64,000 nt of DNA from Candidatus Sulfopaludibacter sp. SbA3 (GTDB lineage Bacteria > Acidobacteriota > Terriglobia > Bryobacterales > Bryobacteraceae). The notes beneath the pieces were generated by a model that worked only from the letters and a program-made list of their open reading frames with translations, was not told the origin of the DNA and did not search any database. The stretch spans positions 1 to 64,000 of the forward strand of contig CAMDCN010000001.1 of assembly GCA_945890485.1 (NCBI GenBank), written 5' to 3'. The translations under genes were made by a program, and so were the position numbers. Shown here in pieces: positions 1-64,000 of the stretch; positions within the stretch are counted from its first letter, which is position 1, and each line of letters starts with the position of its first letter.

Positions 1-1
1 C

Positions 2-136
2 ATCGAGGCTCTCGATGGATATGTCGACCACCACAACGCAGAGCCCAAGCCCTTCATCTGGACCGCCAGAGCTCAGGATATCCTCGCCAAAGTCATGCGG
101 GCACAGAACGCATTGAATAACAGGCAGACTGTTTGA
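2..136 (+). CDS. IS630-type transposase, C-terminal fragment (5-prime end outside window)
   Basis: The open frame enters from the left edge and ends at TGA 134-136. The last 44 residues include the NAEPKPFIWTARAQDIL segment followed by a basic helix, which is the typical C-terminal tail of IS630-family DDE transposases (Asn-Pro-Lys-Pro-Phe-x-Trp-Thr-Ala). The catalytic DDE residues lie outside the window, so activity cannot be judged. I could not define a terminal inverted repeat in the 100 bases after the stop. It marks the left edge of the window as a mobile-element boundary. Confidence 0.75.
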   Translation: MEALDGYVDHHNAEPKPFIWTARAQDILAKVMRAQNALNNRQTV

Positions 137-242
137 AGCACACCACTAGGCTAGTCGAGTTTTCTCACGGGTGACCGCAGGGAGTTTCCCGGAACTAACG
201 AGATGGCGCTTCGTGCGGTAGTCTGAAGATTCAAGCAGCACC

Positions 243-542
243 ATGCGGACGAAAACAACTCACTTAGTCGAAGATGACGGACGATGGTTAATGAAGCGTG
301 TGGGCGAGTGTCTGGGTCTTGCGAGCTTCCGCTCGAAGCGGCTTGCGATGGAAGCGGCGCGGCAACTGGTTGCCGGAGAGAGCGCCTGGCAGATCGTCTC
401 TTTGAGTGCTTCGGGACGGGTCCGTGTGGAGGCGCGATACGGGTTGCCCACAATCCGACGGTCGCCCGCGAAGAGTACGCTGGGGCGACGGGCGATTGAA
501 AGAGCGGTAGGTGAATTGGTCCGGAAGCGGCTGGAAGAGTGA
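243..542 (+). CDS. small hypothetical protein, DUF2188-like
   Basis: A 99-residue basic protein. The core (W-L-M-K-R-V-G-E, then F-R-S-K-R-x-A-M-E-A-A-R-x-L-V, then W-Q-I-V-x-L-S-A-S-G-R-V) has the layout of DUF2188-type small proteins: a beta strand, a helix carrying 'KxxAxxAAR', then a strand describing 'vvsg dGr'. No membrane segment or signal peptide is seen. It sits alone between the transposase tail and a zinc-finger gene. Function is unknown; assignment to DUF2188 is a weak resemblance, not a demonstrated match. Confidence 0.5.
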   Translation: MRTKTTHLVEDDGRWLMKRVGECLGLASFRSKRLAMEAARQLVAGESAWQIVSLSASGRVRVEARYGLPTIRRSPAKSTLGRRAIERAVGELVRKRLEE

Positions 543-620
543 ATCCGGTTTGTCGGATCGAGTCGGGAGTCCTTTTGTCCGAGGCTGGAATTCTGGTGAC
601 TGAGGCATGAGCAAACCACG

Positions 621-1205
621 ATGCAATCGGGATATGGCGTTTCTCCCAGTAGGGGCGGCAAAGAGCGCCCGTGCCCCTGCGGTGGGCGTGAGAATTGTTC
701 GCGCTGTTGGGGTACTGGCTACATCAGCACCGTCGTGGAACCGTTGGCGGCGGTCGAGGGGCCAATGCGCGGCCGACCGGTCAAACGGGCGGTGGCGAAT
801 CCCCCGAAGCCGCTGGTGAAGGGTTTGCCGGCCTATATCCGACCGGCTCTGCCGCCGCCAATGGTCCAGTGCCCGCACTGCTCGGCACTGGTGGGAGCGA
901 AGAGACTGGAGCGGCATATCCAGAAAGTGCACGCGTCGGCATCGCCCCGGGCGGGCGCGATTCGTGAACAGTTGGCGACACGGCCGATGCCGAAGAAGAC
1001 CGTTCCGCCGAAGGCTTCCGTTCCGGTGGTGAAAGCGAAACCGGCTACGAAGCAGCGCACTTCTATTGGGGCCGACCGGGCCACGCGGACGCGGCCGCCA
1101 GAAAATGGCAGGGATGGCTCCGAGGGGTTCGGCCAGTTCCGGGAAGGTGGCCGCTTCGGATCGCACCCTTCGTTTGACGACTTTGGCGACGAGTCGGAGC
1201 CATGA
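621..1205 (+). CDS. hypothetical protein with two putative zinc-binding motifs
   Basis: A 194-residue, Pro/Arg/Lys-rich soluble protein. Near the N terminus, C-P-C-G-G, then C-S-R-C-W-G-T-G-Y-I looks like half of a DnaJ-type zinc ribbon (CxCGG...CxxCxGxG). In the middle, CPHCSALVGAKRLERHIQKVH is a clear C2H2-type finger (C-x2-C-x12-H-x4-H). The C-terminal third is low complexity and likely disordered. No known family was recognised. A nucleic-acid or protein-binding role is inference from the fingers. ATG 621 is the only sensible start before the first cysteine pair. Confidence 0.6.
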   Translation: MQSGYGVSPSRGGKERPCPCGGRENCSRCWGTGYISTVVEPLAAVEGPMRGRPVKRAVANPPKPLVKGLPAYIRPALPPPMVQCPHCSALVGAKRLERHIQKVHASASPRAGAIREQLATRPMPKKTVPPKASVPVVKAKPATKQRTSIGADRATRTRPPENGRDGSEGFGQFREGGRFGSHPSFDDFGDESEP

Positions 1206-1269
1206 ACAGGGGGGCCTTGGGGCGGATCGATGCGAAGGCTACCGGCTCACTTTGTAGCCCGCGCGCGAT

Positions 1270-1584
1270 TCATCGCGCGGCAAAGTAGGGCTCCGCGGTT
1301 TCGAGGATTGCCTGGCGGCGGATCCAATTTGAGCTGCGCTCGATGGCCCGCTGCGAAACCAGATCGACCGGGCGGCCAGCGAGTTCGGCGAGTTCGTTCT
1401 CCATGGCCACGTGATCGAGCAGACTCCAGTCGGCTTCCGGGGTGAAGGTGACGAGAAAGTCCAGGTCGCTGTCCGGGCGGAAATCGTCTCGCAGGGCGGA
1501 GCCGAAGAGGCGCAGTTCGGCGATCTTCCACTTGGCGCAGAACTCGTGTAGCGGCTGGGAGGGAATCAGGACTTCGAGTCGCAT
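1270..1584 (-). CDS. minimal nucleotidyltransferase (MNT/MntA-like)
   Basis: A 104-residue protein with the polymerase-beta-type nucleotidyltransferase signature GSALRDDFRPDSDLDFLV (G-S-x10-D-x-D), where the two aspartates would bind the catalytic metal. Length and motif match stand-alone minimal nucleotidyltransferases. Many of these are the antitoxin half of HEPN-MNT pairs and adenylylate a HEPN toxin. No HEPN/DUF86 gene lies next to it: the upstream gene on the same strand is an unrelated 74-residue ORF and the downstream side has only about 60 bases before the zinc-finger gene. It may be an orphan or have a distant partner. Confidence 0.75.
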   Translation of the reverse strand: MRLEVLIPSQPLHEFCAKWKIAELRLFGSALRDDFRPDSDLDFLVTFTPEADWSLLDHVAMENELAELAGRPVDLVSQRAIERSSNWIRRQAILETAEPYFAAR

Positions 1585-1677
1585 GCGGCGCTCTCCTTAC
1601 GCAGAATACCACCGCGGGGCTGGTTCGCAGCGGGGCCGGCGGCCTGTGGTCGCGGGGGCAGGACGCTGCGCGGGCGG

Positions 1678-1902
1678 TTAGTCGCTCCGGGAGTTCGACG
1701 AGGATGCCAGGAATTGGCGGTTGACGAAGCGCCCGACGGTCCGGGCGCCATCGGAGTCGAGGCGCTCGACGAGATCCGGGTTGCCGGGAACGGCAAAGAA
1801 GTGCGGATAAGGCCGGTTCGCAAGGACCGTTTGCAGGCGTTGCCGCCCGGCGGGGGTGTCGACGGACGCGAGGCACTCGGAAAGGGATTTTGGTTGACTC
1901 AT
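1678..1902 (-). CDS. small hypothetical protein
   Basis: A 74-residue ORF between the TrmB-like regulator and the nucleotidyltransferase, all on the minus strand. The start ATG at 1902 is preceded by a weak purine-rich GAGCGG. The sequence reads as a soluble alpha/beta peptide with a serine-rich end. No family is recognised. It may be the degraded end of a longer gene, because it is short and its last residues (S-S-S-N-S-R-S-D) look unstructured. Confidence 0.4.
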   Translation of the reverse strand: MSQPKSLSECLASVDTPAGRQRLQTVLANRPYPHFFAVPGNPDLVERLDSDGARTVGRFVNRQFLASSSNSRSD

Positions 1903-1941
1903 ATCCGCTCGGTAGCAGAAGCGCCTGTTCGCGAAGGGCCG

Positions 1942-2775
1942 TTAACGGCCGGGCATGGGCATGGCGACGCTGCGCTGCCAGTACTGCTCGAAGAGGCCGC
2001 GCATCGCTTCTCCCAAGCCGTTATGGTCGAAGACCACGGCCGTCCAGGTGGGTTTGGTGATCACCGGGTCGAGCAGCGCGAGTAGGCCGCGACGGCCGTC
2101 GCAGAGGGTTAGCTTCAGGGGGAGAGACGGGACCTGGTGGACCTCGACGCCGGCTTCCATGAATTCGATTAAACGGCGGCGGTGGATGTCGTCGAGGGTG
2201 CCCATCTCGATCAGCAGACGGCAGCGGACTCCCCGCGAGAGGGCCTCGCGGACCATCTGGTCGTCGACGGGGTCGATGGCGTAGGGCGGGCGGGAGAATT
2301 CGCAGTAGTCTGTCTGCGCTTCCTGCATCATGCGGCGGTATTCGGTGGCCGTCTGCAGGGGTTCGGAGACGATGCGGAGGAAATCCAGCGTGCCGCGGCC
2401 CCCTTGGCCTTCGGAATAGGAGGTGTTGAGGTCCTCAACGAGATCCGAGGCGTGGCGGGACTGCTCCGAGAGTTCGTGCTGCATCGCCTGGGCGCGGCGG
2501 GCGAAATAGCTGGGGATGGCCAGGGAGGGCTCGACCGCGGAAAAGAGCTTGGTGCGCTCCTGGACGACCTGCGCAAAACCCTTCTCGACGAGGGAATCGA
2601 GAACTTCGTAAATCTTCTGCCGGGGGACGTGGGCGCGGGCGGCGAGTTCGAGAGCCTTAAAACGAGGATGGCCAACCAGGACCAGATAGGAGCGGGCTTC
2701 GTATGCGTTTAACCCTATTTGCTGCAACCGTTTCCAGAATCTGGCGTATTCCGCATCCGGTAATTCATTTGGCAT
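1942..2775 (-). CDS. TrmB-family transcriptional regulator
   Basis: A 277-residue regulator. Residues about 15-80 form a winged helix-turn-helix typical of TrmB: an IGLNAYEARSYLVLV helix, then A-R-A-H-V-P-R-Q-K-I-Y-E-V-L-D-S-L-V-E-K-G-F. About 80-130 is a helical linker, and the C-terminal part (about 140-265) resembles the phospholipase-D-like or sugar-binding effector half of TrmB-type proteins. It is divergent from the MoxR-like ATPase gene, with 63 bases between start codons, so the shared region is its likely target. GGAAGG lies 4 bases before the ATG. The effector is unknown. Confidence 0.8.
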   Translation of the reverse strand: MPNELPDAEYARFWKRLQQIGLNAYEARSYLVLVGHPRFKALELAARAHVPRQKIYEVLDSLVEKGFAQVVQERTKLFSAVEPSLAIPSYFARRAQAMQHELSEQSRHASDLVEDLNTSYSEGQGGRGTLDFLRIVSEPLQTATEYRRMMQEAQTDYCEFSRPPYAIDPVDDQMVREALSRGVRCRLLIEMGTLDDIHRRRLIEFMEAGVEVHQVPSLPLKLTLCDGRRGLLALLDPVITKPTWTAVVFDHNGLGEAMRGLFEQYWQRSVAMPMPGR

Positions 2776-2838
2776 CGACCTTCCAAAGATATCAAACTAT
2801 TCCAGGCCCACGCGAGGTTTCGTGCATCAATAAGAGAT
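2776..2838. promoter_or_regulatory. divergent intergenic region, regulator / MoxR-like operon
   Basis: These 63 bases separate the divergent TrmB-like regulator and the MoxR-like ATPase gene and must hold both sets of start signals. The regulator side has GGAAGG just before its ATG. On the plus side CAATAAGAGAT abuts the ATG. An AT-rich patch (ATATCAAACTATTCC) in the middle could contain overlapping -10 elements. No clear palindrome was found. Autoregulation and control of the ATPase operon is inference from layout. Confidence 0.4.
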
Positions 2839-4335
2839 ATGGAACAGCTACCCTCCACGCTGGGCGAACTACAGAAAAGTGACTGGGCCGAGCGGTGCTC
2901 GCCAGGGCGGACCGTGAAGGACGAACTGCGGGAAAACCTGATCGCCAAGATACGCGCCGGAGAGCGGTTGTTTCCGGGCGTGGTGGGATATGAGGATACC
3001 GTGGTGCCGCAAGTCGTGAACGCCGTACTGGCAAAGCACAACTTTATTTTGTTGGGGACGCGGGGCCAGGCGAAGACACGGCTGATCCGCATGCTGACGA
3101 CGCTGCTGGATGAGTGGATGCCGTACGTGGCGGGCTCGGAGATTCGGGATAATCCGTTGGCTCCTTTATCGCTGTTTGGGAAGGAGCAGGTGGCGGCGCT
3201 GGGGGAAGCGACCCCGATTGCCTGGATGCGGCGGGACGAGCGGTACGTGGAAAAGCTGGCGACGCCGGACGTGACGATTGCGGACATGATTGGGGATATT
3301 GACCCGATTAAGGCGGCGAAGCTGGGGCGGGAGATGGGGAGCGAGCTGACGGTGCACTACGGGCTGTTGCCGCGGGCGAACCGGGGGATTTTCGCGATTA
3401 ACGAGCTGCCGGATTTGGCGGGGAAGATTCAGGTGGGGCTGTTCAACATCATGCAGGAGGGGGATATCCAGATCAAGGGGTATCCGGTGCGGCTGCCGCT
3501 GGATGTGGTGCTGCTGTTTACGGCGAATCCGGAAGATTACACGGCGAGAGGGAAGATTATTACGCCGTTGAAGGACCGGATTGGGAGCGAGATCCGGACG
3601 CACTATCCGCACACGATGGAGCAGGGGATGGAGATTACGGGGCAGGAGGCGTGGACCAAGCGGACGGGGGGCGTGACGTTGACGGTGCCGAAGTTTATCC
3701 GGGAGACGGTGGAGGCGATTGCGTTTATTGCTCGCGAGGATAAGAAGATTGATAAGCGGAGCGGGGTGAGCCAGCGGTTGCCGATTTCGGTGATGGAGAG
3801 TGTGGTTTCGAACGCGGAGCGGCGGGCGCTGATGGCGATGGAGGTGGAGGCGGTGCCCCGGGTGGTGGATTTGTATGCGGCGTTGCCTTCGATGACGGGG
3901 AAGATTGAGTTGGAGTATGAGGGGGAGTTGAAGGGCGGGGAGGCGGTGGCGCGGGAGTTGATTAAGGCCGCGGTGGGGCGGGTGTTTACGCATTATTTTG
4001 ATGGGGTGAACGTGGGGATGATTGTGAAGTACTTTGAGCGGGGCGGGGCGTTGAAGGTGGATGAGGGGACTTCGGCGGCGGACATGTTGGTGCAGATGAT
4101 GCCGGTGGATGGGTTGTTTGAGAAGACGGCGGCGTTGGGGATAGGGGTGGGGGAGAGCGACGCGATGCGGGCGGCGGCGGCGGAGTTTGTGTTGGAGGGG
4201 CTGTATGCGCATCGGCGGATTAGCCGGAGCGAGGAGTTGGGGTTTATGGGGGAGGATCGGCGGTCGGGGCGGCAGGAGCAGGAAGGGGAGGAGATGCCGC
4301 AGCCTCGGAATAAGAAGCGGCAGCAGTTTAATTAG
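2839..4335 (+). CDS. MoxR / magnesium-chelatase-like AAA+ ATPase
   Basis: A 498-residue cytoplasmic ATPase. The N-terminal third has V-V-G-Y-E-D-T-V-V-P-Q followed by a P-loop GTRGQAKTR (residues 73-81; K79, T80). The Walker B equivalent reads G-I-F-A-I-N-E-L with N188-E189 in place of the usual Asp-Glu. Then come F-T-A-N-P-E-D-Y-T (sensor region) and L-K-D-R-I-G-S-E-I-R-T-H-Y-P. The C-terminal 150 residues are helical with an acidic, charged end. The next gene encodes a VWA protein 24 bases downstream, the classic MoxR-VWA arrangement of AAA ATPases that act as chaperones for metal insertion or complex assembly. The substrate is unknown. Codon use is strikingly G-ending in the 3-prime half. 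Confidence 0.85.
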   Translation: MEQLPSTLGELQKSDWAERCSPGRTVKDELRENLIAKIRAGERLFPGVVGYEDTVVPQVVNAVLAKHNFILLGTRGQAKTRLIRMLTTLLDEWMPYVAGSEIRDNPLAPLSLFGKEQVAALGEATPIAWMRRDERYVEKLATPDVTIADMIGDIDPIKAAKLGREMGSELTVHYGLLPRANRGIFAINELPDLAGKIQVGLFNIMQEGDIQIKGYPVRLPLDVVLLFTANPEDYTARGKIITPLKDRIGSEIRTHYPHTMEQGMEITGQEAWTKRTGGVTLTVPKFIRETVEAIAFIAREDKKIDKRSGVSQRLPISVMESVVSNAERRALMAMEVEAVPRVVDLYAALPSMTGKIELEYEGELKGGEAVARELIKAAVGRVFTHYFDGVNVGMIVKYFERGGALKVDEGTSAADMLVQMMPVDGLFEKTAALGIGVGESDAMRAAAAEFVLEGLYAHRRISRSEELGFMGEDRRSGRQEQEGEEMPQPRNKKRQQFN

Positions 4336-4359
4336 CTTTTGCGCACCAGAAGGTGATTT

Positions 4360-5553
4360 ATGCGCTCCATACGGTATTCGAAATTTTCGGAAGAGGACTT
4401 TGGCCTGAGCGCTGAGGACCTGATGAAGGCTTTGGCGGATTTCTTTCTGCAGAGCGGGTTTCAGGATCCCTATGGGCAGTTTCCGTTTGATGAGGATACG
4501 TTGGAGGCCTTGAAGGAGGCCGTGCGGCGGGCGCTGTTGAGTGGGGATTTGGTGCCGCTGGAGGAGATTCAGAAACTATCGGAAGAGCAGTTTGAGGCGT
4601 TGGTGGACCGGTTGGTGGAGAAGTTGCAGACGGAGGGGTATGTGACGGCGCCGCCGGAGGGTGCGGGGCGGGAGGGGGAGCGGCAGGAGATTAAAGTCGA
4701 GGCTACGGATAAGGCTTTGGACTTTTTGGGTTATAAGACGTTGAAGGATTTGATGGGGTCGTTGGGGAAGGCTAGTTTTGGGGCGCATGATACGAGGGAG
4801 TTGTCGACGGGGGTGGAGACGAGCGGGTCGAGCAAGTTGTACGAGTTTGGGGACACGTTGAATTTAGACGTGAACACGACTTTGTTTCATGCCATGCAGA
4901 GGGAGGGGGTGAAGGTGCCGTTGGGGTTGGAGTATGAGGACCTGCATGTGCATCAGAGCGAGTATCAGAGTAGCTGTGCGACGGTGTTGATGCTGGATTG
5001 TTCGCACTCGATGATTTTGTATGGGGAGGACCGGTTTACGCCGGCGAAACGGGTGGCTTTGGCGTTGGCGCATTTGATACGGACGCAGTATCCGGGGGAT
5101 TCGCTGCGGTGTGTGTTGTTTCATGACACGGCGGAGGAGCTGAGGATGCAGGATCTGGCTCGGGTGCAGGTGGGGCCTTATTATACGAATACGCGGGATG
5201 GTCTGATTCTGGCGCAGAAGTTGTTGCAGCAGGAGAAGAAGGATATGAAGCAGATCATCATGATTACGGATGGGAAGCCGTCGGCGTTGACGCTGGAGGA
5301 TGGGCAGATTTATAAGAATCCGTTTGGGCTGGATCCGTTGGTGATTTCGCGGACGCTCGAAGAGGTGAGCCGGTGTAAGCGGGCGGGGATACTGATTAAC
5401 ACGTTTATGCTGGCGCAGGATTACGGGTTGATTAGTTTTGTGAAGAAGATTAGTGAGATGTGTAAGGGGAAGGCTTATTTTACGCGGCCGGAGACGTTGG
5501 GGCAGTATTTACTGATGGATTATATGACGCGGAAGAGCAAGATGGTGCATTAG
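4360..5553 (+). CDS. VWA-domain protein, partner of the MoxR-like ATPase
   Basis: A 397-residue soluble protein. The N-terminal 190 residues are charged and helical (G-F-Q-D-P-Y-G-Q-F region). From about residue 205 a von Willebrand factor A domain begins. Its metal-ion-dependent adhesion site is [18 protein letters not shown], with D213, S215 and S217 matching DxSxS, and I-M-I-T-D-G-K-P-S carries the later MIDAS aspartate. The gene follows the ATPase directly and is surely cotranscribed. In MoxR systems the VWA protein recruits the target through its MIDAS. The stop codon overlaps the stop of the convergent RES gene by 4 bases. Confidence 0.85.
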
Positions 5554-6149
5554 GGGAGGGCGATGCCGAGGTCGTAGTGGCGGAGGATGGTGGGGAGGTC
5601 TCGATAGGACAGCCAGTCGCCCAGCGAACGGGGAACAGAGAGGGCGTCGTGCGCATGATCGAAGAGGGCGATGGAGTGTAGGGCAGGATCGTGACGGGCG
5701 CGGTATTGAATGCCGTCTGGTTTGGCAGGGAGATTCCGAAACGCGGCGGAGTACCCCTGGGAAATCTCGTAGGTGAGGCTATTCGTCAAGTGGCCCTCGG
5801 CGCCAACGCGGGTGAGGCCTCCGGACATGGCGAGATCGATGAGAGAGAGGGGGCGCGTGAGCTGAAAGCTGGCGAGGAAGCAGCGGGCCAATCGCTTTCT
5901 TTCGATCGCTCTAAACCGGAGATACTCGCGACCAATGGATTCCATGAAGGCGCAGGCCGGGGTAGCGGCCGCGTAGAGGACTCCGTAGTCTTTGGCGGGG
6001 GCGTCCCAGCGGTTGGACTTCGAGCGTCCGAAGTACAGTGGTGAATAGTCCGCAGGATGGGATCGATACCAAGTTGACCCGGCTGGTACGACTAGTAACC
6101 GGGGCTTGGCGGAGGAGAGATCGGGTACAGCCTTAGCGGAATGCAACAC
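5550..6149 (-). CDS. RES-domain toxin (NAD+-degrading family)
   Basis: A 199-residue RES-domain protein. The family fold is ADP-ribosyltransferase-like and known members deplete NAD+ or modify host enzymes. Visible conserved features are TWYRSHPADYSPLYFG (R29), Y-G-V-L-Y-A-A (Y59), F-M-E-S (E70) and a later N-S-L-T-Y-E-I-S-Q-G serine segment, which together supply the Arg-Tyr-Glu-Ser pattern. The start is GTG: the upstream antitoxin ends TAG and the sequence TAGTG shares the G, so the two are translationally coupled. This is the usual antitoxin-then-toxin order of Xre-RES modules. Confidence 0.85.
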   Translation of the reverse strand: MLHSAKAVPDLSSAKPRLLVVPAGSTWYRSHPADYSPLYFGRSKSNRWDAPAKDYGVLYAAATPACAFMESIGREYLRFRAIERKRLARCFLASFQLTRPLSLIDLAMSGGLTRVGAEGHLTNSLTYEISQGYSAAFRNLPAKPDGIQYRARHDPALHSIALFDHAHDALSVPRSLGDWLSYRDLPTILRHYDLGIALP

Positions 6150-6676
6150 TAGCTGGCGCCATGCACTCCGTAGTCTTCAATCGCGGCGAGGACTGCGGCG
6201 GGGGTTCCGTTGCGGCGGGAGAGGACTTCGATGGGTGTTTTGCCTCGGAGGGTCGTGTGGGTATTGAGGAAGAAGAGCAGCTTCTCGGTGGGAGAGAAGT
6301 CGGACATCGCACCCAGGATTGTTTCTAAATGCTGGAGTCGGAATTGCCAGCGGGGGAAGCGGAGTCCTTCTGATGGCACGTCGACGGCGAGGAGACGTCC
6401 TTGTTGGACATCGTTGAGAACCTGATCGTTGTCGGCGTTCCGCTGGGCGGCTACCTCAGCGAGGGACACGGTTCCGCCTTCGGCGGCTAGGGCTTGGCGG
6501 AGAACCTGCTGACCGCGCTGAAGCGCGTCGGCCAGCGTGGGTTCGGATGACGACTTTGTTTCCGAGTAGGTCCTGGACTTGGGGTTGACCGTCAGCACGC
6601 TACTGATTTTGCGCTGGGGGCTGGTGGGCGGAGCGAGAGTCGTGAAGCTGCCGACCGTGGGCTTTGGCTTTTTCAT
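6149..6676 (-). CDS. Xre/MbcA/ParS-type antitoxin of the RES toxin
   Basis: A 175-residue protein. The first 45 residues are basic, Pro/Ser-rich and likely disordered. The middle (about 47-85) is helical and may form the homeodomain-like DNA-binding part. The C-terminal domain contains L-E-T-I-L-G-A-M, then S-P-T-E-K-L-L-F-F-L-N and a 'G-K-T-P-I-E-V-L' turn followed by a helix, the recognisable Xre/MbcA/ParS-like toxin-binding region. The start overlaps the stop of the SpoU methyltransferase gene (ATGA) and the stop overlaps the RES start (TAGTG), so all three genes form one coupled unit. Such antitoxins normally repress their own promoter. Confidence 0.8.
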   Translation of the reverse strand: MKKPKPTVGSFTTLAPPTSPQRKISSVLTVNPKSRTYSETKSSSEPTLADALQRGQQVLRQALAAEGGTVSLAEVAAQRNADNDQVLNDVQQGRLLAVDVPSEGLRFPRWQFRLQHLETILGAMSDFSPTEKLLFFLNTHTTLRGKTPIEVLSRRNGTPAAVLAAIEDYGVHGAS

Positions 6677-7221
6677 CCGAATGCACCTGATCCTATTGTA
6701 CTGTTCTGCAGGTTGCGGTATTTGCGGAGGAGTTCATAGAGGACGATACCACCGGCGGTGGCGACGTTGAGGGAGTGTTTGACGCCGAGCATGGGGAGGC
6801 GGATGTGGACGTCGGCGCGGGCGGAGAGGGCGGGTTGGATGCCGTCGACTTCGTGGCCGAAGATGACGCAGACGGGGAAGCGGGGTTGCCAGTCGAAGAG
6901 GTCGATGGCGCGGGGGGTGGTTTCGATAGCGGCGATTTCGGTGTTGTCGGGGAGGAGATCGAGGGGGTTTGGGGCGTAGCGCCAGGGGACGGTGAATTCG
7001 GCGCCGAGGGCGGTTTTGGCGATTTGCTTGGGGTTGCGTTCGGGGGTGGAGGCGATGCCGGCGAGGAGGAGGGCTTCGGCGGCGCAGGCATCGGCGGTGC
7101 GGAAGAAGCTACCGATGTTGTACATGCTGCGGACGTTATCGAGGAGGACCGTCACCGGGAGGCGCTTGATGCCGTCGTAAGCGGCGGAGAGGGGGGTGGC
7201 GGCGAAGGGGAGACGGTCCAC
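6673..7221 (-). CDS. SpoU/TrmH-family RNA 2-prime-O-methyltransferase
   Basis: A 182-residue SPOUT enzyme with all three SpoU motifs. Motif 1 is N-I-G-S-F-F-R-T-A-D-A, motif 2 is V-C-V-I-F-G-H-E-V-D-G-I, and motif 3 is L-P-M-L-G-V-K-H-S-L-N-V-A-T-A-G, which forms the trefoil knot binding S-adenosylmethionine. It is about the size of stand-alone TrmH/TrmL-like proteins and lacks an extra N-terminal substrate-binding domain. The target (tRNA or rRNA position) cannot be told from sequence. It is the first gene of a coupled three-gene unit with the RES toxin-antitoxin pair; the ATGA overlap with the antitoxin is seen directly. Confidence 0.85.
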   Translation of the reverse strand: MDRLPFAATPLSAAYDGIKRLPVTVLLDNVRSMYNIGSFFRTADACAAEALLLAGIASTPERNPKQIAKTALGAEFTVPWRYAPNPLDLLPDNTEIAAIETTPRAIDLFDWQPRFPVCVIFGHEVDGIQPALSARADVHIRLPMLGVKHSLNVATAGGIVLYELLRKYRNLQNSTIGSGAFG

Positions 7222-7232
7222 TCGGTTGCTTC

Positions 7233-7646
7233 TTACTTCTTCAGCAGGTCGCGGATCTCGGTGAGGAGGACGACGTCGGCCGGGGTGGGGGGGGCGGCGG
7301 CGGGGGCGGGCGGTTTCTTGGTGGCGTTGACGGCCTTGACCAGGAGGAAGACGCAGAAGGCGAGGAGGACGAAGTTGATGACTACGGTGATGAAGTTACC
7401 GTAGGCGAGGGTGGCCGCTCCGGCTTTTTTGGCGTCGGCGAGGGTGGCGTAGGTTTTGCCGTCGAGGGCCGTGAAGAAGTTCGAGAAGTCGAGGCCTCCC
7501 GTGGCGGCTCCGACGACGGGCATGATGAGGTCGTCGACGAGGGATCCGACGATTTTACCGAAGGCTCCGCCGATGATGACGCCGACGGCGAGATCCATGA
7601 CGTTGCCTTTGTTGATGAACTCTTTGAACTCTGAAACCATTCCCAT
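7233..7646 (-). CDS. mscL: large-conductance mechanosensitive channel MscL
   Basis: A 137-residue inner-membrane channel that opens under membrane tension to release osmolytes. The N-terminal amphipathic stretch [20 protein letters not shown] and the first pore helix [14 protein letters not shown] are diagnostic. A second membrane helix covers [13 protein letters not shown]. The C-terminal part has a Pro/Ala-rich linker and a short helix ending D-L-L-K-K. ATG 7646 is chosen because AGGAG lies 8 bases upstream; the longer open frame to 7772 overlaps the GNAT gene. Confidence 0.95.
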
Positions 7647-7657
7647 TTTCGTTGCTC

Positions 7658-8443
7658 CTATTCGTCCGCGTACGGGCGATTGTAGATTGCGAACCTTGTG
7701 AACTCGCGGAAGCCGAGACGGTCGTACAGTTTTCGGCCAGCGGGAGATGATTGTAACACTGATTGCGGACAATCGAGTTGGGTGGCAGAGAAGTTGGCGG
7801 CGTGGCGCATGATGGATTCGCCGTAGCCGCGGCCCTGATAGTGGGGGAGGGTGCCGACGGAATAGAAGCCAGCGACGCCGTGGGCGGCGGCGACCATGGC
7901 GCAGGAGACGGGTTCGTTGACGCGGTAGGCGAGCCAGCCGTGGATGGGGGGGCGCCAGGCGGCGGGGTCGGCGTAGATGCGTTGGCAGAGGGAGAATGAG
8001 ACGTGGAAGATGACGGAGACGAGGTGGGCGAAGGTGAGGGCGTCGTGGGCGTTGCGGACGGGGCGGACGGTGAGTCCGGGGGAGAGGGGATGGCGGGGGG
8101 CGGGGAAGGGGCCGGCGAGGAGGCCGGGCGCGGATTGTTGGAAGCGATAGCGATGTTGTTGGAGGACGGCGGGGTCGGGGTGGGGGGCGTACTGTTCGCA
8201 GAGCCAGAGGGCGGAGCCGGTGGCGAGTTGGTCGTAGTGGGTGGTGAGGTGGTGGAGGACGGTGGGGAGCTGGGGGGTGGGGCCGGTGAGGGAGGCGATG
8301 TTGAAGGCGGTGGAGTTGGCGCCGGAATAGATGGCGAGGGCGCCGGGGAGGGGGGTGGCGTGGCCGGAGTGGGCGTAGAAATGGGAGGCGAGGCGGTGGT
8401 TGGCCTCGATGAGGGTGTGGGGTAGGGGGCCCGAGTGGGGCAT
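7658..8443 (-). CDS. GNAT-family N-acetyltransferase
   Basis: A 261-residue acetyltransferase. The acetyl-CoA-binding motif A is in the C-terminal third: [16 protein letters not shown], followed by motif B-like [19 protein letters not shown]. The N-terminal 120 residues have no recognisable fold and are Pro/His-rich. This two-part shape resembles GNAT proteins that act on small metabolites, but the substrate is unknown. It lies 11 bases upstream of mscL on the same strand. Confidence 0.85.
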
Positions 8444-8515
8444 GGGGGGATTATGTCACTAGTTGGCGGTCGGCGAGGGGGCGGACGCCTCGCCGTTGCG
8501 GGTCCGGGGCGCGGG

Positions 8516-8596
8516 TTAACAGGCCTGGTTGAACAGGAACCACACCAAGATCAGGGAAAAGGGTACGCCAAGCATGTAGGCAATTCCGTATTTCAT
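8516..8596 (-). CDS. 26-residue single-pass membrane peptide
   Basis: A short ORF, MKYGIAYMLG followed by V-P-F-S-L-I-L-V-W-F-L-F-N-Q-A-C and TAA. It is almost entirely one hydrophobic helix with a Gly-Val-Pro kink. A near-perfect Shine-Dalgarno GGAGG lies 5 bases before the ATG, the strongest in this part of the window, which argues that it is translated. It lies between the GNAT gene and the SMP-30-like lipoprotein gene, all on the minus strand. Similar tiny hydrophobic proteins are common in bacteria, but I cannot name a family or function. Confidence 0.65.
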   Translation of the reverse strand: MKYGIAYMLGVPFSLILVWFLFNQAC

Positions 8597-8719
8597 AAGA
8601 ACCTCCACGGAATTGAGGAGCAGTTACCGGGCCATTCGGGGAAGTTTGTTGCAACGAAAGGACGTCGCGGGTTTACGGGGGCTGGCGACGGTAGGAATTT
8701 TGGGCAGGATGACCGCCGG

Positions 8720-9694
8720 TTAGCGGCTGGTACCGGCGACGTCGTTCGGAAACTGGTAGAGGCCTTTGCCGGCGGTGATGTAGAGAGTTTTGTTTTGGGG
8801 GCCGGCGAAGGTGCAGTTGGTGACGGTGTCTTCGGGGAGGGAGATGAACTTGAAGAGCTGGCCGGAGGGGCTGAAGACGTGGACGCCGGGCTTGGTATCG
8901 AGAGTCTCGCTGGTGCCACGCTTCTGATGGAGGCCGGCGACGGCGTAGAGATTGGCTTGGGTGTCGATGCACATGCCGTCGGCGCTGCGGCCGGGGTAGA
9001 AGTTGTGGAAGACGCGCATGTTGGTGAGGGCGCCGGCGGGGGAGAGGTCGTAGGCGCGGATCATGCGGGCGCCGCCTTCCTGGTTGTTGGCTTCGACGAG
9101 GTAGAGGGTTTTGTCGTCGGGGGCGATGGCGATGCCGTTGGGGCGCTGGATGTCGGGTTTGGTTAGGAGGCGGGTGAGCTTTTTATCGGGGTCGAGGCGG
9201 TAGACGGCTCCGCCGGGGAGGTCGGTGAAGTAGAGGCGGTTTTGGGAGTCGATGGTGACGTCGTTGGGTCCGACGAAGGGTTGGCCTTCGAAGTTGTCGG
9301 TGAGGACTTCGACTTGGCCGGTTTGGAGGTTGGTGCGGGTGAGGCGGGGTTTCATGGGGACGGCGGCGTGGGGGGAGCCGCCGAATTGGGGTCCTTTGAG
9401 GGAGGCGCCTTCACAGGCGATGAGGCGGCCTTCGGGGTCGATGAGGAGGCCGTTGGCGGAGTTGCTGTTTTCGCGGAAGACGGTGAGCTTGCCGTCGGGG
9501 GAGAGCTTCATGATGCGCTGGTTGATGGTTTCGGAGAAATAGATATTGCCGGCGGGGTCGGCGGTGGGGCCTTCGGTGAAGGCGGTGATGGTGGCGGGGG
9601 TGGCTTCGAGCGGGGGCGGGGGAGCGGCGGCTTTCTCGGGGGGCGGGGTGCAGGAGGAGAGGAGAAGGGCGGTGAGCGGGAGGAGAGGGCGCAT
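8720..9694 (-). CDS. SMP-30/gluconolactonase-like beta-propeller lipoprotein
   Basis: A 324-residue secreted protein with a lipoprotein signal: L-T-A-L-L-L-S-S-C (cysteine 15) followed by a Pro/Ala-rich tether. The body is a six-bladed propeller of SMP-30/LRE type, with repeated blade phrases such as E-G-P-T-A-D-P-A-G-N-I-Y-F-S, G-P-N-D-V-T-I-D-S-Q-N-R-L-Y-F-T-D and R-P-N-G-I-A-I-A-P-D. Family members are lactonases acting on sugar lactones. ATG 9694 was chosen because it begins the lipoprotein signal; the longer open frame to 10204 runs into the divergent gene. CATAAT lies 7 bases before the ATG, so the mRNA may be leaderless. Confidence 0.85.
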   Translation of the reverse strand: MRPLLPLTALLLSSCTPPPEKAAAPPPPLEATPATITAFTEGPTADPAGNIYFSETINQRIMKLSPDGKLTVFRENSNSANGLLIDPEGRLIACEGASLKGPQFGGSPHAAVPMKPRLTRTNLQTGQVEVLTDNFEGQPFVGPNDVTIDSQNRLYFTDLPGGAVYRLDPDKKLTRLLTKPDIQRPNGIAIAPDDKTLYLVEANNQEGGARMIRAYDLSPAGALTNMRVFHNFYPGRSADGMCIDTQANLYAVAGLHQKRGTSETLDTKPGVHVFSPSGQLFKFISLPEDTVTNCTFAGPQNKTLYITAGKGLYQFPNDVAGTSR

Positions 9695-9701
9695 GTTGGG
9701 G

Positions 9702-9754
9702 ATTATGATATCGCGATGGGGCGCTGCTGTAACGGGCGGAGAAGCTAGTAAGAT
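9702..9754. promoter_or_regulatory. divergent promoter region with two start-proximal -10-like hexamers
   Basis: The 69 bases between the divergent lipoprotein and DUF1592 genes contain CATAAT on the minus strand (9702-9707, 7 bases from its ATG) and TAAGAT on the plus strand (9749-9754, 9 bases from its ATG). Neither start has a Shine-Dalgarno. Both fit leaderless transcription. No convincing -35 boxes were found. Confidence 0.4.
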
Positions 9755-9763
9755 CTTAGTGCT

Positions 9764-12241
9764 ATGCGATGGACTCTGGTTGCGCTTTGCCTGCTGACGC
9801 CTGCTTGGGCGGAGATGCCTGCGGGGGTGCGGGCGCGGGTGGAGTCGGCGTGCTTGGGATGCCATGCGGGAAGCGGTGCGCAGGGTGGCTTGGATCTGCA
9901 AGCGCTGCCGTTTACGTTGGATTCGGCGGCGGTGCGGGAGCGGTGGGTGCGGGTTTATGACCGCGTGGAGAAGGGGGAGATGCCTCCGCGGAACGGGGGA
10001 TTGGCGGCGGGGGAGCGGTCGGCGTTTCTGGGGGCTTTGCGGCCGATGTTGCATGCGGCGGACCTGGCGGATGTCCGGGCGAATGGGCGGGGACCGATGC
10101 GGCGGTTGAATCGGGAGGAGTATGAGCAGAACCTGCGGGACGTGTTGGCGCTGCCGCGGCTGGACATTCGGGACATGTTGCCAGAGGACCGGGAGGCGCA
10201 CCATTTTACGAAGACGGCGGCGGCGCTAGACATTTCGCGGGTGCAGTTGACGGCGTACCTGGATGCGGCCGAGGCGGCGTTGCGGCGGGCCATGGTGACG
10301 ACGGCGGAGCCGCCGGCGGTGACGACGTACCGGGCGCAGGGGCGGAACCTGTTTCCCGGGGTGCGGAGCACGGGGACGCTCCGTTCGATGTTCTTTTTGA
10401 AGGACAACCAGGGTGTGCATGTGGAGAAGGAGTGGGGGAGTCCGATGCCGAAGGCGCTGGAGGAGGATCCGGCGTTGGAGATGGGGCTATTCCGGTCTCC
10501 GGGGTGGCCCTACGGGGCGTTTCCGGTGGGGTTTGCGGCGCGGGCGGCAGGGGAGTACCGGGTGCGTTTCTCGGCGCGGGCGGTCCTGCAGCAAGAGGGA
10601 TTCCGGGTGACCGAGGCGCAGAAGCCGGTGCCGATGACGCTGCGTCGACGGCGGCCGACGAACCATGACATTGCAGAAGATGTGGTGAATGTGGGGGGGA
10701 TTCTGGAGATTGCGCCGGGGCCGCATGTGTATGACGTCACAGTGCCGCTGGGCGTGGGGCAGACGATTGAATGGGGATTGCTGGGGCTGCCGGTGCCGCA
10801 GGTGGATGCGGAGGGGAAGACGGGATCGTACCGGTTTCCGCCGTTTCCGGCTGGGGGCGCGCCGGGGGTGGCGTTTCATTGGCTGGAGATAACAGGGCCG
10901 TTGCCGCCAGCGACTTGGCCGCCGGCGAGTCATCGGGTGCTTTTTGATGAGTTAGGGGTGGATCCGAAGCCAACGGATGCGGCAGGGGAAGCCCGGCGAT
11001 TGCTGCGGCGGTTTGTGGCGCGGGCGGGGCGGGGGGCAGCGCCGGAGGAGGCGTTGCGGCGGTTCGAGGGGCTGGTGCTGGCGCGGATCGCCAAGGGGGA
11101 GAGCTTTGCGGAGGCGATGTTGACGGGTTACCAGGCCGTATTGTGCTCGGACCTGTTCCTGTATTTGCGGTCTCCACGGGAAGGGTGGGCGGTGGCGGAC
11201 CGCTTGGCGCATTTTCTGACGAACTCGCGTCCGGATGAGCGATTGGCGGGCAGCAGGCTCGAAGACCGGACGGTGTTGCGCAGAGAGACGGAGCGGTTGG
11301 TGGCGGGGGCGGGGTTTGAGCGGTATGTGAAGAGCTTTGCGGATTCGTGGCTGAACTTACGGCATCTGCGACGGGATGACGCGGACAAGCGGTTGTATCC
11401 GGAGTATCAGTTGGATGAGTATCTGGTGGAGTCGATGGAGCGGGAGACGTTGGCGAGTTTGACGGCATTGGTGCGGGAGAACCGGCCGGTGAAGGAGTTA
11501 GTCGCGGCGGACTATGTGTTTGTGAACGAGCGGCTGGCGCGGCACTATGAGTTGCCAGCGGTGGAGGGAGCGGCGGTGCGGCGGGTGGCGTTGCCGGCGG
11601 GGAGCGTGCGGGGCGGACTATTGACGCAGGGGGCGGTGTTGAAAGTAACCGCGAATGGGACGGGAACGTCGCCGGTGTTGCGGGGGGCTTGGGTGATGGA
11701 CCGGATTCTGGGAGAACCGCCGCCACCGCCTCCTCCCGGGGTGCCGGCGGTGGAGCCCGATATTCGCGGGGCGAAGACGATTCGGGAGCAGTTGGCGCTG
11801 CATACGAAGCAGGCGGCGTGCGCGGGGTGCCATGCGCGGTTTGACCCGGCGGGGTTGGCTCTCGAGAACTTCGACGTCATGGGACATTGGCGGAGCCATT
11901 ACCGGGGAACGGCGGAGGGGGCGAAGGTGACAGGGATCGACCACACCGGGCACGACTTTACTTATACGGTAGCGGGGGCAGTGGACGCGAGTGGAAAGCT
12001 GCTGGATGGTCGGAGTTTCCAGGATGTCCGGGAGTTTAAGGCGGTGCTGGCGGCGGAACCGCGGCGATTGGCGCGGAACTTACTGCAGCAATGGACGGTT
12101 TACGCGACGGGGACGCCACTACGGTTTGTGGACCGGGCGGAGGTGGAGAAGATCCTGGATGAGTGCTCCGCGGGGGGCTACAGGGCGCGGGATTTGTTAG
12201 TGGGGCTGGTGGGGAGTAATATCTTTCTGGAGCGTTACTGA
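9764..12241 (+). CDS. secreted DUF1592-family haem protein (pair 1)
   Basis: An 825-residue exported protein: signal peptide ending near Ala-Trp-Ala-Glu, then a cytochrome-c-like head with C-L-G-C-H (C30, C33, H34) and the M-P-P-R-N motif that often supplies the distal haem ligand. Next come the linked DUF1587/DUF1592/DUF1588/DUF1585 domains (R-R-L-N-R-E-E-Y-E-Q-N-L-R-D-V-L; A-D-R-L-A-H-F-L-T-N-S-R-P-D; T-S-P-V-L-R-G-A-W-V). A second haem site C-A-G-C-H (C686, C689, H690) sits in C-H-A-R-F-D-P-A-G-L-A-L-E-N-F-D. The order is that of planctomycete/acidobacterial PSCyt proteins, whose biochemical role is unknown. The DUF1552 gene starts 1 base after its stop. Confidence 0.9.
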   Translation: MRWTLVALCLLTPAWAEMPAGVRARVESACLGCHAGSGAQGGLDLQALPFTLDSAAVRERWVRVYDRVEKGEMPPRNGGLAAGERSAFLGALRPMLHAADLADVRANGRGPMRRLNREEYEQNLRDVLALPRLDIRDMLPEDREAHHFTKTAAALDISRVQLTAYLDAAEAALRRAMVTTAEPPAVTTYRAQGRNLFPGVRSTGTLRSMFFLKDNQGVHVEKEWGSPMPKALEEDPALEMGLFRSPGWPYGAFPVGFAARAAGEYRVRFSARAVLQQEGFRVTEAQKPVPMTLRRRRPTNHDIAEDVVNVGGILEIAPGPHVYDVTVPLGVGQTIEWGLLGLPVPQVDAEGKTGSYRFPPFPAGGAPGVAFHWLEITGPLPPATWPPASHRVLFDELGVDPKPTDAAGEARRLLRRFVARAGRGAAPEEALRRFEGLVLARIAKGESFAEAMLTGYQAVLCSDLFLYLRSPREGWAVADRLAHFLTNSRPDERLAGSRLEDRTVLRRETERLVAGAGFERYVKSFADSWLNLRHLRRDDADKRLYPEYQLDEYLVESMERETLASLTALVRENRPVKELVAADYVFVNERLARHYELPAVEGAAVRRVALPAGSVRGGLLTQGAVLKVTANGTGTSPVLRGAWVMDRILGEPPPPPPPGVPAVEPDIRGAKTIREQLALHTKQAACAGCHARFDPAGLALENFDVMGHWRSHYRGTAEGAKVTGIDHTGHDFTYTVAGAVDASGKLLDGRSFQDVREFKAVLAAEPRRLARNLLQQWTVYATGTPLRFVDRAEVEKILDECSAGGYRARDLLVGLVGSNIFLERY

Positions 12242-12242
12242 T

Positions 12243-13496
12243 ATGACGAGCTTAACCCGGCGGACGGTATTACGAGGTGCTGGTGTGGCGTTGAGCCTGC
12301 CGTGGTTGGAGTGCCGAGCGCAGGAGCGGGACGCGCCGCGGCGGATGCTGCTGGTGGCGAACAATCTGGGAGTGCTGCCGAAGCCGTTTTTTCCAGAGGG
12401 GGCAGGGAAGGGGTATGCACTGTCGCCCTACTTGTCGGAATTGAAGGAGTTCCGCGAGGAGTTCACGGTGTTCAGCGGGTTGTCGCATCCCGGGGTGTCG
12501 GGCGGGCATAGCGCGGATAACTGTCTGCTGACTGCGGCGCGGGGGGCGTTCAAGAGCGGGTTTCGGAACACGATCTCGTTTGACCAGTTCGTGGCGGAGA
12601 AGTTGGGGCCGGTGACGCGGTTTGCTTCCTTGAATCTAGGCGTGAACATCGACAAAGGGAACCGCAGCCTCTCCTGGACACGGGACGGCGTTTTACTGCC
12701 GGCGGAGGATAGTGCGCCCAAACTCTATGAGCAGTTGTTTTTGCGAGGAGACGCCGAGGCGGTGGCCAGGCAGAAGCACCGGCTGGAGAGCCGGGGAAGT
12801 ATTTTGGACACGTTGCGGGAGGAGACGCGGCGGTTTGGCGGGGAGTTAGGCCGGGAGGACCGGGCGCGTCTGGAGCAATATGTGACCTCGGTTCGAGAGG
12901 TGGAGGAGCGGATGGCGGCGGCACGGATGTGGGAGGAGCGGCCGAAGCCGGCGGCGATTGGTCCGGCGCCGGAGGATATTCAGGACAAGAAATTGTTCTT
13001 TGAGAAGTTCGGGCTGATGCTGGCCATGGGGGAGTTGGCGCTGGAGTCGGATTCCACGCGGATCGTGACGTTGATGGCGGATGCATTCGTGACGCCCGTG
13101 CTGAAGCTGAACGAAACCGAGGTATCGACGCAGAGTTACCACGGGTTATCGCACCATGGGCAGGACGAGGGAAAGGTTCGGCAGTTAGGCGAAATCGATC
13201 GGCAGCAGATGAAGTTACTCGGGAAGACGCTGGGGCGTCTAAAGGCGAAAGGGTTGTTGGAGCGGACGATGGTGCTCTACGGTAGCAACATGGGGGATGC
13301 GAATATCCACGACAACACGAATCTTCCCATCCTGTTGGCGGGTGGTGGTTTCCGGCACGGGCAGCACCTGGTGTTTCCGCGGGAGAACAATGCTCCGTTG
13401 TGCAACCTATTTGTGTCGATGATGCGCAGGATGGGGGTGGAAGGGGAGTCGTTTGGGAGCAGCAGTGGGGCTTTGCGGGGGCTGGAGTTTGTGTAA
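12243..13496 (+). CDS. secreted DUF1552-family protein (pair 1)
   Basis: A 417-residue Tat-exported protein: the signal T-R-R-T-V-L-R-G-A-G-V-A-L-S-L-P-W-L-E contains the twin arginine. The body shows the DUF1552 hallmarks: L-L-V-A-N-N-L-G-V-L-P-K-P-F-F-P, H-P-G-V-S-G-G-H-S-A-D-N near residue 85, a long helical middle, Y-H-G-L-S-H-H-G, and N-M-G-D-A-N-I-H-D-N-T-N-L-P-I-L-L-A-G near the end. Conserved histidines suggest a metal site, but that is inference. It is translated with the DUF1592 gene just upstream. The function of the family is not established. Confidence 0.9.
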   Translation: MTSLTRRTVLRGAGVALSLPWLECRAQERDAPRRMLLVANNLGVLPKPFFPEGAGKGYALSPYLSELKEFREEFTVFSGLSHPGVSGGHSADNCLLTAARGAFKSGFRNTISFDQFVAEKLGPVTRFASLNLGVNIDKGNRSLSWTRDGVLLPAEDSAPKLYEQLFLRGDAEAVARQKHRLESRGSILDTLREETRRFGGELGREDRARLEQYVTSVREVEERMAAARMWEERPKPAAIGPAPEDIQDKKLFFEKFGLMLAMGELALESDSTRIVTLMADAFVTPVLKLNETEVSTQSYHGLSHHGQDEGKVRQLGEIDRQQMKLLGKTLGRLKAKGLLERTMVLYGSNMGDANIHDNTNLPILLAGGGFRHGQHLVFPRENNAPLCNLFVSMMRRMGVEGESFGSSSGALRGLEFV

Positions 13497-13726
13497 GCGG
13501 CTCCATCGAGACCGCCTCGGCGAATTCAAGGCTTCGCCCGCTCGCACGCTTCCACCAGCAACGATACGGCGTTAGGGAATTGGACAAGTCCGTTGAAACT
13601 TCGCTTGCGGTGACGAGGACTTGGAGAGTTTTGCAACCGGGTCCTCGGCCCCCCTCCAAACGCTCTCTGCTCGAAGGGAACCAGTAGCCATCCCACAGAC
13701 CCGATTTGATATTCTTGCCCATATCC
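13497..13726. other. 230-base intergenic region with a hairpin at the composition switch
   Basis: No convincing gene is seen. Bases 13615-13624 and 13637-13646 form a 10-bp stem (two G-T pairs) with a 12-base loop, but no T tract follows, so it is not a standard terminator. A smaller GGAC-aa-GTCC palindrome lies at 13582-13591. The region marks the point where the plus strand changes from G-rich (left) to C-rich (right). Minus-strand frames read through it without a credible start, so it could be a remnant of a dispersed element. Confidence 0.35.
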
Positions 13727-16700
13727 ATGCGAGTTTTGGTTTTTTTAATCCCCGTGCTTGCCGCCGCTGCCGATTTCACCGGTAGCCATCAGCAATCCAT
13801 CCCCCTCGCCGCCGGGGAAACGGTCGAAGTCTACGCCGGCCTCCCGCAACCCAGCCAACTCCCCGCCAACGGTCGCATCGCCGTCGAATGGGCCGGTTAC
13901 CGCAAGGTCATCCACGCCCATGACCCTGATTTCTACATGGTCTACCGGGCCCCCAAAGCCGGCGCCTACACGCTGAAACTTTCCAAAATCGAGAATGAAG
14001 AGCCGATCTTCAACCGTCCCCGCTGGCGGGAAACCGGAACCGTCGAGAAGCTCACCGCCTACCCCAAACTCACCCCTTGGCCCGCCGGCCACAAAGTTTC
14101 CCTCCGCACCAAACTCGCCAAACTCAACCCCGGCGCCTCCACCCGCGGCATGGTCCTCGAAGCCGAACCCAACGACGCCATCACCTCCGCCCAAACCATC
14201 GACTTCGGCGCCCGCGACACGATTCAAATCACCGGCGGCGCCGACGACGCCGAGTACTTCGACAATGGCCTGATCGGCACATCCGGCCTCGATTACTTCC
14301 GCATCCAATATAAAGGAACGACCCCCAAGTTATTTACCGCCAACTTAGCCTTGCCTGACCCTCTCGTCGTCGCCCAGTTACTCGTCTACACCGCCGATGG
14401 CAAGGAGTACCGCGAAGGCGCCAACGCCAACGAACGGGTCCACCAGCAGACCGAGTCCCACCGCACCGCCATCACCCGCACCCTCAAGCCCGGCGGCGTT
14501 TACTTCCTCAAGGTAGAGGCGAACTCGCCCGGCTACGAAGTCGAACTCCGCCTACGCGACCTCGCGCCGTACACCGACCCCCGAAAAGCCGTCCAACAAG
14601 CCATTTACGACCATATGGGCCAAGTTGACGCCTGGATCATGAACCGCCCCCGCGGCGCCGCCGTCGACCGCCGCATCCGCGACACCGGCAACCTCATGGG
14701 CACCCATTGCATGAGTTGCCACACGCAGTCCGGCGTCTGGGGACCTGCCGTCGCCTTCCAACACGGCTATCGCCCGGAAAACATCGTAAACTATCGCCAC
14801 TTAGTCAACACGATGTACGAATCACTCCGGCCGACTAATACCCTCGCCGAAGCCGCGAATAACACCTCCTTAGCGCCGCTTGACTTAGGTGACGGCCCAG
14901 CCGGCACCCGTGCCGCCGGCTGGAACGCCTCCACGGCCGAAGACCTCCTCGCCCCGCGCCGGCTCCACTCCATGCAACAGATCCGCGCGGCGAATCACGT
15001 CCTCCAGTCCGCCGACCCCAGCGGCATCAACGCCGCCGGCCCCGGTTCCAATGTCGGCCCGGCCGTTGTCTACCGCTTCGCCGGCAAGATCCTCGCCGAA
15101 GCCTATAAGAAGACCCGCAACGAGAAATACCTCCTTGCGCTCGAAGAGAAGGCCGAGAAGCTTCTCTCCACTACCCCCCGCTACGCCGACGACCTCGCCA
15201 ACCGCATCCTATTCGTCACCGATATCTTCATTCCCCGCGACGAGAACCTGGCCGCCCGCCTGAAAGCCCAAGCCATGGCCGATCTACGGCGTCTCCGGCA
15301 ACTCCAGCGCCCCGACGGCATGTGGCAATTCGATCCCGGCACCTCTAACGACGGCTTTCAATGGACCGCCAAGCCGGACAGTTCCGATGTCGACCCTGCG
15401 CCCACGGCTCTCGCCCTCACGGCCCTTTCCGCCATGGGTTTCAACGACGCCGACCCGCAGGTGAAGAAGGGTGTCGCCGCACTCCTCCGCGTTCAGGATC
15501 CCTATGGTCGATGGAACAACCACGCCCTCACCGGCATGGTCACCACCGCTTACGCCATCCACGCTCTCGCCCGTCTGTATCCCGTCACGCCCCCCGCGCC
15601 CGTCACCTTCGCGCCCGCTGCGCACGAATCCCTCGCCGACACCGTCGCCCGCTTCCGAGCGATGGCACAACTCGGCCTCGCCGCGGACGATTCCCGACAC
15701 CTACCCGCCGTCCTTTCCGGCGCGGCCCATCCGAATCCGCAAGTCCGCTACTGGGCCCACATCGCTCTCGGCGCACTCCACGACGAGCGCGGGGTCCCCG
15801 CGCAACTTTCTGGCCTGTCCGATCCCGTCAAGATGGTCCGCGAAGCGGCTCGTTGGGGCCTCCGCCAGACTCTTCTCGACGACAAGGGCTGGGACCACCT
15901 CTTCGCCGCCTTGCCGGAAATGGATGATCTCGGCCGCGAAACTCTCGCCGGCGCTCTCATCATGCGCGCCGATGCCACGATGACCCGGTCCAACGCCGGC
16001 TTTCCCCGCCTCACCGCCGCCATCGCCAAGATGATGAATCAGGACCCAAGTCCCGCCGTCCGCGCCTGGGCCACGCGCGCCGCCTGGAACTGGTGGATCT
16101 GGAATCCCCCGGTGCGCGAGGCGCTCAACGCCGCCTTCATCGACTCCCTGGAACGGCCGGAGCCCTCTTCGCTTACCGAAACCGCCAAGCGGTATCAAAC
16201 CGAGGCCCTGTTTATCGTCAACGGTCACCGCAGCAACGGCAGCAAGGAGCATCAGTATCCGGAACTGCAGTCCCTGTTCTCCGCCATCACCAAGCGCATC
16301 GACCATCCGCTGCTGTCGCGCCGGATCGTCGAGATCGCCGGGACCTACTATAACCAAGCGGGCGGCGACGGCGGACCCGGCCAGATGGGTTACGTTACGG
16401 CGGGCAGTGCGGAAATGGTCGGCAAGGCCGTCTACGCTTATTGGAACGCGACGGGAGATCAGACCAAGACCCGCCTCGCACTCGAGGCCGCCGCCAACGC
16501 GACCTACGATCCGTTGCAGAAGAAACTGCTCGAGTTCTCCACCTCTGGCCCTGAAGAGTACCGTACACTAGCTGCCACCTCGCTCTCCGATCCCCGGATC
16601 ATCACCCTCAACGGCACCCAAGAGTTTCTGGAACCGCTCATGGAGCAGATCTACCGAGGCGCCAACGAGCCGGAGCGCCGTACCGAACTCGTCAACCCGA

Positions 16701-17650
16701 TCCTAAAACTCTTCACCCGCGCCCGATGGAACCTTCCCAAAACGCAAGAGCAGCAAGACACGTTCTTCCGCATTCTGCTCCCGGATCTGGGCGAGGACAA
16801 AGCCAAGTTGCCTGAGAACATACGGCCACCGGCTCAGATGGAGAAGGATAGTCGAGATTGGTTCCTCGCTCGCTCCATTGCACAGATCGTCCACAACAAC
16901 CCCGACCTGCAGACCCCTGCACTCCTGGCGCGCATGCCCTCGCGGTTCCGCAGTCCGATGGAGGAATCGCTATGGGTCGGCAGCGCCAAGTGGCTCCTCA
17001 CTTACCAAACACCGGTACCCGCCGTCGGGGCTCCGCCCCCGGCCACCGATCCGCTGGCGCCCCGACGCCAAGCCGCCGCCGAACTCGTCGCCAGAACGAT
17101 CACCAACAAAGCCGCTGACGGCCGACTTCGCGGCGCCGCTTTGTCGTTGGCCCTCTCCGACACCACGGTCCGCAACCATCCAGCCGTGAAAGCGGCCCTC
17201 CTCCCGCTGCAACCCGGCGTCTATGAGGGGGACCCAGCCGAAGTGAAAGCGATGAGTGCGGAATGGCGGAAGAATTACGAGTATTTCCGCGATTGGCTCG
17301 CTCCGGAATTCCTCCGTCCGAATCGGGACGACCAGCAGGCGTGCATGAGTTGCCACGGCGTTCCCGGCCGAGTTCCTTCGATGGAGCTTCGTCCGGCCGA
17401 TAACCGTGGCTACCTCTCCGCCGCGAACACCTACGCAAACTACAAAATCCTGCTCGAGCGGGTGAGCGACTCAAACGTCGATCAGAGCAAGCTTCTCCGA
17501 AAGCCCCTTAACGTGCAGTCAGGGAAGGAGGATGGACACCAGGGTGGCCGGCGCTACAATCCCGAGGATCGCGCCTACGAGATCCTGCGCCGGTGGGCAC
17601 TCGACGCTGCCCGGTTGAAGAAGGCCGAACCGCGATCCGGCGGCCTGTAG
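13727..17650 (+). CDS. large secreted two-haem protein with cyclase-like toroid and HEAT-like repeats
   Basis: A 1307-residue exported protein. The signal peptide (M-R-V-L-V-F-L-I-P-V-L-A-A-A-A-D) is followed by beta-rich domains to about residue 300. A first c-type haem site H-C-M-S-C-H is at C328-C331-H332. Residues about 400-620 carry alpha/alpha-toroid repeats of the squalene-cyclase/prenyltransferase type (A-L-A-L-T-A-L-S-A-M-G; R-W-N-N-H-A-L-T-G-M-V-T-T-A-Y-A-I-H-A-L). Residues about 650-830 look like HEAT repeats (D-P-V-K-M-V-R-E-A-A-R-W-G-L-R). A second haem site, C-M-S-C-H, is at C1206. ATG 13727 starts the signal peptide; the upstream TTG adds no sense. The architecture suggests a periplasmic redox or scaffold protein; the substrate is unknown. 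Codons end mostly in C, unlike the preceding genes. Confidence 0.8.
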   Translation: MRVLVFLIPVLAAAADFTGSHQQSIPLAAGETVEVYAGLPQPSQLPANGRIAVEWAGYRKVIHAHDPDFYMVYRAPKAGAYTLKLSKIENEEPIFNRPRWRETGTVEKLTAYPKLTPWPAGHKVSLRTKLAKLNPGASTRGMVLEAEPNDAITSAQTIDFGARDTIQITGGADDAEYFDNGLIGTSGLDYFRIQYKGTTPKLFTANLALPDPLVVAQLLVYTADGKEYREGANANERVHQQTESHRTAITRTLKPGGVYFLKVEANSPGYEVELRLRDLAPYTDPRKAVQQAIYDHMGQVDAWIMNRPRGAAVDRRIRDTGNLMGTHCMSCHTQSGVWGPAVAFQHGYRPENIVNYRHLVNTMYESLRPTNTLAEAANNTSLAPLDLGDGPAGTRAAGWNASTAEDLLAPRRLHSMQQIRAANHVLQSADPSGINAAGPGSNVGPAVVYRFAGKILAEAYKKTRNEKYLLALEEKAEKLLSTTPRYADDLANRILFVTDIFIPRDENLAARLKAQAMADLRRLRQLQRPDGMWQFDPGTSNDGFQWTAKPDSSDVDPAPTALALTALSAMGFNDADPQVKKGVAALLRVQDPYGRWNNHALTGMVTTAYAIHALARLYPVTPPAPVTFAPAAHESLADTVARFRAMAQLGLAADDSRHLPAVLSGAAHPNPQVRYWAHIALGALHDERGVPAQLSGLSDPVKMVREAARWGLRQTLLDDKGWDHLFAALPEMDDLGRETLAGALIMRADATMTRSNAGFPRLTAAIAKMMNQDPSPAVRAWATRAAWNWWIWNPPVREALNAAFIDSLERPEPSSLTETAKRYQTEALFIVNGHRSNGSKEHQYPELQSLFSAITKRIDHPLLSRRIVEIAGTYYNQAGGDGGPGQMGYVTAGSAEMVGKAVYAYWNATGDQTKTRLALEAAANATYDPLQKKLLEFSTSGPEEYRTLAATSLSDPRIITLNGTQEFLEPLMEQIYRGANEPERRTELVNPILKLFTRARWNLPKTQEQQDTFFRILLPDLGEDKAKLPENIRPPAQMEKDSRDWFLARSIAQIVHNNPDLQTPALLARMPSRFRSPMEESLWVGSAKWLLTYQTPVPAVGAPPPATDPLAPRRQAAAELVARTITNKAADGRLRGAALSLALSDTTVRNHPAVKAALLPLQPGVYEGDPAEVKAMSAEWRKNYEYFRDWLAPEFLRPNRDDQQACMSCHGVPGRVPSMELRPADNRGYLSAANTYANYKILLERVSDSNVDQSKLLRKPLNVQSGKEDGHQGGRRYNPEDRAYEILRRWALDAARLKKAEPRSGGL

Positions 17651-17706
17651 AAGGTTTTCGCAACCGTAAACGCCCGTATGCGATCCTACCGTTAGGAGCC
17701 CACATC

Positions 17707-18492
17707 ATGATCACAGTGCAAAAAGTACTCCTCGCAGGCTGCTTCCTGCCCATTCTGACATTTGCCCAAGGCGATACCCGTAGGGCGGAGATACGCGGTG
17801 GGGGCGGCAGTGGGAAGTGTACGATTGAGGTGGAAGTGGACGGCGTTGCTGAAGTGATGGTCGATCGGGAGATGGGCTACCTCCGAACGATTGAGGGGCA
17901 GCGGGCGACATGGCGCCGGTTCGTCTGTAACCAACCCATGCCTTCGAATCCAAACAATTTCCGCTTCCGAGGCATTGACGGCCGGGGCCGGCAGACACTC
18001 ATCCGCACTCCGCAGAACAATCGCGGCCGGGCCGTGGTCCAGCTCGAGGACTCAAAAGGTGGGCGCGAGGGATATACGTTCGACCTCGAATGGGATGGCG
18101 GCTATGACGGCGGACGCTATGACAACGGTGGTAGCCGGCCGGGTGGTGGTTTTGGGAACAATGGCGGCAATAATCGGCCAGGTGGCAACTGGGGCAACAA
18201 CGGCGGGAATAACCGGCCAGGCGGCAATTGGGGCAATAACGGCGGAAACTTCAATGCGCGTCAGGCTGAACGGGCCTGTGCTTCCGAAGTGCAGAACCGC
18301 ATTCGGCGCGACTACAACGTGTCTGCGCGGATAGAGCGCGTCCAGATGGACGACAACCGCGGCGCAAATGACAGCGTGTATGGACAGGCAAGCGCGCGGC
18401 AACGCAACCGGACGGTCTATTTCGACTTCGACTGCCGCGTGAACACGAACAACGGAAACGTCCGGAATGTCAGGGTGAACGAACGGCGATAG
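17707..18492 (+). CDS. secreted Gly/Asn-rich hypothetical protein with tandem repeats
   Basis: A 261-residue exported protein. ATG 17707 has TAGGAG 8 bases upstream and begins the signal M-I-T-V-Q-K-V-L-L-A-G-C-F-L-P-I-L-T-F-A-Q. Residues about 25-135 form a small beta-rich domain. Residues about 140-182 are a Gly/Asn/Pro/Trp low-complexity linker with two exact-length 13-residue repeats. The C-terminal 80 residues (E-R-A-C-A-S-E-V-Q-N-R-I and F-D-F-D-C-R-V) hold two cysteines that could pair. No known family was recognised. The stop is 6 bases from the stop of the convergent DUF1552 gene. Confidence 0.7.
   Translation: MITVQKVLLAGCFLPILTFAQGDTRRAEIRGGGGSGKCTIEVEVDGVAEVMVDREMGYLRTIEGQRATWRRFVCNQPMPSNPNNFRFRGIDGRGRQTLIRTPQNNRGRAVVQLEDSKGGREGYTFDLEWDGGYDGGRYDNGGSRPGGGFGNNGGNNRPGGNWGNNGGNNRPGGNWGNNGGNFNARQAERACASEVQNRIRRDYNVSARIERVQMDDNRGANDSVYGQASARQRNRTVYFDFDCRVNTNNGNVRNVRVNERR
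18163..18240 (+). repeat. two tandem 39-base repeats inside the Gly/Asn-rich gene
   Basis: Two adjacent 39-base units, 18163-18201 and 18202-18240, both encode G-G-N-N-R-P-G-G-N-W-G-N-N and differ only at synonymous third positions. A truncated third copy (G-G-N-F) follows. The pattern indicates duplication followed by drift under protein-level constraint, and the copy number is likely to vary between strains. Confidence 0.85.
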
Positions 18493-18498
18493 CTGCTC

Positions 18499-19830
18499 CT
18501 ACAGCAGCGAGAGCCGTCCGGTACTGTCGCCGAAGTTTTCGACCTCTACTCCAGAGCGGTTCAGGATATCGACAAACAGGTTGGCCGCTGGCGTTTTCGC
18601 CTCCGCTGCAACGTGGCGGCCACCCTTCAATCCTCCCGCATGCCCAGCAATCACCAGGGGCAAATTGTGGTTGGAATGCTGATTCCCGTCGCTGATCGCG
18701 CCGCCATAGAGAATGGTCGAATGGTCCAACAAGCTTCCCTCGCCGTCGTTGGTCGCTTTTAACCGCTCGACAAAGTAGCTGAAGAGTTCGACATGGTGTT
18801 CGTTGATCTTCGTCACCTTTTCGATGAAATCCTCGTTGTTCCGGTGATGCGTCAACGGGTGATGCGGGTCAGGCACACCGATTTCGGGGTAGACCCGCAC
18901 GCTACCTTCGCGGCCCAACATCATCGTGGAGACACGCGTGAGGTCCGACTGGAAGGCGATGGTCTGTAGATCGAACATCAGCTTCACATACTCGCGATAC
19001 GAGAACGGAATGCCCGATGGCTTCTCGCCCGTTGGAATCTCCGGATCTTTCTCCGCCTTCGCAATCCGGGTTTCCACTTCGCGGATCGCCGTCAGGTACT
19101 CATCCATCTTCCGGCGGTCCGTAGATCCCAGCGTCGAAACGAGCGATTGGGTGTTCTCGCGGGTCAAGTCCAGGATGCTCTTCTTGTACAGCGCCCGGCG
19201 TGCTCTCGTCTCGGCGTCCAGGCTCGGATCGACGGTCCCGAACAGCCGCTCAAACACCGATCGAGGGTTCACTTCGACGGCCATTGGCGAATCCGGATTC
19301 TTCCAGGAGATGGAATTGGTGTAGGCGCAGCTTGAACCCGTATCGCAATTGCCGATCATCCGCGAGTCCTCGCAGCCCAATTGCAGAGACGGAACGCGGG
19401 TTTCGGGCCCGAATTTCTGTGCCGCAATCTGATCGAACGTGGTGCCGGAGTGGACGTCAGCTCCCGCGGTGTATTTCGGGATCGCCCCCGAAAGAAAGCT
19501 TCCGGATGCCTTAGCATGGCCCCCGCCTTTCGCTTTGTTGGCGGCGTGATTCGACAAGCCAGATACGACGACGATGTCTTCGCGGAACCGTTCCAGCGGT
19601 TTCAAAATACGCGTGAAAGCAAAGTCCGAACCGACCTTATTCACCTGCCAATCCCGCATCACGATCCCGTTGGGAACGTAGACGACCGCTATCCGGCGCG
19701 CATGCTTCGCACCTGTCGCGGGCGCAGCCAGCGCCGGCCGCATGGCATCCAGTATCGGCAGCCCAATCACTGCGCCTGCCCCACGGAGCAGCATGCGGCG
19801 GGAGATGTGTTTTTGGGTGAGGATGGTCAT
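18499..19830 (-). CDS. secreted DUF1552-family protein (pair 2)
   Basis: A 443-residue Tat-exported protein: S-R-R-M-L-L-R-G-A-G-A-V-I-G-L-P-I-L-D-A-M-R. DUF1552 features include V-V-Y-V-P-N-G-I-V-M-R-D-W, V-V-S-G-L-S-N-H-A-A-N-K, Q-L-G-C-E-D-S-R, the H-H-P-L-T-H-H-R-N-N-E-D segment and S-D-G-N-Q-H-S-N-H-N-L-P-L-V-I-A-G near the end. The start codon overlaps the stop of the DUF1592 gene (ATGA, 19827-19830), showing translational coupling. The enzyme activity, if any, is unknown. Confidence 0.9.
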   Translation of the reverse strand: MTILTQKHISRRMLLRGAGAVIGLPILDAMRPALAAPATGAKHARRIAVVYVPNGIVMRDWQVNKVGSDFAFTRILKPLERFREDIVVVSGLSNHAANKAKGGGHAKASGSFLSGAIPKYTAGADVHSGTTFDQIAAQKFGPETRVPSLQLGCEDSRMIGNCDTGSSCAYTNSISWKNPDSPMAVEVNPRSVFERLFGTVDPSLDAETRARRALYKKSILDLTRENTQSLVSTLGSTDRRKMDEYLTAIREVETRIAKAEKDPEIPTGEKPSGIPFSYREYVKLMFDLQTIAFQSDLTRVSTMMLGREGSVRVYPEIGVPDPHHPLTHHRNNEDFIEKVTKINEHHVELFSYFVERLKATNDGEGSLLDHSTILYGGAISDGNQHSNHNLPLVIAGHAGGLKGGRHVAAEAKTPAANLFVDILNRSGVEVENFGDSTGRLSLL

Positions 19831-22247
19831 TCGGATTTGGCTCCTGCGGCGGAATTTGCGGGCAACGTGGCGCGCCGCATTTGAAACGGCAAACTGTTCA
19901 CTATCTCTAAGACGAGTGCCGAGAATCGGTAGTTACTGGATGGCAGTTTGGCCGAAATCGCTGCGACGACGGGCTTGTCATAACGTTCCAGTCCTCGACC
20001 GAGACCATACGTTAACAGCTTCTCGGTCATGCCGCGGACGAAAGCGTTGCGATCTTCGTTCAATAGCGCTTTCAATTCAGCCGGCCCCTGAAAGGTTTTG
20101 CCACTGGGAAGAACGCCGGAAGGATCGATTGGAAAATCCCCATCCTTCGTCCGCCAAGCTCCCACGGCATTGAAGTTTTCGAGTCCGAACCCAAGCGGAT
20201 CCATCCGGGAGTGGCACGATGCACAGGCCGCGTTTCTTCGATGCTCTTCCATCTGACGCCGCAACGAGAGATTCTTGCCCGCCGTGCTCTCTTCAAGCGA
20301 AGGAACTGCTGGAGGGGGAGGCGGCGGAGGCGCGTTCAGAAGATTTTCGAGAATCCATTTGCCGCGCAAAACGGGAGATGTCCGCGTCGAATAGGACGAG
20401 ATCGTCAACACGCTGGCGTGAGCCAGAATCCCACCGCCCCGGTTGGTCTGACTCATGTCGACCCGTCGGAATTCGGGCCCGGTGACGCCGGGGACGCCAT
20501 AAAAGCGAGCCATCCGCTCATTGAGAAACGTGTGCTTGGCGTCGAGGATATCGAGCACACTGCCGTCCTGCCGAATCAGATTATCAAGGAATAGCTCTGT
20601 CTCCCGGCGCATCGACAAGCGCAGACTATCGTCAAAGTCGGGGAACTTCTCAATATCCGGCTTCAAAACATCGACATTCTTAAACTGAAGCCATTGCCCC
20701 GTGAAGTTCTCGACGAGTGCCGACGCTTTCGGGTCGCGGAGCATCCTGCGAACCTGCGCCTGCAAGACTCCCGGTTGCCGAAGTGTGCCATTATTGGCGA
20801 CCGTGCGAAGTGCCGCGTCGGGCATTGTGCTCCACAGGAAGTAGGAGAGCCGCGACGCCAACTCATGGCTGTCCACGGGAGCGAAGGGTTGCTTGGCACC
20901 CGCCGGGCGGTCCCGCTCAACCCGGAATAGAAAGTGGGGGGAAACGAGAATACCCTGCAGCGCTGTCGCCACCCCTTCCTCAAATGAGTCTCCGTGCTGC
21001 CGCGCGAGCGTGTAGAGCTTTACAAACGGAGCAACCTCAGCCGGCTTTACCGGTCGACGAAACGCATTCCGCGTGAAGGTCGTGACAATCGTCTGCGCAC
21101 ACGCCGGCGTCTTCGAGGCGCATACGAAGATTGCTCGCTGGCTTGCCGCCGAACGTCCCTCGGTTTGGGTAAAGGGGCCACCGATGTCGATAGACTCATA
21201 CCGGTTGTCCACCCGGACCTCAACCCGGTCCACCTTAATCTTGGTTCCGTACTTCCGGAGAAGTTCTTTGTCCGCCTCGGTGAGTTGACCTCGCGCGCCC
21301 GACAATTTCATGTAGTTGGTGCGGGTCGACGGCTCGGGGCCGTTATATTTCGGCGGTAGCCCGTGATAATTCTTCAGATATGTCGCGCTCAGCAAATGTT
21401 CGCCGGCCGTGACTTTCGCGCGGACCTCAAGCACCTGGCCTTCGAGGTCGGTGCCATCGTATTCGAACGTTTGAACGAGTTTGCTATCGATATAAAACGC
21501 GGGGGTGACCGGCATCGTCTGATCCGGCCGATGCCCGTTCATGACCAGCCGAAAGCTGTACTCACCATCCACCGGGAAACGGTGCAGTACGTGGAAGGCA
21601 TGGTGTAGCGAAAGGCCTGACTCATCGTAATGGAACAGGTCTTTCGGCAACACCGGGATCCGTACCGGCGCCGAGTAGTGCACGGAAGCAGGTTTCAGCT
21701 TTTCGGGTCCAAAGATCGCCGTCCGCACCGCCCGTTCGGCAGCATACAGATACTTTTCGAGAAGCACGGGCGAAAGACTTAAGGCATCCGCGATGTTGTC
21801 AAAGCCAAACGCGGCCTCGTCGTTTGGGAAATCGTCGGCGGGACGAATATCCACTCCCAACAGATCGCGGATCGTATTGTTGTATTCCGTCTTGTTCAGC
21901 CGGCGCGCGGTAATCCTGCCTGGATCCGGCTTCGCCGAGCGGTCCTGCCGTGCAAACTCGGTTTCGAGGATAGAAGAGACATTTTTGACATCCGCGGCAG
22001 GTGGCTTCGGAAACCCTGGCGGAGGCATCTCGCCCATCTTGATCTTCGCGACCACTCGCTCCCACGTCTCGCGGGCCTCATCGAAAGAGGATTCCGTCGT
22101 TAGCGTCGCGAGATTGACATCGCCGTTGGCCAGCGCCTGGTTATGGCAGGCCACACAGTTCTTCTTGACGAAGGAAAAAACCGGGGCAGGGTCGGCGCAG
22201 AAACATGCTGCGGAAGTGAGGAGCGACAAGACGGCAAAACGGAGCAC
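19827..22247 (-). CDS. secreted DUF1592-family haem protein (pair 2)
   Basis: An 806-residue exported protein. The start is GTG with GAGGTG 9 bases upstream. The signal peptide ends near Cys-Phe-Cys-Ala-Asp. An N-terminal haem site, C-V-A-C-H, is at C31-C34-H35, with the distal-ligand motif M-P-P-P-G. DUF1587/1592/1588/1585 blocks follow: R-R-L-N-K-T-E-Y-N-N-T-I-R-D-L-L-G; A-S-R-L-S-Y-F-L-W-S-T-M-P-D; S-T-R-T-S-P-V-L-R-G-K-W-I-L-E-N. A proline run leads to the second haem site C-A-S-C-H (C675) in S-R-M-D-P-L-G-F-G-L-E-N-F. It precedes and overlaps the DUF1552 gene. Confidence 0.9.
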   Translation of the reverse strand: MLRFAVLSLLTSAACFCADPAPVFSFVKKNCVACHNQALANGDVNLATLTTESSFDEARETWERVVAKIKMGEMPPPGFPKPPAADVKNVSSILETEFARQDRSAKPDPGRITARRLNKTEYNNTIRDLLGVDIRPADDFPNDEAAFGFDNIADALSLSPVLLEKYLYAAERAVRTAIFGPEKLKPASVHYSAPVRIPVLPKDLFHYDESGLSLHHAFHVLHRFPVDGEYSFRLVMNGHRPDQTMPVTPAFYIDSKLVQTFEYDGTDLEGQVLEVRAKVTAGEHLLSATYLKNYHGLPPKYNGPEPSTRTNYMKLSGARGQLTEADKELLRKYGTKIKVDRVEVRVDNRYESIDIGGPFTQTEGRSAASQRAIFVCASKTPACAQTIVTTFTRNAFRRPVKPAEVAPFVKLYTLARQHGDSFEEGVATALQGILVSPHFLFRVERDRPAGAKQPFAPVDSHELASRLSYFLWSTMPDAALRTVANNGTLRQPGVLQAQVRRMLRDPKASALVENFTGQWLQFKNVDVLKPDIEKFPDFDDSLRLSMRRETELFLDNLIRQDGSVLDILDAKHTFLNERMARFYGVPGVTGPEFRRVDMSQTNRGGGILAHASVLTISSYSTRTSPVLRGKWILENLLNAPPPPPPPAVPSLEESTAGKNLSLRRQMEEHRRNAACASCHSRMDPLGFGLENFNAVGAWRTKDGDFPIDPSGVLPSGKTFQGPAELKALLNEDRNAFVRGMTEKLLTYGLGRGLERYDKPVVAAISAKLPSSNYRFSALVLEIVNSLPFQMRRATLPANSAAGAKSE

Positions 22248-22295
22248 GGTTTTACGGCACCTCTATTAACAAAATATCACGGCGCCCGCGCCTCG

Positions 22296-23711
22296 CTACT
22301 GCCCTAAGCGATTGATGCCGTCGAATGCCGCTACTTTATAACACTCCGCCAACGTTGGGTAGTTGAATACCGTATTGATGAAATAATCGATCGAGCCACC
22401 GAAACTCAGCACTGCCTGCCCGATGTGGACGAGTTCACTCGCTCCCTCGCCCATGATGTGGACGCCGAGCAGTTGCTTTGTCTCCTGGTGGAAGATCAAT
22501 TTGAGGATCCCAATCGAGTCGCCGAGAATCTGGCCTCGCGCAATCTCCCGATAGCGGGCCTTGCCAATCTCGTACGGGATGTTCGCCTTGGTCAGCTCCT
22601 CTTCGCTTCGCCCAACCATCGATATCTCTGGAATCGTGTAGATACCGTAGGGAAACAGTGACGGTACGCTGGTAGCTGGAACCCCAAACGCGTGGCACGC
22701 CGCCAACCGGCCCTGTTCCATTGAGGTCGAAGCCAAGCTGGGGAATCCAATCACATCTCCGACGGCATAGATGTTCGGCACTGCCGTTTGGTAGTGCGCG
22801 TTCACCTTGATCCTGCCCCGGTCGTCCGCCGTCAGCCCCGCTGCTTCGAGCTCCAACTTCGCCGTATTGCCGGTGCGGCCGATGCTGTACAGCAATTTCT
22901 CGGTAATCACCTGCTTGCCGCTCGCCAAGTGGATCTTCACCCGCTTGCCGTGCTCGTCTTCAAACTTTTCAATTCCGGCCACATCTTCACCCAAGCGCAA
23001 CGTCACACGGTTTTCCCGCATGTGATAGGCCAGGGAATCAGCGATTTCATCGTCCACGAAGTCCAGCAGAATGGGCCGCTTATCAATCAGCGTTACTCGC
23101 ACGCCGAGCGTCGAAAAGATGGTTGTGTACTCGGTGCCGATCACGCCGGCCCCGACGATGGCCATCGTCTTTGGCAGATGGTCCAGGGACAAGATCTCAT
23201 CGCTCGTGAAAATCTCGTTGCCGTCAAAGTCGATGTTGTCACCTCGCGTGGCCGTCGTGCCGACCGCGACAATGATCTTCTCCGCCGTCAGATCCTGGTG
23301 ACCATGCCCGTCCACGTTCAGCACTCGAATGCAGTTCGGGCCCACGAAGCTGGCGGTGCCCAAAAGCATGTCAACCCCATTGCGCTGCAATTGGTGACGT
23401 GAGATGTCCTGCTCATGCTTAATGACGTGGGTCGTCCGGAACAATAAATCCTGCATCGTGATGTGTTGCTTTACCGAGTACGAGGACCCGTAAAACCCCT
23501 TTTCCCGATACCCCGACAGGTGCAGCACAGCTTCGCGCAGCGTCTTGCTTGGAATCGTTCCGGTGTTGATGCAGGCGCCGCCCACCACCGCCTTCTTCTC
23601 GATCAGCGCTACCCGCTTCTCGAGCTTTGCGGCCTGAATCGCCGCTCGTTGCCCACCGGGCCCCGAGCCGATCACGACCAAATCATAGTCAAATTCGCTG
23701 GTCCGAAGCAT
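22296..23711 (-). CDS. sthA: soluble pyridine nucleotide transhydrogenase (SthA-like)
   Basis: A 471-residue flavoprotein that moves hydride between NADH and NADP+. The FAD-binding V-V-I-G-S-G-P-G-G begins at residue 12. The active-site segment is V-G-G-A-C-I-N-T-G-T-I-P-S-K-T-L-R-E-A-V: only C47 is present, and the second cysteine of disulfide reductases is T52. This is the hallmark of the soluble transhydrogenase branch. An NAD(P)-binding V-G-A-G-V-I-G-T-E-Y and the C-terminal dimerisation domain (H-I-M-G-E-G-A-S-E-L-V-H-I-G) follow. CATAAT sits 5 bases before the ATG, with no Shine-Dalgarno. Confidence 0.9.
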   Translation of the reverse strand: MLRTSEFDYDLVVIGSGPGGQRAAIQAAKLEKRVALIEKKAVVGGACINTGTIPSKTLREAVLHLSGYREKGFYGSSYSVKQHITMQDLLFRTTHVIKHEQDISRHQLQRNGVDMLLGTASFVGPNCIRVLNVDGHGHQDLTAEKIIVAVGTTATRGDNIDFDGNEIFTSDEILSLDHLPKTMAIVGAGVIGTEYTTIFSTLGVRVTLIDKRPILLDFVDDEIADSLAYHMRENRVTLRLGEDVAGIEKFEDEHGKRVKIHLASGKQVITEKLLYSIGRTGNTAKLELEAAGLTADDRGRIKVNAHYQTAVPNIYAVGDVIGFPSLASTSMEQGRLAACHAFGVPATSVPSLFPYGIYTIPEISMVGRSEEELTKANIPYEIGKARYREIARGQILGDSIGILKLIFHQETKQLLGVHIMGEGASELVHIGQAVLSFGGSIDYFINTVFNYPTLAECYKVAAFDGINRLGQ

Positions 23712-23776
23712 ATTCTATTATGCCTATCGGCCTATCCCCTGTCATGGCATAGATAGGATTATCCCGGCCGATTCCT

Positions 23777-23805
23777 TTGACGCCTACCCGATTTTCTGAT
23801 ATCGT
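23777..23805 (+). promoter_or_regulatory. candidate promoter of the TonB-dependent receptor gene
   Basis: TTGACG (23777-23782) and TATCGT (23800-23805) are separated by 17 bases, an acceptable sigma-70-type spacing, and lie 20 bases upstream of the receptor ATG, which also has GGAGG. The -10 match is weak. The call is from position and spacing only. Confidence 0.4.
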
Positions 23806-23824
23806 TCTCCAACTTGGAGGGACC

Positions 23825-26800
23825 ATGTCTAAACGTCTCATTTTATTAATACTTATTCTTTTTTCGACTTCGTTGGCCCAGACGCCGACCGGCGAAATCA
23901 GCGGAACCATTTCCGATTCCAGCGGCGCCGTCATCGCCGGTGCGAAAGTCACTGTCACGAACCCAGCAACGAACGTCCAACGGCTCGCGGAGTCGAACGA
24001 ACTCGGGCTCTACAGCGTCCCCGCGCTCCCGCCGGGCATCTACAACATTCGTATCGAAAAGGCCGGCTTTAGCGCGCAGTCGCGCACCAGTCTCGAACTC
24101 CAGACCGGTCAGGTCGCTAAGATCGACGTAGCGATGCAGGTCGGCAACGTCGCCGAGACAGTCGAAGTCACGGCCGCTCCTCCCGTCATTGAAAGCGAGA
24201 CGACCACCATCGGTACCGTTATCGAAAACAAGCGGATCGTCGAACTGCCGCTCAATGGCCGGAACTATCTCCAACTTGCTTCGCTGATTCCCGGCGCCAC
24301 AACAAACGGACCGGCCTCCTCCCAGGGGCAACAGCGGATGGGCGGCGCCCGTAACAGCTTCGCGCTCAACGTCGCGGGCCAACGCGTGCATTACAATCAC
24401 TACTCGTTAGATGGTATGGAGAACACTGACCCGAACTTCAACACCTACCTCTTCCTCCCGTCGATAGATGCTTTGCAGGAGTTCAAAGTGGAGTCTGGCC
24501 TGTTCCCGGCAGAGTATGGCCGCGCCATCGCCCAGGTGAATGCCACGACCAAGAGCGGCACGAACGAATTCCACGGCACCGTATTCGAGTTCCTCCGTAA
24601 CGCCAAGCTCGACGCCAAGAACTACTTTGACCGGAAGGATTTGCCCAAACCCGCCTTCAAGCGAAATCAGTTCGGCGGAACTGTTTCCGGCCGGATTCTC
24701 CGCGACAAGCTCTTCTTCATGGGGAACTACGAAGGTCTCCGCGAACGCCGCGCGCTCACCCAAACCGGGACGCTCCCGACAGCCGCGCTGCGCTCCGGCA
24801 ACATCGGCCGCGCCATTGTCGACCCGTTCTCCACGGGCCGGGTCCCTTTCCCCGGTAACGTCATTCCGGCTAGCCGGATCCAGGCTACCTCCACAAAGGT
24901 TCTGAACGACTTCTATCCTTTGCCTAACAACACAGGCGCCACGGGCCTCGCCAACAACTACCTTAACAATGAAGGACGCAATAGCGATGGCAACCAAGGC
25001 TCCGGACGCCTGGACTGGTCCCAATCGTCGAGTTCCAACTTCTTCTTCCGCTTCTCCCAGACCGTTGAACCGCAGTACATTCCCTCGGTGATCAATGGCC
25101 AGGGCAATGTGGCCTCCATCTACGCCCAACAAGGCGTCCTGGGCCACACCAAAGTCTTCGGAGCCAATAAAGTCAACGAGTTGAAGTTTGGCGTCAACTA
25201 CCTCAAGAGTTCCAATTCGCAGACCCGCGCCGGAACGCGCAACGTTGTGGAAGAGCTCGGAATCCCGGACATTGACCGCAGCAATCCGCTCTTCTGGGGC
25301 ATCCCCGTTTTCCAGATCTCCGGCTACTCGAGCGTCGGGGAATGCAATGATTGCCCGTTCGTCAACTGGAACACCACCGGCATGCTGACCGACAACTTCT
25401 CGTGGAATCGCGGCAAGCACCAAATCAAAATCGGCGGCGAAGTTCGTCGCGTCCGATACAACCAGATCGGAGCCGTCGTGCCGCGCGGGCGCTTCTCCTT
25501 CAACGGTCAATATTCCGGCGACCCCATGGCCGACTTCCTTCTCGGCACAATGTCCAACACCGAAGGCCAAGTGGGTGCTCCCATCGCCAATATGCGCAGC
25601 AACTACCTGGCCATGTACATTCAGGACACCTGGAAGATATCGCCCAAGCTGACGCTGAACTACGGCCTCCGCTGGGAGTACGAGTCCCCCTGGTACGACA
25701 AGCACGATGCCATCGTGAATATCGACTTCCGTTGGGATAATTCGATGGAACCCGTCTACGTCCGCGCCGGTACTGGTGATCCCTTCGAGGGGAATCCGCA
25801 GTTCCCGCTCCCCGCCGACGTGAAGTACACCCGCGATGGCCGCTTCGGCCGGGGCGCCTTCGCGCCAGATCGTAACGACATCGCGCCGCGCTTCGGCATC
25901 GCCTACTCGCTCGACTCGAAAACTGTCATCCGCACCGGCGGCGGACTGTACTACGTGCGCGACATTGGCAACGGTACTTTCGACGTTGTGCGCAACGCTC
26001 CCTTCACCATCCGCCGCAACGAACCCGGAAACCAGACCGTCCCGAACTTGAGCTGGCAGGTACCCTTTACGCAGAAGGGCGCCCCGACGTTCATCCTGAT
26101 CAATCAATACGGCGAGCGGACGTCCTACATCGGTCAATGGAGCTTCGGCGTCCAACGGGAATTGACGAAGGATATGTCGCTGGAAGTGACCTACATGGGT
26201 TCCACTGGCGTCCACCTGCGCCGTCTGCAGACCTACAACGCCGCGCCCCCTGGCGCCGGAAACCAAACCGCGCGCCGTCCCTTCCCGAAGTTCGGCGGCT
26301 TCCAGGTGATGAATGCTCCCGGACATTCGAGCTATCACGCACTCCAATCGAGGCTGCAGCATCGTTTCTCGAATGGATTCACGCTCCTTGGCTCCTACGC
26401 GTGGAGCAAGTCCATCGACAATGGCTCTGGTGTTCGCACCACGGATGGCGATCCGTTGACACCAATGGACGACTACAACTTGGGACGGGAGCGCGGCCGT
26501 TCGGCCTTCGATTTCCGTCACCGGTTTACCGCGTCGTTCCTCTATGAATTGCCGTTTGGAAAGGGCCGGGCCATGTCGATTGAGAATCCGGTAGCCAACT
26601 TCGTCCTCGGCGGCTGGCAGGTCGGCGGCATTTTCACCGTCCAGACCGGTTTCCCGCTGACGGCTTTCTGCGGCCCCGGCAATATCCAGAACGGCGGCAA
26701 TTACTGCGCGCCGGACGTTGTCCCCGGCCAGAGCCCGAACGAAATCAGCGACCGAACTGTGCAGCGCTTCTTCAACACCAGTGCGTTCGTGGACCGGCTG

Positions 26801-27079
26801 GGCCAGAATCCTGCCGCTATCACGGATTTCCGCTTTGGCAATTCCGGGCGCAATACCATCACGGGCCCTGGTATCACGTCGCTCGACGCCTCGCTGACGA
26901 AGATCTTCCGGATCTCCGAGCGCCAACGGCTCGAATTCCGCAGCGAGTTCTTTAACCTGCCGAATCACCCGATCTTTGCCCCGCCCGGAACCACGCTCCG
27001 GACGGTCAACTATGGGGTAATCGGCGCAACGAAGGTAGATTCTCGACAACTTCAGTTCGCCTTGAAGTATCAGTTTTAG
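23825..27079 (+). CDS. TonB-dependent receptor with carboxypeptidase-regulatory-like N domain
   Basis: A 1084-residue outer-membrane protein. ATG 23825 has GGAGG 4 bases upstream and starts a signal peptide ending S-L-A-Q. Residues about 22-110 are a carboxypeptidase-regulatory-like beta sandwich (G-E-I-S-G-T-I-S-D-S-S-G-A-V-I-A-G-A-K-V-T-V). A plug region follows with I-V-E-L-P-L-N-G-R-N-Y-L-Q-L-A and Y-G-R-A-I-A-Q-V-N-A-T-T-K-S-G-T-N-E-F-H-G-T, then a long beta barrel ending in aromatic L-K-Y-Q-F. This is the large Oar-like receptor class expanded in Acidobacteria. The ligand is unknown; a glycan is a guess. The photolyase GTG follows 2 bases after the stop. Confidence 0.9.
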   Translation: MSKRLILLILILFSTSLAQTPTGEISGTISDSSGAVIAGAKVTVTNPATNVQRLAESNELGLYSVPALPPGIYNIRIEKAGFSAQSRTSLELQTGQVAKIDVAMQVGNVAETVEVTAAPPVIESETTTIGTVIENKRIVELPLNGRNYLQLASLIPGATTNGPASSQGQQRMGGARNSFALNVAGQRVHYNHYSLDGMENTDPNFNTYLFLPSIDALQEFKVESGLFPAEYGRAIAQVNATTKSGTNEFHGTVFEFLRNAKLDAKNYFDRKDLPKPAFKRNQFGGTVSGRILRDKLFFMGNYEGLRERRALTQTGTLPTAALRSGNIGRAIVDPFSTGRVPFPGNVIPASRIQATSTKVLNDFYPLPNNTGATGLANNYLNNEGRNSDGNQGSGRLDWSQSSSSNFFFRFSQTVEPQYIPSVINGQGNVASIYAQQGVLGHTKVFGANKVNELKFGVNYLKSSNSQTRAGTRNVVEELGIPDIDRSNPLFWGIPVFQISGYSSVGECNDCPFVNWNTTGMLTDNFSWNRGKHQIKIGGEVRRVRYNQIGAVVPRGRFSFNGQYSGDPMADFLLGTMSNTEGQVGAPIANMRSNYLAMYIQDTWKISPKLTLNYGLRWEYESPWYDKHDAIVNIDFRWDNSMEPVYVRAGTGDPFEGNPQFPLPADVKYTRDGRFGRGAFAPDRNDIAPRFGIAYSLDSKTVIRTGGGLYYVRDIGNGTFDVVRNAPFTIRRNEPGNQTVPNLSWQVPFTQKGAPTFILINQYGERTSYIGQWSFGVQRELTKDMSLEVTYMGSTGVHLRRLQTYNAAPPGAGNQTARRPFPKFGGFQVMNAPGHSSYHALQSRLQHRFSNGFTLLGSYAWSKSIDNGSGVRTTDGDPLTPMDDYNLGRERGRSAFDFRHRFTASFLYELPFGKGRAMSIENPVANFVLGGWQVGGIFTVQTGFPLTAFCGPGNIQNGGNYCAPDVVPGQSPNEISDRTVQRFFNTSAFVDRLGQNPAAITDFRFGNSGRNTITGPGITSLDASLTKIFRISERQRLEFRSEFFNLPNHPIFAPPGTTLRTVNYGVIGATKVDSRQLQFALKYQF

Positions 27080-27080
27080 A

Positions 27081-28436
27081 GTGCTTCAAGTTGTCTGGTT
27101 GAAACGGGACCTCAGGAACCGGGACCACGCGCCGCTTTTCGAAGCGGCGCAGCGGGGCCCGGTTCTTCCGCTTTATGTCTACGAACCATCGCTGTGGACC
27201 GCGCCGGATGCCGCGGCCCGGCATTGGAACTTCGTGGCCGAAAGTCTGCGCGATTTGCGCCGGCGCCTGCCCGTTGTCGTCCGCGTCGGTGAAGTTCTGC
27301 CAGTCCTAGAAGAAATCCGGCGAACCCACGGCATCGCAGGGCTGTGGGCCCACGAGGAGACCACCAATTGGCTCGCCTATCAACGGGATCGCACCGTTCG
27401 GCGATGGGCGCGGGAGAGGGGCATCCCGTTTACGGAACTGCCCGGCTCTGGCGTGGTTCGGAGGCTGGGCAGTCGAAACGGCTGGGCCGGAGCCTGGGAA
27501 AGACTGATGAGCGCCGCGCCTGTGCCTGCGGTGGACGGCCTCCAGGCGGTCCCCGGCCTCGCGTTGGGCGACGTGCCCCGATCGAGTCCCGCGTTGCAAC
27601 AGGGAGGAGAGACCGCCGCCTGGGAGACTCTCGAAAGCTTCCTACACCAAAGGGGCCTTAACTATTCGAAGGAACTTTCGAGCCCCCTGACGGCGTTTGC
27701 ATCCTGTTCGCGCATCAGTTCCCATCTCGCCTGGGGAACCGTCTCCATGCGGGAGACCGTCCGAGCCACCCGCCGCCGGATGGAGACCGCCCCGGAGTGG
27801 AAACGACCGTTGCGCGCCTTTGATGCCCGGCTGCATTGGCGCAGTCACTTCATGCAGAAGTTGGAGGATGAACCGCAGATCGAGTTTCGCAACTTTGTAA
27901 CCGCTTTTGATGGCATGCGCGAACCGCACTGGAACGAGGAGTACTTCGCCGCCTGGTGCGAAGGCCGAACCGGCTACGGCATGGTGGATGCCTGTATGCG
28001 CGCGTTGCGTACCACCGGGTGGATCAACTTTCGCATGCGCGCCATGCTGGTTTCGTTTGCGAGTTACCACCTTTGGCTGCACTGGCCGAAGCCGGCGGCC
28101 TTTCTCGCCCAACAGTTCACCGACTACGAACCCGGCATCCACTATTCGCAGTTTCAAATGCAGTCGGGCACCACCGGAATCAACACCTTGCGGATCTATA
28201 GCCCCGACAAGCAAGCGGAGGATCACGATCCGGATGGCGAATTCGTGCGGCGCTGGGTGCCGGAAGGGGGGGGGCCGCGCATCGTGGACCACGCAACGGC
28301 CTACAAGCTGGCAAGGGCCAGAATGGCGGACTTCCGCAAGCAGCCGGAGATGAAGCGGCAGGCGAAGGCGGTGCAGGTGAAGCATGGCAGTCGCAAGAAA
28401 CCGCCTCCGCGTACGCGGCAACAGACGCTATTCTAG
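27081..28436 (+). CDS. cryptochrome/photolyase-family flavoprotein
   Basis: A 451-residue protein starting at GTG. The N-terminal half is the antenna-binding Rossmann domain ([16 protein letters not shown]). The C-terminal half is the FAD domain: [40 protein letters not shown] and [16 protein letters not shown]. Repair of pyrimidine dimers by light is the family role. The segment that normally reads NNGxWQW is here I-H-Y-S-Q-F-Q-M (F358, M360), so electron-transfer tryptophans are changed; see findings. The next gene is a DNA glycosylase, giving a small repair cluster. Confidence 0.85.
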
Positions 28437-28441
28437 ACTCT

Positions 28442-29323
28442 GTGCCGGAGTACCCGGACATTACGATCTATCTCGAAGCGCTGCAAGCGAGGGTCTTGGG
28501 GCAGCCGATGCAGGCCTTGCGCCTGGCCACCCCGTTTCTGCTGCGAACCATTGACCCGGTTCCGGAGGGGCAGACCGTTACCCGTCTCGAACGGGTAGGC
28601 AAGCGCATCGCCTTCGGGTTCGACTCTGGCGTCTGGATGGTTCTGCATCTGATGATCGCCGGGCGGCTCCACTGGAAACCCGCCGGAGCCAAGCTGAGCG
28701 GCCGGAATATGTTGGCGGCGTTTGATTTCCCGTACGGGACTCTGGTCCTCACCGAGGCGGGCTCCAAGCGTCAAGCCTCCTTGCACATCGTGCCAGACCT
28801 CGCTTCGTTGGATCCTGGCGGACTGGAGGTGATCAGCATAAGCTTGACGGCATTCTCTGCCCGGCTGCGGGAACGGAATCATACGCTGAAGCGTTCGTTG
28901 ACAGATCCCCGGCTATTCAGTGGAATCGGCAACGCTTATTCTGATGAGATCCTCCATGCCGCGCGCCTCTCTCCCGTCGCCTTGAGCCAGAAGCTGACCG
29001 ACGCCGAAGTCGAGCGCCTGTGGAAGGCGGTTGAGCACGTGCTGGAGACCTGGACCGCCCGATTGCGAAACGAAGCCAAGGGCGGATTTCCTGAAAAGGT
29101 CACGGCCTTCCGGCCCGAGATGGCTGCTCACGGCAAGTTCGGCCTGCCGTGCCCGGATTGCGGCGTCAAGATCCAAAGGATTCGCTACGCCGCCAACGAG
29201 ACCAACTATTGTCCCCAATGCCAGACGGCCGGAAAGGTCCTCGCCGACCGGGCTCTTTCCCGCCTGCTCGGCGCCGACTGGCCGCGCAGCATAGAGGAAC
29301 TCGAAAAGCTGGGCCGAGCCTAA
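28442..29323 (+). CDS. Fpg/Nei-family DNA glycosylase
   Basis: A 293-residue base-excision repair enzyme that removes oxidised bases and cleaves the AP site. GTG 28442 gives the required N terminus M-P-E-Y-P-D, where Pro2 is the catalytic nucleophile and Glu3 assists. V-G-K-R-I-A-F carries the beta-hairpin lysine. The helix-two-turn-helix has [11 protein letters not shown]. The C-terminal zinc finger is C-P-D-C ... Y-C-P-Q-C-Q. Length is slightly above the family norm of about 270. It follows the photolyase by 5 bases. Choice between Fpg and Nei subgroup is not possible by eye, though PEYPD rather than PELPE leans away from classical MutM. Confidence 0.9.
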
Positions 29324-29352
29324 GTTATAGCTAGAAAAGCACTTCGGATAGC

Positions 29353-29379
29353 TTGTGGATTTTGTGTTCAAAACCACAA
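29353..29379. promoter_or_regulatory. inverted repeat upstream of the nrd promoter, possible operator
   Basis: TTGTGG-a-TTTTG and CAAAA-CCACAA are inverted copies around a 4-base TGTT centre, with one unpaired A. The element ends 7 bases before the likely -35 box of the ribonucleotide reductase operon, so a dimeric regulator could bind there. It does not match the NrdR box (ACACWATATWGTGT-like), so the regulator is unknown. Confidence 0.45.
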
Positions 29380-29386
29380 TTAGTTG

Positions 29387-29416
29387 TTGACCTAAGGTGA
29401 AACACCACTGTATTCT
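29387..29416 (+). promoter_or_regulatory. likely promoter of the nrdA-nrdB operon
   Basis: TTGACC (29387-29392) and TATTCT (29411-29416) are 18 bases apart, a good sigma-70-type pair. Transcription would start near 29423 and give a leader of about 105 bases before the nrdA ATG at 29529. The rest of the leader is filled by two hairpins. Confidence 0.55.
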
Positions 29417-29429
29417 GTAGTTCGGTAGC

Positions 29430-29447
29430 GCGAAACGCCCGTTTCGC
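29430..29447 (+). other. leader hairpin 1 of the nrd operon
   Basis: GCGAAACG-cc-CGTTTCGC is a perfect 8-base inverted repeat with a 2-base centre, only a few bases after the predicted transcription start. It could be an RNA hairpin with a short loop or a DNA operator. It precedes a terminator-like hairpin. Confidence 0.5.
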
Positions 29448-29465
29448 TTGTGTCGCTCACTGTTA

Positions 29466-29506
29466 CCCGGATCGCATCGTTGCCCAACGATGAGCCGGGC
29501 TTTTCT
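29466..29506 (+). terminator. terminator-like hairpin in the nrdA leader (possible attenuator)
   Basis: An outer stem CCCGG (29466-29470) / CCGGG (29495-29499) encloses a perfect inner stem CATCGTT / AACGATG (29475-29481 and 29486-29492) with a GCCC loop, followed by CTTTTCT. This is the form of an intrinsic terminator, but it lies 22 bases before the nrdA ATG rather than after a gene. A possible alternative start at 29490 lies inside the hairpin. It could also terminate leftover transcription from the glycosylase gene. Confidence 0.55.
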
Positions 29507-29528
29507 GTCTATTGTCTTCGGGGAAATC

Positions 29529-31937
29529 ATGGCTAGCACCGCATCGCAGTTGTCGTCCGTCCCACCTTCGCAACCCGCCGCCGAGCAGGAGTTGTTTCCA
29601 GGAATTCGTCCCCAAGTGGCCGAAACCGCTATGCGGGTTAAGAAGCGCAACGGCTCCTACGAGCCGGTGCATGTGGACAAGATCATTCGGGCGGTGCAGC
29701 GCTGTGCGGCCGGGCTCACGCAGGTGGACCCGATGCGGATTGCCATCAAGACGATTGGCGGTCTTTATGATGGTTCCTCGACGCGGGAACTCGATCAACT
29801 CTCCATTCAGACGGCGGCGTCGCTGATCTCCGAAGAGCCCGAATATTCCCGATTGGCGGCCCGTCTGTTAGCGAACTTCATCGAGAAGGAAGTCGCCAAC
29901 CAGAACATCTATTCGTTCTCACAGTCGATCGACCACGGCTACCGGTTCGGCCTGGTGAGTGAGACGACGTACAAGTTCGTCACCGAAAATGCGCGCAAGT
30001 TGAATAGCTGTCTCGAAGAGCGGAACACGGACCTCTTTGAATACTTCGGCATTCGGACCGTGTACGATCGCTACTTGTTGAAGAGCCCCGAGAGCCGGGA
30101 CGTCATCGAGACGCCGCAATACTTCTTCCTCCGGGTGGCCTGCGGCCTCTCCCGGAATGTGCAGGAAGCCATTGAGTTCTACCGCCTGATCTCGGCGCAC
30201 GACTACATGCCGAGTTCGCCGACCCTGTTTAACTCCGGCACCTCGCACCCGCAGATGTCCTCCTGCTACCTGCTCGATTCGCCGCAGGACGAGCTCGAGT
30301 CGATTTACGACCGCTATAAAGACGTCGCGATGCTTTCGAAGTTCGCCGGCGGCATCGGCTTGGCCTACCACCGGATTCGGGCCCGCGGCTCGCTGATCAA
30401 AGGTACTAACGGCCGCTCGAACGGTATCGTCCCGTGGCTGAAGACGCTTGATTCTTCGGTTTCGGCCGTGAATCAGGGCGGCAAGCGCAAAGGCGCGGCC
30501 TGCGTCTATCTTGAGCCATGGCACGCCGATATCGAGGAGTTCCTCGAACTCCGCGACAACACGGGTGAAGAGGCGCGGCGGACCTACAACCTGAACCTGG
30601 CGAACTGGATCCCGGATTTATTCATGAAGCGGCTGGAGGCGGACGGCATCTGGTCGCTCTTCGATCCCAAAGTCGTGCCGCATTTCCCTGACCTATACGG
30701 CGCAGAGTTCGAGAAGGCGTACGAAGAGGCCGAAACCAAGGGCCTGTTTATGCGGCAGGTGAAGGCGCGCGATCTGTACGCCCGCATGATGAAGACGCTG
30801 GCCGAAACGGGCAATGGCTGGATGACGTTCAAGGACGCTTGCAACCAGAAATCGAACCAGACCGGGCTTGCGCACAACGTTGTCCATCTCTCGAACCTTT
30901 GCACTGAAATCACCGAAGTCACGCACCACGCCGAGACGGCGGTCTGCAACTTGGGTTCGATCAACCTGGCCCGGTACCTGACGCCGGAGGGCGAGTTCGA
31001 CTTCGAAAAGCTGGGCCGCAATGTTCGCTTGGCCGTCCGCTTCCTGGATAAGGTCATCGACATCAACTACTACCCGACGAACGGCGCGGAGGTTTCTAAC
31101 CGGAAATGGCGCCCGGTGGGTCTCGGCTTGATGGGATTGCAGGATCTGTTCTTCCAACTGCGGTTACCGTTCGACTCCCCGCAGGCGCGGGCGTTGTCGA
31201 AGCGCATTCAGGAAGATATCTACTTCCACGCTCTCGAAACCACGGTGGGACTGGCGGAAGAGTATGGTCCGCACGAGAACTTCAGCGAGACCCGGGCGGC
31301 GAAGGGTGAATTCCAGTTCGAGCTATGGGGCGTCCAGCCGGAAGTCCGGGGGCGGTGGGATGAGTTGCGCCCGCGGATGATGAAGTCCGGGATGCGGAAC
31401 TCGCTTCTGCTGGCCATTGCGCCAACCGCGACGATCGCCTCCATCGTCGGATCCTACGAGTGCATCGAACCGCAGATCTCAAACCTCTTCAAGCGCGAGA
31501 CGCTTTCGGGCGACTTCGTGCAGATCAATCGCTACCTGGTGCTGGAGCTGAAGGCACTCGGCATGTGGAATGAACATATGCGGAACCGGATCAAGATGGG
31601 TGAAGGCTCCATCCTCGCCGTCGAGGAGATTCCGGACGAGCTGAAGCAAATCTACCGGACCGTTTGGGAAGTGCCGATGCGGTCGTTGATCGACATGGCG
31701 GCGGAGCGGTCGCCCTACATCGACCAAAGCCAGTCGCTGAATCTGTTCATCGAAAGCCCCACGATCGGTAAGGTCTCCTCCATGTATATGTATGCGTGGA
31801 AAAAGGGGCTGAAAACAACCTACTACCTGCGGTCGCGTCCGGCATCTAAGATCTCGAAGGCGACGGTTCCTGTAACCCCGGCCGCGGCGGTGGCGTGCTC
31901 GCTCGAGAACCCCGATAGCTGCGAAGCCTGCCAATAG
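29529..31937 (+). CDS. nrdA: ribonucleoside-diphosphate reductase, alpha subunit (class I)
   Basis: An 802-residue catalytic subunit reducing ribonucleotides to deoxyribonucleotides. An N-terminal ATP cone (R-V-K-K-R-N-G-S-Y-E-P-V-H-V-D-K-I-I-R-A-V) gives allosteric activity control. The barrel shows S-S-P-T-L-F-N-S-G-T, S-S-C-Y-L-L-D, N-L-C-T-E-I (active-site Asn/Cys/Glu) and A-P-T-A-T-I-A-S-I-V-G-S-Y-E. The extreme C terminus C-E-A-C-Q supplies the shuttle cysteine pair. ATG 29529 is chosen over the GTG/ATG at 29448/29490 because those fall before or inside the leader hairpin and GGGGA lies just upstream of 29529. nrdB follows after 25 bases. Confidence 0.95.
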   Translation: MASTASQLSSVPPSQPAAEQELFPGIRPQVAETAMRVKKRNGSYEPVHVDKIIRAVQRCAAGLTQVDPMRIAIKTIGGLYDGSSTRELDQLSIQTAASLISEEPEYSRLAARLLANFIEKEVANQNIYSFSQSIDHGYRFGLVSETTYKFVTENARKLNSCLEERNTDLFEYFGIRTVYDRYLLKSPESRDVIETPQYFFLRVACGLSRNVQEAIEFYRLISAHDYMPSSPTLFNSGTSHPQMSSCYLLDSPQDELESIYDRYKDVAMLSKFAGGIGLAYHRIRARGSLIKGTNGRSNGIVPWLKTLDSSVSAVNQGGKRKGAACVYLEPWHADIEEFLELRDNTGEEARRTYNLNLANWIPDLFMKRLEADGIWSLFDPKVVPHFPDLYGAEFEKAYEEAETKGLFMRQVKARDLYARMMKTLAETGNGWMTFKDACNQKSNQTGLAHNVVHLSNLCTEITEVTHHAETAVCNLGSINLARYLTPEGEFDFEKLGRNVRLAVRFLDKVIDINYYPTNGAEVSNRKWRPVGLGLMGLQDLFFQLRLPFDSPQARALSKRIQEDIYFHALETTVGLAEEYGPHENFSETRAAKGEFQFELWGVQPEVRGRWDELRPRMMKSGMRNSLLLAIAPTATIASIVGSYECIEPQISNLFKRETLSGDFVQINRYLVLELKALGMWNEHMRNRIKMGEGSILAVEEIPDELKQIYRTVWEVPMRSLIDMAAERSPYIDQSQSLNLFIESPTIGKVSSMYMYAWKKGLKTTYYLRSRPASKISKATVPVTPAAAVACSLENPDSCEACQ

Positions 31938-31962
31938 TTTTGTAAGAAGTGAGTAAGAGGCA

Positions 31963-32961
31963 ATGATTCTCGACCCTGGATTTGATTTAACTCTCCGTCC
32001 GATGAAGTATCCGGTTTTTTACGATATGTATAAAATCGGGATCAAGAACACCTGGACGGTGGAAGAGGTCGACTTTTCGACCGACGTGACTGATCTTCGC
32101 CAGAAGATGAACCCGGCTGAGCAACACCTGATCAAACGGCTGGTGGCGTTCTTCGCTACGGGCGACTCGATTGTCGGCAACAACTTAGTTCTCAATCTGT
32201 ACAAGCACATTAACTCGCCCGAGGCGCGGATGTATCTCTCCCGCCAGTTGTACGAGGAAGCGGTGCATGTTCAGTTTTACCTGACACTCCTCGACACTTA
32301 CATTCCGGACCCGAACGAGCGGGCGGCGGCGTTTTCGGCGGTGGAGAACATTCCGTCGATCAAGGCCAAAGCGGATTTCTGCTTCAAGTGGATCGATTCC
32401 ATCAACAACATGGACTCGATTCAAACCGAAGCGGACATGAAGAACTTCCTGCTGAACTTGTCCTGTTTTGCCTGTTGCATTGAAGGCATGTTCTTCTTCG
32501 CGGCGTTCGCCTACGTGTACTTCCTGCGCTCCCGTGGTCTCTTGCAAGGTCTGGCGACCGGCACGAACTGGGTGTTCCGCGATGAGAGCGCGCACATCGA
32601 CTTTGCGCTCGAAGTTATCAATACCGTTCGCCGCGAACGTCCTCATCTGTTCGATGCGGACTACGAAGCGCGCATCAAAGAGATGATCCGGGACGCCGTG
32701 GAATGCGAGGCGCTTTTCGCCGAGGACACGCTCGGCGGCGGTGTGTCGGGAATGTCGATTCCTTCGATGCGGCAGTATCTGCAGTACATCGCGGACCGGC
32801 GATTGGTGTCGCTGGGGATCCAGCCAATTTATGGATCAAAGAATCCCTTCGACTTCATGGAACTGCAGGACGTACAGGAATTGACGAACTTCTTCGAACG
32901 GCGCGTCTCGGCCTATCAGACGGCGGTATCCGGTGAAGTTGGTTTCGGCGACGATTTTTAA
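31963..32961 (+). CDS. nrdB: ribonucleoside-diphosphate reductase, beta subunit (class I)
   Basis: A 332-residue radical-generating subunit. Metal ligands are visible as D68 (A-T-G-D-S-I), E99 and H102 (Y-E-E-A-V-H-V-Q-F-Y), and the later glutamate/histidine pair in R-D-E-S-A-H-I-D-F-A. Tyr106 lies 7 residues after E99, the place of the stable tyrosyl radical, so this is a tyrosyl-radical form rather than the Phe-containing class Ic type. The C terminus that docks to NrdA is acidic and aromatic. The stop overlaps the ATG of the next gene (TAATG). Confidence 0.93.
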   Translation: MILDPGFDLTLRPMKYPVFYDMYKIGIKNTWTVEEVDFSTDVTDLRQKMNPAEQHLIKRLVAFFATGDSIVGNNLVLNLYKHINSPEARMYLSRQLYEEAVHVQFYLTLLDTYIPDPNERAAAFSAVENIPSIKAKADFCFKWIDSINNMDSIQTEADMKNFLLNLSCFACCIEGMFFFAAFAYVYFLRSRGLLQGLATGTNWVFRDESAHIDFALEVINTVRRERPHLFDADYEARIKEMIRDAVECEALFAEDTLGGGVSGMSIPSMRQYLQYIADRRLVSLGIQPIYGSKNPFDFMELQDVQELTNFFERRVSAYQTAVSGEVGFGDDF

Positions 32962-33392
32962 TGCCTACTCAAAATCTTGAGAACCATACGCAGCGCGTAC
33001 CTGGATTCCTCGCGCTCGCCCTTGTACTATTTATCACTTTGATTGGCTGTGCGGTGAATCTGTACCTTTCGCTGGGAGATCACCAGCGGGTATATAGCGC
33101 TTCGCTCCTGTTCGTGCTGACGGGGTCCGTGTTCGTCACGGCATTTTTCGCCAGAGTTTTCGCCCTAAAGGCGCAGGATCGGGCGATTCGTGCCGAGGAG
33201 AACCTGCGGCATTTCGTTCTCACGGGAAAGCTGCTCGATCCGCGTCTGACCGTGATGCAAATTGTCGGATTGCGTTTTGCTTCCGATGCGGAGTTCCCGA
33301 CGCTCGCGCAGCAGGCTGCGGAGAAGGGACTTTCGCAGAAGGACATTAAAACCGCGGTGAAGAACTGGCGCGCCGATTTCGACCGCGTCTAG
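32961..33392 (+). CDS. DUF6526-like membrane protein
   Basis: A 143-residue protein with two adjacent membrane helices in the N-terminal half (F-L-A-L-A-L-V-L-F-I-T-L-I-G and Y-S-A-S-L-L-F-V-L-T-G-S-V-F-V-T-A-F-F) and a soluble C-terminal half containing A-L-K-A-Q-D-R-A-I-R-A-E-E-N-L-R and L-T-V-M-Q-I-V-G-L-R-F-A-S-D. This fits DUF6526. The ATG overlaps the nrdB stop, so it is probably translated with the reductase, but no link to nucleotide metabolism is known. Its stop shares CTAG with the convergent cytochrome gene. Confidence 0.75.
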   Translation: MPTQNLENHTQRVPGFLALALVLFITLIGCAVNLYLSLGDHQRVYSASLLFVLTGSVFVTAFFARVFALKAQDRAIRAEENLRHFVLTGKLLDPRLTVMQIVGLRFASDAEFPTLAQQAAEKGLSQKDIKTAVKNWRADFDRV

Positions 33393-34333
33393 CGGATCCA
33401 GTGGTCAGTGAAGATGCTGTGCCCGGCCTCCGGGGTGGGCGCTTTGGGCATGTGGCAGCTTTGGCAGTCCGGTCCGCCATGGGTTCGTTTCGTAGAGTGG
33501 CAGGTGCGGCAGGGCTGGTTCGGGTCCAGCTTGGCGGTGGTGGGATGGGGATTGTGGCAGGTGCCGCACCAGAGCTTGTCACCGCTGGCGATTTGGCATT
33601 TGGACATCGCGAGGCGTTCGAAGTGCCCGGTAACTTTCAAGTCTGACTGCTTCTGTTGAGTCGCGGTCTGGTAGGTGACGAGTTCGTCGAGGAATGCGCC
33701 AGGTTGGTAGGAGTAGAAGCTGCGGCCGGGCTTGTCCGTTCGCGCCAAGCCGAGAAGATGGCATTGGCGGCAGGTATCGTTGCGAGCAGCGGCGGGCAGT
33801 TTGACGGGGTTGACGGGTCGCTTCGCCGGGTCCTGGGCGTGGGCGCGGGTATCGCCATGGCAGCGATCGCAGGTGATGCCATTTTCGCGGAAGGGCGGGT
33901 CGGCGTATTGGTTGATGGTGCCGTAGATCATCCGCACGGACGAAGCATGGCACCAGAGGCAGTCGCGTCCGACGGGGCGGGTCCAATCGGAGTGGTCGTC
34001 GGCCTCGTAGCCGGGGGACATGCCCCAGCCGCGCATTTGGTAGCGCGTGATGGGCGCTTGGAAGAGTTTGTCGCCCCGGCGGAACAGATAGCTGCGGCCA
34101 TGGGCGCCGGAGCCGAGAAAGTATTCCAGCTTCTGGGTCGCGGTTTGGAGGGGCGTGCGGACCTTAACCTGGTTGGGCGGCTCGATGGAGTACGTCGTCC
34201 AGGAGGGAGTGTGGCGGTAAGCTCCCGCGGGCAGGGAGGTGACGGGACCGCTGGAACGTGCCATGGGCGAATGTTCGTAGGCGGTGACGATAGCCGGGTG
34301 GCAGGCGGCGCAAGCGAAGGCAAGTAGAATCAT
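33389..34333 (-). CDS. seven-haem secreted c-type cytochrome
   Basis: A 314-residue protein with seven CXXCH motifs: C-A-A-C-H (residues 8-12), C-L-W-C-H, C-D-R-C-H, C-R-Q-C-H, C-G-T-C-H, C-R-T-C-H and C-Q-S-C-H. The first haem site lies inside or directly after a very short export signal (M-I-L-L-A-F-A). The M-S-K-C-Q-I-A-S-G-D-K-L-W-C-G-T-C-H segment carries an extra lone cysteine typical of this cytochrome family. The fold recalls cytochrome c554/NrfA-like electron carriers. It is the last gene of a coupled operon with a TPR protein, CRTAC1 protein and TonB-dependent receptor. The start overlaps the TPR stop (ATGA). Confidence 0.85.
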   Translation of the reverse strand: MILLAFACAACHPAIVTAYEHSPMARSSGPVTSLPAGAYRHTPSWTTYSIEPPNQVKVRTPLQTATQKLEYFLGSGAHGRSYLFRRGDKLFQAPITRYQMRGWGMSPGYEADDHSDWTRPVGRDCLWCHASSVRMIYGTINQYADPPFRENGITCDRCHGDTRAHAQDPAKRPVNPVKLPAAARNDTCRQCHLLGLARTDKPGRSFYSYQPGAFLDELVTYQTATQQKQSDLKVTGHFERLAMSKCQIASGDKLWCGTCHNPHPTTAKLDPNQPCRTCHSTKRTHGGPDCQSCHMPKAPTPEAGHSIFTDHWIR

Positions 34334-35058
34334 CGGACCAGCCGGGGCGGGATGCGTTCGAAGGCCTGCCGGTGGAACCTCGCCTTGGCTTCGTTTTGTA
34401 GTTTCTGGTAGGCGCGAGCGAGCAGGAAGTGGAGCTGGCGTTCGGTCTGGGGCAGCCCCGGCAGCGTCAGCGCCTTTTCGGCGTCGGCGACCGACTCAGC
34501 AAAGTGGGCGGCTTCGAGATGGAGGCGAGCCCGTTCGTAGAACGCTTCGCGGTACTGCGGATCGCGGCGCAAGGCTTCTTTGATCTGCGTATGGGCTTCG
34601 GGGAACCGTTGCAGGGTGAACAGCAGACGGGCGAAGGCGAGGGGCGCTTCGGGGCTGGAGTTGTGCCGGATGGCTTCGGGATAGAGCTTTAGCGCGGACT
34701 CGATATCGGCGAGGCCTTCGTGTGTCAGGGCGAGGTAGAGCAGCGTCGGGCCGTCGTTGGACCGCAGTTGGCGGGCTGTTAGCAGGGCGGTGAGGGCGGG
34801 GGTGAAGTCGTTATCGAGATAGAGGCAGAATCCGAGCAGGAAGTGGGCGGCGGGGGAGCGGGGCGCAAGTTTTGCGGCGCGCGTTAGATAGGTCCGGGCT
34901 TGCTGGGCCTGATCGAGGGCCAGCTGAATGCGACCGGCGAGGAGCAGGGTATCGAGGTTCGCCGGTTCCTGCCGCAGCATTGGCTCGAGGGCCGTCCACG
35001 CCTCCGCGGGGCGCTGTTGACGGAGGAGTTGCTGGACCGAGACGAGATCAGAAGGCAT
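34330..35058 (-). CDS. tetratricopeptide-repeat protein
   Basis: A 242-residue all-helical protein made of about six TPR units, with typical positions (A-L-x-L-x-x-x-x-A-x-A; Y-L-T-R-A-A-K-L-A-P-R-S-P-A-A-H-F-L-L-G; A-L-R-R-D-P-Q-Y-R-E-A-F-Y-E-R-A-R-L). No signal peptide is evident from ATG 35058. It is likely an assembly or scaffolding factor for its neighbours. It overlaps the CRTAC1 gene by 11 bases and the cytochrome gene by 4 bases. Confidence 0.85.
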   Translation of the reverse strand: MPSDLVSVQQLLRQQRPAEAWTALEPMLRQEPANLDTLLLAGRIQLALDQAQQARTYLTRAAKLAPRSPAAHFLLGFCLYLDNDFTPALTALLTARQLRSNDGPTLLYLALTHEGLADIESALKLYPEAIRHNSSPEAPLAFARLLFTLQRFPEAHTQIKEALRRDPQYREAFYERARLHLEAAHFAESVADAEKALTLPGLPQTERQLHFLLARAYQKLQNEAKARFHRQAFERIPPRLVR

Positions 35059-36538
35059 GATACCGGTCTGCCTTCAGTTTAGTCGCGCGCCACTTCGATT
35101 GGATTTCCACCCAGTCGGCTTCGCCGTGTTTTCCCAGGCCGAGCACGACGCGCGGATCGTGCGAGCTGAGATAGCTGCCGTGGGAGTTGATCCGCTTTTG
35201 GCGGACGACGCCGCCGGCGGACCAGCGGACGATGGCGCCCGGGACGAGTGCGGGATGGGAGACGCCGAGCCAATGGTTCGAGGGATGCGGCGTGCCGAGG
35301 TAGACGACCGGCGCTTCGCCGTTATTGGCGATGACGAAATCCAGATGCCCGTCGTTGTTGAGATCCCCGAGGGCGAGGCCGCGAGCGGGCAGGTCCGCGC
35401 CGAGGCGGGAGACGGTAAACTTGCCTTGGTTGTTCTCGAAGTAGAGCGTGGGCTCTTTATGGGTGAGCGTTTGCGAGAGGGTCTCGATGCGGTCGTCCGG
35501 ATGGCCGTTGACGATCAGAAGGTCTTCGTCGCCGTCGTGGTCGCGGTCGAAGAACTTGAGGCCCCAGCCGGAGTACATCTGCGTCGCGGGGCCAATGCCC
35601 GTCGGGCCGGCTTGATCCGAGAAGTTGAGTCCGTCCAGGTTGCGATAGATGGAGAAGCGCTCCCGGTTGAAGTTAGCGACGAAGAGGTCTTCGCGGCCGT
35701 CGCCATCGTAGTCGGCGGCGTCGACACCCATGCCGGAACGGGGGTTGCCGTCGGCGGAGTAGGCGACGCCGGAGTCGAGGCCGATCTCTTCGAACTTGAG
35801 TTGGCCACGGTTAAGGAAGAGGAAGTTAGCGACCGAGTCGTTGGCTACGAACAGGTCGAGAAGGCCGTCGTTGTTGACGTCGGTGGCGACGGCGCCGAAT
35901 ACTTTGCCGAGGGCGGCGCCGATGCCGGACGACGCCGAGACGTCTTCAAAGCGGCCTTGGCCACGGTTGCGATAGAGCCGCGACGGATGGGCGGGATAGC
36001 TGAGCGGGTGGCAGTAGTGGAAGACGCCGTTGTACTTGCAGGCCGGTTCCGTGACCGGGTCGTAGGCGGCGAAGTGGCCGAGGAAGAGATCGAACAGGCC
36101 GTCGTTATCCGCGTCGAAAAAGACGCTGACGGTCCAGAGGCCGGGCTCGGCGATGGGCGCCGCGGAGAACTTTCCGTTGCCGAGATTGCGATACAGAATC
36201 GGCGTACCCCATCCCGTGACGAGGAGATCGGGGTGCCCGTCGATGTCGTAGTCGGCGGTGGTGACGCCGAGGCCGAAGAGGTCCCGGCGCAGGCCAGCCT
36301 CGACGGTGACGTCCGTGAATTTGAGATTGCCGTCGTTCCGGAAGAGGGCGGTGGGGAAGGCGATGTCCATGCGGCCATCGCCGTTGTAATCGAAGATGGC
36401 AACGCCGGGCCCCATGTTTTCGGGCAGACGGCGGCGGTCCGTCAGGCCGTTATCGTGGCGATAGGAGAGCGTGGGGCCCGAAAGAAAAAGCGCCGCCCCC
36501 GTGAGGAGAGCGGCGCTGAACAGAAGCGGCCAGAACAT
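35048..36538 (-). CDS. CRTAC1 family protein (FG-GAP/VCBS propeller + ASPIC/UnbV domain)
   Basis: A 496-residue exported protein. An N-terminal hydrophobic anchor (L-L-F-S-A-A-L-L-T-G-A-A-L-F-L) precedes repeated integrin-like FG-GAP/VCBS blades with calcium-binding loops: D-Y-N-G-D-G-R-M-D-I-A-F, D-Y-D-I-D-G-H-P-D-L-L-V, D-A-D-N-D-G-L-F-D-L-F-L, D-V-N-N-D-G-L-L-D-L-F-V, D-Y-D-G-D-G-R-E-D-L-F-V. The C-terminal ASPIC/UnbV domain has N-H-W-L-G-V-S-H-P and V-R-W-S-A-G-G-V-V-R-Q-K-R-I-N. The function is unknown in bacteria; propeller and calcium sites suggest binding. It starts 2 bases after the receptor stop. Confidence 0.9.
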   Translation of the reverse strand: MFWPLLFSAALLTGAALFLSGPTLSYRHDNGLTDRRRLPENMGPGVAIFDYNGDGRMDIAFPTALFRNDGNLKFTDVTVEAGLRRDLFGLGVTTADYDIDGHPDLLVTGWGTPILYRNLGNGKFSAAPIAEPGLWTVSVFFDADNDGLFDLFLGHFAAYDPVTEPACKYNGVFHYCHPLSYPAHPSRLYRNRGQGRFEDVSASSGIGAALGKVFGAVATDVNNDGLLDLFVANDSVANFLFLNRGQLKFEEIGLDSGVAYSADGNPRSGMGVDAADYDGDGREDLFVANFNRERFSIYRNLDGLNFSDQAGPTGIGPATQMYSGWGLKFFDRDHDGDEDLLIVNGHPDDRIETLSQTLTHKEPTLYFENNQGKFTVSRLGADLPARGLALGDLNNDGHLDFVIANNGEAPVVYLGTPHPSNHWLGVSHPALVPGAIVRWSAGGVVRQKRINSHGSYLSSHDPRVVLGLGKHGEADWVEIQSKWRATKLKADRYHAF

Positions 36539-36540
36539 GG

Positions 36541-39500
36541 TTAGAACTGGAAGCGGGCCACGACCTGCCCGTTGCGCGGCGGGCTGAAGACACTCGCCGG
36601 GTTGATGCGGCCGAAGCCGGAGACGAGGTTGCCGTTGGCATCGCGATTGGTGGTGGCCAAGGGATTGCCGGCGTCGGGATTGTTGAGGAACGTGCGATTG
36701 AACACGTTGAAGAACTCGCCACGGAAGCTGATGACGTAGCGTTCCTTGATCCGGAACATGCGTCCGAAGGAGAGTTGTTCATCGGGCCGGCGGGCGTAAC
36801 GGTAGTCGTCATAGTAGGCCGCAGCGGTGCCCCATTGGCCCTGGGCAGGATTGGACCAGGCGGCCGGGTTGAGCGTCAACTGTTTGAACGGATCGATGCT
36901 CTGGCGTTCGTTCAGGTTTTCGATGTACAGGGGTACGCCCTCGACACGATTCATCCGGGTGCCCCGGAACAGCAGGCTGGCGAGCGCGTTGGTCGCTCCG
37001 GGAGCGGCGATGGGGAAACCGCTCGAATACCGCATGATGCCGCCGAGCGTCCAACTGCTGAGAAAGGCTCTGGTGGCCCAGTTCTTGTTCCAGCGCGGGG
37101 AGTCGTAGTTGAAGCCAACGACGAGCACCTGCGGCTGATCATTGAGCGAGAAGCTCTTCTGATTGCGCCGGTTGTACACGTCGTTGGTGGGGATGGTGCC
37201 GCCGCTTTGGGTCTCTACGTTGGTCAGGTTCTTGGACCAGGTGTAAGCCAAGGTGCCCGTGAGACCTTTCGAGTAGCGTTTGGTTACCTTGATCTGGAGC
37301 GAATCGTACCAACTGTTGCCCAGAGGCGCCCAGAGGCTGCCGAGATTGCCGAACTGCGGATACGGCCGCAGCGCCTGCGCCAGGGTTGCCGAGTTCGGGA
37401 AGGTGGCGTAGGGCTTCTGGAACCCACGGGCGATTACTGCAGAATTGTCGATGCGTGCCGTCAGCAAAGTGCGGTCGGCCGCCGAGTTGACATCGAGACC
37501 AAAGGAGCGAATCCGCTCCGGCGTCAGGCCATTGTAGTCGTTGAGGCCATCGGCGCGGAACCAAGCGCCACGGTTGCCTACATAGGCGGCTTCGACGACC
37601 ATGCTGGAGCCGAGTTCCCGCTGCAGGCTCAGATTCCAATTCGCCATCCGGGGAGGACGGCCGCTATTGGGGTCGACGAGTGCGGGTGGGGAATTGATCT
37701 GGCCAGGGCTCGGACGAATTCCGGCGTCGTAGCTGGCGGCGGTCAACTCGTTCACGTTGTAGGAGAGACCGTTCCGAAGGGTGACACCGGGTTCGGCAAA
37801 GGCCGGATTCGAGAAGGCAACGGTGTTGAAGCCCATGCCGAGCGAGTTGCCGCCACCGATGTAGGCGAAGTTGGCGACCTGCGCGTAGCTGACGGCGAAG
37901 CCGGCGCGGGCTACCCATTTGTCTGCGAACTGGTAAGCCATGCCGAGGCGGGGGCCGAAGGCGTAGGGATAGGTGTTGCTGATGGAGCAGTTGCAACGGC
38001 CGTTGCCGTAGCCGGCGTAGCGGGTAGCTCCGGGCAGATTGCCAGCGGCTGGGTTGCGGCCTTCCGGATCGAACATTGAGGTCCGTTGGTGCAGTTCATC
38101 CGAGGCGGGCTGATAGTCATAGCGGATGCCGTAATCGAGCGTGAGCTTGCGGGTCAGCCGCCACGTATCCTGCGCAAAGAAGCCAAGCGTAGGACGGCGA
38201 TACTGGGGATCCTGAGGATTTGAGACGCTGGCCGAGTTGGCGAAGCCCAGCAGGAAGCTGGCGTAGTTGAACCCGACACTCCCGCCGGGCAGGGCGACAC
38301 CCTGGAGCGCCGGCATGGAGGTTTGCGCCGTTGCGAAACCAAATACTCCAGCAACTCCTCCGGAGGAGCGGTTGGTGAAGTTGTCCATCTTCCACTCGCC
38401 GCCGAACTTGAAGGAGTGCGTTCCCTTGACCCACGTCGTTGACGCGACAGCGGTTGGCTTGTCCTGGTAATAGAGGGTGCGGTTCGTCGGTCCGATGTTG
38501 AAACCGAGGCCACCCTGAGCGCCGCCAAGATCGGTCATGCGCGGGAATCCAGTGCCGAAGCCGCCACGGAGACCGAGCAGGCCAGCCGAGTCGAAGCTGG
38601 TGATCACTTCCGGCGAGGCATCTGGATTGACGTAACGCTGGTAGCCGACGCCGAGATGCAGAAGCAAGGTGGGCCGCAGGGAGGTGTCAAAGTTGACGCG
38701 CGTCGTGTGGGACCGGATGATCTGGTCGCGGCGTGCGCTGATGGGATCAGGCAGGCCTTCCTGGCCGTTGTCCTTGTCCGTGCGTTGGAGGGAGTAGTAG
38801 GCGCTGATGCGGGAAGAGCCGGTGAAGTTGTGGTCAACCTTGATGCTGGGGATGTCCTGAATCTTGCGGAAGTTGTACCGGCGCTCAAAGTTGTTGATGT
38901 TTCCGGCGCGGCTGGCGGTCGGGATCAGGGCTTGGATTTTCGCGGAAACGGGGTCGATTAACGATGCGGGGATTACATTGTTCGGAAAGACATCGCGATA
39001 GATGCGGCCGTCGGGCCCGGTACGGCTGGTGCGCGGGTCGTAGATGCTGTTCTCTAGGATGGGCCGGCCGAGGCCGTCGGTGCCTAGGTTGCGGCCCGTG
39101 AGTGCGCCGCTGAAATCGCCATTGCGATAGGCGTCGGTCGGAACAGTGCCGTAGCCGTCGAATTTGCCTTCTTTATTCAGATACTTTTCGTAGTTGAAGA
39201 AAAAGAAGGTTCGGTTCTTGCCGTTGTAGAGCTTCGGGATCAGGATGGGTCCACCGAGATTGAAGCCGTAGTTGTTGCGGCGAGTCCGCGGCCGGACCAA
39301 TTCGTTGTTGCCGTTGTTGGTGAACGGGATGCCCGCGTTGAAAACCTCGTTGACGAAGTAGTCGTAGACGCCGCCGTGGAATTCGTTGGTGCCCGAGCGG
39401 GAGGTGAAGTTGAACAATCCGCCGCCAACCTGGCCGAACTCGGCCGAGTAGTTGGAGGTTTGGAGGGTGAACTCTTCGACGGCATCGACGGATGGCTGCG

Positions 39501-40113
39501 ACTCATCGGAGACGCGGCCGTCGAGCGAACTGGTCGAGTCCTGGCCTTCGAAGATGATCTTGAAGGTGCCGGCGGGAGCGCCGTTGACCTTGATGTTGTT
39601 CCAGCCGTTGATGGAAGCGCCGGGGGTGAGCTGGGTGAAGCTGAGCGGGTTGCGGATGGCTCCCTGGCCGATCGCGAAGTTGAGCGGCAACTGGTTTAAC
39701 TGTTCGCGGTTGATGGTCGTCGAGGCGGCTGCGCTATCGGTGTTGAGCAGGGCGGCCTCCGAGGAGACGTTGATCGATTCCGTGGCGGAGCCGATCTGCA
39801 GGACGATATCTAAAGACGCTGTCTGGGCGACTTGGACGCGAACGTCGCGCTGGACTACTTTGCGAAATCCTGTGACTTCGACGGTCACTTCATAGAGGCC
39901 CGCGGTCAGATAAGGGGCAGAGAAATTGCCCGTTCCGGTGGTCGCGATTTCCTGGCGAATGCCAGTGCCTTGATTGACGATGGTGACGGTGGCATTGGGG
40001 ATCAGGGCGCCGCCGGGATCGGCAACGGTTCCTGAGATAGTGCCGCGATCGGACTGGGCGAAAGCGGTGGCAGCAAACAACAACGAGGTGAAAGCGAGAA
40101 AAACGAGTTTCAT
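36541..40113 (-). CDS. TonB-dependent receptor with carboxypeptidase-regulatory-like N domain
   Basis: A 1190-residue outer-membrane receptor. ATG 40113 begins the signal peptide M-K-L-V-F-L-A-F-T-S-L-L-F-A-A-T-A-F-A-Q; the upstream TTG (40125) is less likely. The N domain is T-I-S-G-T-V-A-D-P-G-G-A-L-I-P-N-A-T-V-T-I, followed by a plug (F-G-Q-V-G-G-G-L-F-N-F-T-S-R-S-G-T-N-E-F-H-G-G) and a long barrel ending V-V-A-R-F-Q-F. It leads a four-gene operon whose other members are all envelope or redox proteins. The ligand is unknown. Confidence 0.9.
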   Translation of the reverse strand: MKLVFLAFTSLLFAATAFAQSDRGTISGTVADPGGALIPNATVTIVNQGTGIRQEIATTGTGNFSAPYLTAGLYEVTVEVTGFRKVVQRDVRVQVAQTASLDIVLQIGSATESINVSSEAALLNTDSAAASTTINREQLNQLPLNFAIGQGAIRNPLSFTQLTPGASINGWNNIKVNGAPAGTFKIIFEGQDSTSSLDGRVSDESQPSVDAVEEFTLQTSNYSAEFGQVGGGLFNFTSRSGTNEFHGGVYDYFVNEVFNAGIPFTNNGNNELVRPRTRRNNYGFNLGGPILIPKLYNGKNRTFFFFNYEKYLNKEGKFDGYGTVPTDAYRNGDFSGALTGRNLGTDGLGRPILENSIYDPRTSRTGPDGRIYRDVFPNNVIPASLIDPVSAKIQALIPTASRAGNINNFERRYNFRKIQDIPSIKVDHNFTGSSRISAYYSLQRTDKDNGQEGLPDPISARRDQIIRSHTTRVNFDTSLRPTLLLHLGVGYQRYVNPDASPEVITSFDSAGLLGLRGGFGTGFPRMTDLGGAQGGLGFNIGPTNRTLYYQDKPTAVASTTWVKGTHSFKFGGEWKMDNFTNRSSGGVAGVFGFATAQTSMPALQGVALPGGSVGFNYASFLLGFANSASVSNPQDPQYRRPTLGFFAQDTWRLTRKLTLDYGIRYDYQPASDELHQRTSMFDPEGRNPAAGNLPGATRYAGYGNGRCNCSISNTYPYAFGPRLGMAYQFADKWVARAGFAVSYAQVANFAYIGGGNSLGMGFNTVAFSNPAFAEPGVTLRNGLSYNVNELTAASYDAGIRPSPGQINSPPALVDPNSGRPPRMANWNLSLQRELGSSMVVEAAYVGNRGAWFRADGLNDYNGLTPERIRSFGLDVNSAADRTLLTARIDNSAVIARGFQKPYATFPNSATLAQALRPYPQFGNLGSLWAPLGNSWYDSLQIKVTKRYSKGLTGTLAYTWSKNLTNVETQSGGTIPTNDVYNRRNQKSFSLNDQPQVLVVGFNYDSPRWNKNWATRAFLSSWTLGGIMRYSSGFPIAAPGATNALASLLFRGTRMNRVEGVPLYIENLNERQSIDPFKQLTLNPAAWSNPAQGQWGTAAAYYDDYRYARRPDEQLSFGRMFRIKERYVISFRGEFFNVFNRTFLNNPDAGNPLATTNRDANGNLVSGFGRINPASVFSPPRNGQVVARFQF

Positions 40114-40160
40114 TAACGAGACCAAACTAGTGCGTTTAGACTATCACAGCCGCTTCGCCA

Positions 40161-40166
40161 TATAAT
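40161..40166 (+). promoter_or_regulatory. perfect -10 hexamer just before the dehydrogenase gamma-like gene
   Basis: TATAAT lies 12 bases before ATG 40179. If it is the -10 element the mRNA would begin about 6 bases before the start, leaving no room for a Shine-Dalgarno, and none is seen. No good -35 box is present at standard spacing (TTTAGA is 20 bases away). Confidence 0.5.
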
Positions 40167-40178
40167 GTGGGCGTGTCA

Positions 40179-40703
40179 ATGACAACTCGGCGATCCATGT
40201 TACAGGCCTCCGCGACCCTGGCGATTGCGGCCCCGGCGATGCAGGCGCAGGACCATGCTCAGCATGGCTTGACGCAAATAGAGAAAGCAGCTCCGCAAGT
40301 GGCGCGCTTCTTCAGCAAGCAGGAGATGAACCTGCTGGCCCAGTTGGTGGAACAGATCATTCCGCGTTCGGATACGCCGGGGGCGGCCGACGCGAACGTG
40401 CATTACTTTGTAGACTTCCAGGCGCATACGAACCGGAAGCTCGGTTCGCAACTGAAGAAGGATTTGTCGTGGGTAAGAAAGCAGGGATTTGCGAAGGCGG
40501 AATCCGGTAAACAGGTGGAGCTGTTAACGGCCTGGAGCAAGACGAAAGGCACCGAGCCTTATCGCATTTTTAAACAGTTCAAGGACCTGACCATCGACGG
40601 CTACTACGGTTCGAAAGAGGGGCTGACGCAGGAGCTGGGTTGGAACGCCAACACGTTTCTGCGGGAGTTCAAGGGCTGCACCCATCCGGAGCACGGAGCT
40701 TAA
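40179..40703 (+). CDS. gluconate 2-dehydrogenase subunit 3-like (gamma/hitch-hiker) protein
   Basis: A 174-residue protein with a twin-arginine signal T-T-R-R-S-M-L-Q-A-S-A-T-L-A-I-A-A-P-A. The body has the subunit-3 motif L-A-Q-L-V-E-Q-I-I-P-R-S-D-T-P-G-A-A-D-A and G-Y-Y-G-S-K-E-G-L-T-Q-E-L-G-W. These small subunits carry the folded catalytic flavoprotein across the membrane on their own Tat signal. The GMC oxidoreductase follows 3 bases downstream and has no signal of its own, which fits. ATG 40179 is preferred to GTG 40167 for the signal structure. Confidence 0.85.
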   Translation: MTTRRSMLQASATLAIAAPAMQAQDHAQHGLTQIEKAAPQVARFFSKQEMNLLAQLVEQIIPRSDTPGAADANVHYFVDFQAHTNRKLGSQLKKDLSWVRKQGFAKAESGKQVELLTAWSKTKGTEPYRIFKQFKDLTIDGYYGSKEGLTQELGWNANTFLREFKGCTHPEHGA

Positions 40704-40706
40704 ACC

Positions 40707-42353
40707 ATGTACGTACAGAACGCACCCGAAGTCCATGATGTGATTGTGATCGGCAGCGGCGCGGCGGGCGGCATGGCGGCGTGGAACCTGACGCGGCAGG
40801 GCGTGAACGTCACATTGCTCGATGCGGGCACCCGCTTCCGGCGGGAAGACTTTTGGACGCATGTGAAGCCGTGGCAGTGGCGCGAGCGGGTGGAGCGGGG
40901 GATGGCCCCGCCGCAGATTCGGCTCGACAACGCCGAGCAGCCATATTCGTGGAAGGATCCGAACTACTTTGAGTTGATCCGGGTGTGGGGCCGCGGCGGC
41001 AAGACAAACATCTGGGGCCGGGTGGCGCTGCGGTATTCGGACGTCGATTTCGAGGGTCCAGCCAAAGACGGCTGGGAGATCCCGTGGCCGATTCGGTATA
41101 AGGACATTGCGCCGTACTACGACCGAGTCGAGCAGGAGATTGGGGTGTGCGGCGGCGACGACGATCAGGACTCGCTGCCGGGCTCTAAGTTCCATTTGCC
41201 GCCTCCGGCTTTGCGCTGCGGCGAGAAGTTCTTGCAGGCGGCTGCGCGGCGGCAGGGCATCAGCGTCGTCAATCAGCGGCGGGCCGTCGTGACGAAGCCG
41301 CATAACGGCCATAGTCCGTGCCACTTTTGCGGCGCGTGTGGGCGCGGCTGCGATGTGTCGGCGTTCTTCAATTCGACCGACTACCTGCTGGATCCGGCGG
41401 AGAAGACCGGGAAGCTGAAGATCATCGACAACGCCGTGGTGGCGCGGATTCTGCTGGGTGATAACGGATTGGCGACCGGGGTGCAATATTTCGACCGGTT
41501 CACGAAGCAGGAGCGCGTGATCCGTGGCAAGCGCATTGTGCTTGGCGCGTCGTGCGTCGACTCAACGCGGATTCTGCTGAACTCGAAGTCGGCGAAGTAT
41601 CCGACCGGCATTGGGAACTCGTCGGGTGTGATCGGCAACTACTTGTGTGAACAGGTGCGGTTCCATATGTATGGATTCGTTCCGGACCTGATGGGGACGA
41701 AGGCGCTGAACGACGACGGCATCGGCGGCGAGCATATTTACATGCCGCGGTTTAATCATCGGGACGGCAAGAAGCGCGATTATCTGCGGGGATTCGGCTC
41801 GCAGTTCTGGGGCATTGGTGCGCAGCCGGGGGCGGCCTACGCGAAGCAGTTGGATGGATTCGGCCTCGATTTTAAGAAGGCCGTGAAGCGGCGGTATCCG
41901 GCTTTGGTGGCAATGCATCCCTACGGCGAGACGCTGCCGCGGAAGGAGAACCGGATCACGGTGGAAGGTACGCCGGTGGACAAGTATGGCGTGCCAACTC
42001 TTCGCATTGAATACAACATTGGCGATAACGAGAAGAAGATGATCGCTGAGATGTATGACATGGCGGAGGGCGTGATGCGGGCGGCGAAGGCCGAGATTCT
42101 GCCATTTGAGCGTGGTTGGCTGGATAGCTTCGGCAGCGCGATCCACGAACATGGCACGTGCCGGATGGGCGAGGATCCGCGGCGGAGCGCGTTGAACGGC
42201 TTCAACCAGATGCACGACGTGAAGAATCTGTTCGTCGTGGATGGCTCCGCGTTCTCGACCGCTTCGGAGAAGAATCCGACGCTGACCATCCTGGCGCTGG
42301 CGTGGCGATCGACGGACTACATGGCCGAAGAGATGCGCAAAGGCAATCTCTAG
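40707..42353 (+). CDS. GMC-family sugar dehydrogenase, catalytic subunit
   Basis: A 548-residue flavoprotein. FAD-binding [15 protein letters not shown] is at residue 14. Midway is a cysteine cluster C205-x2-C208-x2-C211-x3-C215 ([14 protein letters not shown]), at about the position where FAD-glucose dehydrogenases hold a [3Fe-4S] cluster. The C-terminal GMC block has the catalytic histidine in H-E-H-G-T-C-R-M-G and [12 protein letters not shown]. It likely oxidises a sugar or sugar alcohol in the periplasm after Tat co-export with subunit 3. No membrane cytochrome subunit is adjacent. Its stop overlaps the convergent DUF1080 gene (CTAG). Confidence 0.9.
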
Positions 42354-43294
42354 CGGATGAGCGGTGTGACCGTGAGCTTGCGAATTTCAACAGGCCCATG
42401 GTCACCCTGTACGCTGATGGGTCCGGGCAGGGCTTCGTTCGGGTCGTGGGCCATGGCGGTGAGGCCTTCCACTTCGGCGCGGTCGATGACCGTAACGCCG
42501 TTGACGATGATGGTGACGGTGCGGCCGACCAAGCGAATGTCGTAAGTGTTCCATTCGCCGGGCTTCTTCGTCGCGTTCTCGCGGGGCTTGATGCGGCTGT
42601 AGAGCGCGCCGGTGCCATGTGTGTCCGGCGCCTTGCCAAAGTCATCGATGATCTGGACTTCATAGCGGCCACGGAGGCCGAGGCCGCCGTTGGAGCCGGC
42701 GCCTAAGCGGAACTCACCATGGAGTTCAAAGTTCCAGAACTTTTGGCTGGAGACGAGATTGTTGGCTCCAGCGATGTTCTTCATGATGCCTTTTTCGACT
42801 TTCCAGCCGAGCGACTGGCCGGGAACCAGCGCGGACCAATTGCTGAGGTCCTTTCCGTTGAAGAGTTCGACGGCTTTGCCGGGCTTCCACTTGCCGTCTT
42901 CGGTGTCTTTGATCACCGGGGCTCTCTTGCCGACGAAGGTCATTTTCTTCGACGCCGGGGTGCCTTCTACTTGGAACTCGCCGACGAGATCGCCGTTGAC
43001 AATGCGGGCGGTGTAGACGCCTTTGTCCGTGCCGGTCGGTTTGCGGAGGTAGTTTCGCTCAAAGACGAAACGCAGTACGCCGCCTTTCGCGGCGATTTCG
43101 GGAATCGCATTCATATCGCCGCCGGGAGCGCCGACAAAACGTCCTTTGATGGCGGAGGTCCCAGCGCCGTCCACCTCCAGCCACCAAGCGCGGCGGCGGG
43201 GTTCATTGGCGACGGTGATGTTCCAACGGCCATTAAAATCAACATCTTTCGCCAGCCCGGCGAGGGACAGCAGGAAGAAGAGAGCAATACGCAT
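42350..43294 (-). CDS. secreted DUF1080 protein (3-keto-disaccharide hydrolase family)
   Basis: A 314-residue exported protein with signal [17 protein letters not shown]. It has an N-terminal lipocalin-like beta domain to about 110 residues. The DUF1080 concanavalin-like domain starts at [12 protein letters not shown] and continues with [38 protein letters not shown] and [13 protein letters not shown]. Family members hydrolyse or bind 3-keto-glycosides. The neighbouring GMC dehydrogenase could make such substrates. TACACT lies 9 bases before the ATG. Confidence 0.85.
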
Positions 43295-43349
43295 GAAACC
43301 GAGAGTGTACCATTGCGCATGGCCTTCTGTTTCGATAGAGTTGCGGCTT

Positions 43350-44438
43350 ATGCGAAACGCAGTTTTGACTCGACGTGCGCGCTTAGCAATGCCGGTGGCG
43401 CCGGCGATTTCAGCGGGCCCGCTGGCAATTGCCGGAGGGCGAATGTGGCGGTTGCGGGAACCGAGTGGACGGACTTACAGCATCATTCGCTTGGATACCC
43501 GCGGCGGGCTGAAGGGCTATGGCGAAGCGGGTGCGGCTGAAGCCGCGGAGTTCAAGCGAATCCTGGCGCAGGTGCAGGGCCGCGAGGCGACGTCCTTTGA
43601 GGTGTTGGGACTGACGGGTCCGCTACGGGGAGCGATCAACGTAGCCATGCTGGATATCGTGGGGAAGGCGTCGCAGGCGCCGGTGTATCAGGTGCTGGGC
43701 GGGCCGACGCGGCATAAGGCACGGGCCATTGCGACCGTGAAGAATTCAAACAATGTGGAGTTAGCGCTGGAGGCGGGCTACCGCGCGTTTGCTGTCCCGC
43801 TGCCGACGCCGCTGTTTCCGAACTCGGGAAAGCAGTACGTGAATCTCGTGCTGGCGCTGTGGGAGGAGTTGCAGAAGATTGGCGGCGATTACGTCCTCGA
43901 TGGGGCTATGCGGTTGACGCCAGGCGATGCGCAGATGGTGGCCGCGTCCCTTGAGAAGGAGCATCCGCTGTTCCTGGATGAGCCATGCCGGCTGACGCAG
44001 GTGCGGCAGGTGGCCAAGATCAGCGAGGAGTCCGTGACGCCGTTGGGCTTCGGCCGCGACGTGGACTCGCTCGACGTGTTTCAGGACCTGCTGCGCGAGC
44101 AGGCGGTGGACGTGTTGCGGCCTACGCTGCAGCGGTTAGGGATTTCGGCGATTCGCCGGTTGAGCGCGATGGCGGAGACGTACTACACCGCGGTGGCGCC
44201 GTTTCATGATGGCGGGGCGCTGGGAACGGCGGCCGGGTTGCAGTTGGCGGCGAGCCTGCCGAACTTCTTCGCGTTGCAGGTGCCGCGGGTGAGCCCGAGC
44301 GAACGGCAGGCGCGAGATGCCATGATGTCGGGTTGGAACGAACCGGTGAAGGATGGCTTCTTTGAGCTGCCCACCGGGCCGGGACTGGGCGTGACCGTGG
44401 ACGAGAAGGCGCTGGATCGTTACGAGGTGAAGCTGTGA
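43350..44438 (+). CDS. enolase-superfamily protein lacking the usual KxK motif
   Basis: A 362-residue member of the mandelate racemase/muconate-lactonizing fold. The N-terminal Tat-like or secretory stretch is R-N-A-V-L-T-R-R-A-R-L-A-M-P-V-A-P. A capping domain is followed by a barrel with L-D-G-A-M-R-L-T-P-G-D-A (metal Asp), L-F-L-D-E-P-C (metal Glu) and V-D-V-L-R-P-T-L-Q. Where active racemases have KxK the sequence reads G-Y-R-A-F-A-V-P-L-P-T-P, so the base is missing or different. ATG 43350 was chosen because the longer frame runs antisense to the DUF1080 gene. It overlaps the next gene by TGATG. Confidence 0.75.
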   Translation: MRNAVLTRRARLAMPVAPAISAGPLAIAGGRMWRLREPSGRTYSIIRLDTRGGLKGYGEAGAAEAAEFKRILAQVQGREATSFEVLGLTGPLRGAINVAMLDIVGKASQAPVYQVLGGPTRHKARAIATVKNSNNVELALEAGYRAFAVPLPTPLFPNSGKQYVNLVLALWEELQKIGGDYVLDGAMRLTPGDAQMVAASLEKEHPLFLDEPCRLTQVRQVAKISEESVTPLGFGRDVDSLDVFQDLLREQAVDVLRPTLQRLGISAIRRLSAMAETYYTAVAPFHDGGALGTAAGLQLAASLPNFFALQVPRVSPSERQARDAMMSGWNEPVKDGFFELPTGPGLGVTVDEKALDRYEVKL

Positions 44439-45748
44439 TGCGGCGACGTGGATTCTTGGGCTTGGCGGGTGCAGCGCCCGCGATGGGCGGTAGGCTCGTC
44501 GACTCGTGCGGCTGCGCGATGATGCCGCAGGCGGCGGCCGCTCCGGTTGGCGCCGATGCGTTCGCGAAAGTGGGTTCGAAGCTGCGGATCACGAACGTCA
44601 AGGTGTTCGGGGTATCGCTGACACCACAGTCCGATCGGCCGTATGTCTTTGTGAAGATCGAGACCAACCAGGGACTGATCGGCTGGGGCGAAGGGACTCT
44701 CGAAGGCAAGGCAGCCGCCGTGATGTCCTGCGTCGAAGACTTCAAGGAGTTGTTGATTGGCGCGGACCCGATGCAGGTGGAACACCACTGGCAGTCGATG
44801 TACGTCCATAGTTTTTACCGGGCGGGGCCGGTGATGGGTTCGGCGATCAGCGGAATTGATCAGGCGCTGTGGGATATTCGCGGCAAGGCGCTGAACATGC
44901 CGGTTTATAAGCTCCTCGGCGGGCCGGTCGATACGCGAGGGGTGCGCGGGTATTATCATTTGCGCGCGCGGAACAAGGAGGATTTGCCGCGTCTGCGGGA
45001 AGAGGCGCGGAAGCAGGGGATCACTTGTTTTAAGAGCGGTATTCCGAGCTACTACGAATGGATTGAGACGAACAAGAAGATTTCGGCCGCCGTGCAGGCG
45101 ATGGCGGACCTTCGCGAGGGTCTGGGGCCGGACATCGACATCGGTATCGACTTCCATGCGAAGACTTCGCCGAGCGTAGCTTCAATTCTGGTAAAGGAAG
45201 TGGATCCGTTAAACCTTTTGTTTATTGAGGAGCCGTGTCCGCCGGAGAACGTGAAGGCGATGCAGCGAATCGCCAAGCGGTCGACGACCCCGATTGCGAC
45301 CGGCGAACGGTTGGTGGCGCACTACGGTTGCCGCGAGATCATTGAGCTCGGCGTGGCGGACATTATCCAAACCGATATCAACCACGTGGGTGGCATCACC
45401 GCGTTGTGGAAGGTTGGCGCGATGGCGGAGATCTCCGGAATCTCGATGGCGCCCCACGCATGCGAAGGTCCGATTGGCGGGCTAGCGACGGTGCACGTGG
45501 ATGCGGCGATGCCGAACTTCCTGGTGCAGGAGATCTGCAGCGGCGTCGAGGTCGGCCCGAATGAGAAAGTTTGGGCCGAGTGGCTGGGCTTCCCGGCGAT
45601 GCGGATGGTGAACGGCCGGTTCCCGCTTTCCGATAAGCCGGGGTTGGGATTTGATCTGACCGAAGATGCGCTGAAGAAGTACCCGTTTGGCGGAACGAAG
45701 CCAATGGCGCGAGTTTTTCATGAGGATGGATCGGTAGCTGAATGGTAG
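44438..45748 (+). CDS. enolase-superfamily acid-sugar dehydratase (galactonate-dehydratase-like)
   Basis: A 436-residue protein with a Tat signal (M-R-R-R-G-F-L-G-L-A-G-A-A-P-A). The dehydratase barrel has D-x-H in G-I-D-F-H-A-K, the second metal ligand in F-I-E-E-P-C, the third in A-T-G-E-R-L and the catalytic histidine in A-P-H-A-C-E-G. These match galactonate dehydratase and related enzymes that dehydrate aldonic acids. The substrate is not determinable by eye. ATG 44438 is used; GTG 44435 is an alternative. Tat export is unusual for this enzyme class. Its end overlaps the start of the DUF1592 gene by 7 bases. Confidence 0.8.
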   Translation: MRRRGFLGLAGAAPAMGGRLVDSCGCAMMPQAAAAPVGADAFAKVGSKLRITNVKVFGVSLTPQSDRPYVFVKIETNQGLIGWGEGTLEGKAAAVMSCVEDFKELLIGADPMQVEHHWQSMYVHSFYRAGPVMGSAISGIDQALWDIRGKALNMPVYKLLGGPVDTRGVRGYYHLRARNKEDLPRLREEARKQGITCFKSGIPSYYEWIETNKKISAAVQAMADLREGLGPDIDIGIDFHAKTSPSVASILVKEVDPLNLLFIEEPCPPENVKAMQRIAKRSTTPIATGERLVAHYGCREIIELGVADIIQTDINHVGGITALWKVGAMAEISGISMAPHACEGPIGGLATVHVDAAMPNFLVQEICSGVEVGPNEKVWAEWLGFPAMRMVNGRFPLSDKPGLGFDLTEDALKKYPFGGTKPMARVFHEDGSVAEW

Positions 45749-48045
45749 TGCTTAGAATTGGGTTCGTTTCGTTGTTTGCCGTGTTGGCGTATGGGGATGA
45801 CTTCACCGAGAAGATCCGTCCCGTACTGAATGAGAACTGTGCGAAGTGCCACAATCCGGCGAATCCGCGGAATCGGCTGAACTTTCTGAAGGCCGGGGCG
45901 GCGACCGATGTCGAAACGCAACGGTCGCTCTGGCGGAACGTGGCAACGCAGTTGCGGAACCGGACGATGCCGCCGGGCGCGGCTAAGATGGCCGAGGCCG
46001 ACCGGATGGACGTGGCCAATTGGATTGAGGCGCGGCTACGGAGTACCGGTTGTACAAGCAGCGAATATGCCGGGTTCGTCGCTTCGCGTCGGCTGAACCG
46101 GCGGGAGTGGAAGAACTCGATTCGGGACCTGTTCGGACTCGATGTGATCGCTCCGGACCTGTTCCCCGCCGATGAATCGGGCGGTGCGGGTTTCGATACC
46201 AATGGCGAGACGCTGTATGTTCCGCCGATGATGCTCGAACGATATCTCGAAGCGGCGACCACGGTGCTCGACCGGATCGTGGTGACGCCGCCCTACAACA
46301 AGGTGGTGCTTTCGCACGAGTTGAACCCGACAACGGCCCGCCCAACGGGGATCAAGCCGAGCCGGTTTGTGGATCCGGGAACTGAGTTGACGACGAACGT
46401 TTCCGTGTCGGCGGAGGGGCCCTATACGATTCGTGTTTCTGTCGAACGGCCTCCGGTGACACCGTTCACCTTGAAGGTGAAAGTGGATGGCGCGGAGGTA
46501 GGGACGCTGAACTACGCGCGCGACTCCGGCGGTGGAGCGACGGCGCGGTTGGCGACGGCGACGTTGTCGCGGGGGGCGCATACGATTTCCGTAGTGACCG
46601 GGACGGAGCGTGTCGAGTTCTATAGCGTGACGGTGGACCAGCGGCCGACGCCGATGGCGGCCGAGAAGCGGGCGTTGCACTATCAGTTGCTCGGCCTGGA
46701 AGTGGGTCAGTCGCCGGTGGACCCGCGGGCGGCGGCGCGGCGTATTTTGAAGCAAGTTTTGCCGAAGGCGTTCCGGCGACCCGTGCAGGATGCGGAGATG
46801 GAACAGTTCCTCGCCCTGTATGATCGGGGCGCCAAACGGGGTGACCCGTTTGAAGAGAACGTGAAGTTGGCACTGAAGGCGGTGCTGGTTTCGCCCCGGT
46901 TCCTTTTCAAAGTGGAAGAGCCGGACGCGCGGCCCGGAATCCAACCGGTCGGCCAGTATGAGATGGCATCACGGTTATCGTACTTTCTCTGGTCGACCAT
47001 GCCGGATGCGGAGCTATTGCAGTTGGCCGGGGCGGGGAAGTTGCAGGATCCGGCGGTACTGAAGGCGCAGGTGGACCGGATGATCGACGATCCGCGGTCG
47101 CGGGTCTTCGCCAATGGGTTTATGGGCCAGTGGCTGGGGACGCAGGAGGTAGGCGGACGGTCGATGCCTTTGCTGACCGAGTTGCAGCATTTCTATACGC
47201 CGGAAGCGGCGGCGGATCTGCGCGAACAGCCCGAGCTGATGTATCACTACCTGCTGACGGCGAACCGCAGTTTGCTCGAATTGCTCACGGGAAACTATAC
47301 GTTCCTCACCGAGCGACTGGTGAAGTACTACGAACTGGAAGGGAAAGTGAAATTGGGTCCAGGGCCGGGGTTTCACAAGGTCGATTGGCCGGATACGAAG
47401 CGGGCCGGGGTGCTGGGCTTGGCTTCGGTGCTGGGCATGACCTCGCACTACAAAGAAGCGAGCCCGGTGCTGCGGGGAGCTTGGGTATTGGAAACGTTGC
47501 TCGGTACGCCGGTGCCCCCGCCGCCGGCCGATGTTCCGCCGCTCGATGCGGTGAAGGCGTCGAACAAGAAGCTGACCATGCGGGAGATGTTGGCGAAGCA
47601 CCGGGAGAACGTCTCCTGCGCCGCCTGCCATAACCTGATGGACCCGATTGGCCTGGGCCTGGAGAACTTCGACTGGATGGGCCGCTGGCGGGATAAGGAA
47701 GCCGATGGCCGGCCGGTGGACGCCTCCGGGGCGCTGCCGAGCGGCGAGAAGTTCAACGGTCCGGAGGAGTTGCGCGGAGTGCTGCTGCAGCGCAAAGAGG
47801 AGTTTCTGCGGCAGTTGGTAGGGAAGACGTTGGGCTATGCGCTGGGCCGCGGTTTGCAGGATGGCGACCAATGCACGATTCAGCGGCTGATGGATAACCT
47901 GGCGAAGGACGGCTATTCCGCACGAACCTTAATCCGGGATATTGTATTGAGTACACCGTTCCGTAACTCACAAAGTGACGCGGTGGTGAGCGAGAGCCAC
48001 GGTCCGGCAAAGAAGGCTCCGCGCCGGTTATTGGGAACCAAGTAG
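45742..48045 (+). CDS. secreted DUF1592-family haem protein (pair 3)
   Basis: A 767-residue exported protein. The signal ends near L-A-Y-G-D-D, then a haem head with C-A-K-C-H (C33, C36, H37) and T-M-P-P-G distal motif. R-R-L-N-R-R-E-W-K-N-S-I-R-D-L-F-G begins DUF1587; a carbohydrate-binding-like beta module covers about residues 190-300; A-S-R-L-S-Y-F-L-W-S-T-M-P-D is DUF1592; E-A-S-P-V-L-R-G-A-W-V-L-E is DUF1588. A second haem site, C-A-A-C-H (C626), is in N-L-M-D-P-I-G-L-G-L-E-N-F. It is cotranscribed with two enolase-superfamily genes, unlike the other two copies. Confidence 0.9.
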   Translation: MVVLRIGFVSLFAVLAYGDDFTEKIRPVLNENCAKCHNPANPRNRLNFLKAGAATDVETQRSLWRNVATQLRNRTMPPGAAKMAEADRMDVANWIEARLRSTGCTSSEYAGFVASRRLNRREWKNSIRDLFGLDVIAPDLFPADESGGAGFDTNGETLYVPPMMLERYLEAATTVLDRIVVTPPYNKVVLSHELNPTTARPTGIKPSRFVDPGTELTTNVSVSAEGPYTIRVSVERPPVTPFTLKVKVDGAEVGTLNYARDSGGGATARLATATLSRGAHTISVVTGTERVEFYSVTVDQRPTPMAAEKRALHYQLLGLEVGQSPVDPRAAARRILKQVLPKAFRRPVQDAEMEQFLALYDRGAKRGDPFEENVKLALKAVLVSPRFLFKVEEPDARPGIQPVGQYEMASRLSYFLWSTMPDAELLQLAGAGKLQDPAVLKAQVDRMIDDPRSRVFANGFMGQWLGTQEVGGRSMPLLTELQHFYTPEAAADLREQPELMYHYLLTANRSLLELLTGNYTFLTERLVKYYELEGKVKLGPGPGFHKVDWPDTKRAGVLGLASVLGMTSHYKEASPVLRGAWVLETLLGTPVPPPPADVPPLDAVKASNKKLTMREMLAKHRENVSCAACHNLMDPIGLGLENFDWMGRWRDKEADGRPVDASGALPSGEKFNGPEELRGVLLQRKEEFLRQLVGKTLGYALGRGLQDGDQCTIQRLMDNLAKDGYSARTLIRDIVLSTPFRNSQSDAVVSESHGPAKKAPRRLLGTK

Positions 48046-48055
48046 GAGAATCAGC

Positions 48056-49432
48056 ATGGCCAGACAGTTTTCCCGACGGACAATTTTGCGCGGAATCGGC
48101 GCGGCCGTTTCGACGCCGTGGATGGAGGCGAGCCTGCTGGGTGCGCCGAAAGCGGCCGTGGATCGGCTGTCAGAGCCCCCGCTGCGGATGGCCTGTCTGT
48201 TCATGCCAAACGGCGTGAGGCCGGACTTCTGGACGCCCGCCGGAGATGGCGAAGACTACGAATTCACGCCCCACCTGAAGCCGCTCGAATCGCTGAAGAA
48301 CGACTTTCTGCTGCTCGAGAACTTGTGGAACAAGAACACGGTGGGCCGCAACGGACACTGGCCGAAAGTTCCGGCGTGGCTCTCGGGCGGGTTCGTGGAA
48401 CGCACGACGGGTGGCGACTTGGATACCGGCGGGACAACCCTGGACCAGATGGTGGCGCAGCGGATTGGCCACGAGACGCCGCTGATGTCGCTTGAGCTAG
48501 GGATCGACGCGCCGCGGACGGGCATCGACACGGCGGGCGGCGGATTCCCTCGCGCGCTGGGTTCGTTTTTGTCCTGGGCCGATCCGAAGACCCCGGTGCC
48601 AAAAGAGATTGTGCCGCAGTTGGCGTTTGACCGACTGTTCCGGAATCGGCGGGCGCCAGTGGTTTCGGGTCTCGATCCGAAATCGCCGGAAGTGTTGGGT
48701 TCGCTGCAGCGCGACGAGACGAGCGTGCTGGATCTGGTGCGGGAACAGGCACGGGCGTTGCGGGCGAAGGGAAGCAAGACCGACCAGGCGCGGCTGGACG
48801 AGTACTTTGAATCGGTTCGATCGGTAGAACGCCGCTTGGAAGCCTCGATGAAGCCGCAGAAGCGGTGGATCAACGAAGGAAAGTTTCCGCTTGACCGGCC
48901 GGTGGCCGGGACGCCGGCGACGCACAAGGAGCACCTGCAGTTGATGCTGGACATCATGTTGCTGGCCTTTTGGACGGATTCGACGCGCGTGGCGACAATG
49001 ATGATGGGCGATGCGCAGTCGTCGCAGGACTATGGCTTCCTCGAAGGCGTGAAGGGCAACTGGCACGGCATTTCGCATCACCGGGATCTTCCCGACGGCC
49101 GGGCGCAGTACGAAAAGATCATCAACTGGCAAATGGAACAGTTCGCTGGCTTCCTGACGAAGATGAAGAGCCTGAAGGAAGGCGACCGGTCGCTGCTCGA
49201 CAATTCCATGGTGCTCTTCGGTTCGTCGCTGAAGTGCGGGAACCGGCACATTGAAGAGAACCTGCCGCTGATTCTGGCCGGACGCGGGAAGGGCACGTTG
49301 CGGCCCGGCCGGCGGGTGCGGGCGGCCGCGAAGACGCCGTTCTGCAACCTGCATTTGGCGATGATGCACCGGATGGGCGTGAAGGAAGAGTCGTTCGGAG
49401 ATAGCACCGGGGTGCTGGGCGGATTGGCTTAG
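48056..49432 (+). CDS. secreted DUF1552-family protein (pair 3)
   Basis: A 458-residue exported protein with twin-arginine signal S-R-R-T-I-L-R-G-I-G-A-A-V-S-T-P-W-M-E. DUF1552 landmarks are M-A-C-L-F-M-P-N-G-V-R-P-D-F-W, N-G-H-W-P-K-V-P-A-W-L-S, N-W-H-G-I-S-H-H-R-D-L and C-G-N-R-H-I-E-E-N-L-P-L-I-L-A-G. AGGAG lies 7 bases before the ATG. It ends the four-gene enolase/DUF1592/DUF1552 operon. Its stop overlaps that of the convergent transglutaminase gene (TTAG). Confidence 0.9.
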   Translation: MARQFSRRTILRGIGAAVSTPWMEASLLGAPKAAVDRLSEPPLRMACLFMPNGVRPDFWTPAGDGEDYEFTPHLKPLESLKNDFLLLENLWNKNTVGRNGHWPKVPAWLSGGFVERTTGGDLDTGGTTLDQMVAQRIGHETPLMSLELGIDAPRTGIDTAGGGFPRALGSFLSWADPKTPVPKEIVPQLAFDRLFRNRRAPVVSGLDPKSPEVLGSLQRDETSVLDLVREQARALRAKGSKTDQARLDEYFESVRSVERRLEASMKPQKRWINEGKFPLDRPVAGTPATHKEHLQLMLDIMLLAFWTDSTRVATMMMGDAQSSQDYGFLEGVKGNWHGISHHRDLPDGRAQYEKIINWQMEQFAGFLTKMKSLKEGDRSLLDNSMVLFGSSLKCGNRHIEENLPLILAGRGKGTLRPGRRVRAAAKTPFCNLHLAMMHRMGVKEESFGDSTGVLGGLA

Positions 49433-51552
49433 CGCTCCGCGGCCGGCTGGCGCAGTTGGCGGTCGATCGCGTCGTAGAGTTCCAGCATTTGCTGGGCGGC
49501 GGCACGGTCGGCTCCGAAGCGGAACCGGTTGTAGGCGTGGGTGAAGCCAGCTACCAGGTTGGCGGTTTCGGAAGGCGGGATTACCCGGGCGAACTCCAGG
49601 GGAGTGTACCAAGACGGTTTGCGCAGATTCTGTTTTTCGAGCAGGTCGAGCAGTTGGCGGTACATCACGGCGGCATCGGACTGTGAGGCTGCGCCAGAAC
49701 TAAGCCGCGTGCGACGGAGGCGTTCCTGACGACGGGTCCGGACCCACGGGGTGAGAACCCTGACGAGTGCGATCAGGACTATGGGAACGAGCAGGTAGAG
49801 ACCGTTGCGTTTAAACCACTCCGTCGCTTTTAGCCGCGCGCGTTGGAGGCGGAGACTCAGCGAGGGGACGGTGGAGTCGGCAAAGCGATTTTGTTCGATG
49901 GCGGAAGCGAGTTTGAACTGCCGTTCCAGGTCGTACTGCATGACCCACTCCTGCCAAAAGAGGTCGGCCGCGTCGATGAGATGGGAGAGGCGCTGGAAGA
50001 GTGCGGCGTGGGTGGGACGGCCACCGGCGGGCGTGGGGTCGAAGGTGGTCCAGCCGTTATTGGGGATCCAGGCTTCGACCCAGCTATGGGCGTCGGAGGC
50101 CGAGATGACATGCCAGCCGGAGACGGGGTTGCGGACGCCGCCTTGGAAGCCGGTGACGACGCGGGCGGGGATGCCCAGGGAGCGAAGCATGACGGCGTGG
50201 GCGGAGGCGAAGTATTCGCAATGGCCGCGGCGGCGGTCGAACAGGAAGTGCGCGATGGGGTCGGCTTGTGCGGATGAGGGCAGTTCGAGGGTGTAGGCGA
50301 GATTGGTCTGGAGCCAGGATTCGAGACGGCGGGCGCGATGCCAATCGTCGGCGTCGTTTTCCGTGAGGGTGCGGGCGAGGTTGGCGATGCGGGGATCGAG
50401 CGGGGGTAGCGAGAGGAGTGTTCGGCGATCTTCCGGTCCAGGCGCAGGTGAGCCATCGCCGTTCGAAGCGTCCAGGAAGCTGGAGGCGGCGTAGCGGAGC
50501 AGGCCATGGTTGTCGCCGATGGCGCGGAGGCCGCCGCTGGAGTGGCGGAGTATTGACGGCAGGTTGGCATCGATGAACTCGGGAACGCCGGCGATGAAGA
50601 GGCTGTCGAGAGCGCTATCGGAGTGCTGTACCTGATACCGCAGCCGCGTACCGTTACGCCGGAGGTGGCCGCGAACGGGCAGGCTAAGCGATCCGAATTG
50701 GAAGCGGAGCAGTTCAGCGCCGCCGCGTTGGGTCCAACGCTGGCCATCGAAGACGGAGAGGGCGGTCCCACGCCATTTGTAGGGCAGAACTTCCGGGGCG
50801 CGGCCTTCGATGCGGATGTGCATCATCGTGCGGCTGGAGGTTTGAATCGTGCCAATATCACCAAGGCGAACGCTGCCGGAGAAGCCGGGCAGGTGGTAGC
50901 GGGAACTGACCAGGTTTTGAAATGCCGCGCGCGCTGTACGGGGCAGGACGAAGAACATGCCCACCGTGAAGAGCAGGATGGCGAAGGCGGCGGTGAGCGT
51001 TGTGGCCAGAAGCCGGGTAGGAAAGCGGGTGTTTCCAAGGGGCAGGGACTGGGGCGCGAATTGTGCGCCGAGGCGGATTTGCCAACTCGCAAACGTCGCG
51101 ACCCCGGCGGCTAGGAACAGGGCGAGGAAAAGAAGGAAGAAGAGACTGGCGGAGAGCAGGGCGGCGGCCAGGAGTTCGGCAAAGGCGATGAGGATGGCAT
51201 AGAGGGCATCTCGATTGGTGACGACGGTGAGGCCCTTAGCAACAGTGAGGAAGCAGATCATGCGCACGGTGGCGGCAAGGAAATCCTGCGAAACGAACCC
51301 ATAGTCGATGGGATAGAAAGCCGCGTAGAGGATGACGGCGGCGTTCGCCCAGGCGGCGGGGAGCTCCAGGCGGCGCTGCCATACGTAGAGTGCGAGACGG
51401 GCGGCAAAGGCCGCACCGGTGATGGTGAGGGTGAACGGATCGAGTTCGCCTGAAGAAGCTAGCGCGAAGTAGCCGCTGAGGAGCATGGCCAGCAGGGCCG
51501 CGTCGAAGAAGCGGTCAACGGCATTGCGGCGTTCCTCGCGGATCAGGGGCAT
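49429..51552 (-). CDS. TgpA-like membrane protein with transglutaminase/cysteine-protease domain
   Basis: A 707-residue inner-membrane protein. The N-terminal half has about six membrane helices (DUF3488-type), then an extracytoplasmic region. The transglutaminase-like domain carries C445 in R-R-G-H-C-E-Y-F-A-S-A, H in S-D-A-H-S-W-V-E-A-W and D in T-T-F-D-P-T-P-A, a full Cys-His-Asp triad. A last membrane helix (L-Y-L-L-V-P-I-V-L-I-A-L-V) and a DUF4129-like tail follow. Such proteins process or crosslink envelope proteins. It lies 3 bases after the lipoprotein gene, consistent with an operon. Confidence 0.9.
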   Translation of the reverse strand: MPLIREERRNAVDRFFDAALLAMLLSGYFALASSGELDPFTLTITGAAFAARLALYVWQRRLELPAAWANAAVILYAAFYPIDYGFVSQDFLAATVRMICFLTVAKGLTVVTNRDALYAILIAFAELLAAALLSASLFFLLFLALFLAAGVATFASWQIRLGAQFAPQSLPLGNTRFPTRLLATTLTAAFAILLFTVGMFFVLPRTARAAFQNLVSSRYHLPGFSGSVRLGDIGTIQTSSRTMMHIRIEGRAPEVLPYKWRGTALSVFDGQRWTQRGGAELLRFQFGSLSLPVRGHLRRNGTRLRYQVQHSDSALDSLFIAGVPEFIDANLPSILRHSSGGLRAIGDNHGLLRYAASSFLDASNGDGSPAPGPEDRRTLLSLPPLDPRIANLARTLTENDADDWHRARRLESWLQTNLAYTLELPSSAQADPIAHFLFDRRRGHCEYFASAHAVMLRSLGIPARVVTGFQGGVRNPVSGWHVISASDAHSWVEAWIPNNGWTTFDPTPAGGRPTHAALFQRLSHLIDAADLFWQEWVMQYDLERQFKLASAIEQNRFADSTVPSLSLRLQRARLKATEWFKRNGLYLLVPIVLIALVRVLTPWVRTRRQERLRRTRLSSGAASQSDAAVMYRQLLDLLEKQNLRKPSWYTPLEFARVIPPSETANLVAGFTHAYNRFRFGADRAAAQQMLELYDAIDRQLRQPAAER

Positions 51553-51555
51553 CGT

Positions 51556-51936
51556 TTAGTTGATGGCCGCCATGACGCCCTCGACGAAGTCGCCGGTGGC
51601 CTGTTCTGGGACGTTCTGCGGAGGGATGACCACAAGGAACGTACCATCGTGGAAAGTGATTTCGCCCGGCGCTTTCTTCCACTTCTGGAGGACTTCGAAG
51701 GCTTCGGTGTTGGAGTTGAAACGGTAGAAATCCGCTGCGACGTCCTGTGGGCCGGAATACGTGGTTCGCCACGATTGCGCGGGTTGGATGGCGAGGGGGA
51801 AGGTTTCGGTTGGAGTGGCCGCGGAGGCCAGGGTCCAACCGCCGCGTACCTGCTTGGGCGGTTCGAGGATAGCGGGTGCGGAGGTGGCGCCGCAACCGGC
51901 GAGGAATACGAGAAGGAGAAGAAGCAGACGCGGCAT
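51556..51936 (-). CDS. small hypothetical lipoprotein
   Basis: A 126-residue lipoprotein: L-L-L-L-L-L-V-F-L-A-G-C (cysteine 15), then a mature beta-rich domain with S-Y-F-like strands (W-T-L-A-S-A-A-T-P and D-G-T-F-L-V-V-I). No family is named. It is directly upstream of the TgpA-like gene and could supply or receive its substrate; that is inference from adjacency only. Confidence 0.7.
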   Translation of the reverse strand: MPRLLLLLLVFLAGCGATSAPAILEPPKQVRGGWTLASAATPTETFPLAIQPAQSWRTTYSGPQDVAADFYRFNSNTEAFEVLQKWKKAPGEITFHDGTFLVVIPPQNVPEQATGDFVEGVMAAIN

Positions 51937-51969
51937 TCCCTAATGTTACTATCGGGAGAACCCAACTTT

Positions 51970-52116
51970 ATGGCGAAGCCCAAGCCGTCCAAGGGCCCAG
52001 CGCCAACCCGCATCACGAAAGACGATCTCAAGGTGGCAGTTCCTTGCCTTGTGCTGATTGTGGGCGCGATTGTGCTGCTTGGCTTACTATTTTCCGCGAT
52101 GTTGAAACCGCGATAG
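51970..52116 (+). CDS. 48-residue single-pass membrane protein
   Basis: A short basic N terminus (M-A-K-P-K-P-S-K-G-P-A-P-T-R) precedes one hydrophobic helix (V-A-V-P-C-L-V-L-I-V-G-A-I-V-L-L-G-L-L-F) and a short basic end. GGGAG lies about 11 bases before the ATG. A longer in-frame extension exists to 51649 but would overlap the lipoprotein gene antisense, so ATG 51970 is preferred. It is immediately before rph and may be cotranscribed. Function unknown. Confidence 0.6.
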   Translation: MAKPKPSKGPAPTRITKDDLKVAVPCLVLIVGAIVLLGLLFSAMLKPR

Positions 52117-52130
52117 GAACTGATTGATTC

Positions 52131-52850
52131 ATGCGTCACGATGCCCGTATGCCGGACCAGATGCGTCCGGTTACGATTGAACCCAACTACCTGATGACCG
52201 CTGAGGGATCAGCGCTCATCAGTGTGGGCTACACCAAGGTGCTGTGCACCGCTTCAGTGGAAGACACAGTGCCGCCGTTCCTGCGGGGCAGCGGCAAAGG
52301 CTGGGTGACCGCCGAATACTCCATGCTGCCGCGCGCGACCGCCACGCGCACGGCCCGCGAAGTGAAGAAGGGCCGAGAGAGCGGCCGGACCATGGAGATT
52401 CAGCGACTGATTGGCCGGGCGTTGCGCAGTGTCGTTGACCTGCCCGCGTTGGGCGAACGTAGCGTGCTGATTGATTGCGATGTGCTGCAGGCCGATGGGG
52501 GGACGCGGACAGCCTCCATCACCGGTGCATTTGTGGCGCTCGGATTGGCGATGCAAAAGCTTGTGGCTGGAGGCATGGTGAAACGGAATCCGATTCGTCA
52601 CTACGTCGCGGCGACGAGCGTGGGAATCGTGGATGGCACGCCGATGCTGGACCTCTGTTACGAGGAGGATTCGGCGGCCCATGTGGACATGAACGTTGTG
52701 ATGACCAGCGGCGGCCGGTTTGTCGAACTGCAGGCGACCGCGGAGCAGGAAGATTTCGATGACAGCCAATTGGGCGCGCTGATAGGGCTCGGGCGTAAGG
52801 GCGTTAGCGAGTTGATTACGCTGCAACGACAGTTTGTGACGCTGCCGTGA
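52131..52850 (+). CDS. rph: ribonuclease PH
   Basis: A 239-residue phosphate-dependent 3-prime exoribonuclease that trims tRNA precursors. Family signatures are [65 protein letters not shown] and D-M-N-V-V-M-T. It forms a hexameric ring in the cytoplasm. The stop overlaps the start of the next gene (GTGA), as is common for rph-rdgB pairs. Confidence 0.95.
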
Positions 52851-53449
52851 TTATCCGTTGCGCGACAACCAATTCGGGCAAGCTGCGCGAGTTCGGCTTG
52901 ATTTTTGCGCACTATGGCCGGGGGCGTTTGCACCTGGAGCCGCTGGCCGGGTTGGGGACGATTCCTGCGCCCGAAGAGACCGGGGCGACGTTTGTTGAGA
53001 ACGCGGCGCTGAAGGCCTGTTACTACTCGTCGTTCACGGATGATCTACTGTTCGCGGACGACTCCGGGTTGGCGGTAGACGCCCTCGATGGCGCTCCAGG
53101 CGTTTTCTCTGCGCGTTTTGCTGGGCCCAATGCTTCCGACGCGGACAACAATATCAAGGTGCTGGAGGCGCTAGCGGGCGAGGACGACCGCACGGCGCGG
53201 TTCGTCTGTTCGATTGCTTTGGCCCAGAAAGGGAAATTGCTGGGGACGTTTACCGATGACGTGGTGGGTAGCCTGTTAGAGGAAGAGCGGGGACCGTATG
53301 GGTTTGGCTACGATCCCTTGTTCTTCTACGAGCCGTTCGACGGGACGTTTGGCGAGACGGAGCCGGAGCGCAAGTTGCTCGTGAGCCACCGGGGGAAGGC
53401 GTTGGCGAGGTTGATTCGCGAATTGTTGAGCCAGTCGGCTATACAATAG
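52847..53449 (+). CDS. rdgB: XTP/dITP diphosphatase (RdgB/HAM1 family)
   Basis: A 200-residue nucleotide-pool cleaning enzyme that hydrolyses dITP, XTP and similar to monophosphates. The start is GTG, overlapping the rph stop. It has [50 protein letters not shown] and [13 protein letters not shown]. Length matches the family. The rph-rdgB order is conserved in many bacteria. Confidence 0.95.
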
Positions 53450-53454
53450 CGGCG

Positions 53455-54858
53455 ATGACTCGTCGACAGGTATTGGGTTCGCTGGCCGGTGCGGCCTTGG
53501 CGCAGGGGCCGGAGCGGCCGAATGTGGTGTTGATCCTCTCGGACGACCACTCCCAGCGCGACTTGGGTGTTTCCGGAAACGCGGCGATCAAGACTCCCAA
53601 CCTGGACCGGTTTGCGGGGCAGGGGATGCGGTTTACAAGGGCCTTTACGGCGGCGCCGCAGTGCGTGCCGTCTCGGACGGCCTACCTGACAGGGCGCTCG
53701 CCGGTGGCTGCGCGGATGGGCCGGTTCAACTCGCCGCTGCCGCGCGACGTGAAGGTGTTTCCAGAGTACCTGCGGGCCGCCGGATACTTCACGGGCGTGT
53801 GCCGGCGCAGCTACCATTTGGACGGCGCGCCGGGGTTGAAGGGGACCGATACCAACGCGATTTATGAGCGGCATGCGTTGCGGTCGTTCCATGAGCGGCT
53901 GGACTTTGTGGATCGGACCGGGAACCCGCGGACGAAGACGCCAGAGATTCTCGATCAGTTCTTCGCGAAAGCACCTGCGGGGAAGCCGTTCTTTCTGTGG
54001 GTGAACTTCAACGACCCGCATCATCCCTGGGACAAGCTCGGCACGCATGATCCGAAAGAGGTGCCGGTGCCGGCGCATATGCCCGACCTGCCGGGCGTGC
54101 GGGAAGACATCGCGCGCCACTACGACGAGATCAGCCGGATGGACGAGGAGTTCCAATGGGTCCTCGATGCGTTGGCCAAACGCGGGCTGGACAAGAACAC
54201 GATCGTGATTTTCGCAGGAGACAACGGGCAGGCGTTGCCGCATGGCAAAGGATCGTTGTATGACGCCGGACTGAACGTGCCGATGCTGGTTCGGTGGCCG
54301 GGCCGGGTGGCGGCCGGACGGGTCTCCGCGGAGTTGATTTCGGGCGAGGACTTGGCGCCCACGGTGTTGGAGGCTATTGGGCTTCCGGTACCGAAGGACA
54401 TGTCGGGAAAGAGCTTTTTGAGCCATCTGCGCGGAGCGGCGGCCGGTCCGCGGCAGTACATCTTTGGGGCGCGGCTGCACCATGGGAATGCGCCGTTTAC
54501 CGAGACGACGCGAGCGTCAACATTTGACCTGTCGCGCTGTGTGCGGTCCAAACGGTACAAGCTGATTTATAACTGCACGCCGCAGATGGAATATTCCCCG
54601 GTGGATTCGGCGCGCGATCCCGGCTGGACGCAAATTGTGGCGGCGCATCAGGCCGGTACGTTGAGCGCCAAACATGAGCAAGCGTACTTCGGCAAGCGGC
54701 GGGTGATTGAGCTGTATGATCTGGACGCCGATCCGACGGAGTTGGAAAACCTGGCCGGGCGACCGGAGTTAGCGAAGGTGGAGCGGGAGCTGAAAGTCGC
54801 TTTGGCCGAGAAGATGATTCTCGATTACGACTTTCTGCCCCCGCCGATTAACGACTAA
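53455..54858 (+). CDS. arylsulfatase-family hydrolase
   Basis: A 467-residue sulfatase with a short signal (T-R-R-Q-V-L-G-S-L-A-G-A-A-L-A-Q). Metal-binding D30-D31 is in L-I-L-S-D-D-H-S. The formylglycine-forming motif is C70-V-P-S-R-T-A-Y-L-T-G, so the enzyme should be activated by a formylglycine-generating enzyme. Other landmarks are D-D-P-H-H-P-W (written N-D-P-H-H-P-W here) and G-D-N-G-Q-A-L-P-H-G-K-G. It probably desulfates a polysaccharide. TACAAT lies 7 bases before the ATG. Confidence 0.9.
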   Translation: MTRRQVLGSLAGAALAQGPERPNVVLILSDDHSQRDLGVSGNAAIKTPNLDRFAGQGMRFTRAFTAAPQCVPSRTAYLTGRSPVAARMGRFNSPLPRDVKVFPEYLRAAGYFTGVCRRSYHLDGAPGLKGTDTNAIYERHALRSFHERLDFVDRTGNPRTKTPEILDQFFAKAPAGKPFFLWVNFNDPHHPWDKLGTHDPKEVPVPAHMPDLPGVREDIARHYDEISRMDEEFQWVLDALAKRGLDKNTIVIFAGDNGQALPHGKGSLYDAGLNVPMLVRWPGRVAAGRVSAELISGEDLAPTVLEAIGLPVPKDMSGKSFLSHLRGAAAGPRQYIFGARLHHGNAPFTETTRASTFDLSRCVRSKRYKLIYNCTPQMEYSPVDSARDPGWTQIVAAHQAGTLSAKHEQAYFGKRRVIELYDLDADPTELENLAGRPELAKVERELKVALAEKMILDYDFLPPPIND

Positions 54859-55386
54859 CTACTGATACCGCTGCCAGGCGAGGAAGGCGGAGATGGTTTT
54901 GCCATCGATGATCTTGCCGGATTGGATCATGGAATCGACTTCGGCCACCGTGAACCACTTCGATTCAATGCGCTCATCGTCCATGAATTGGGTTGGCCCG
55001 GCTTTGAGTTCGGACGCCACGAAGATGTTCATCTTTTCGGCCACGAAGCCGGGGCTCATGTAGAGGCTGAACAGCTTCTTCCACTTTTTGGCCGTATAAC
55101 CGGTCTCTTCGCGCAGTTCGCGTTTGGCGGCTTGGAGCGGAGTCTCGCCTTCGTCCATGCGGCCGGCCGGGATCTCCCAAAGATAGTTCGAGGCCGGGAG
55201 GCGATACTGCTTGGCGAGGAGGATGCGACCTTGGTCATCCACCGGCATAACAACGGCGCTGCCGATGTGCTGAATGATGGCGCGCTTGATCTCGAAGCCC
55301 TCGGGGTCGATGGCCGTATCTTCAGTAACCCAGAAGATCGGGGTGCGGAGTAGCTCTTTGCTACTAATGATTTTCATTTTGCCCAT
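54859..55386 (-). CDS. NUDIX hydrolase, ADP-ribose pyrophosphatase-like
   Basis: A 175-residue protein. The Nudix box [22 protein letters not shown] is complete (G-x5-E-x7-R-E-U-x-E-E-x-G). The preceding [13 protein letters not shown] and following [11 protein letters not shown] fit ADP-ribose pyrophosphatases. ATG 55386 and ATG 55377 are both possible; the second forms ATGA with the PolX stop. It follows polX in an operon and its stop abuts the convergent sulfatase stop. Confidence 0.9.
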
Positions 55387-57086
55387 GATGAGATGAATTC
55401 TTCATAGGGTAGCGTGTTCAGGACGTCCGCCTTGGTGAGCCAGCCGCGACGGGCCATTTTGACGCCGTATTTCATGTTTTCGAGATGGCGCGGATGGTGG
55501 GCATCGGTCGAGATCGTGAAACGGACTCCCTTCGATTTCGCGATGCGGAGTAGCGTGGCGTGGAGGTCGAGGCGCTCCGGGCTGGCGTTGAGTTCCATGG
55601 CAATGCCGCGCTTGGCGGCGGCAGCGGCGACGGTTTCAAAGTCATAAACGAAGGCGTCGCGATGGAGCAGGACGCGGCCGGTGGGATGGCCGATGGTCTT
55701 GACGTAGGGGTTTTCAAGACAGGCGAGATAGCGGTCCGTCATCTCTTCGCGCGAGAGGTTCATGTAGCTGTGGACGCTGGCGACGACGAAATCGAGCGAG
55801 GCGAGGGCTTCGTCGTCGAGGTCCATGCGGCCGTCCTTGAGAATGTCGCATTCGATGCCGCTGAGGACGCGGATGCCGAGCGCGTCGTGGTCGAGAGCGC
55901 GGACGCGGGCAGCGAAATCGAGCGTCCGCTTTTCGTCGAGGCCGTTGGCCATCGCGAGGGCCTTCGAATGGTCGGTGATGGCGATGTACTCGCGGCCGAG
56001 GGCGCGAGCGGCGGCGGCCATCTCTTCGAGCGTGGCGCGGCCGTCGGATTCGCGGGTGTGCATGTGGATGTCACCGCGGATGTCGGCGAGTTCGAGCAGC
56101 GTGGGAACGGGCGCATCGAGTTCGCCCTGGTTCTCGCGCATTTCGGGAGGAATGAAGGGCAGGCCGAGAGCGGCGTAAATGCCCTCTTCGGTTTCGCCGG
56201 CGACGCGGGATTCGTCGTCGAGGCGGAAGAGGCCATACTCGTTCAGCGACAGGCCCTGCTTCAACGCGCGTTGGCGGAGGGCGACGTTGTGCTCCTTCGA
56301 GCCAGTGAAGTACTGCATCGCCGCGCCGAAGCTTTCGGCCGGAAGGGCGCGGACGTCGACCTGGAGGCCTTCAACGCCGACGCGGGCGCTGGCTTTGTTC
56401 TCGCCATGGCCAAGCACCTCGCTGACCTTCGGGTGGGCGACGAAGCGGTCGAGCGCGGCTTGGGCGCCGGGGCCGGTGACGAGCAGGTCGAGGTCGCCGA
56501 CCGTTTCCTTCCCGCGGCGAAAGCTGCCGGCGGGAGTGACCTTTTCGACGCCGGGGGTGGCCGCGAGGTAGGCCGTAAGTTCGGCGGCCATGGCATCGGC
56601 GAAGTTGAGCAGATACCGGCCGGCGCTTTTGCGGTATTGTTCGATGCCGCGCAGAATCTTCTCTTCGTGCTTGGCGCCCAGGCGCGGGAGGGTGCGGATC
56701 TTCTGCTCCTTGCAGGCGCGTTCGAGGTCTTCGAGCGTGGTGATGCGGAGGGCTTCGATGAGCAGGGCGATGGTCTTGGGGCCAAGCCCCTGGATGTGGA
56801 GCATCTCGAGCGCGGTGGGCGGATAGCGTTCGAGGAGTTCGTCACGGCGGTCAAACGAGCCGCGAGTTTCGATCTCGTCGATGACGCCGGCGATGCCCTT
56901 GCCGATGCCGGGGATGTCGGTCAGCTTGCGGGCCGGGTCCGTGCGGACGGAGGCGAGGCGTTCGCCGTAGCCTTCGATGACCGCGGCCGCGTTGCGGTAA
57001 CTGCGAATGCGGAAGCCGTCTTCGGCGGCGATCTCCATCAGGTCGGCGGTCTCGCTGAGGAGCTTGGCGATCTCGATATTCTCCAT
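55374..57086 (-). CDS. polX: DNA polymerase X family with PHP domain
   Basis: A 570-residue repair polymerase. The N-terminal helix-hairpin-helix domain has [12 protein letters not shown] and [12 protein letters not shown]. The polymerase palm has [17 protein letters not shown] with its catalytic Asp pair, and Q-V-D-V-R-A-L with the third. From about residue 335 a PHP exonuclease domain has [24 protein letters not shown] and S-T-D-A-H-H-P. ATG 57086 starts the HhH region; the longer open frame runs into the divergent gene. Confidence 0.93.
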
Positions 57087-57116
57087 AGCAAATATTGTCT
57101 GATAAGCTAACGGATC
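57087..57116. promoter_or_regulatory. very short divergent start region (polX / DUF1080)
   Basis: Only 30 bases separate the two ATGs. On the minus strand GACAAT ends 7 bases from the polX ATG, and on the plus strand TAAGCT ends 8 bases from the DUF1080 ATG. There is no space for two normal promoters with leaders, so transcription must start almost at each ATG or the promoters overlap the opposite coding regions. Confidence 0.4.
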
Positions 57117-57917
57117 ATGAAGAAGTTCTTTGCCACCTTCGTAGTTCTGGCCGCGCTGGCGAGCGCGCAAAAGCCTAATACCGCGGTGACCGGTTACACG
57201 GATACACCCGAAATTCCGGGGCAGAAATGGAAAGTTCACGATGCGAACCGGCCGAAGCCGGTGGTGGTGACGCCGGGCGCGAAGCTGGGCGATCCGCCTT
57301 CGGACGCGATCATCCTTTTTGACGGGAAGGACCTGTCGAAGTGGAACTTTCCGGGCAAACGCGGCAAACCGGGGCAACCGTGGAAAGTGGAGAACGGATA
57401 CTTCGAGATCGTGCCGGGTTCGGGCGAGGCGGTGACGAAAGACAAGTTCGGCGATATGCAATTGCATATCGAGTACATGCAACTGCCGGGGAATACGAAG
57501 TTGGGCCAGAACCGTGGCAACAGCGGCGTGCTGATAATGAACCGCTATGAGATCCAGGTGCTCGATAGCTACGGCGACCCGACCTACGCCGATGGGCAGG
57601 CGGGAGCCATTTATGGCCAATGGCCGCCGATGGTGAATCCGATCCGCAAGCCGGGCGAATGGAACGCCTACGACATCATTTTCGAAGCGCCAAAGTTTGA
57701 GGGCGAGAAGCTGGTGAAGCCGCCGTATGTGACGGTGATTTTTAATGGCGTGTTGGTGCAGCACAGGAAGGAGATCACCGGGCCGATGGCGCATCGGGTC
57801 AACCTGCCGTTCAAGGCGCATGAGGCCGAAGAGCCGTTGGGCCTGCAGGACCACAACGAATTCGTGCGTTTCCGGAACGTTTGGGCTCGTAAGCTGCAAG
57901 GCTACGACCGGAAATAG
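57117..57917 (+). CDS. secreted DUF1080 protein (3-keto-disaccharide hydrolase family)
   Basis: A 266-residue exported protein with signal M-K-K-F-F-A-T-F-V-V-L-A-A-L-A-S-A-Q. After a Pro-rich stretch, the DUF1080 concanavalin fold starts at I-I-L-F-D-G-K-D-L-S-K-W-N and continues W-K-V-E-N-G-Y-F-E-I-V-P-G-S-G, D-M-Q-L-H-I-E-Y and N-S-G-V-L-I-M-N-R-Y-E-I-Q-V-L-D-S-Y. Likely acts on (keto-)glycosides in the periplasm. It is shorter than the copy at 42350 because it lacks the extra beta domain. Confidence 0.88.
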   Translation: MKKFFATFVVLAALASAQKPNTAVTGYTDTPEIPGQKWKVHDANRPKPVVVTPGAKLGDPPSDAIILFDGKDLSKWNFPGKRGKPGQPWKVENGYFEIVPGSGEAVTKDKFGDMQLHIEYMQLPGNTKLGQNRGNSGVLIMNRYEIQVLDSYGDPTYADGQAGAIYGQWPPMVNPIRKPGEWNAYDIIFEAPKFEGEKLVKPPYVTVIFNGVLVQHRKEITGPMAHRVNLPFKAHEAEEPLGLQDHNEFVRFRNVWARKLQGYDRK

Positions 57918-57920
57918 CCG

Positions 57921-58409
57921 ATGGCCACAGCTGAGGATTTTGCGGAAGTAGAGTGGGCGGTGGTGTGCGATGCCGCCCATGGCGCGGGGTTGGCCATGAT
58001 GCTCGTGGGGAGCAGCGGCTTGGTCGGCTCTATGAATGAAATGCTGGTGGCAGGACGGACCGCGGCCAACGCGGCACAACACGAGAATGAGTTGATCCGG
58101 GCGATTTGCACGCCGGAGGCGATGCGCGCGATGCAATCGCGGGTGGCCGATGTGCTGTCAGCCGAGCGCGGGCAGGATCCGCGACTGGCGCTGCGCGAGA
58201 AGTCCGTGGGGTGGTTGCAGGAAGCGGTGGTGGTGCTGCAGAAAAAGGCGGCGGGAGACCTGGCGGCTTATCGGGACTGGGTGCTGGGTTTTGCGAGCGA
58301 TATTGCGAATGCGGGGAGCGAGGGTGGATTGCTAGGCATGCGGGGTGAAAGGGTGAGCGCGGAGGAGGCCAAGTTTCTGGCCGCCATCCGCGCGGTGTTT
58401 GCCGAGTGA
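57921..58409 (+). CDS. hypothetical helical protein
   Basis: A 162-residue soluble protein, almost all helix, with Ala/Glu-rich repeats (M-A-T-A-E-D-F-A-E-V-E-W-A-V-V-C-D-A-A-H-G-A-G-L-A and G-D-L-A-A-Y-R-D-W-V-L-G-F-A-S-D-I-A). No family is recognised. It starts 3 bases after the DUF1080 stop, so it is likely cotranscribed. Its stop is 4 bases from the convergent GH88 gene. Confidence 0.6.
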   Translation: MATAEDFAEVEWAVVCDAAHGAGLAMMLVGSSGLVGSMNEMLVAGRTAANAAQHENELIRAICTPEAMRAMQSRVADVLSAERGQDPRLALREKSVGWLQEAVVVLQKKAAGDLAAYRDWVLGFASDIANAGSEGGLLGMRGERVSAEEAKFLAAIRAVFAE

Positions 58410-58413
58410 GCCG

Positions 58414-59748
58414 TTAGCTCCAGAAGGTGAGGTACGGTTTGTCGTCGATCAGGCGGCCGATGTACAGGGCGAGTTCCCGCATGTGATAGTCGCCCCACTG
58501 GGAGCTTTCGCCGCACGGCACCTTCTGGCCGGGCGGAATATAGTCCCAGCCATTCGGGCGATGGTAGACGCTGTGGAGGAGCAGGCCCTGGTGGTCCGCG
58601 CTGGTGCTGAGGTAGGGCTCGGCAAACAGCGTGCGGGCGACGGTGAGGCCTGCTTGGGTGTAGCGGGGCTCATTGCAGTAACGTCCCAGGCGGAGCAGGC
58701 CCTGGGCGGCGATGGCGGCGGCGGAGGAGTCGACGGGTTCATGGTCGTTGAACGGGTCGGCGGGGCGGCCGAGATAGTCGCCCATTTGGGCGAGACCAGG
58801 AGCGCCGGTGTCCCAATAGGGTACGCCGTCGGTGGGGGTGTGCGCGATGTAGAAATCGCAGGTGGCGCGGGCGGCGCGGACCATGAAGGCTTTCACCTCG
58901 GCGAAGTCGCCGGGTTCGGTTTCGAGGAATTCCAACTGTTCCGAGTAGCCGAGCATCGCCCAGGCTAGGCCGCGGGTCCAGGTGGAGAAGGGGCTGTAGC
59001 CTTGTTGGGAATTGGGGCAGCGCTTGTTGCCGTCGTTGCGGTTGAAGACAATCTCGTGGGCGGTGCGGCCTGGGATGTCATAGGCGTCGCGCCCTTCGCC
59101 GTAGAAGATGACGTGGTTGGCGGTGACGCGGGCGTGCTGGATCATCCGGTCGAGCAGCGAGATTTTGCGGTCGTTTTCTCCCATCAGGACGTGGCCGAGG
59201 CGATGGGAGACCGAGAGGGCGCGGAGAGTGCGCATCGTGTCGACGAAGAGGGAATGGGGCCCGTTGAAGGAGTAGATGTAACCGAGGCCGTCGGCCGTAT
59301 CGCTCCAGCGTGCGGCCTGCACGGCGCCGGTGCACTGGAGGGCGAGAACATAAAACTGTTCTTCCCAGAAGTTGGGGGCAATGCGGCCTTCGCGCTGGAG
59401 GCGCAGGAGGTTGCCGTAGGTGCTTACGTTATTGAAGCCATGATCGTGAACGCCGATGTGCGTGATGTGCGGCGCCATGTAGCGGCGGGTGTGTTCCCGG
59501 CCGATTTCGAGGAATTCGGCGTCCCCGGTGGCGTCGAACTGCAGAATGGGGGCGCCGAACTGGAAGCCCTGGGTCCATTCGGTCCAGCCGCGGCTGGTGT
59601 ATTTACCGGCGACCGTAAAAACAGGAGCACCGGTTTCTGGTTTCCAGGTGGATTCAAGGCTGCGGATCTTGTCCGCCGAGGCCTGCCATAAGGTATCGAG
59701 GCCGGCGCGAAGGTCTGCCGGTTTCAGTTGGGTATCAACAGAGATCAT
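58414..59748 (-). CDS. GH88-family unsaturated glucuronyl hydrolase-like protein
   Basis: A 444-residue protein with an (alpha/alpha)6-barrel: W-T-E-W-T-Q-G-F-Q-F-G, H-D-H-G-F-N-N-V-S-T-Y-G-N-L, F-S-T-W-T-R-G-L-A-W-A-M-L-G, D-S-S-A-A-A-I-A-A-Q-G-L-L-R-L and S-S-Q-W-G-D-Y. GH88 removes 4,5-unsaturated uronic acids left by polysaccharide lyases, using two conserved aspartates. No signal peptide is visible from ATG 59748, suggesting a cytoplasmic or otherwise exported enzyme. TACACT lies 8 bases before the ATG. Confidence 0.85.
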   Translation of the reverse strand: MISVDTQLKPADLRAGLDTLWQASADKIRSLESTWKPETGAPVFTVAGKYTSRGWTEWTQGFQFGAPILQFDATGDAEFLEIGREHTRRYMAPHITHIGVHDHGFNNVSTYGNLLRLQREGRIAPNFWEEQFYVLALQCTGAVQAARWSDTADGLGYIYSFNGPHSLFVDTMRTLRALSVSHRLGHVLMGENDRKISLLDRMIQHARVTANHVIFYGEGRDAYDIPGRTAHEIVFNRNDGNKRCPNSQQGYSPFSTWTRGLAWAMLGYSEQLEFLETEPGDFAEVKAFMVRAARATCDFYIAHTPTDGVPYWDTGAPGLAQMGDYLGRPADPFNDHEPVDSSAAAIAAQGLLRLGRYCNEPRYTQAGLTVARTLFAEPYLSTSADHQGLLLHSVYHRPNGWDYIPPGQKVPCGESSQWGDYHMRELALYIGRLIDDKPYLTFWS

Positions 59749-59814
59749 TCGAATCCAGTGTAACGTTTGAAACACTCTTGGCTTTGATAGACTCCTGTAT
59801 AGCGAGGGACTTTC

Positions 59815-60288
59815 ATGAGCGAATTGACGCAACATTTTTCGGGTTCGGCTTCGTCATTCGGTGTGCTGTACCCAATGCACCATTTCCTGGCGTTGCTTCC
59901 CGACCAAGCTGCGGCGGCAGCCGCAGCCAAAGAGCTGATGGCGGCAGGCTTTCCAGAGAGCGACGTGGTGGAGTTCCCGCCGGAGGAGTTCGTGAATTTG
60001 GTGGAGGCGCATCGGGAAAATAAGGGGCTGTGGACCCACTTTCTCGAAAGCCTGTCACGCGTAGTGGGCACAGAGGCCACCTACATTGACTTGGATCTTG
60101 CCCTGGCGCGAGGCGGTGCCGCGGCGTTGGCCGTACACGCTGAGGAAGAATCCGCCAAGCAGCGGGCGCTGGAGATCCTGACGCGATGGAATCCGTTGGC
60201 GATGCGCTACTATGCGCACCTGTCAATTGAAGTACAGGTGGAGCATCCGAACACCCACACTTCGGCCCAACAGAGCGGTTTGGACTAG
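59815..60288 (+). CDS. hypothetical alpha/beta protein
   Basis: A 157-residue soluble protein. The core H-H-F-L-A-L-L-P-D-Q-A-A-A-A-A-A-A-K-E-L-M-A-A-G-F-P-E-S-D-V is a beta-alpha unit recalling general-stress YflT-like or ferredoxin-like folds, but this is a weak resemblance. A GAGGGA motif lies 6 bases before the ATG. Its stop overlaps the convergent transporter stop (CTAG). Function unknown. Confidence 0.6.
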   Translation: MSELTQHFSGSASSFGVLYPMHHFLALLPDQAAAAAAAKELMAAGFPESDVVEFPPEEFVNLVEAHRENKGLWTHFLESLSRVVGTEATYIDLDLALARGGAAALAVHAEEESAKQRALEILTRWNPLAMRYYAHLSIEVQVEHPNTHTSAQQSGLD

Positions 60289-61163
60289 GACTTGTCGGCG
60301 GGCTCGACGTGGACCAGAACGTTTTGGACCCACGGGAGCTTCTGCTTAATGGCGGACTTGACGCTGCCGGCAATGACGTGAGAATCCCGGACCGTCAAAT
60401 CGGGGTCAACGTGCAGGTGAAGATCGACATGATACTGTAGCCCGGTCTTTCGAGCGAAACACTTTTCGACGTCGAGGGCGCCGGGAACCGAGAGCGCGGC
60501 CATGCGGATGGCGCTCAACTTCGCGTCTTCCGGCATCGTGTCCATGAGTTGCATGGCCGTTTCGCGGATTACGCGAGTGCCCAGGAAGCTGACGATGACG
60601 CCAACCGCGACGCCGCCGAGATGGTCGGCTTCGGCAAAGCGGACGGGATCGGATAGGGTGAGGCCAAGCGCGGCGAGGGCGACGCAGCCAGATAGGATAT
60701 CGACAAAGTCGTTCTGTCCGTCGGCAAGCAGCGCGGCGCTGCCGACGCGTTTGCCGTAGAAGAGCTTTGCCCAAGCCAAGCCCGCCTTAGCAAAGATGGA
60801 GATCACCAACGCCCAGAGCGCCCACGCTTGCGGAGGCACTTCCGCAGTGCCGACTTTTGTCCAACTGCTCCAACAGATGAGCGCACCCGTTGCGGCGAGG
60901 AGCATCCCCATCATCAGGCCGGTGAGGATTTCAAAACGGCCGTGGCCGTAGGGGTGATTGTCGTCGGCTGGGCGGGCGGCGATGGTGAGTCCGAGCCATA
61001 CCAAGCCGCTGCTGACGACGTCGGCGGCCGATTCAAAGCCGTCCGCGACCACGGCAGTCGATTGCGCTTGTGTGCCGACTACGATTTTCATGATCGCCAG
61101 CAGTCCGCTCACCGCCATGCCGGTTAGCGCCAGGCGGCGAGCGAACTGATAGGAGAGCTGCAT
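60285..61163 (-). CDS. cation diffusion facilitator (CDF) metal transporter
   Basis: A 292-residue inner-membrane proton/metal antiporter exporting divalent cations such as Zn or Fe. Six membrane helices are visible; helix II carries V-A-D-G-F-E-S-A-A-D-V and helix V carries L-L-A-D-G-Q-N-D-F-V-D-I, the metal site residues. H-P-Y-G-H-G-R-F-E follows helix II as is typical. The C-terminal cytoplasmic ferredoxin-like domain has H-V-D-L-H-L-H-V-D-P-D-L-T-V. It starts 2 bases after the pyruvate carboxylase stop and is likely in the same operon. Confidence 0.9.
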   Translation of the reverse strand: MQLSYQFARRLALTGMAVSGLLAIMKIVVGTQAQSTAVVADGFESAADVVSSGLVWLGLTIAARPADDNHPYGHGRFEILTGLMMGMLLAATGALICWSSWTKVGTAEVPPQAWALWALVISIFAKAGLAWAKLFYGKRVGSAALLADGQNDFVDILSGCVALAALGLTLSDPVRFAEADHLGGVAVGVIVSFLGTRVIRETAMQLMDTMPEDAKLSAIRMAALSVPGALDVEKCFARKTGLQYHVDLHLHVDPDLTVRDSHVIAGSVKSAIKQKLPWVQNVLVHVEPADKS

Positions 61164-61165
61164 CC

Positions 61166-64000
61166 CTACTCGATCACGATGAGCAGGTCTTTGGCGTCCA
61201 CCTGTTGACCGGCTTGCACCAGTTTCTGGGTGACCTTGCCGCCGACGGGAGCGTAGACGGTGCTCTGCATTTTCATGGCTTCGAGTACGAGCAGGCGATC
61301 ACCCTTCGCGACGGTTTGGCCCGCCTCGACGGCTACCGACGATACCGCGCCGGGGATGGGTGCGCCGACGTGGCCCGGATGCAGCGGGTCTGCCTGGGGA
61401 CGGGCGGCGACGACAGCTTGGAGGCTGCGGTCCCGGACGACGACTTCGCGGGGCTGGCCGTTCAGGTCGAAGAAGACGGTCCGGGTGCCGTCGGGATGCG
61501 CCTCCGACATGGTTTGGAACTTAATGATGAGTAGCTTGCCGGGTTCGATTTCGACGGTGATCTCTTCGCCGCGCTTCATGCCATAAAAGAACTGCGGGGT
61601 AGGCAGCGCTTCGAGGTCGCCATACTGCTGATGGGACTTGGCGAACTTCGTGAAGACATCCGGGTACATGAGGTAACTCAAGACGTCCGTTCGACTCGGC
61701 TTGCGTCCGATCTTCTTCTCGACGACAGCCTCGGTTTCCTTCAGGTCAATAGCAGGGAGGAGGGCGCCGGGGCGACCCTTGCGGGGTTTGCCGCCCTTGA
61801 GAATAACGTTCGCCAACTTCTTCGGCCAGCCTCCGGGAGGCTCGCCGAGGGATCCTTCGAACATGTCGATGACCGAGTTCGGCAGGGTCATCGTGTGGTT
61901 CGGACCCAGCTTTTCGATCTCGGCCATGGTGAGGCCGTGGCTGACTAAGAAGATCGCCATATCGCCGACGACCTTCGAGGAGGGAGTGACCTTGACGATA
62001 TCGCCGAAGGCCATATTGACTTCCGCGTAGGTGCGGGCGATCTCGTTCCACTTGGGGCCCAGGCCCATGCTTTCGGCCTGTTCCTTTAAGTTAGTGAACT
62101 GGCCCCCTGGCATCTCATGGAGATAGACTTCGGCGGTGCCGGCCCGGAGGCCGCTATCGAACGGGAGATAGTAAGTCCGGACAGTCTCCCAGTAGTCGGA
62201 GCACCGATTGAGGGCTTCGAGGTTCATGCCGGTGGCGCGGGGGGTGTTGGCGAGCGCCGCGACCAAGGAGTTCAAGTTCGGTTGCGAGGTCGTGCCAGAC
62301 ATGGCGGCCAAGGCTGCGTCGGCTGCATCGACGCCGGCATCGGAAGCCTTCAGAATGGAGGAGGCGTTGATGCCGCTCGTATCGTGGGTATGGAAATGGA
62401 CGGGCAGGCCCACCTCTTCGCGCAGGGTTTTGACCAGCTTCTGCGCGGCGTAAGGCTTCAGCAGGCCGGCCATATCCTTGATGCCCAGGATATGCGCGCC
62501 CATCTTTTCGAGCTCCTTCGCCATCTCGACGTAGTAAGTTAACGGGTACTTATCGCGCTTGGGGTCGAGGATGTCGCCGGTGTAACAGATGGCGCCTTCG
62601 CAGAGGCGATCGGTCTTGCGGACCGCTTCCATGGGCACCTTCATGTTCGGCAGCCAATTCAGCGAATCGAAGATCCGGAAGATATCGATGCCGTTCTCCG
62701 CCGCGCCGGCGATGAATTCGCGCACGACATTATCGGGATAGGCCGTGTAGCCGACGGCGTTCGAGGCGCGGAGGAGCATCTGGAAGCAGATGTTCGGGAT
62801 GGCGGTGCGGAGGAGGCGGAGACGCTGCCAGGGGTCTTCGAGCAGGAAGCGCATGGTCACGTCGAACGTGGCGCCGCCCCACATTTCGAGCGAGAACAGA
62901 TCGGGGAGTTGATGGGAGACAGTGTTGGCAATGGCCAACAGGTCATAGGTGCGGACGCGCGTGGCCAGCAGCGACTGATGGGCGTCGCGGAACGTGGTGT
63001 CCGTAAGCAGCAGCCGCTTTTCCTTGCGCATCCAGGCGGCGAACTTCTCGGGGCCGAGTTCATCGAGCAACTGGCGGGTGCCGGGGGGAGGGGGCAGGGG
63101 ATCGTGCGCCGGGATAACGGCTGGACGATACTCTGACGGTACGTTCTTGCCTTTCACTTCGGGGTTGCCATTGACGGAAACCTCGCCGAGATAGGTGAGG
63201 AGGCGCGTGGCGCGGTCGCGGCGCTTGGTGAATTGGAACAGCGCTGGGGTGTTGGCCAGGAAGGAGGTGTTGATTTGGCCGGCCTGGAAATCGGGATGGT
63301 TGATGACGTTTTCGAGGAACGGAACGTTCGTTTTTACCCCGCGGATGCGGAACTCGCGCAGGGCGCGGTCCATACGGGCGCAGGCTTCCGGGAAGGTACG
63401 GCCCCAAGCGGTGACTTTGACGAGAAGCGAATCGTAGAACGGAGTAATGACGGCGCCGCCGTAGGCGCTGGCGCCGTCGAGACGGATGCCGAACCCGGCG
63501 GGGGAGCGGTAGGTTTGGATCTTCCCGTAGTCCGGAACGAACCCATTGGCGGGGTCTTCGGTTGTGACGCGACACTGGAGGGCGGTGCCGTGGAGCGGAA
63601 CCTGATCCTGGGGCGGCAGGTCCATTTCCGGACCGTGGAGGGCGAGGCCTTGCGCGATCTGGATCTGGGAGCGTACGATGTCGATCCCGGTGATCATTTC
63701 GGTGACGGTGTGTTCCACCTGGACACGGGGGTTCACTTCGATGAAGAACCATTCGCCCGTGTCGGTGTCGACGAGGAACTCTACCGTGCCGGCGTTGTAG
63801 TAGCCAGCCGTGTGGGCCAGCCGGACGGCGGCGTCGGCCAGTTCGCGGCGGATGCGCGGGTCGAGGCCGATGGCAGGAGCGACTTCGACGACCTTTTGGT
63901 GGCGGCGCTGGACGGAGCAGTCGCGTTCATACAGGTGCATCACCTCACCGTGTTTGTCGGCGAGGATCTGGACTTCGACGTGGCGGGGCCGGCGGATATA
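61166..64000 (-). CDS. pyc: pyruvate carboxylase, 5-prime end outside window
   Basis: 944 residues are present; the first part of the biotin carboxylase domain lies beyond the right edge. The visible start is R-P-R-H-V-E-V-Q-I-L-A-D-K-H-G-E, a standard biotin carboxylase segment, with F-I-E-V-N-P-R-V-Q-V-E-H-T following. The carboxyltransferase domain begins L-L-L-T-D-T-T-F-R-D-A-H-Q-S. The C-terminal biotinyl domain has L-E-A-M-K-M-Q-S-T, with the biotin lysine. The enzyme converts pyruvate to oxaloacetate with ATP and bicarbonate. All three functional domains in one chain identify PYC rather than split carboxylases. Confidence 0.95.
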   Translation of the reverse strand, partial: YIRRPRHVEVQILADKHGEVMHLYERDCSVQRRHQKVVEVAPAIGLDPRIRRELADAAVRLAHTAGYYNAGTVEFLVDTDTGEWFFIEVNPRVQVEHTVTEMITGIDIVRSQIQIAQGLALHGPEMDLPPQDQVPLHGTALQCRVTTEDPANGFVPDYGKIQTYRSPAGFGIRLDGASAYGGAVITPFYDSLLVKVTAWGRTFPEACARMDRALREFRIRGVKTNVPFLENVINHPDFQAGQINTSFLANTPALFQFTKRRDRATRLLTYLGEVSVNGNPEVKGKNVPSEYRPAVIPAHDPLPPPPGTRQLLDELGPEKFAAWMRKEKRLLLTDTTFRDAHQSLLATRVRTYDLLAIANTVSHQLPDLFSLEMWGGATFDVTMRFLLEDPWQRLRLLRTAIPNICFQMLLRASNAVGYTAYPDNVVREFIAGAAENGIDIFRIFDSLNWLPNMKVPMEAVRKTDRLCEGAICYTGDILDPKRDKYPLTYYVEMAKELEKMGAHILGIKDMAGLLKPYAAQKLVKTLREEVGLPVHFHTHDTSGINASSILKASDAGVDAADAALAAMSGTTSQPNLNSLVAALANTPRATGMNLEALNRCSDYWETVRTYYLPFDSGLRAGTAEVYLHEMPGGQFTNLKEQAESMGLGPKWNEIARTYAEVNMAFGDIVKVTPSSKVVGDMAIFLVSHGLTMAEIEKLGPNHTMTLPNSVIDMFEGSLGEPPGGWPKKLANVILKGGKPRKGRPGALLPAIDLKETEAVVEKKIGRKPSRTDVLSYLMYPDVFTKFAKSHQQYGDLEALPTPQFFYGMKRGEEITVEIEPGKLLIIKFQTMSEAHPDGTRTVFFDLNGQPREVVVRDRSLQAVVAARPQADPLHPGHVGAPIPGAVSSVAVEAGQTVAKGDRLLVLEAMKMQSTVYAPVGGKVTQKLVQAGQQVDAKDLLIVIE

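Follow-up and report, generated by a model that had tools for sequence, protein, structure and literature searches.

A run of four genes on the minus strand occupies positions 33389 to 40113 of the window, the 64,000-nucleotide stretch of DNA analyzed here, which derives from a host genome of 7.1 Mb. The run comprises genes for a putative TonB-dependent receptor, a CRTAC1-type propeller, a TPR protein and a heptahaem cytochrome. The genes and two smaller features are as follows.

36541..40113, minus strand: receptor gene, ATG start, with a TTG at 40125 likewise open (ORF list and sequence)
35048..36538, minus strand: CRTAC1-type propeller gene (ORF list and Pfam)
34330..35058, minus strand: TPR protein gene (ORF list and Pfam)
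33389..34333, minus strand: heptahaem cytochrome gene (ORF list and Pfam)
36489..36517, minus strand: terminator-like hairpin, 12 pairs followed by a T run, within the first codons of the propeller gene
33596..33598, minus strand: codon of Cys246, the sole cysteine of the cytochrome outside its CXXCH motifs

The receptor and propeller genes are separated by 2 bases; the propeller and TPR genes overlap by 11 bases, and the TPR and cytochrome genes by 4. This spacing, reported in the first-pass annotation, was confirmed from the open reading frames and the sequence. The families assigned there (receptor, FG-GAP/ASPIC propeller, TPR protein and cytochrome) were borne out by Pfam, and the seven CXXCH sites of the cytochrome by motif count. 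No NCBIfam model matched any of the four proteins above its cut-off. A plasmid origin was rejected, with no near match among 72,556 plasmid records.

All four genes are present in identical order in L062 (G081), the nearest relative, which belongs to the same genus as the window genome. Protein identity to this relative was 89.2% for the cytochrome, 86.4% for the TPR protein, 92.5% for the propeller and 94.5% for the receptor, with dN/dS values of 0.063, 0.091, 0.064 and 0.051, respectively, and dS between 0.62 and 0.92. The low dN/dS values indicate that all four genes are maintained by purifying selection and, together with the shared order, argue that the four-gene arrangement is beyond chance.

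The hairpin within the start of the propeller gene is a possible attenuator between the receptor gene and the rest of the run. It is identical in L062; the 41-base identical run is only the third longest in 6.7 kb, so this conservation proves nothing, and terminator-like matches were fewer than the shuffle mean (3 vs 6.5). A different hairpin folds near the same receptor/propeller junction in L064. On the other side of the receptor gene lies a divergent pair at 40137-42353 (plus strand), assigned by Pfam to the gluconate 2-dehydrogenase subunit 3 and GMC oxidoreductase types. Some 54 bp separate it from the receptor start, and a promoter-like site spans 40137-40166. The pair, GMC oxidoreductase gene included, was not seen beside the receptor in L062.

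Protein families and predicted locations

The receptor (1190 aa) combines a CarboxypepD_reg domain (PF13620, E 6.2e-19, 68.6 bits) with an OMP_b-brl_4 barrel (PF25183, E 1.8e-162), and its N-terminus appears Sec-like by eye. PF00593 reached just 18.3 bits, below its cut-off of 27, and no Pfam plug domain was matched at E up to 0.01, residues 111-241, the expected place of a plug, being without a match. The protein is probably a TonB-dependent receptor of the Oar-like type, since the CarboxypepD_reg domain and large barrel are held in common with Oar of Myxococcus xanthus. It differs from that type in its propeller, TPR and cytochrome partners and in the missing plug match. SusCD of Bacteroidota, in which a TonB-dependent barrel lies beside surface-type proteins, is a functional analogy only; one SusD-family structure has a TPR region, according to PMC2954216. 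No SusD family matched any of the seven proteins in and around the cluster (Pfam, E up to 0.01). To our knowledge, the propeller and the cytochrome have no counterpart in SusCD.

The propeller (496 aa) has a hydrophobic N-terminus, six FG-GAP_3 stretches (143.2 bits in Pfam) and, by motif count, seven DxDxDG-type loops. Its C-terminal UnbV_ASPIC match is partial, covering 49 of 68 positions at 27.1 bits against a cut-off of 23.4. An FG-GAP propeller with C-terminal ASPIC/UnbV is common to CRTAC1/ASPIC-UnbV proteins, from which the window protein differs in standing in a run with a receptor and a cytochrome and in having relatives that are sometimes fused to TPR units.

The cytochrome (314 aa; Cytochrome_C7/Paired_CXXCH in Pfam) carries CXXCH motifs at residues 8, 125, 155, 188, 256, 275 and 290, and its hydrophobic N-terminus is very short, with seven residues ahead of the first motif. 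It is a relative of OcwA, MccA and c554, and its closest solved relatives are extracellular reductases. With OcwA of Thermincola potens (PDB 6I5B) it shares the globular multihaem fold of the NrfA/c554/MccA superfamily. OcwA has nine c-type haems against the seven CXXCH motifs found here, and its C-terminal three-helix bundle is absent from both the window protein and its model, in which only 20 residues follow the last motif, no helices are formed there and residues 296-314 have pLDDT under 50. The family further departs from OcwA in usually bearing a TPR tail and often lying beside a TonB-dependent receptor.

All 35 aligned sequences have a cysteine at the position of Cys246. The profile places S244-x-C246 on a Ser-His-His of OcwA, aligning Cys246 with the second His of the His-His pair, and gaps close on both sides make a local shift possible. 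We equate this pair with the haem-2 pocket of OcwA. Met24 (33 of 35 sequences) stands where the profile aligns an OcwA His. The selenoprotein cytochrome MccSep was rejected as an identity on its weak match (E 0.0023 and 0.12), and no paper was found under that name in the open-licence literature. In a relative 55% identical to the window cytochrome (L063:4282-5205) the last haem motif reads CxxFH, so that one thioether bond would be missing.

Kinship with extracellular reductases makes electron transfer across the envelope plausible. Under one alternative the cytochrome is a terminal reductase of extracellular respiration, acting on Fe(III), humics or shuttles, and the other proteins place or anchor it, no import being involved. 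MtrCAB and the verrucomicrobial porin-multihaem clusters resemble the window cluster in that a barrel gene adjoins a multihaem cytochrome gene, as described in PMC5615132. The window cluster differs from such conduits in its TonB-receptor-type barrel, its OcwA-like cytochrome and the presence of a propeller and a TPR protein. No MtrB-like porin was found in it by Pfam; the receptor, which matches OMP_b-brl_4, is the sole barrel protein, so no porin-cytochrome conduit is seen. Respiration would also leave unexplained the tie of one subclade of energized receptors to the cytochrome (see below), and the OcwA paper stresses that the fold serves soluble substrates as well. We consider this alternative unlikely.

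The TPR protein (242 aa) has no signal peptide, and an in-frame stop six codons upstream of its ATG leaves no upstream start. The TPR proteins of L062 and L063 likewise have no leader, so export of the TPR protein is not supported here; for the window's lineage, this is the chief objection to the simple view that all four proteins are exported. Among relatives, a hydrophobic N-terminus was found in 88 of 93 cytochromes, 41 of 50 propellers, 69 of 78 receptors and 30 of 36 stand-alone TPR proteins, by a crude hydrophobicity rule rather than a trained predictor, and several failures are wrong starts, gene calls in relatives having been mechanical (labelled ORFs first, then the longest; some starts wrong). 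The window cytochrome stands outside these counts, the stretch before its domain being too short for scoring; it may sit on the periplasmic side of the outer membrane or external to it.

The Oar-like receptor might instead secrete the partner proteins of the cluster. According to PMC6434023, Oar of Myxococcus xanthus is needed for secretion of the protease PopC, itself without a signal peptide, and its architecture of CarboxypepD_reg and a TonB-dependent-type barrel is similar to that of the window receptor. The window TPR protein, leaderless yet under purifying selection, is in keeping with such a role. It is, however, an exception among stand-alone TPR proteins, 30 of the 36 passing the N-terminus rule, and no partner resembles a protease in Pfam. 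Furthermore, the prevailing view of Oar-type receptors is that they import. Export of partner proteins appears to be the least probable of the explanations weighed.

TPR units are often part of longer chains. Of 130 cytochrome ORFs scoring below E 1e-80 with the model, redundant loci being counted, 115 had a TPR tail; the window cytochrome belongs to the tail-less minority, and a separate TPR gene adjoins it. TPR and propeller occurred in a single ORF in six cases (L049, L088, L155, L160, L162 and L175), Pfam confirming both domains in L088. TPR units are thus joined in one chain to the cytochrome in some relatives and to the propeller in others.

Linkage of the families in relatives

Searching with a profile built from 34 family sequences, that of the window included, yielded 395 relatives, of which the best 80 were kept; the record titles of all 80 name an acidobacterial group, as we take Sulfopaludibacter to be. 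Within 5 kb of the cytochrome these 80 loci, biased to near relatives and including some genomes more than once, held a receptor in 54 cases, a propeller in 33 and a stand-alone TPR protein (<360 aa) in 18. Of these partners, the receptor was found within 5 kb in 32 of the 39 loci with more than 6 kb on both flanks, the propeller in 19 and the stand-alone TPR protein in 10. Receptor alone accounted for 13 of the 39, propeller and receptor for 12, all three partners for 5, other mixtures with TPR for 5, and none for 4. Measured against the refuting condition named in the first-pass annotation, scattered genes or members mostly with other partners, the outcome is mixed: the cytochrome mostly has the receptor as its neighbor, and the complete set is present in few loci.

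Over the first kb from the cytochrome the receptor density was 0.279 per kb, falling to 0.022 at 5-7.5 kb and 0.019 at 7.5-10 kb; the corresponding propeller densities were 0.116, 0.011 and 0.005. Both are thus more than tenfold higher in the first kb than at 5-10 kb. Gene orders and strands vary among relatives, so that inheritance of one block looks unlikely. In 23 loci, left after removal of near-identical cytochromes from 38 with near full-length propeller and receptor, protein distances were correlated between cytochrome and propeller (0.74), cytochrome and receptor (0.60) and propeller and receptor (0.61), with none of 2000 permutations as high. TPR distances (n=13) correlated with those of the propeller (0.94), cytochrome (0.84) and receptor (0.61). 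Common descent contributes to such correlations, which are expected from it too.

Of 200 genomes sampled across the order, 146 had the family cytochrome at E up to 1e-10; the search across the phylum used a limit of 1e-20, and the two are not comparable as rates. Twenty loci from outside the order comprised nine from another family of the same class (f4) and eleven sharing the phylum alone. A receptor was present in six of the f4 loci (L203, L204, L205, L207, L210 and L221) and a propeller in five (L203, L204, L205, L208 and L210). In the phylum-only loci there were two with a receptor (L202, 2.9 kb away, and L213, 5.9 kb) and three with a propeller (L214, L216 and L218). The link is thus strong within the order, still seen in the class and weak outside it. 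One f4 locus (L205:4290-14966) is a compact version, with receptor, TPR, cytochrome-TPR, long TPR and propeller genes on one strand.

Neighboring proteins of 150 aa or more, encoded no farther than 8 kb away, were compared across 91 de-duplicated loci (of 130). Receptor (63) and propeller/TPR (45) recurred widely; no shared extra gene betraying a substrate was found in these 91 loci, the next clusters being, by Pfam, DUF1501 (10) and PSCyt2/PSD1 (10) and a sulfatase-like group assigned by eye (8). L071:15611-19096 is an example of PSCyt2/PSD1 and DUF1501 genes recurring near the heptahaem cytochrome in relatives. The window itself encodes planctomycete-type cytochrome proteins with PSCyt/PSD domains at 45742-48045 (plus strand).

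A receptor tree was built from 85 sequences, reduced from 120 by dropping those below 950 aa and then near-identical ones; 20 of its receptors were background from the window genome, hand-picked away from cytochrome and ASPIC places. The window receptor falls within a clade of 37 tips (support 1.0), 35 of which have a family cytochrome no more than 5 kb away, 18 of these being near a propeller too; the two remaining tips are background receptors. In an inner clade of 14 (support 1.0), 13 have both cytochrome and propeller. Outside the 37-tip clade, 16 of 48 receptors are near a cytochrome. The 'near cytochrome' label required 12 changes on the tree, compared with a mean of 26.7 and a minimum of 20 in 1000 shuffles, and the 'near propeller' label 17, compared with a mean of 25.4 and a minimum of 18. 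The cytochrome-driven sampling inflates the proportion near a cytochrome, and this sampling alone is insufficient to explain the clustering of labels. One receptor subclade is tied to the family cytochrome. A second Oar-like receptor in the window (23777-27079, plus strand) falls in another part of the tree, with no labelled cytochrome or propeller within the label distances of the tree.

The families are also expanded within the window genome, with at least 65 Oar-like receptors (121 candidates, 65 scored), 15 ASPIC matches and 12 cytochrome-family matches; in 14 control genomes the receptor Pfam family was matched in 3 and ASPIC in none. On the stretches covered, a receptor gene overlaps or comes within 103 bp of 6 of the 12 cytochrome-family ORFs; that of the window cytochrome belongs to its run and lies at a distance of 2.2 kb. 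Seven of 17 propeller ORFs lie no farther than 1.6 kb from a receptor; the other 10 lack one at that distance. The concern raised at first, that each member might occur mostly with other partners, applies to the propellers of this genome, just 2 of the 17 lying within 1 kb of a family cytochrome on the same strand. With at least 65 receptors to 12 cytochromes, most receptors have no possible cytochrome to pair with. In L043, L049, L050 and L052 receptor, propeller and TPR protein occur together and no cytochrome lies closer than 6 kb to the propeller; the trio thus resembles a broader kit, one kind of which includes the cytochrome. A further locus of the same genome (L045, C24:64000-83000) holds three family cytochromes, a propeller and a receptor within about 16 kb, along with two-CXXCH proteins, one of PSCyt type.

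Such numbers lend weight to a chance neighborhood of expanded and shuffled paralogous envelope families, with the cytochrome serving general periplasmic redox chemistry. Partners are often missing at individual loci, and PMC3174227 records many old, diverged paralogs in the Solibacter genome, naming ASPIC/UnbV and TonB-receptor groups separately. Chance proximity is nevertheless hard to reconcile with the more than tenfold densities in the first kb, receptor labels that follow the tree, the fusions, and recurrence in another family of the same class. We regard it as improbable.

A candidate redox and transport module

The proposal in the first-pass annotation that the four genes form a functional set is strengthened by linkage well above the local background, varying gene orders, the receptor subclade and the fusions. 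Its suggestion of electron transfer across the envelope did not gain in the same way: by analogy electrons could plausibly cross the envelope, and the receptor is the only barrel protein of the cluster. A link between uptake and electron transfer is plausible, better founded than before and unproven.

We favor, at a probability of roughly 0.45, a dedicated acidobacterial envelope module in which transport by one subclade of Oar-like receptor is coupled to a redox step, the propeller serving as ligand holder and the TPR units as scaffold. Here a TonB-dependent receptor of Oar-like type, placed in the outer membrane, would cooperate with a secreted calcium-type propeller and a heptahaem cytochrome. 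The propeller would capture or hold a ligand, and the OcwA-related cytochrome would oxidize or reduce either the ligand itself or something it has bound, a metal or an electron shuttle. The parts would be kept together by TPR units, whether stand-alone or joined to cytochrome or propeller. The redox step would make the ligand transportable, or use it, and the receptor would move it through the outer membrane with TonB energy. The proteins would presumably be in contact, haem 2 may be the reaction site with Cys246 beside it, and the ligand could be a metal complex or a humic-type or sulfur compound; the direction of transport is inferred as well. Counting against the module are the presence of all three partners within 5 kb in only 5 of 39 loci and of none in 4, the weak linkage outside the class and the unusually short leader of the cytochrome.

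A more specific form, redox-coupled TonB-dependent transport as one process, in which an open haem and the invariant Cys would convert a propeller-held ligand on a dedicated receptor, is doubtful. No such system was found in the open-licence literature, where no title or abstract start among those retrieved describes the four-family combination.

That these genes often stay together in soil bacteria belonging to a single phylum suggests a so far undescribed machine combining surface transport with a redox reaction. Acidobacteria are widespread in soil, and a receptor subclade tied to a multihaem cytochrome is a specific, testable entry to how some of the Oar-like receptors are used. If true, the module would join TonB-dependent transport and multihaem redox chemistry, two fields that have been studied apart.
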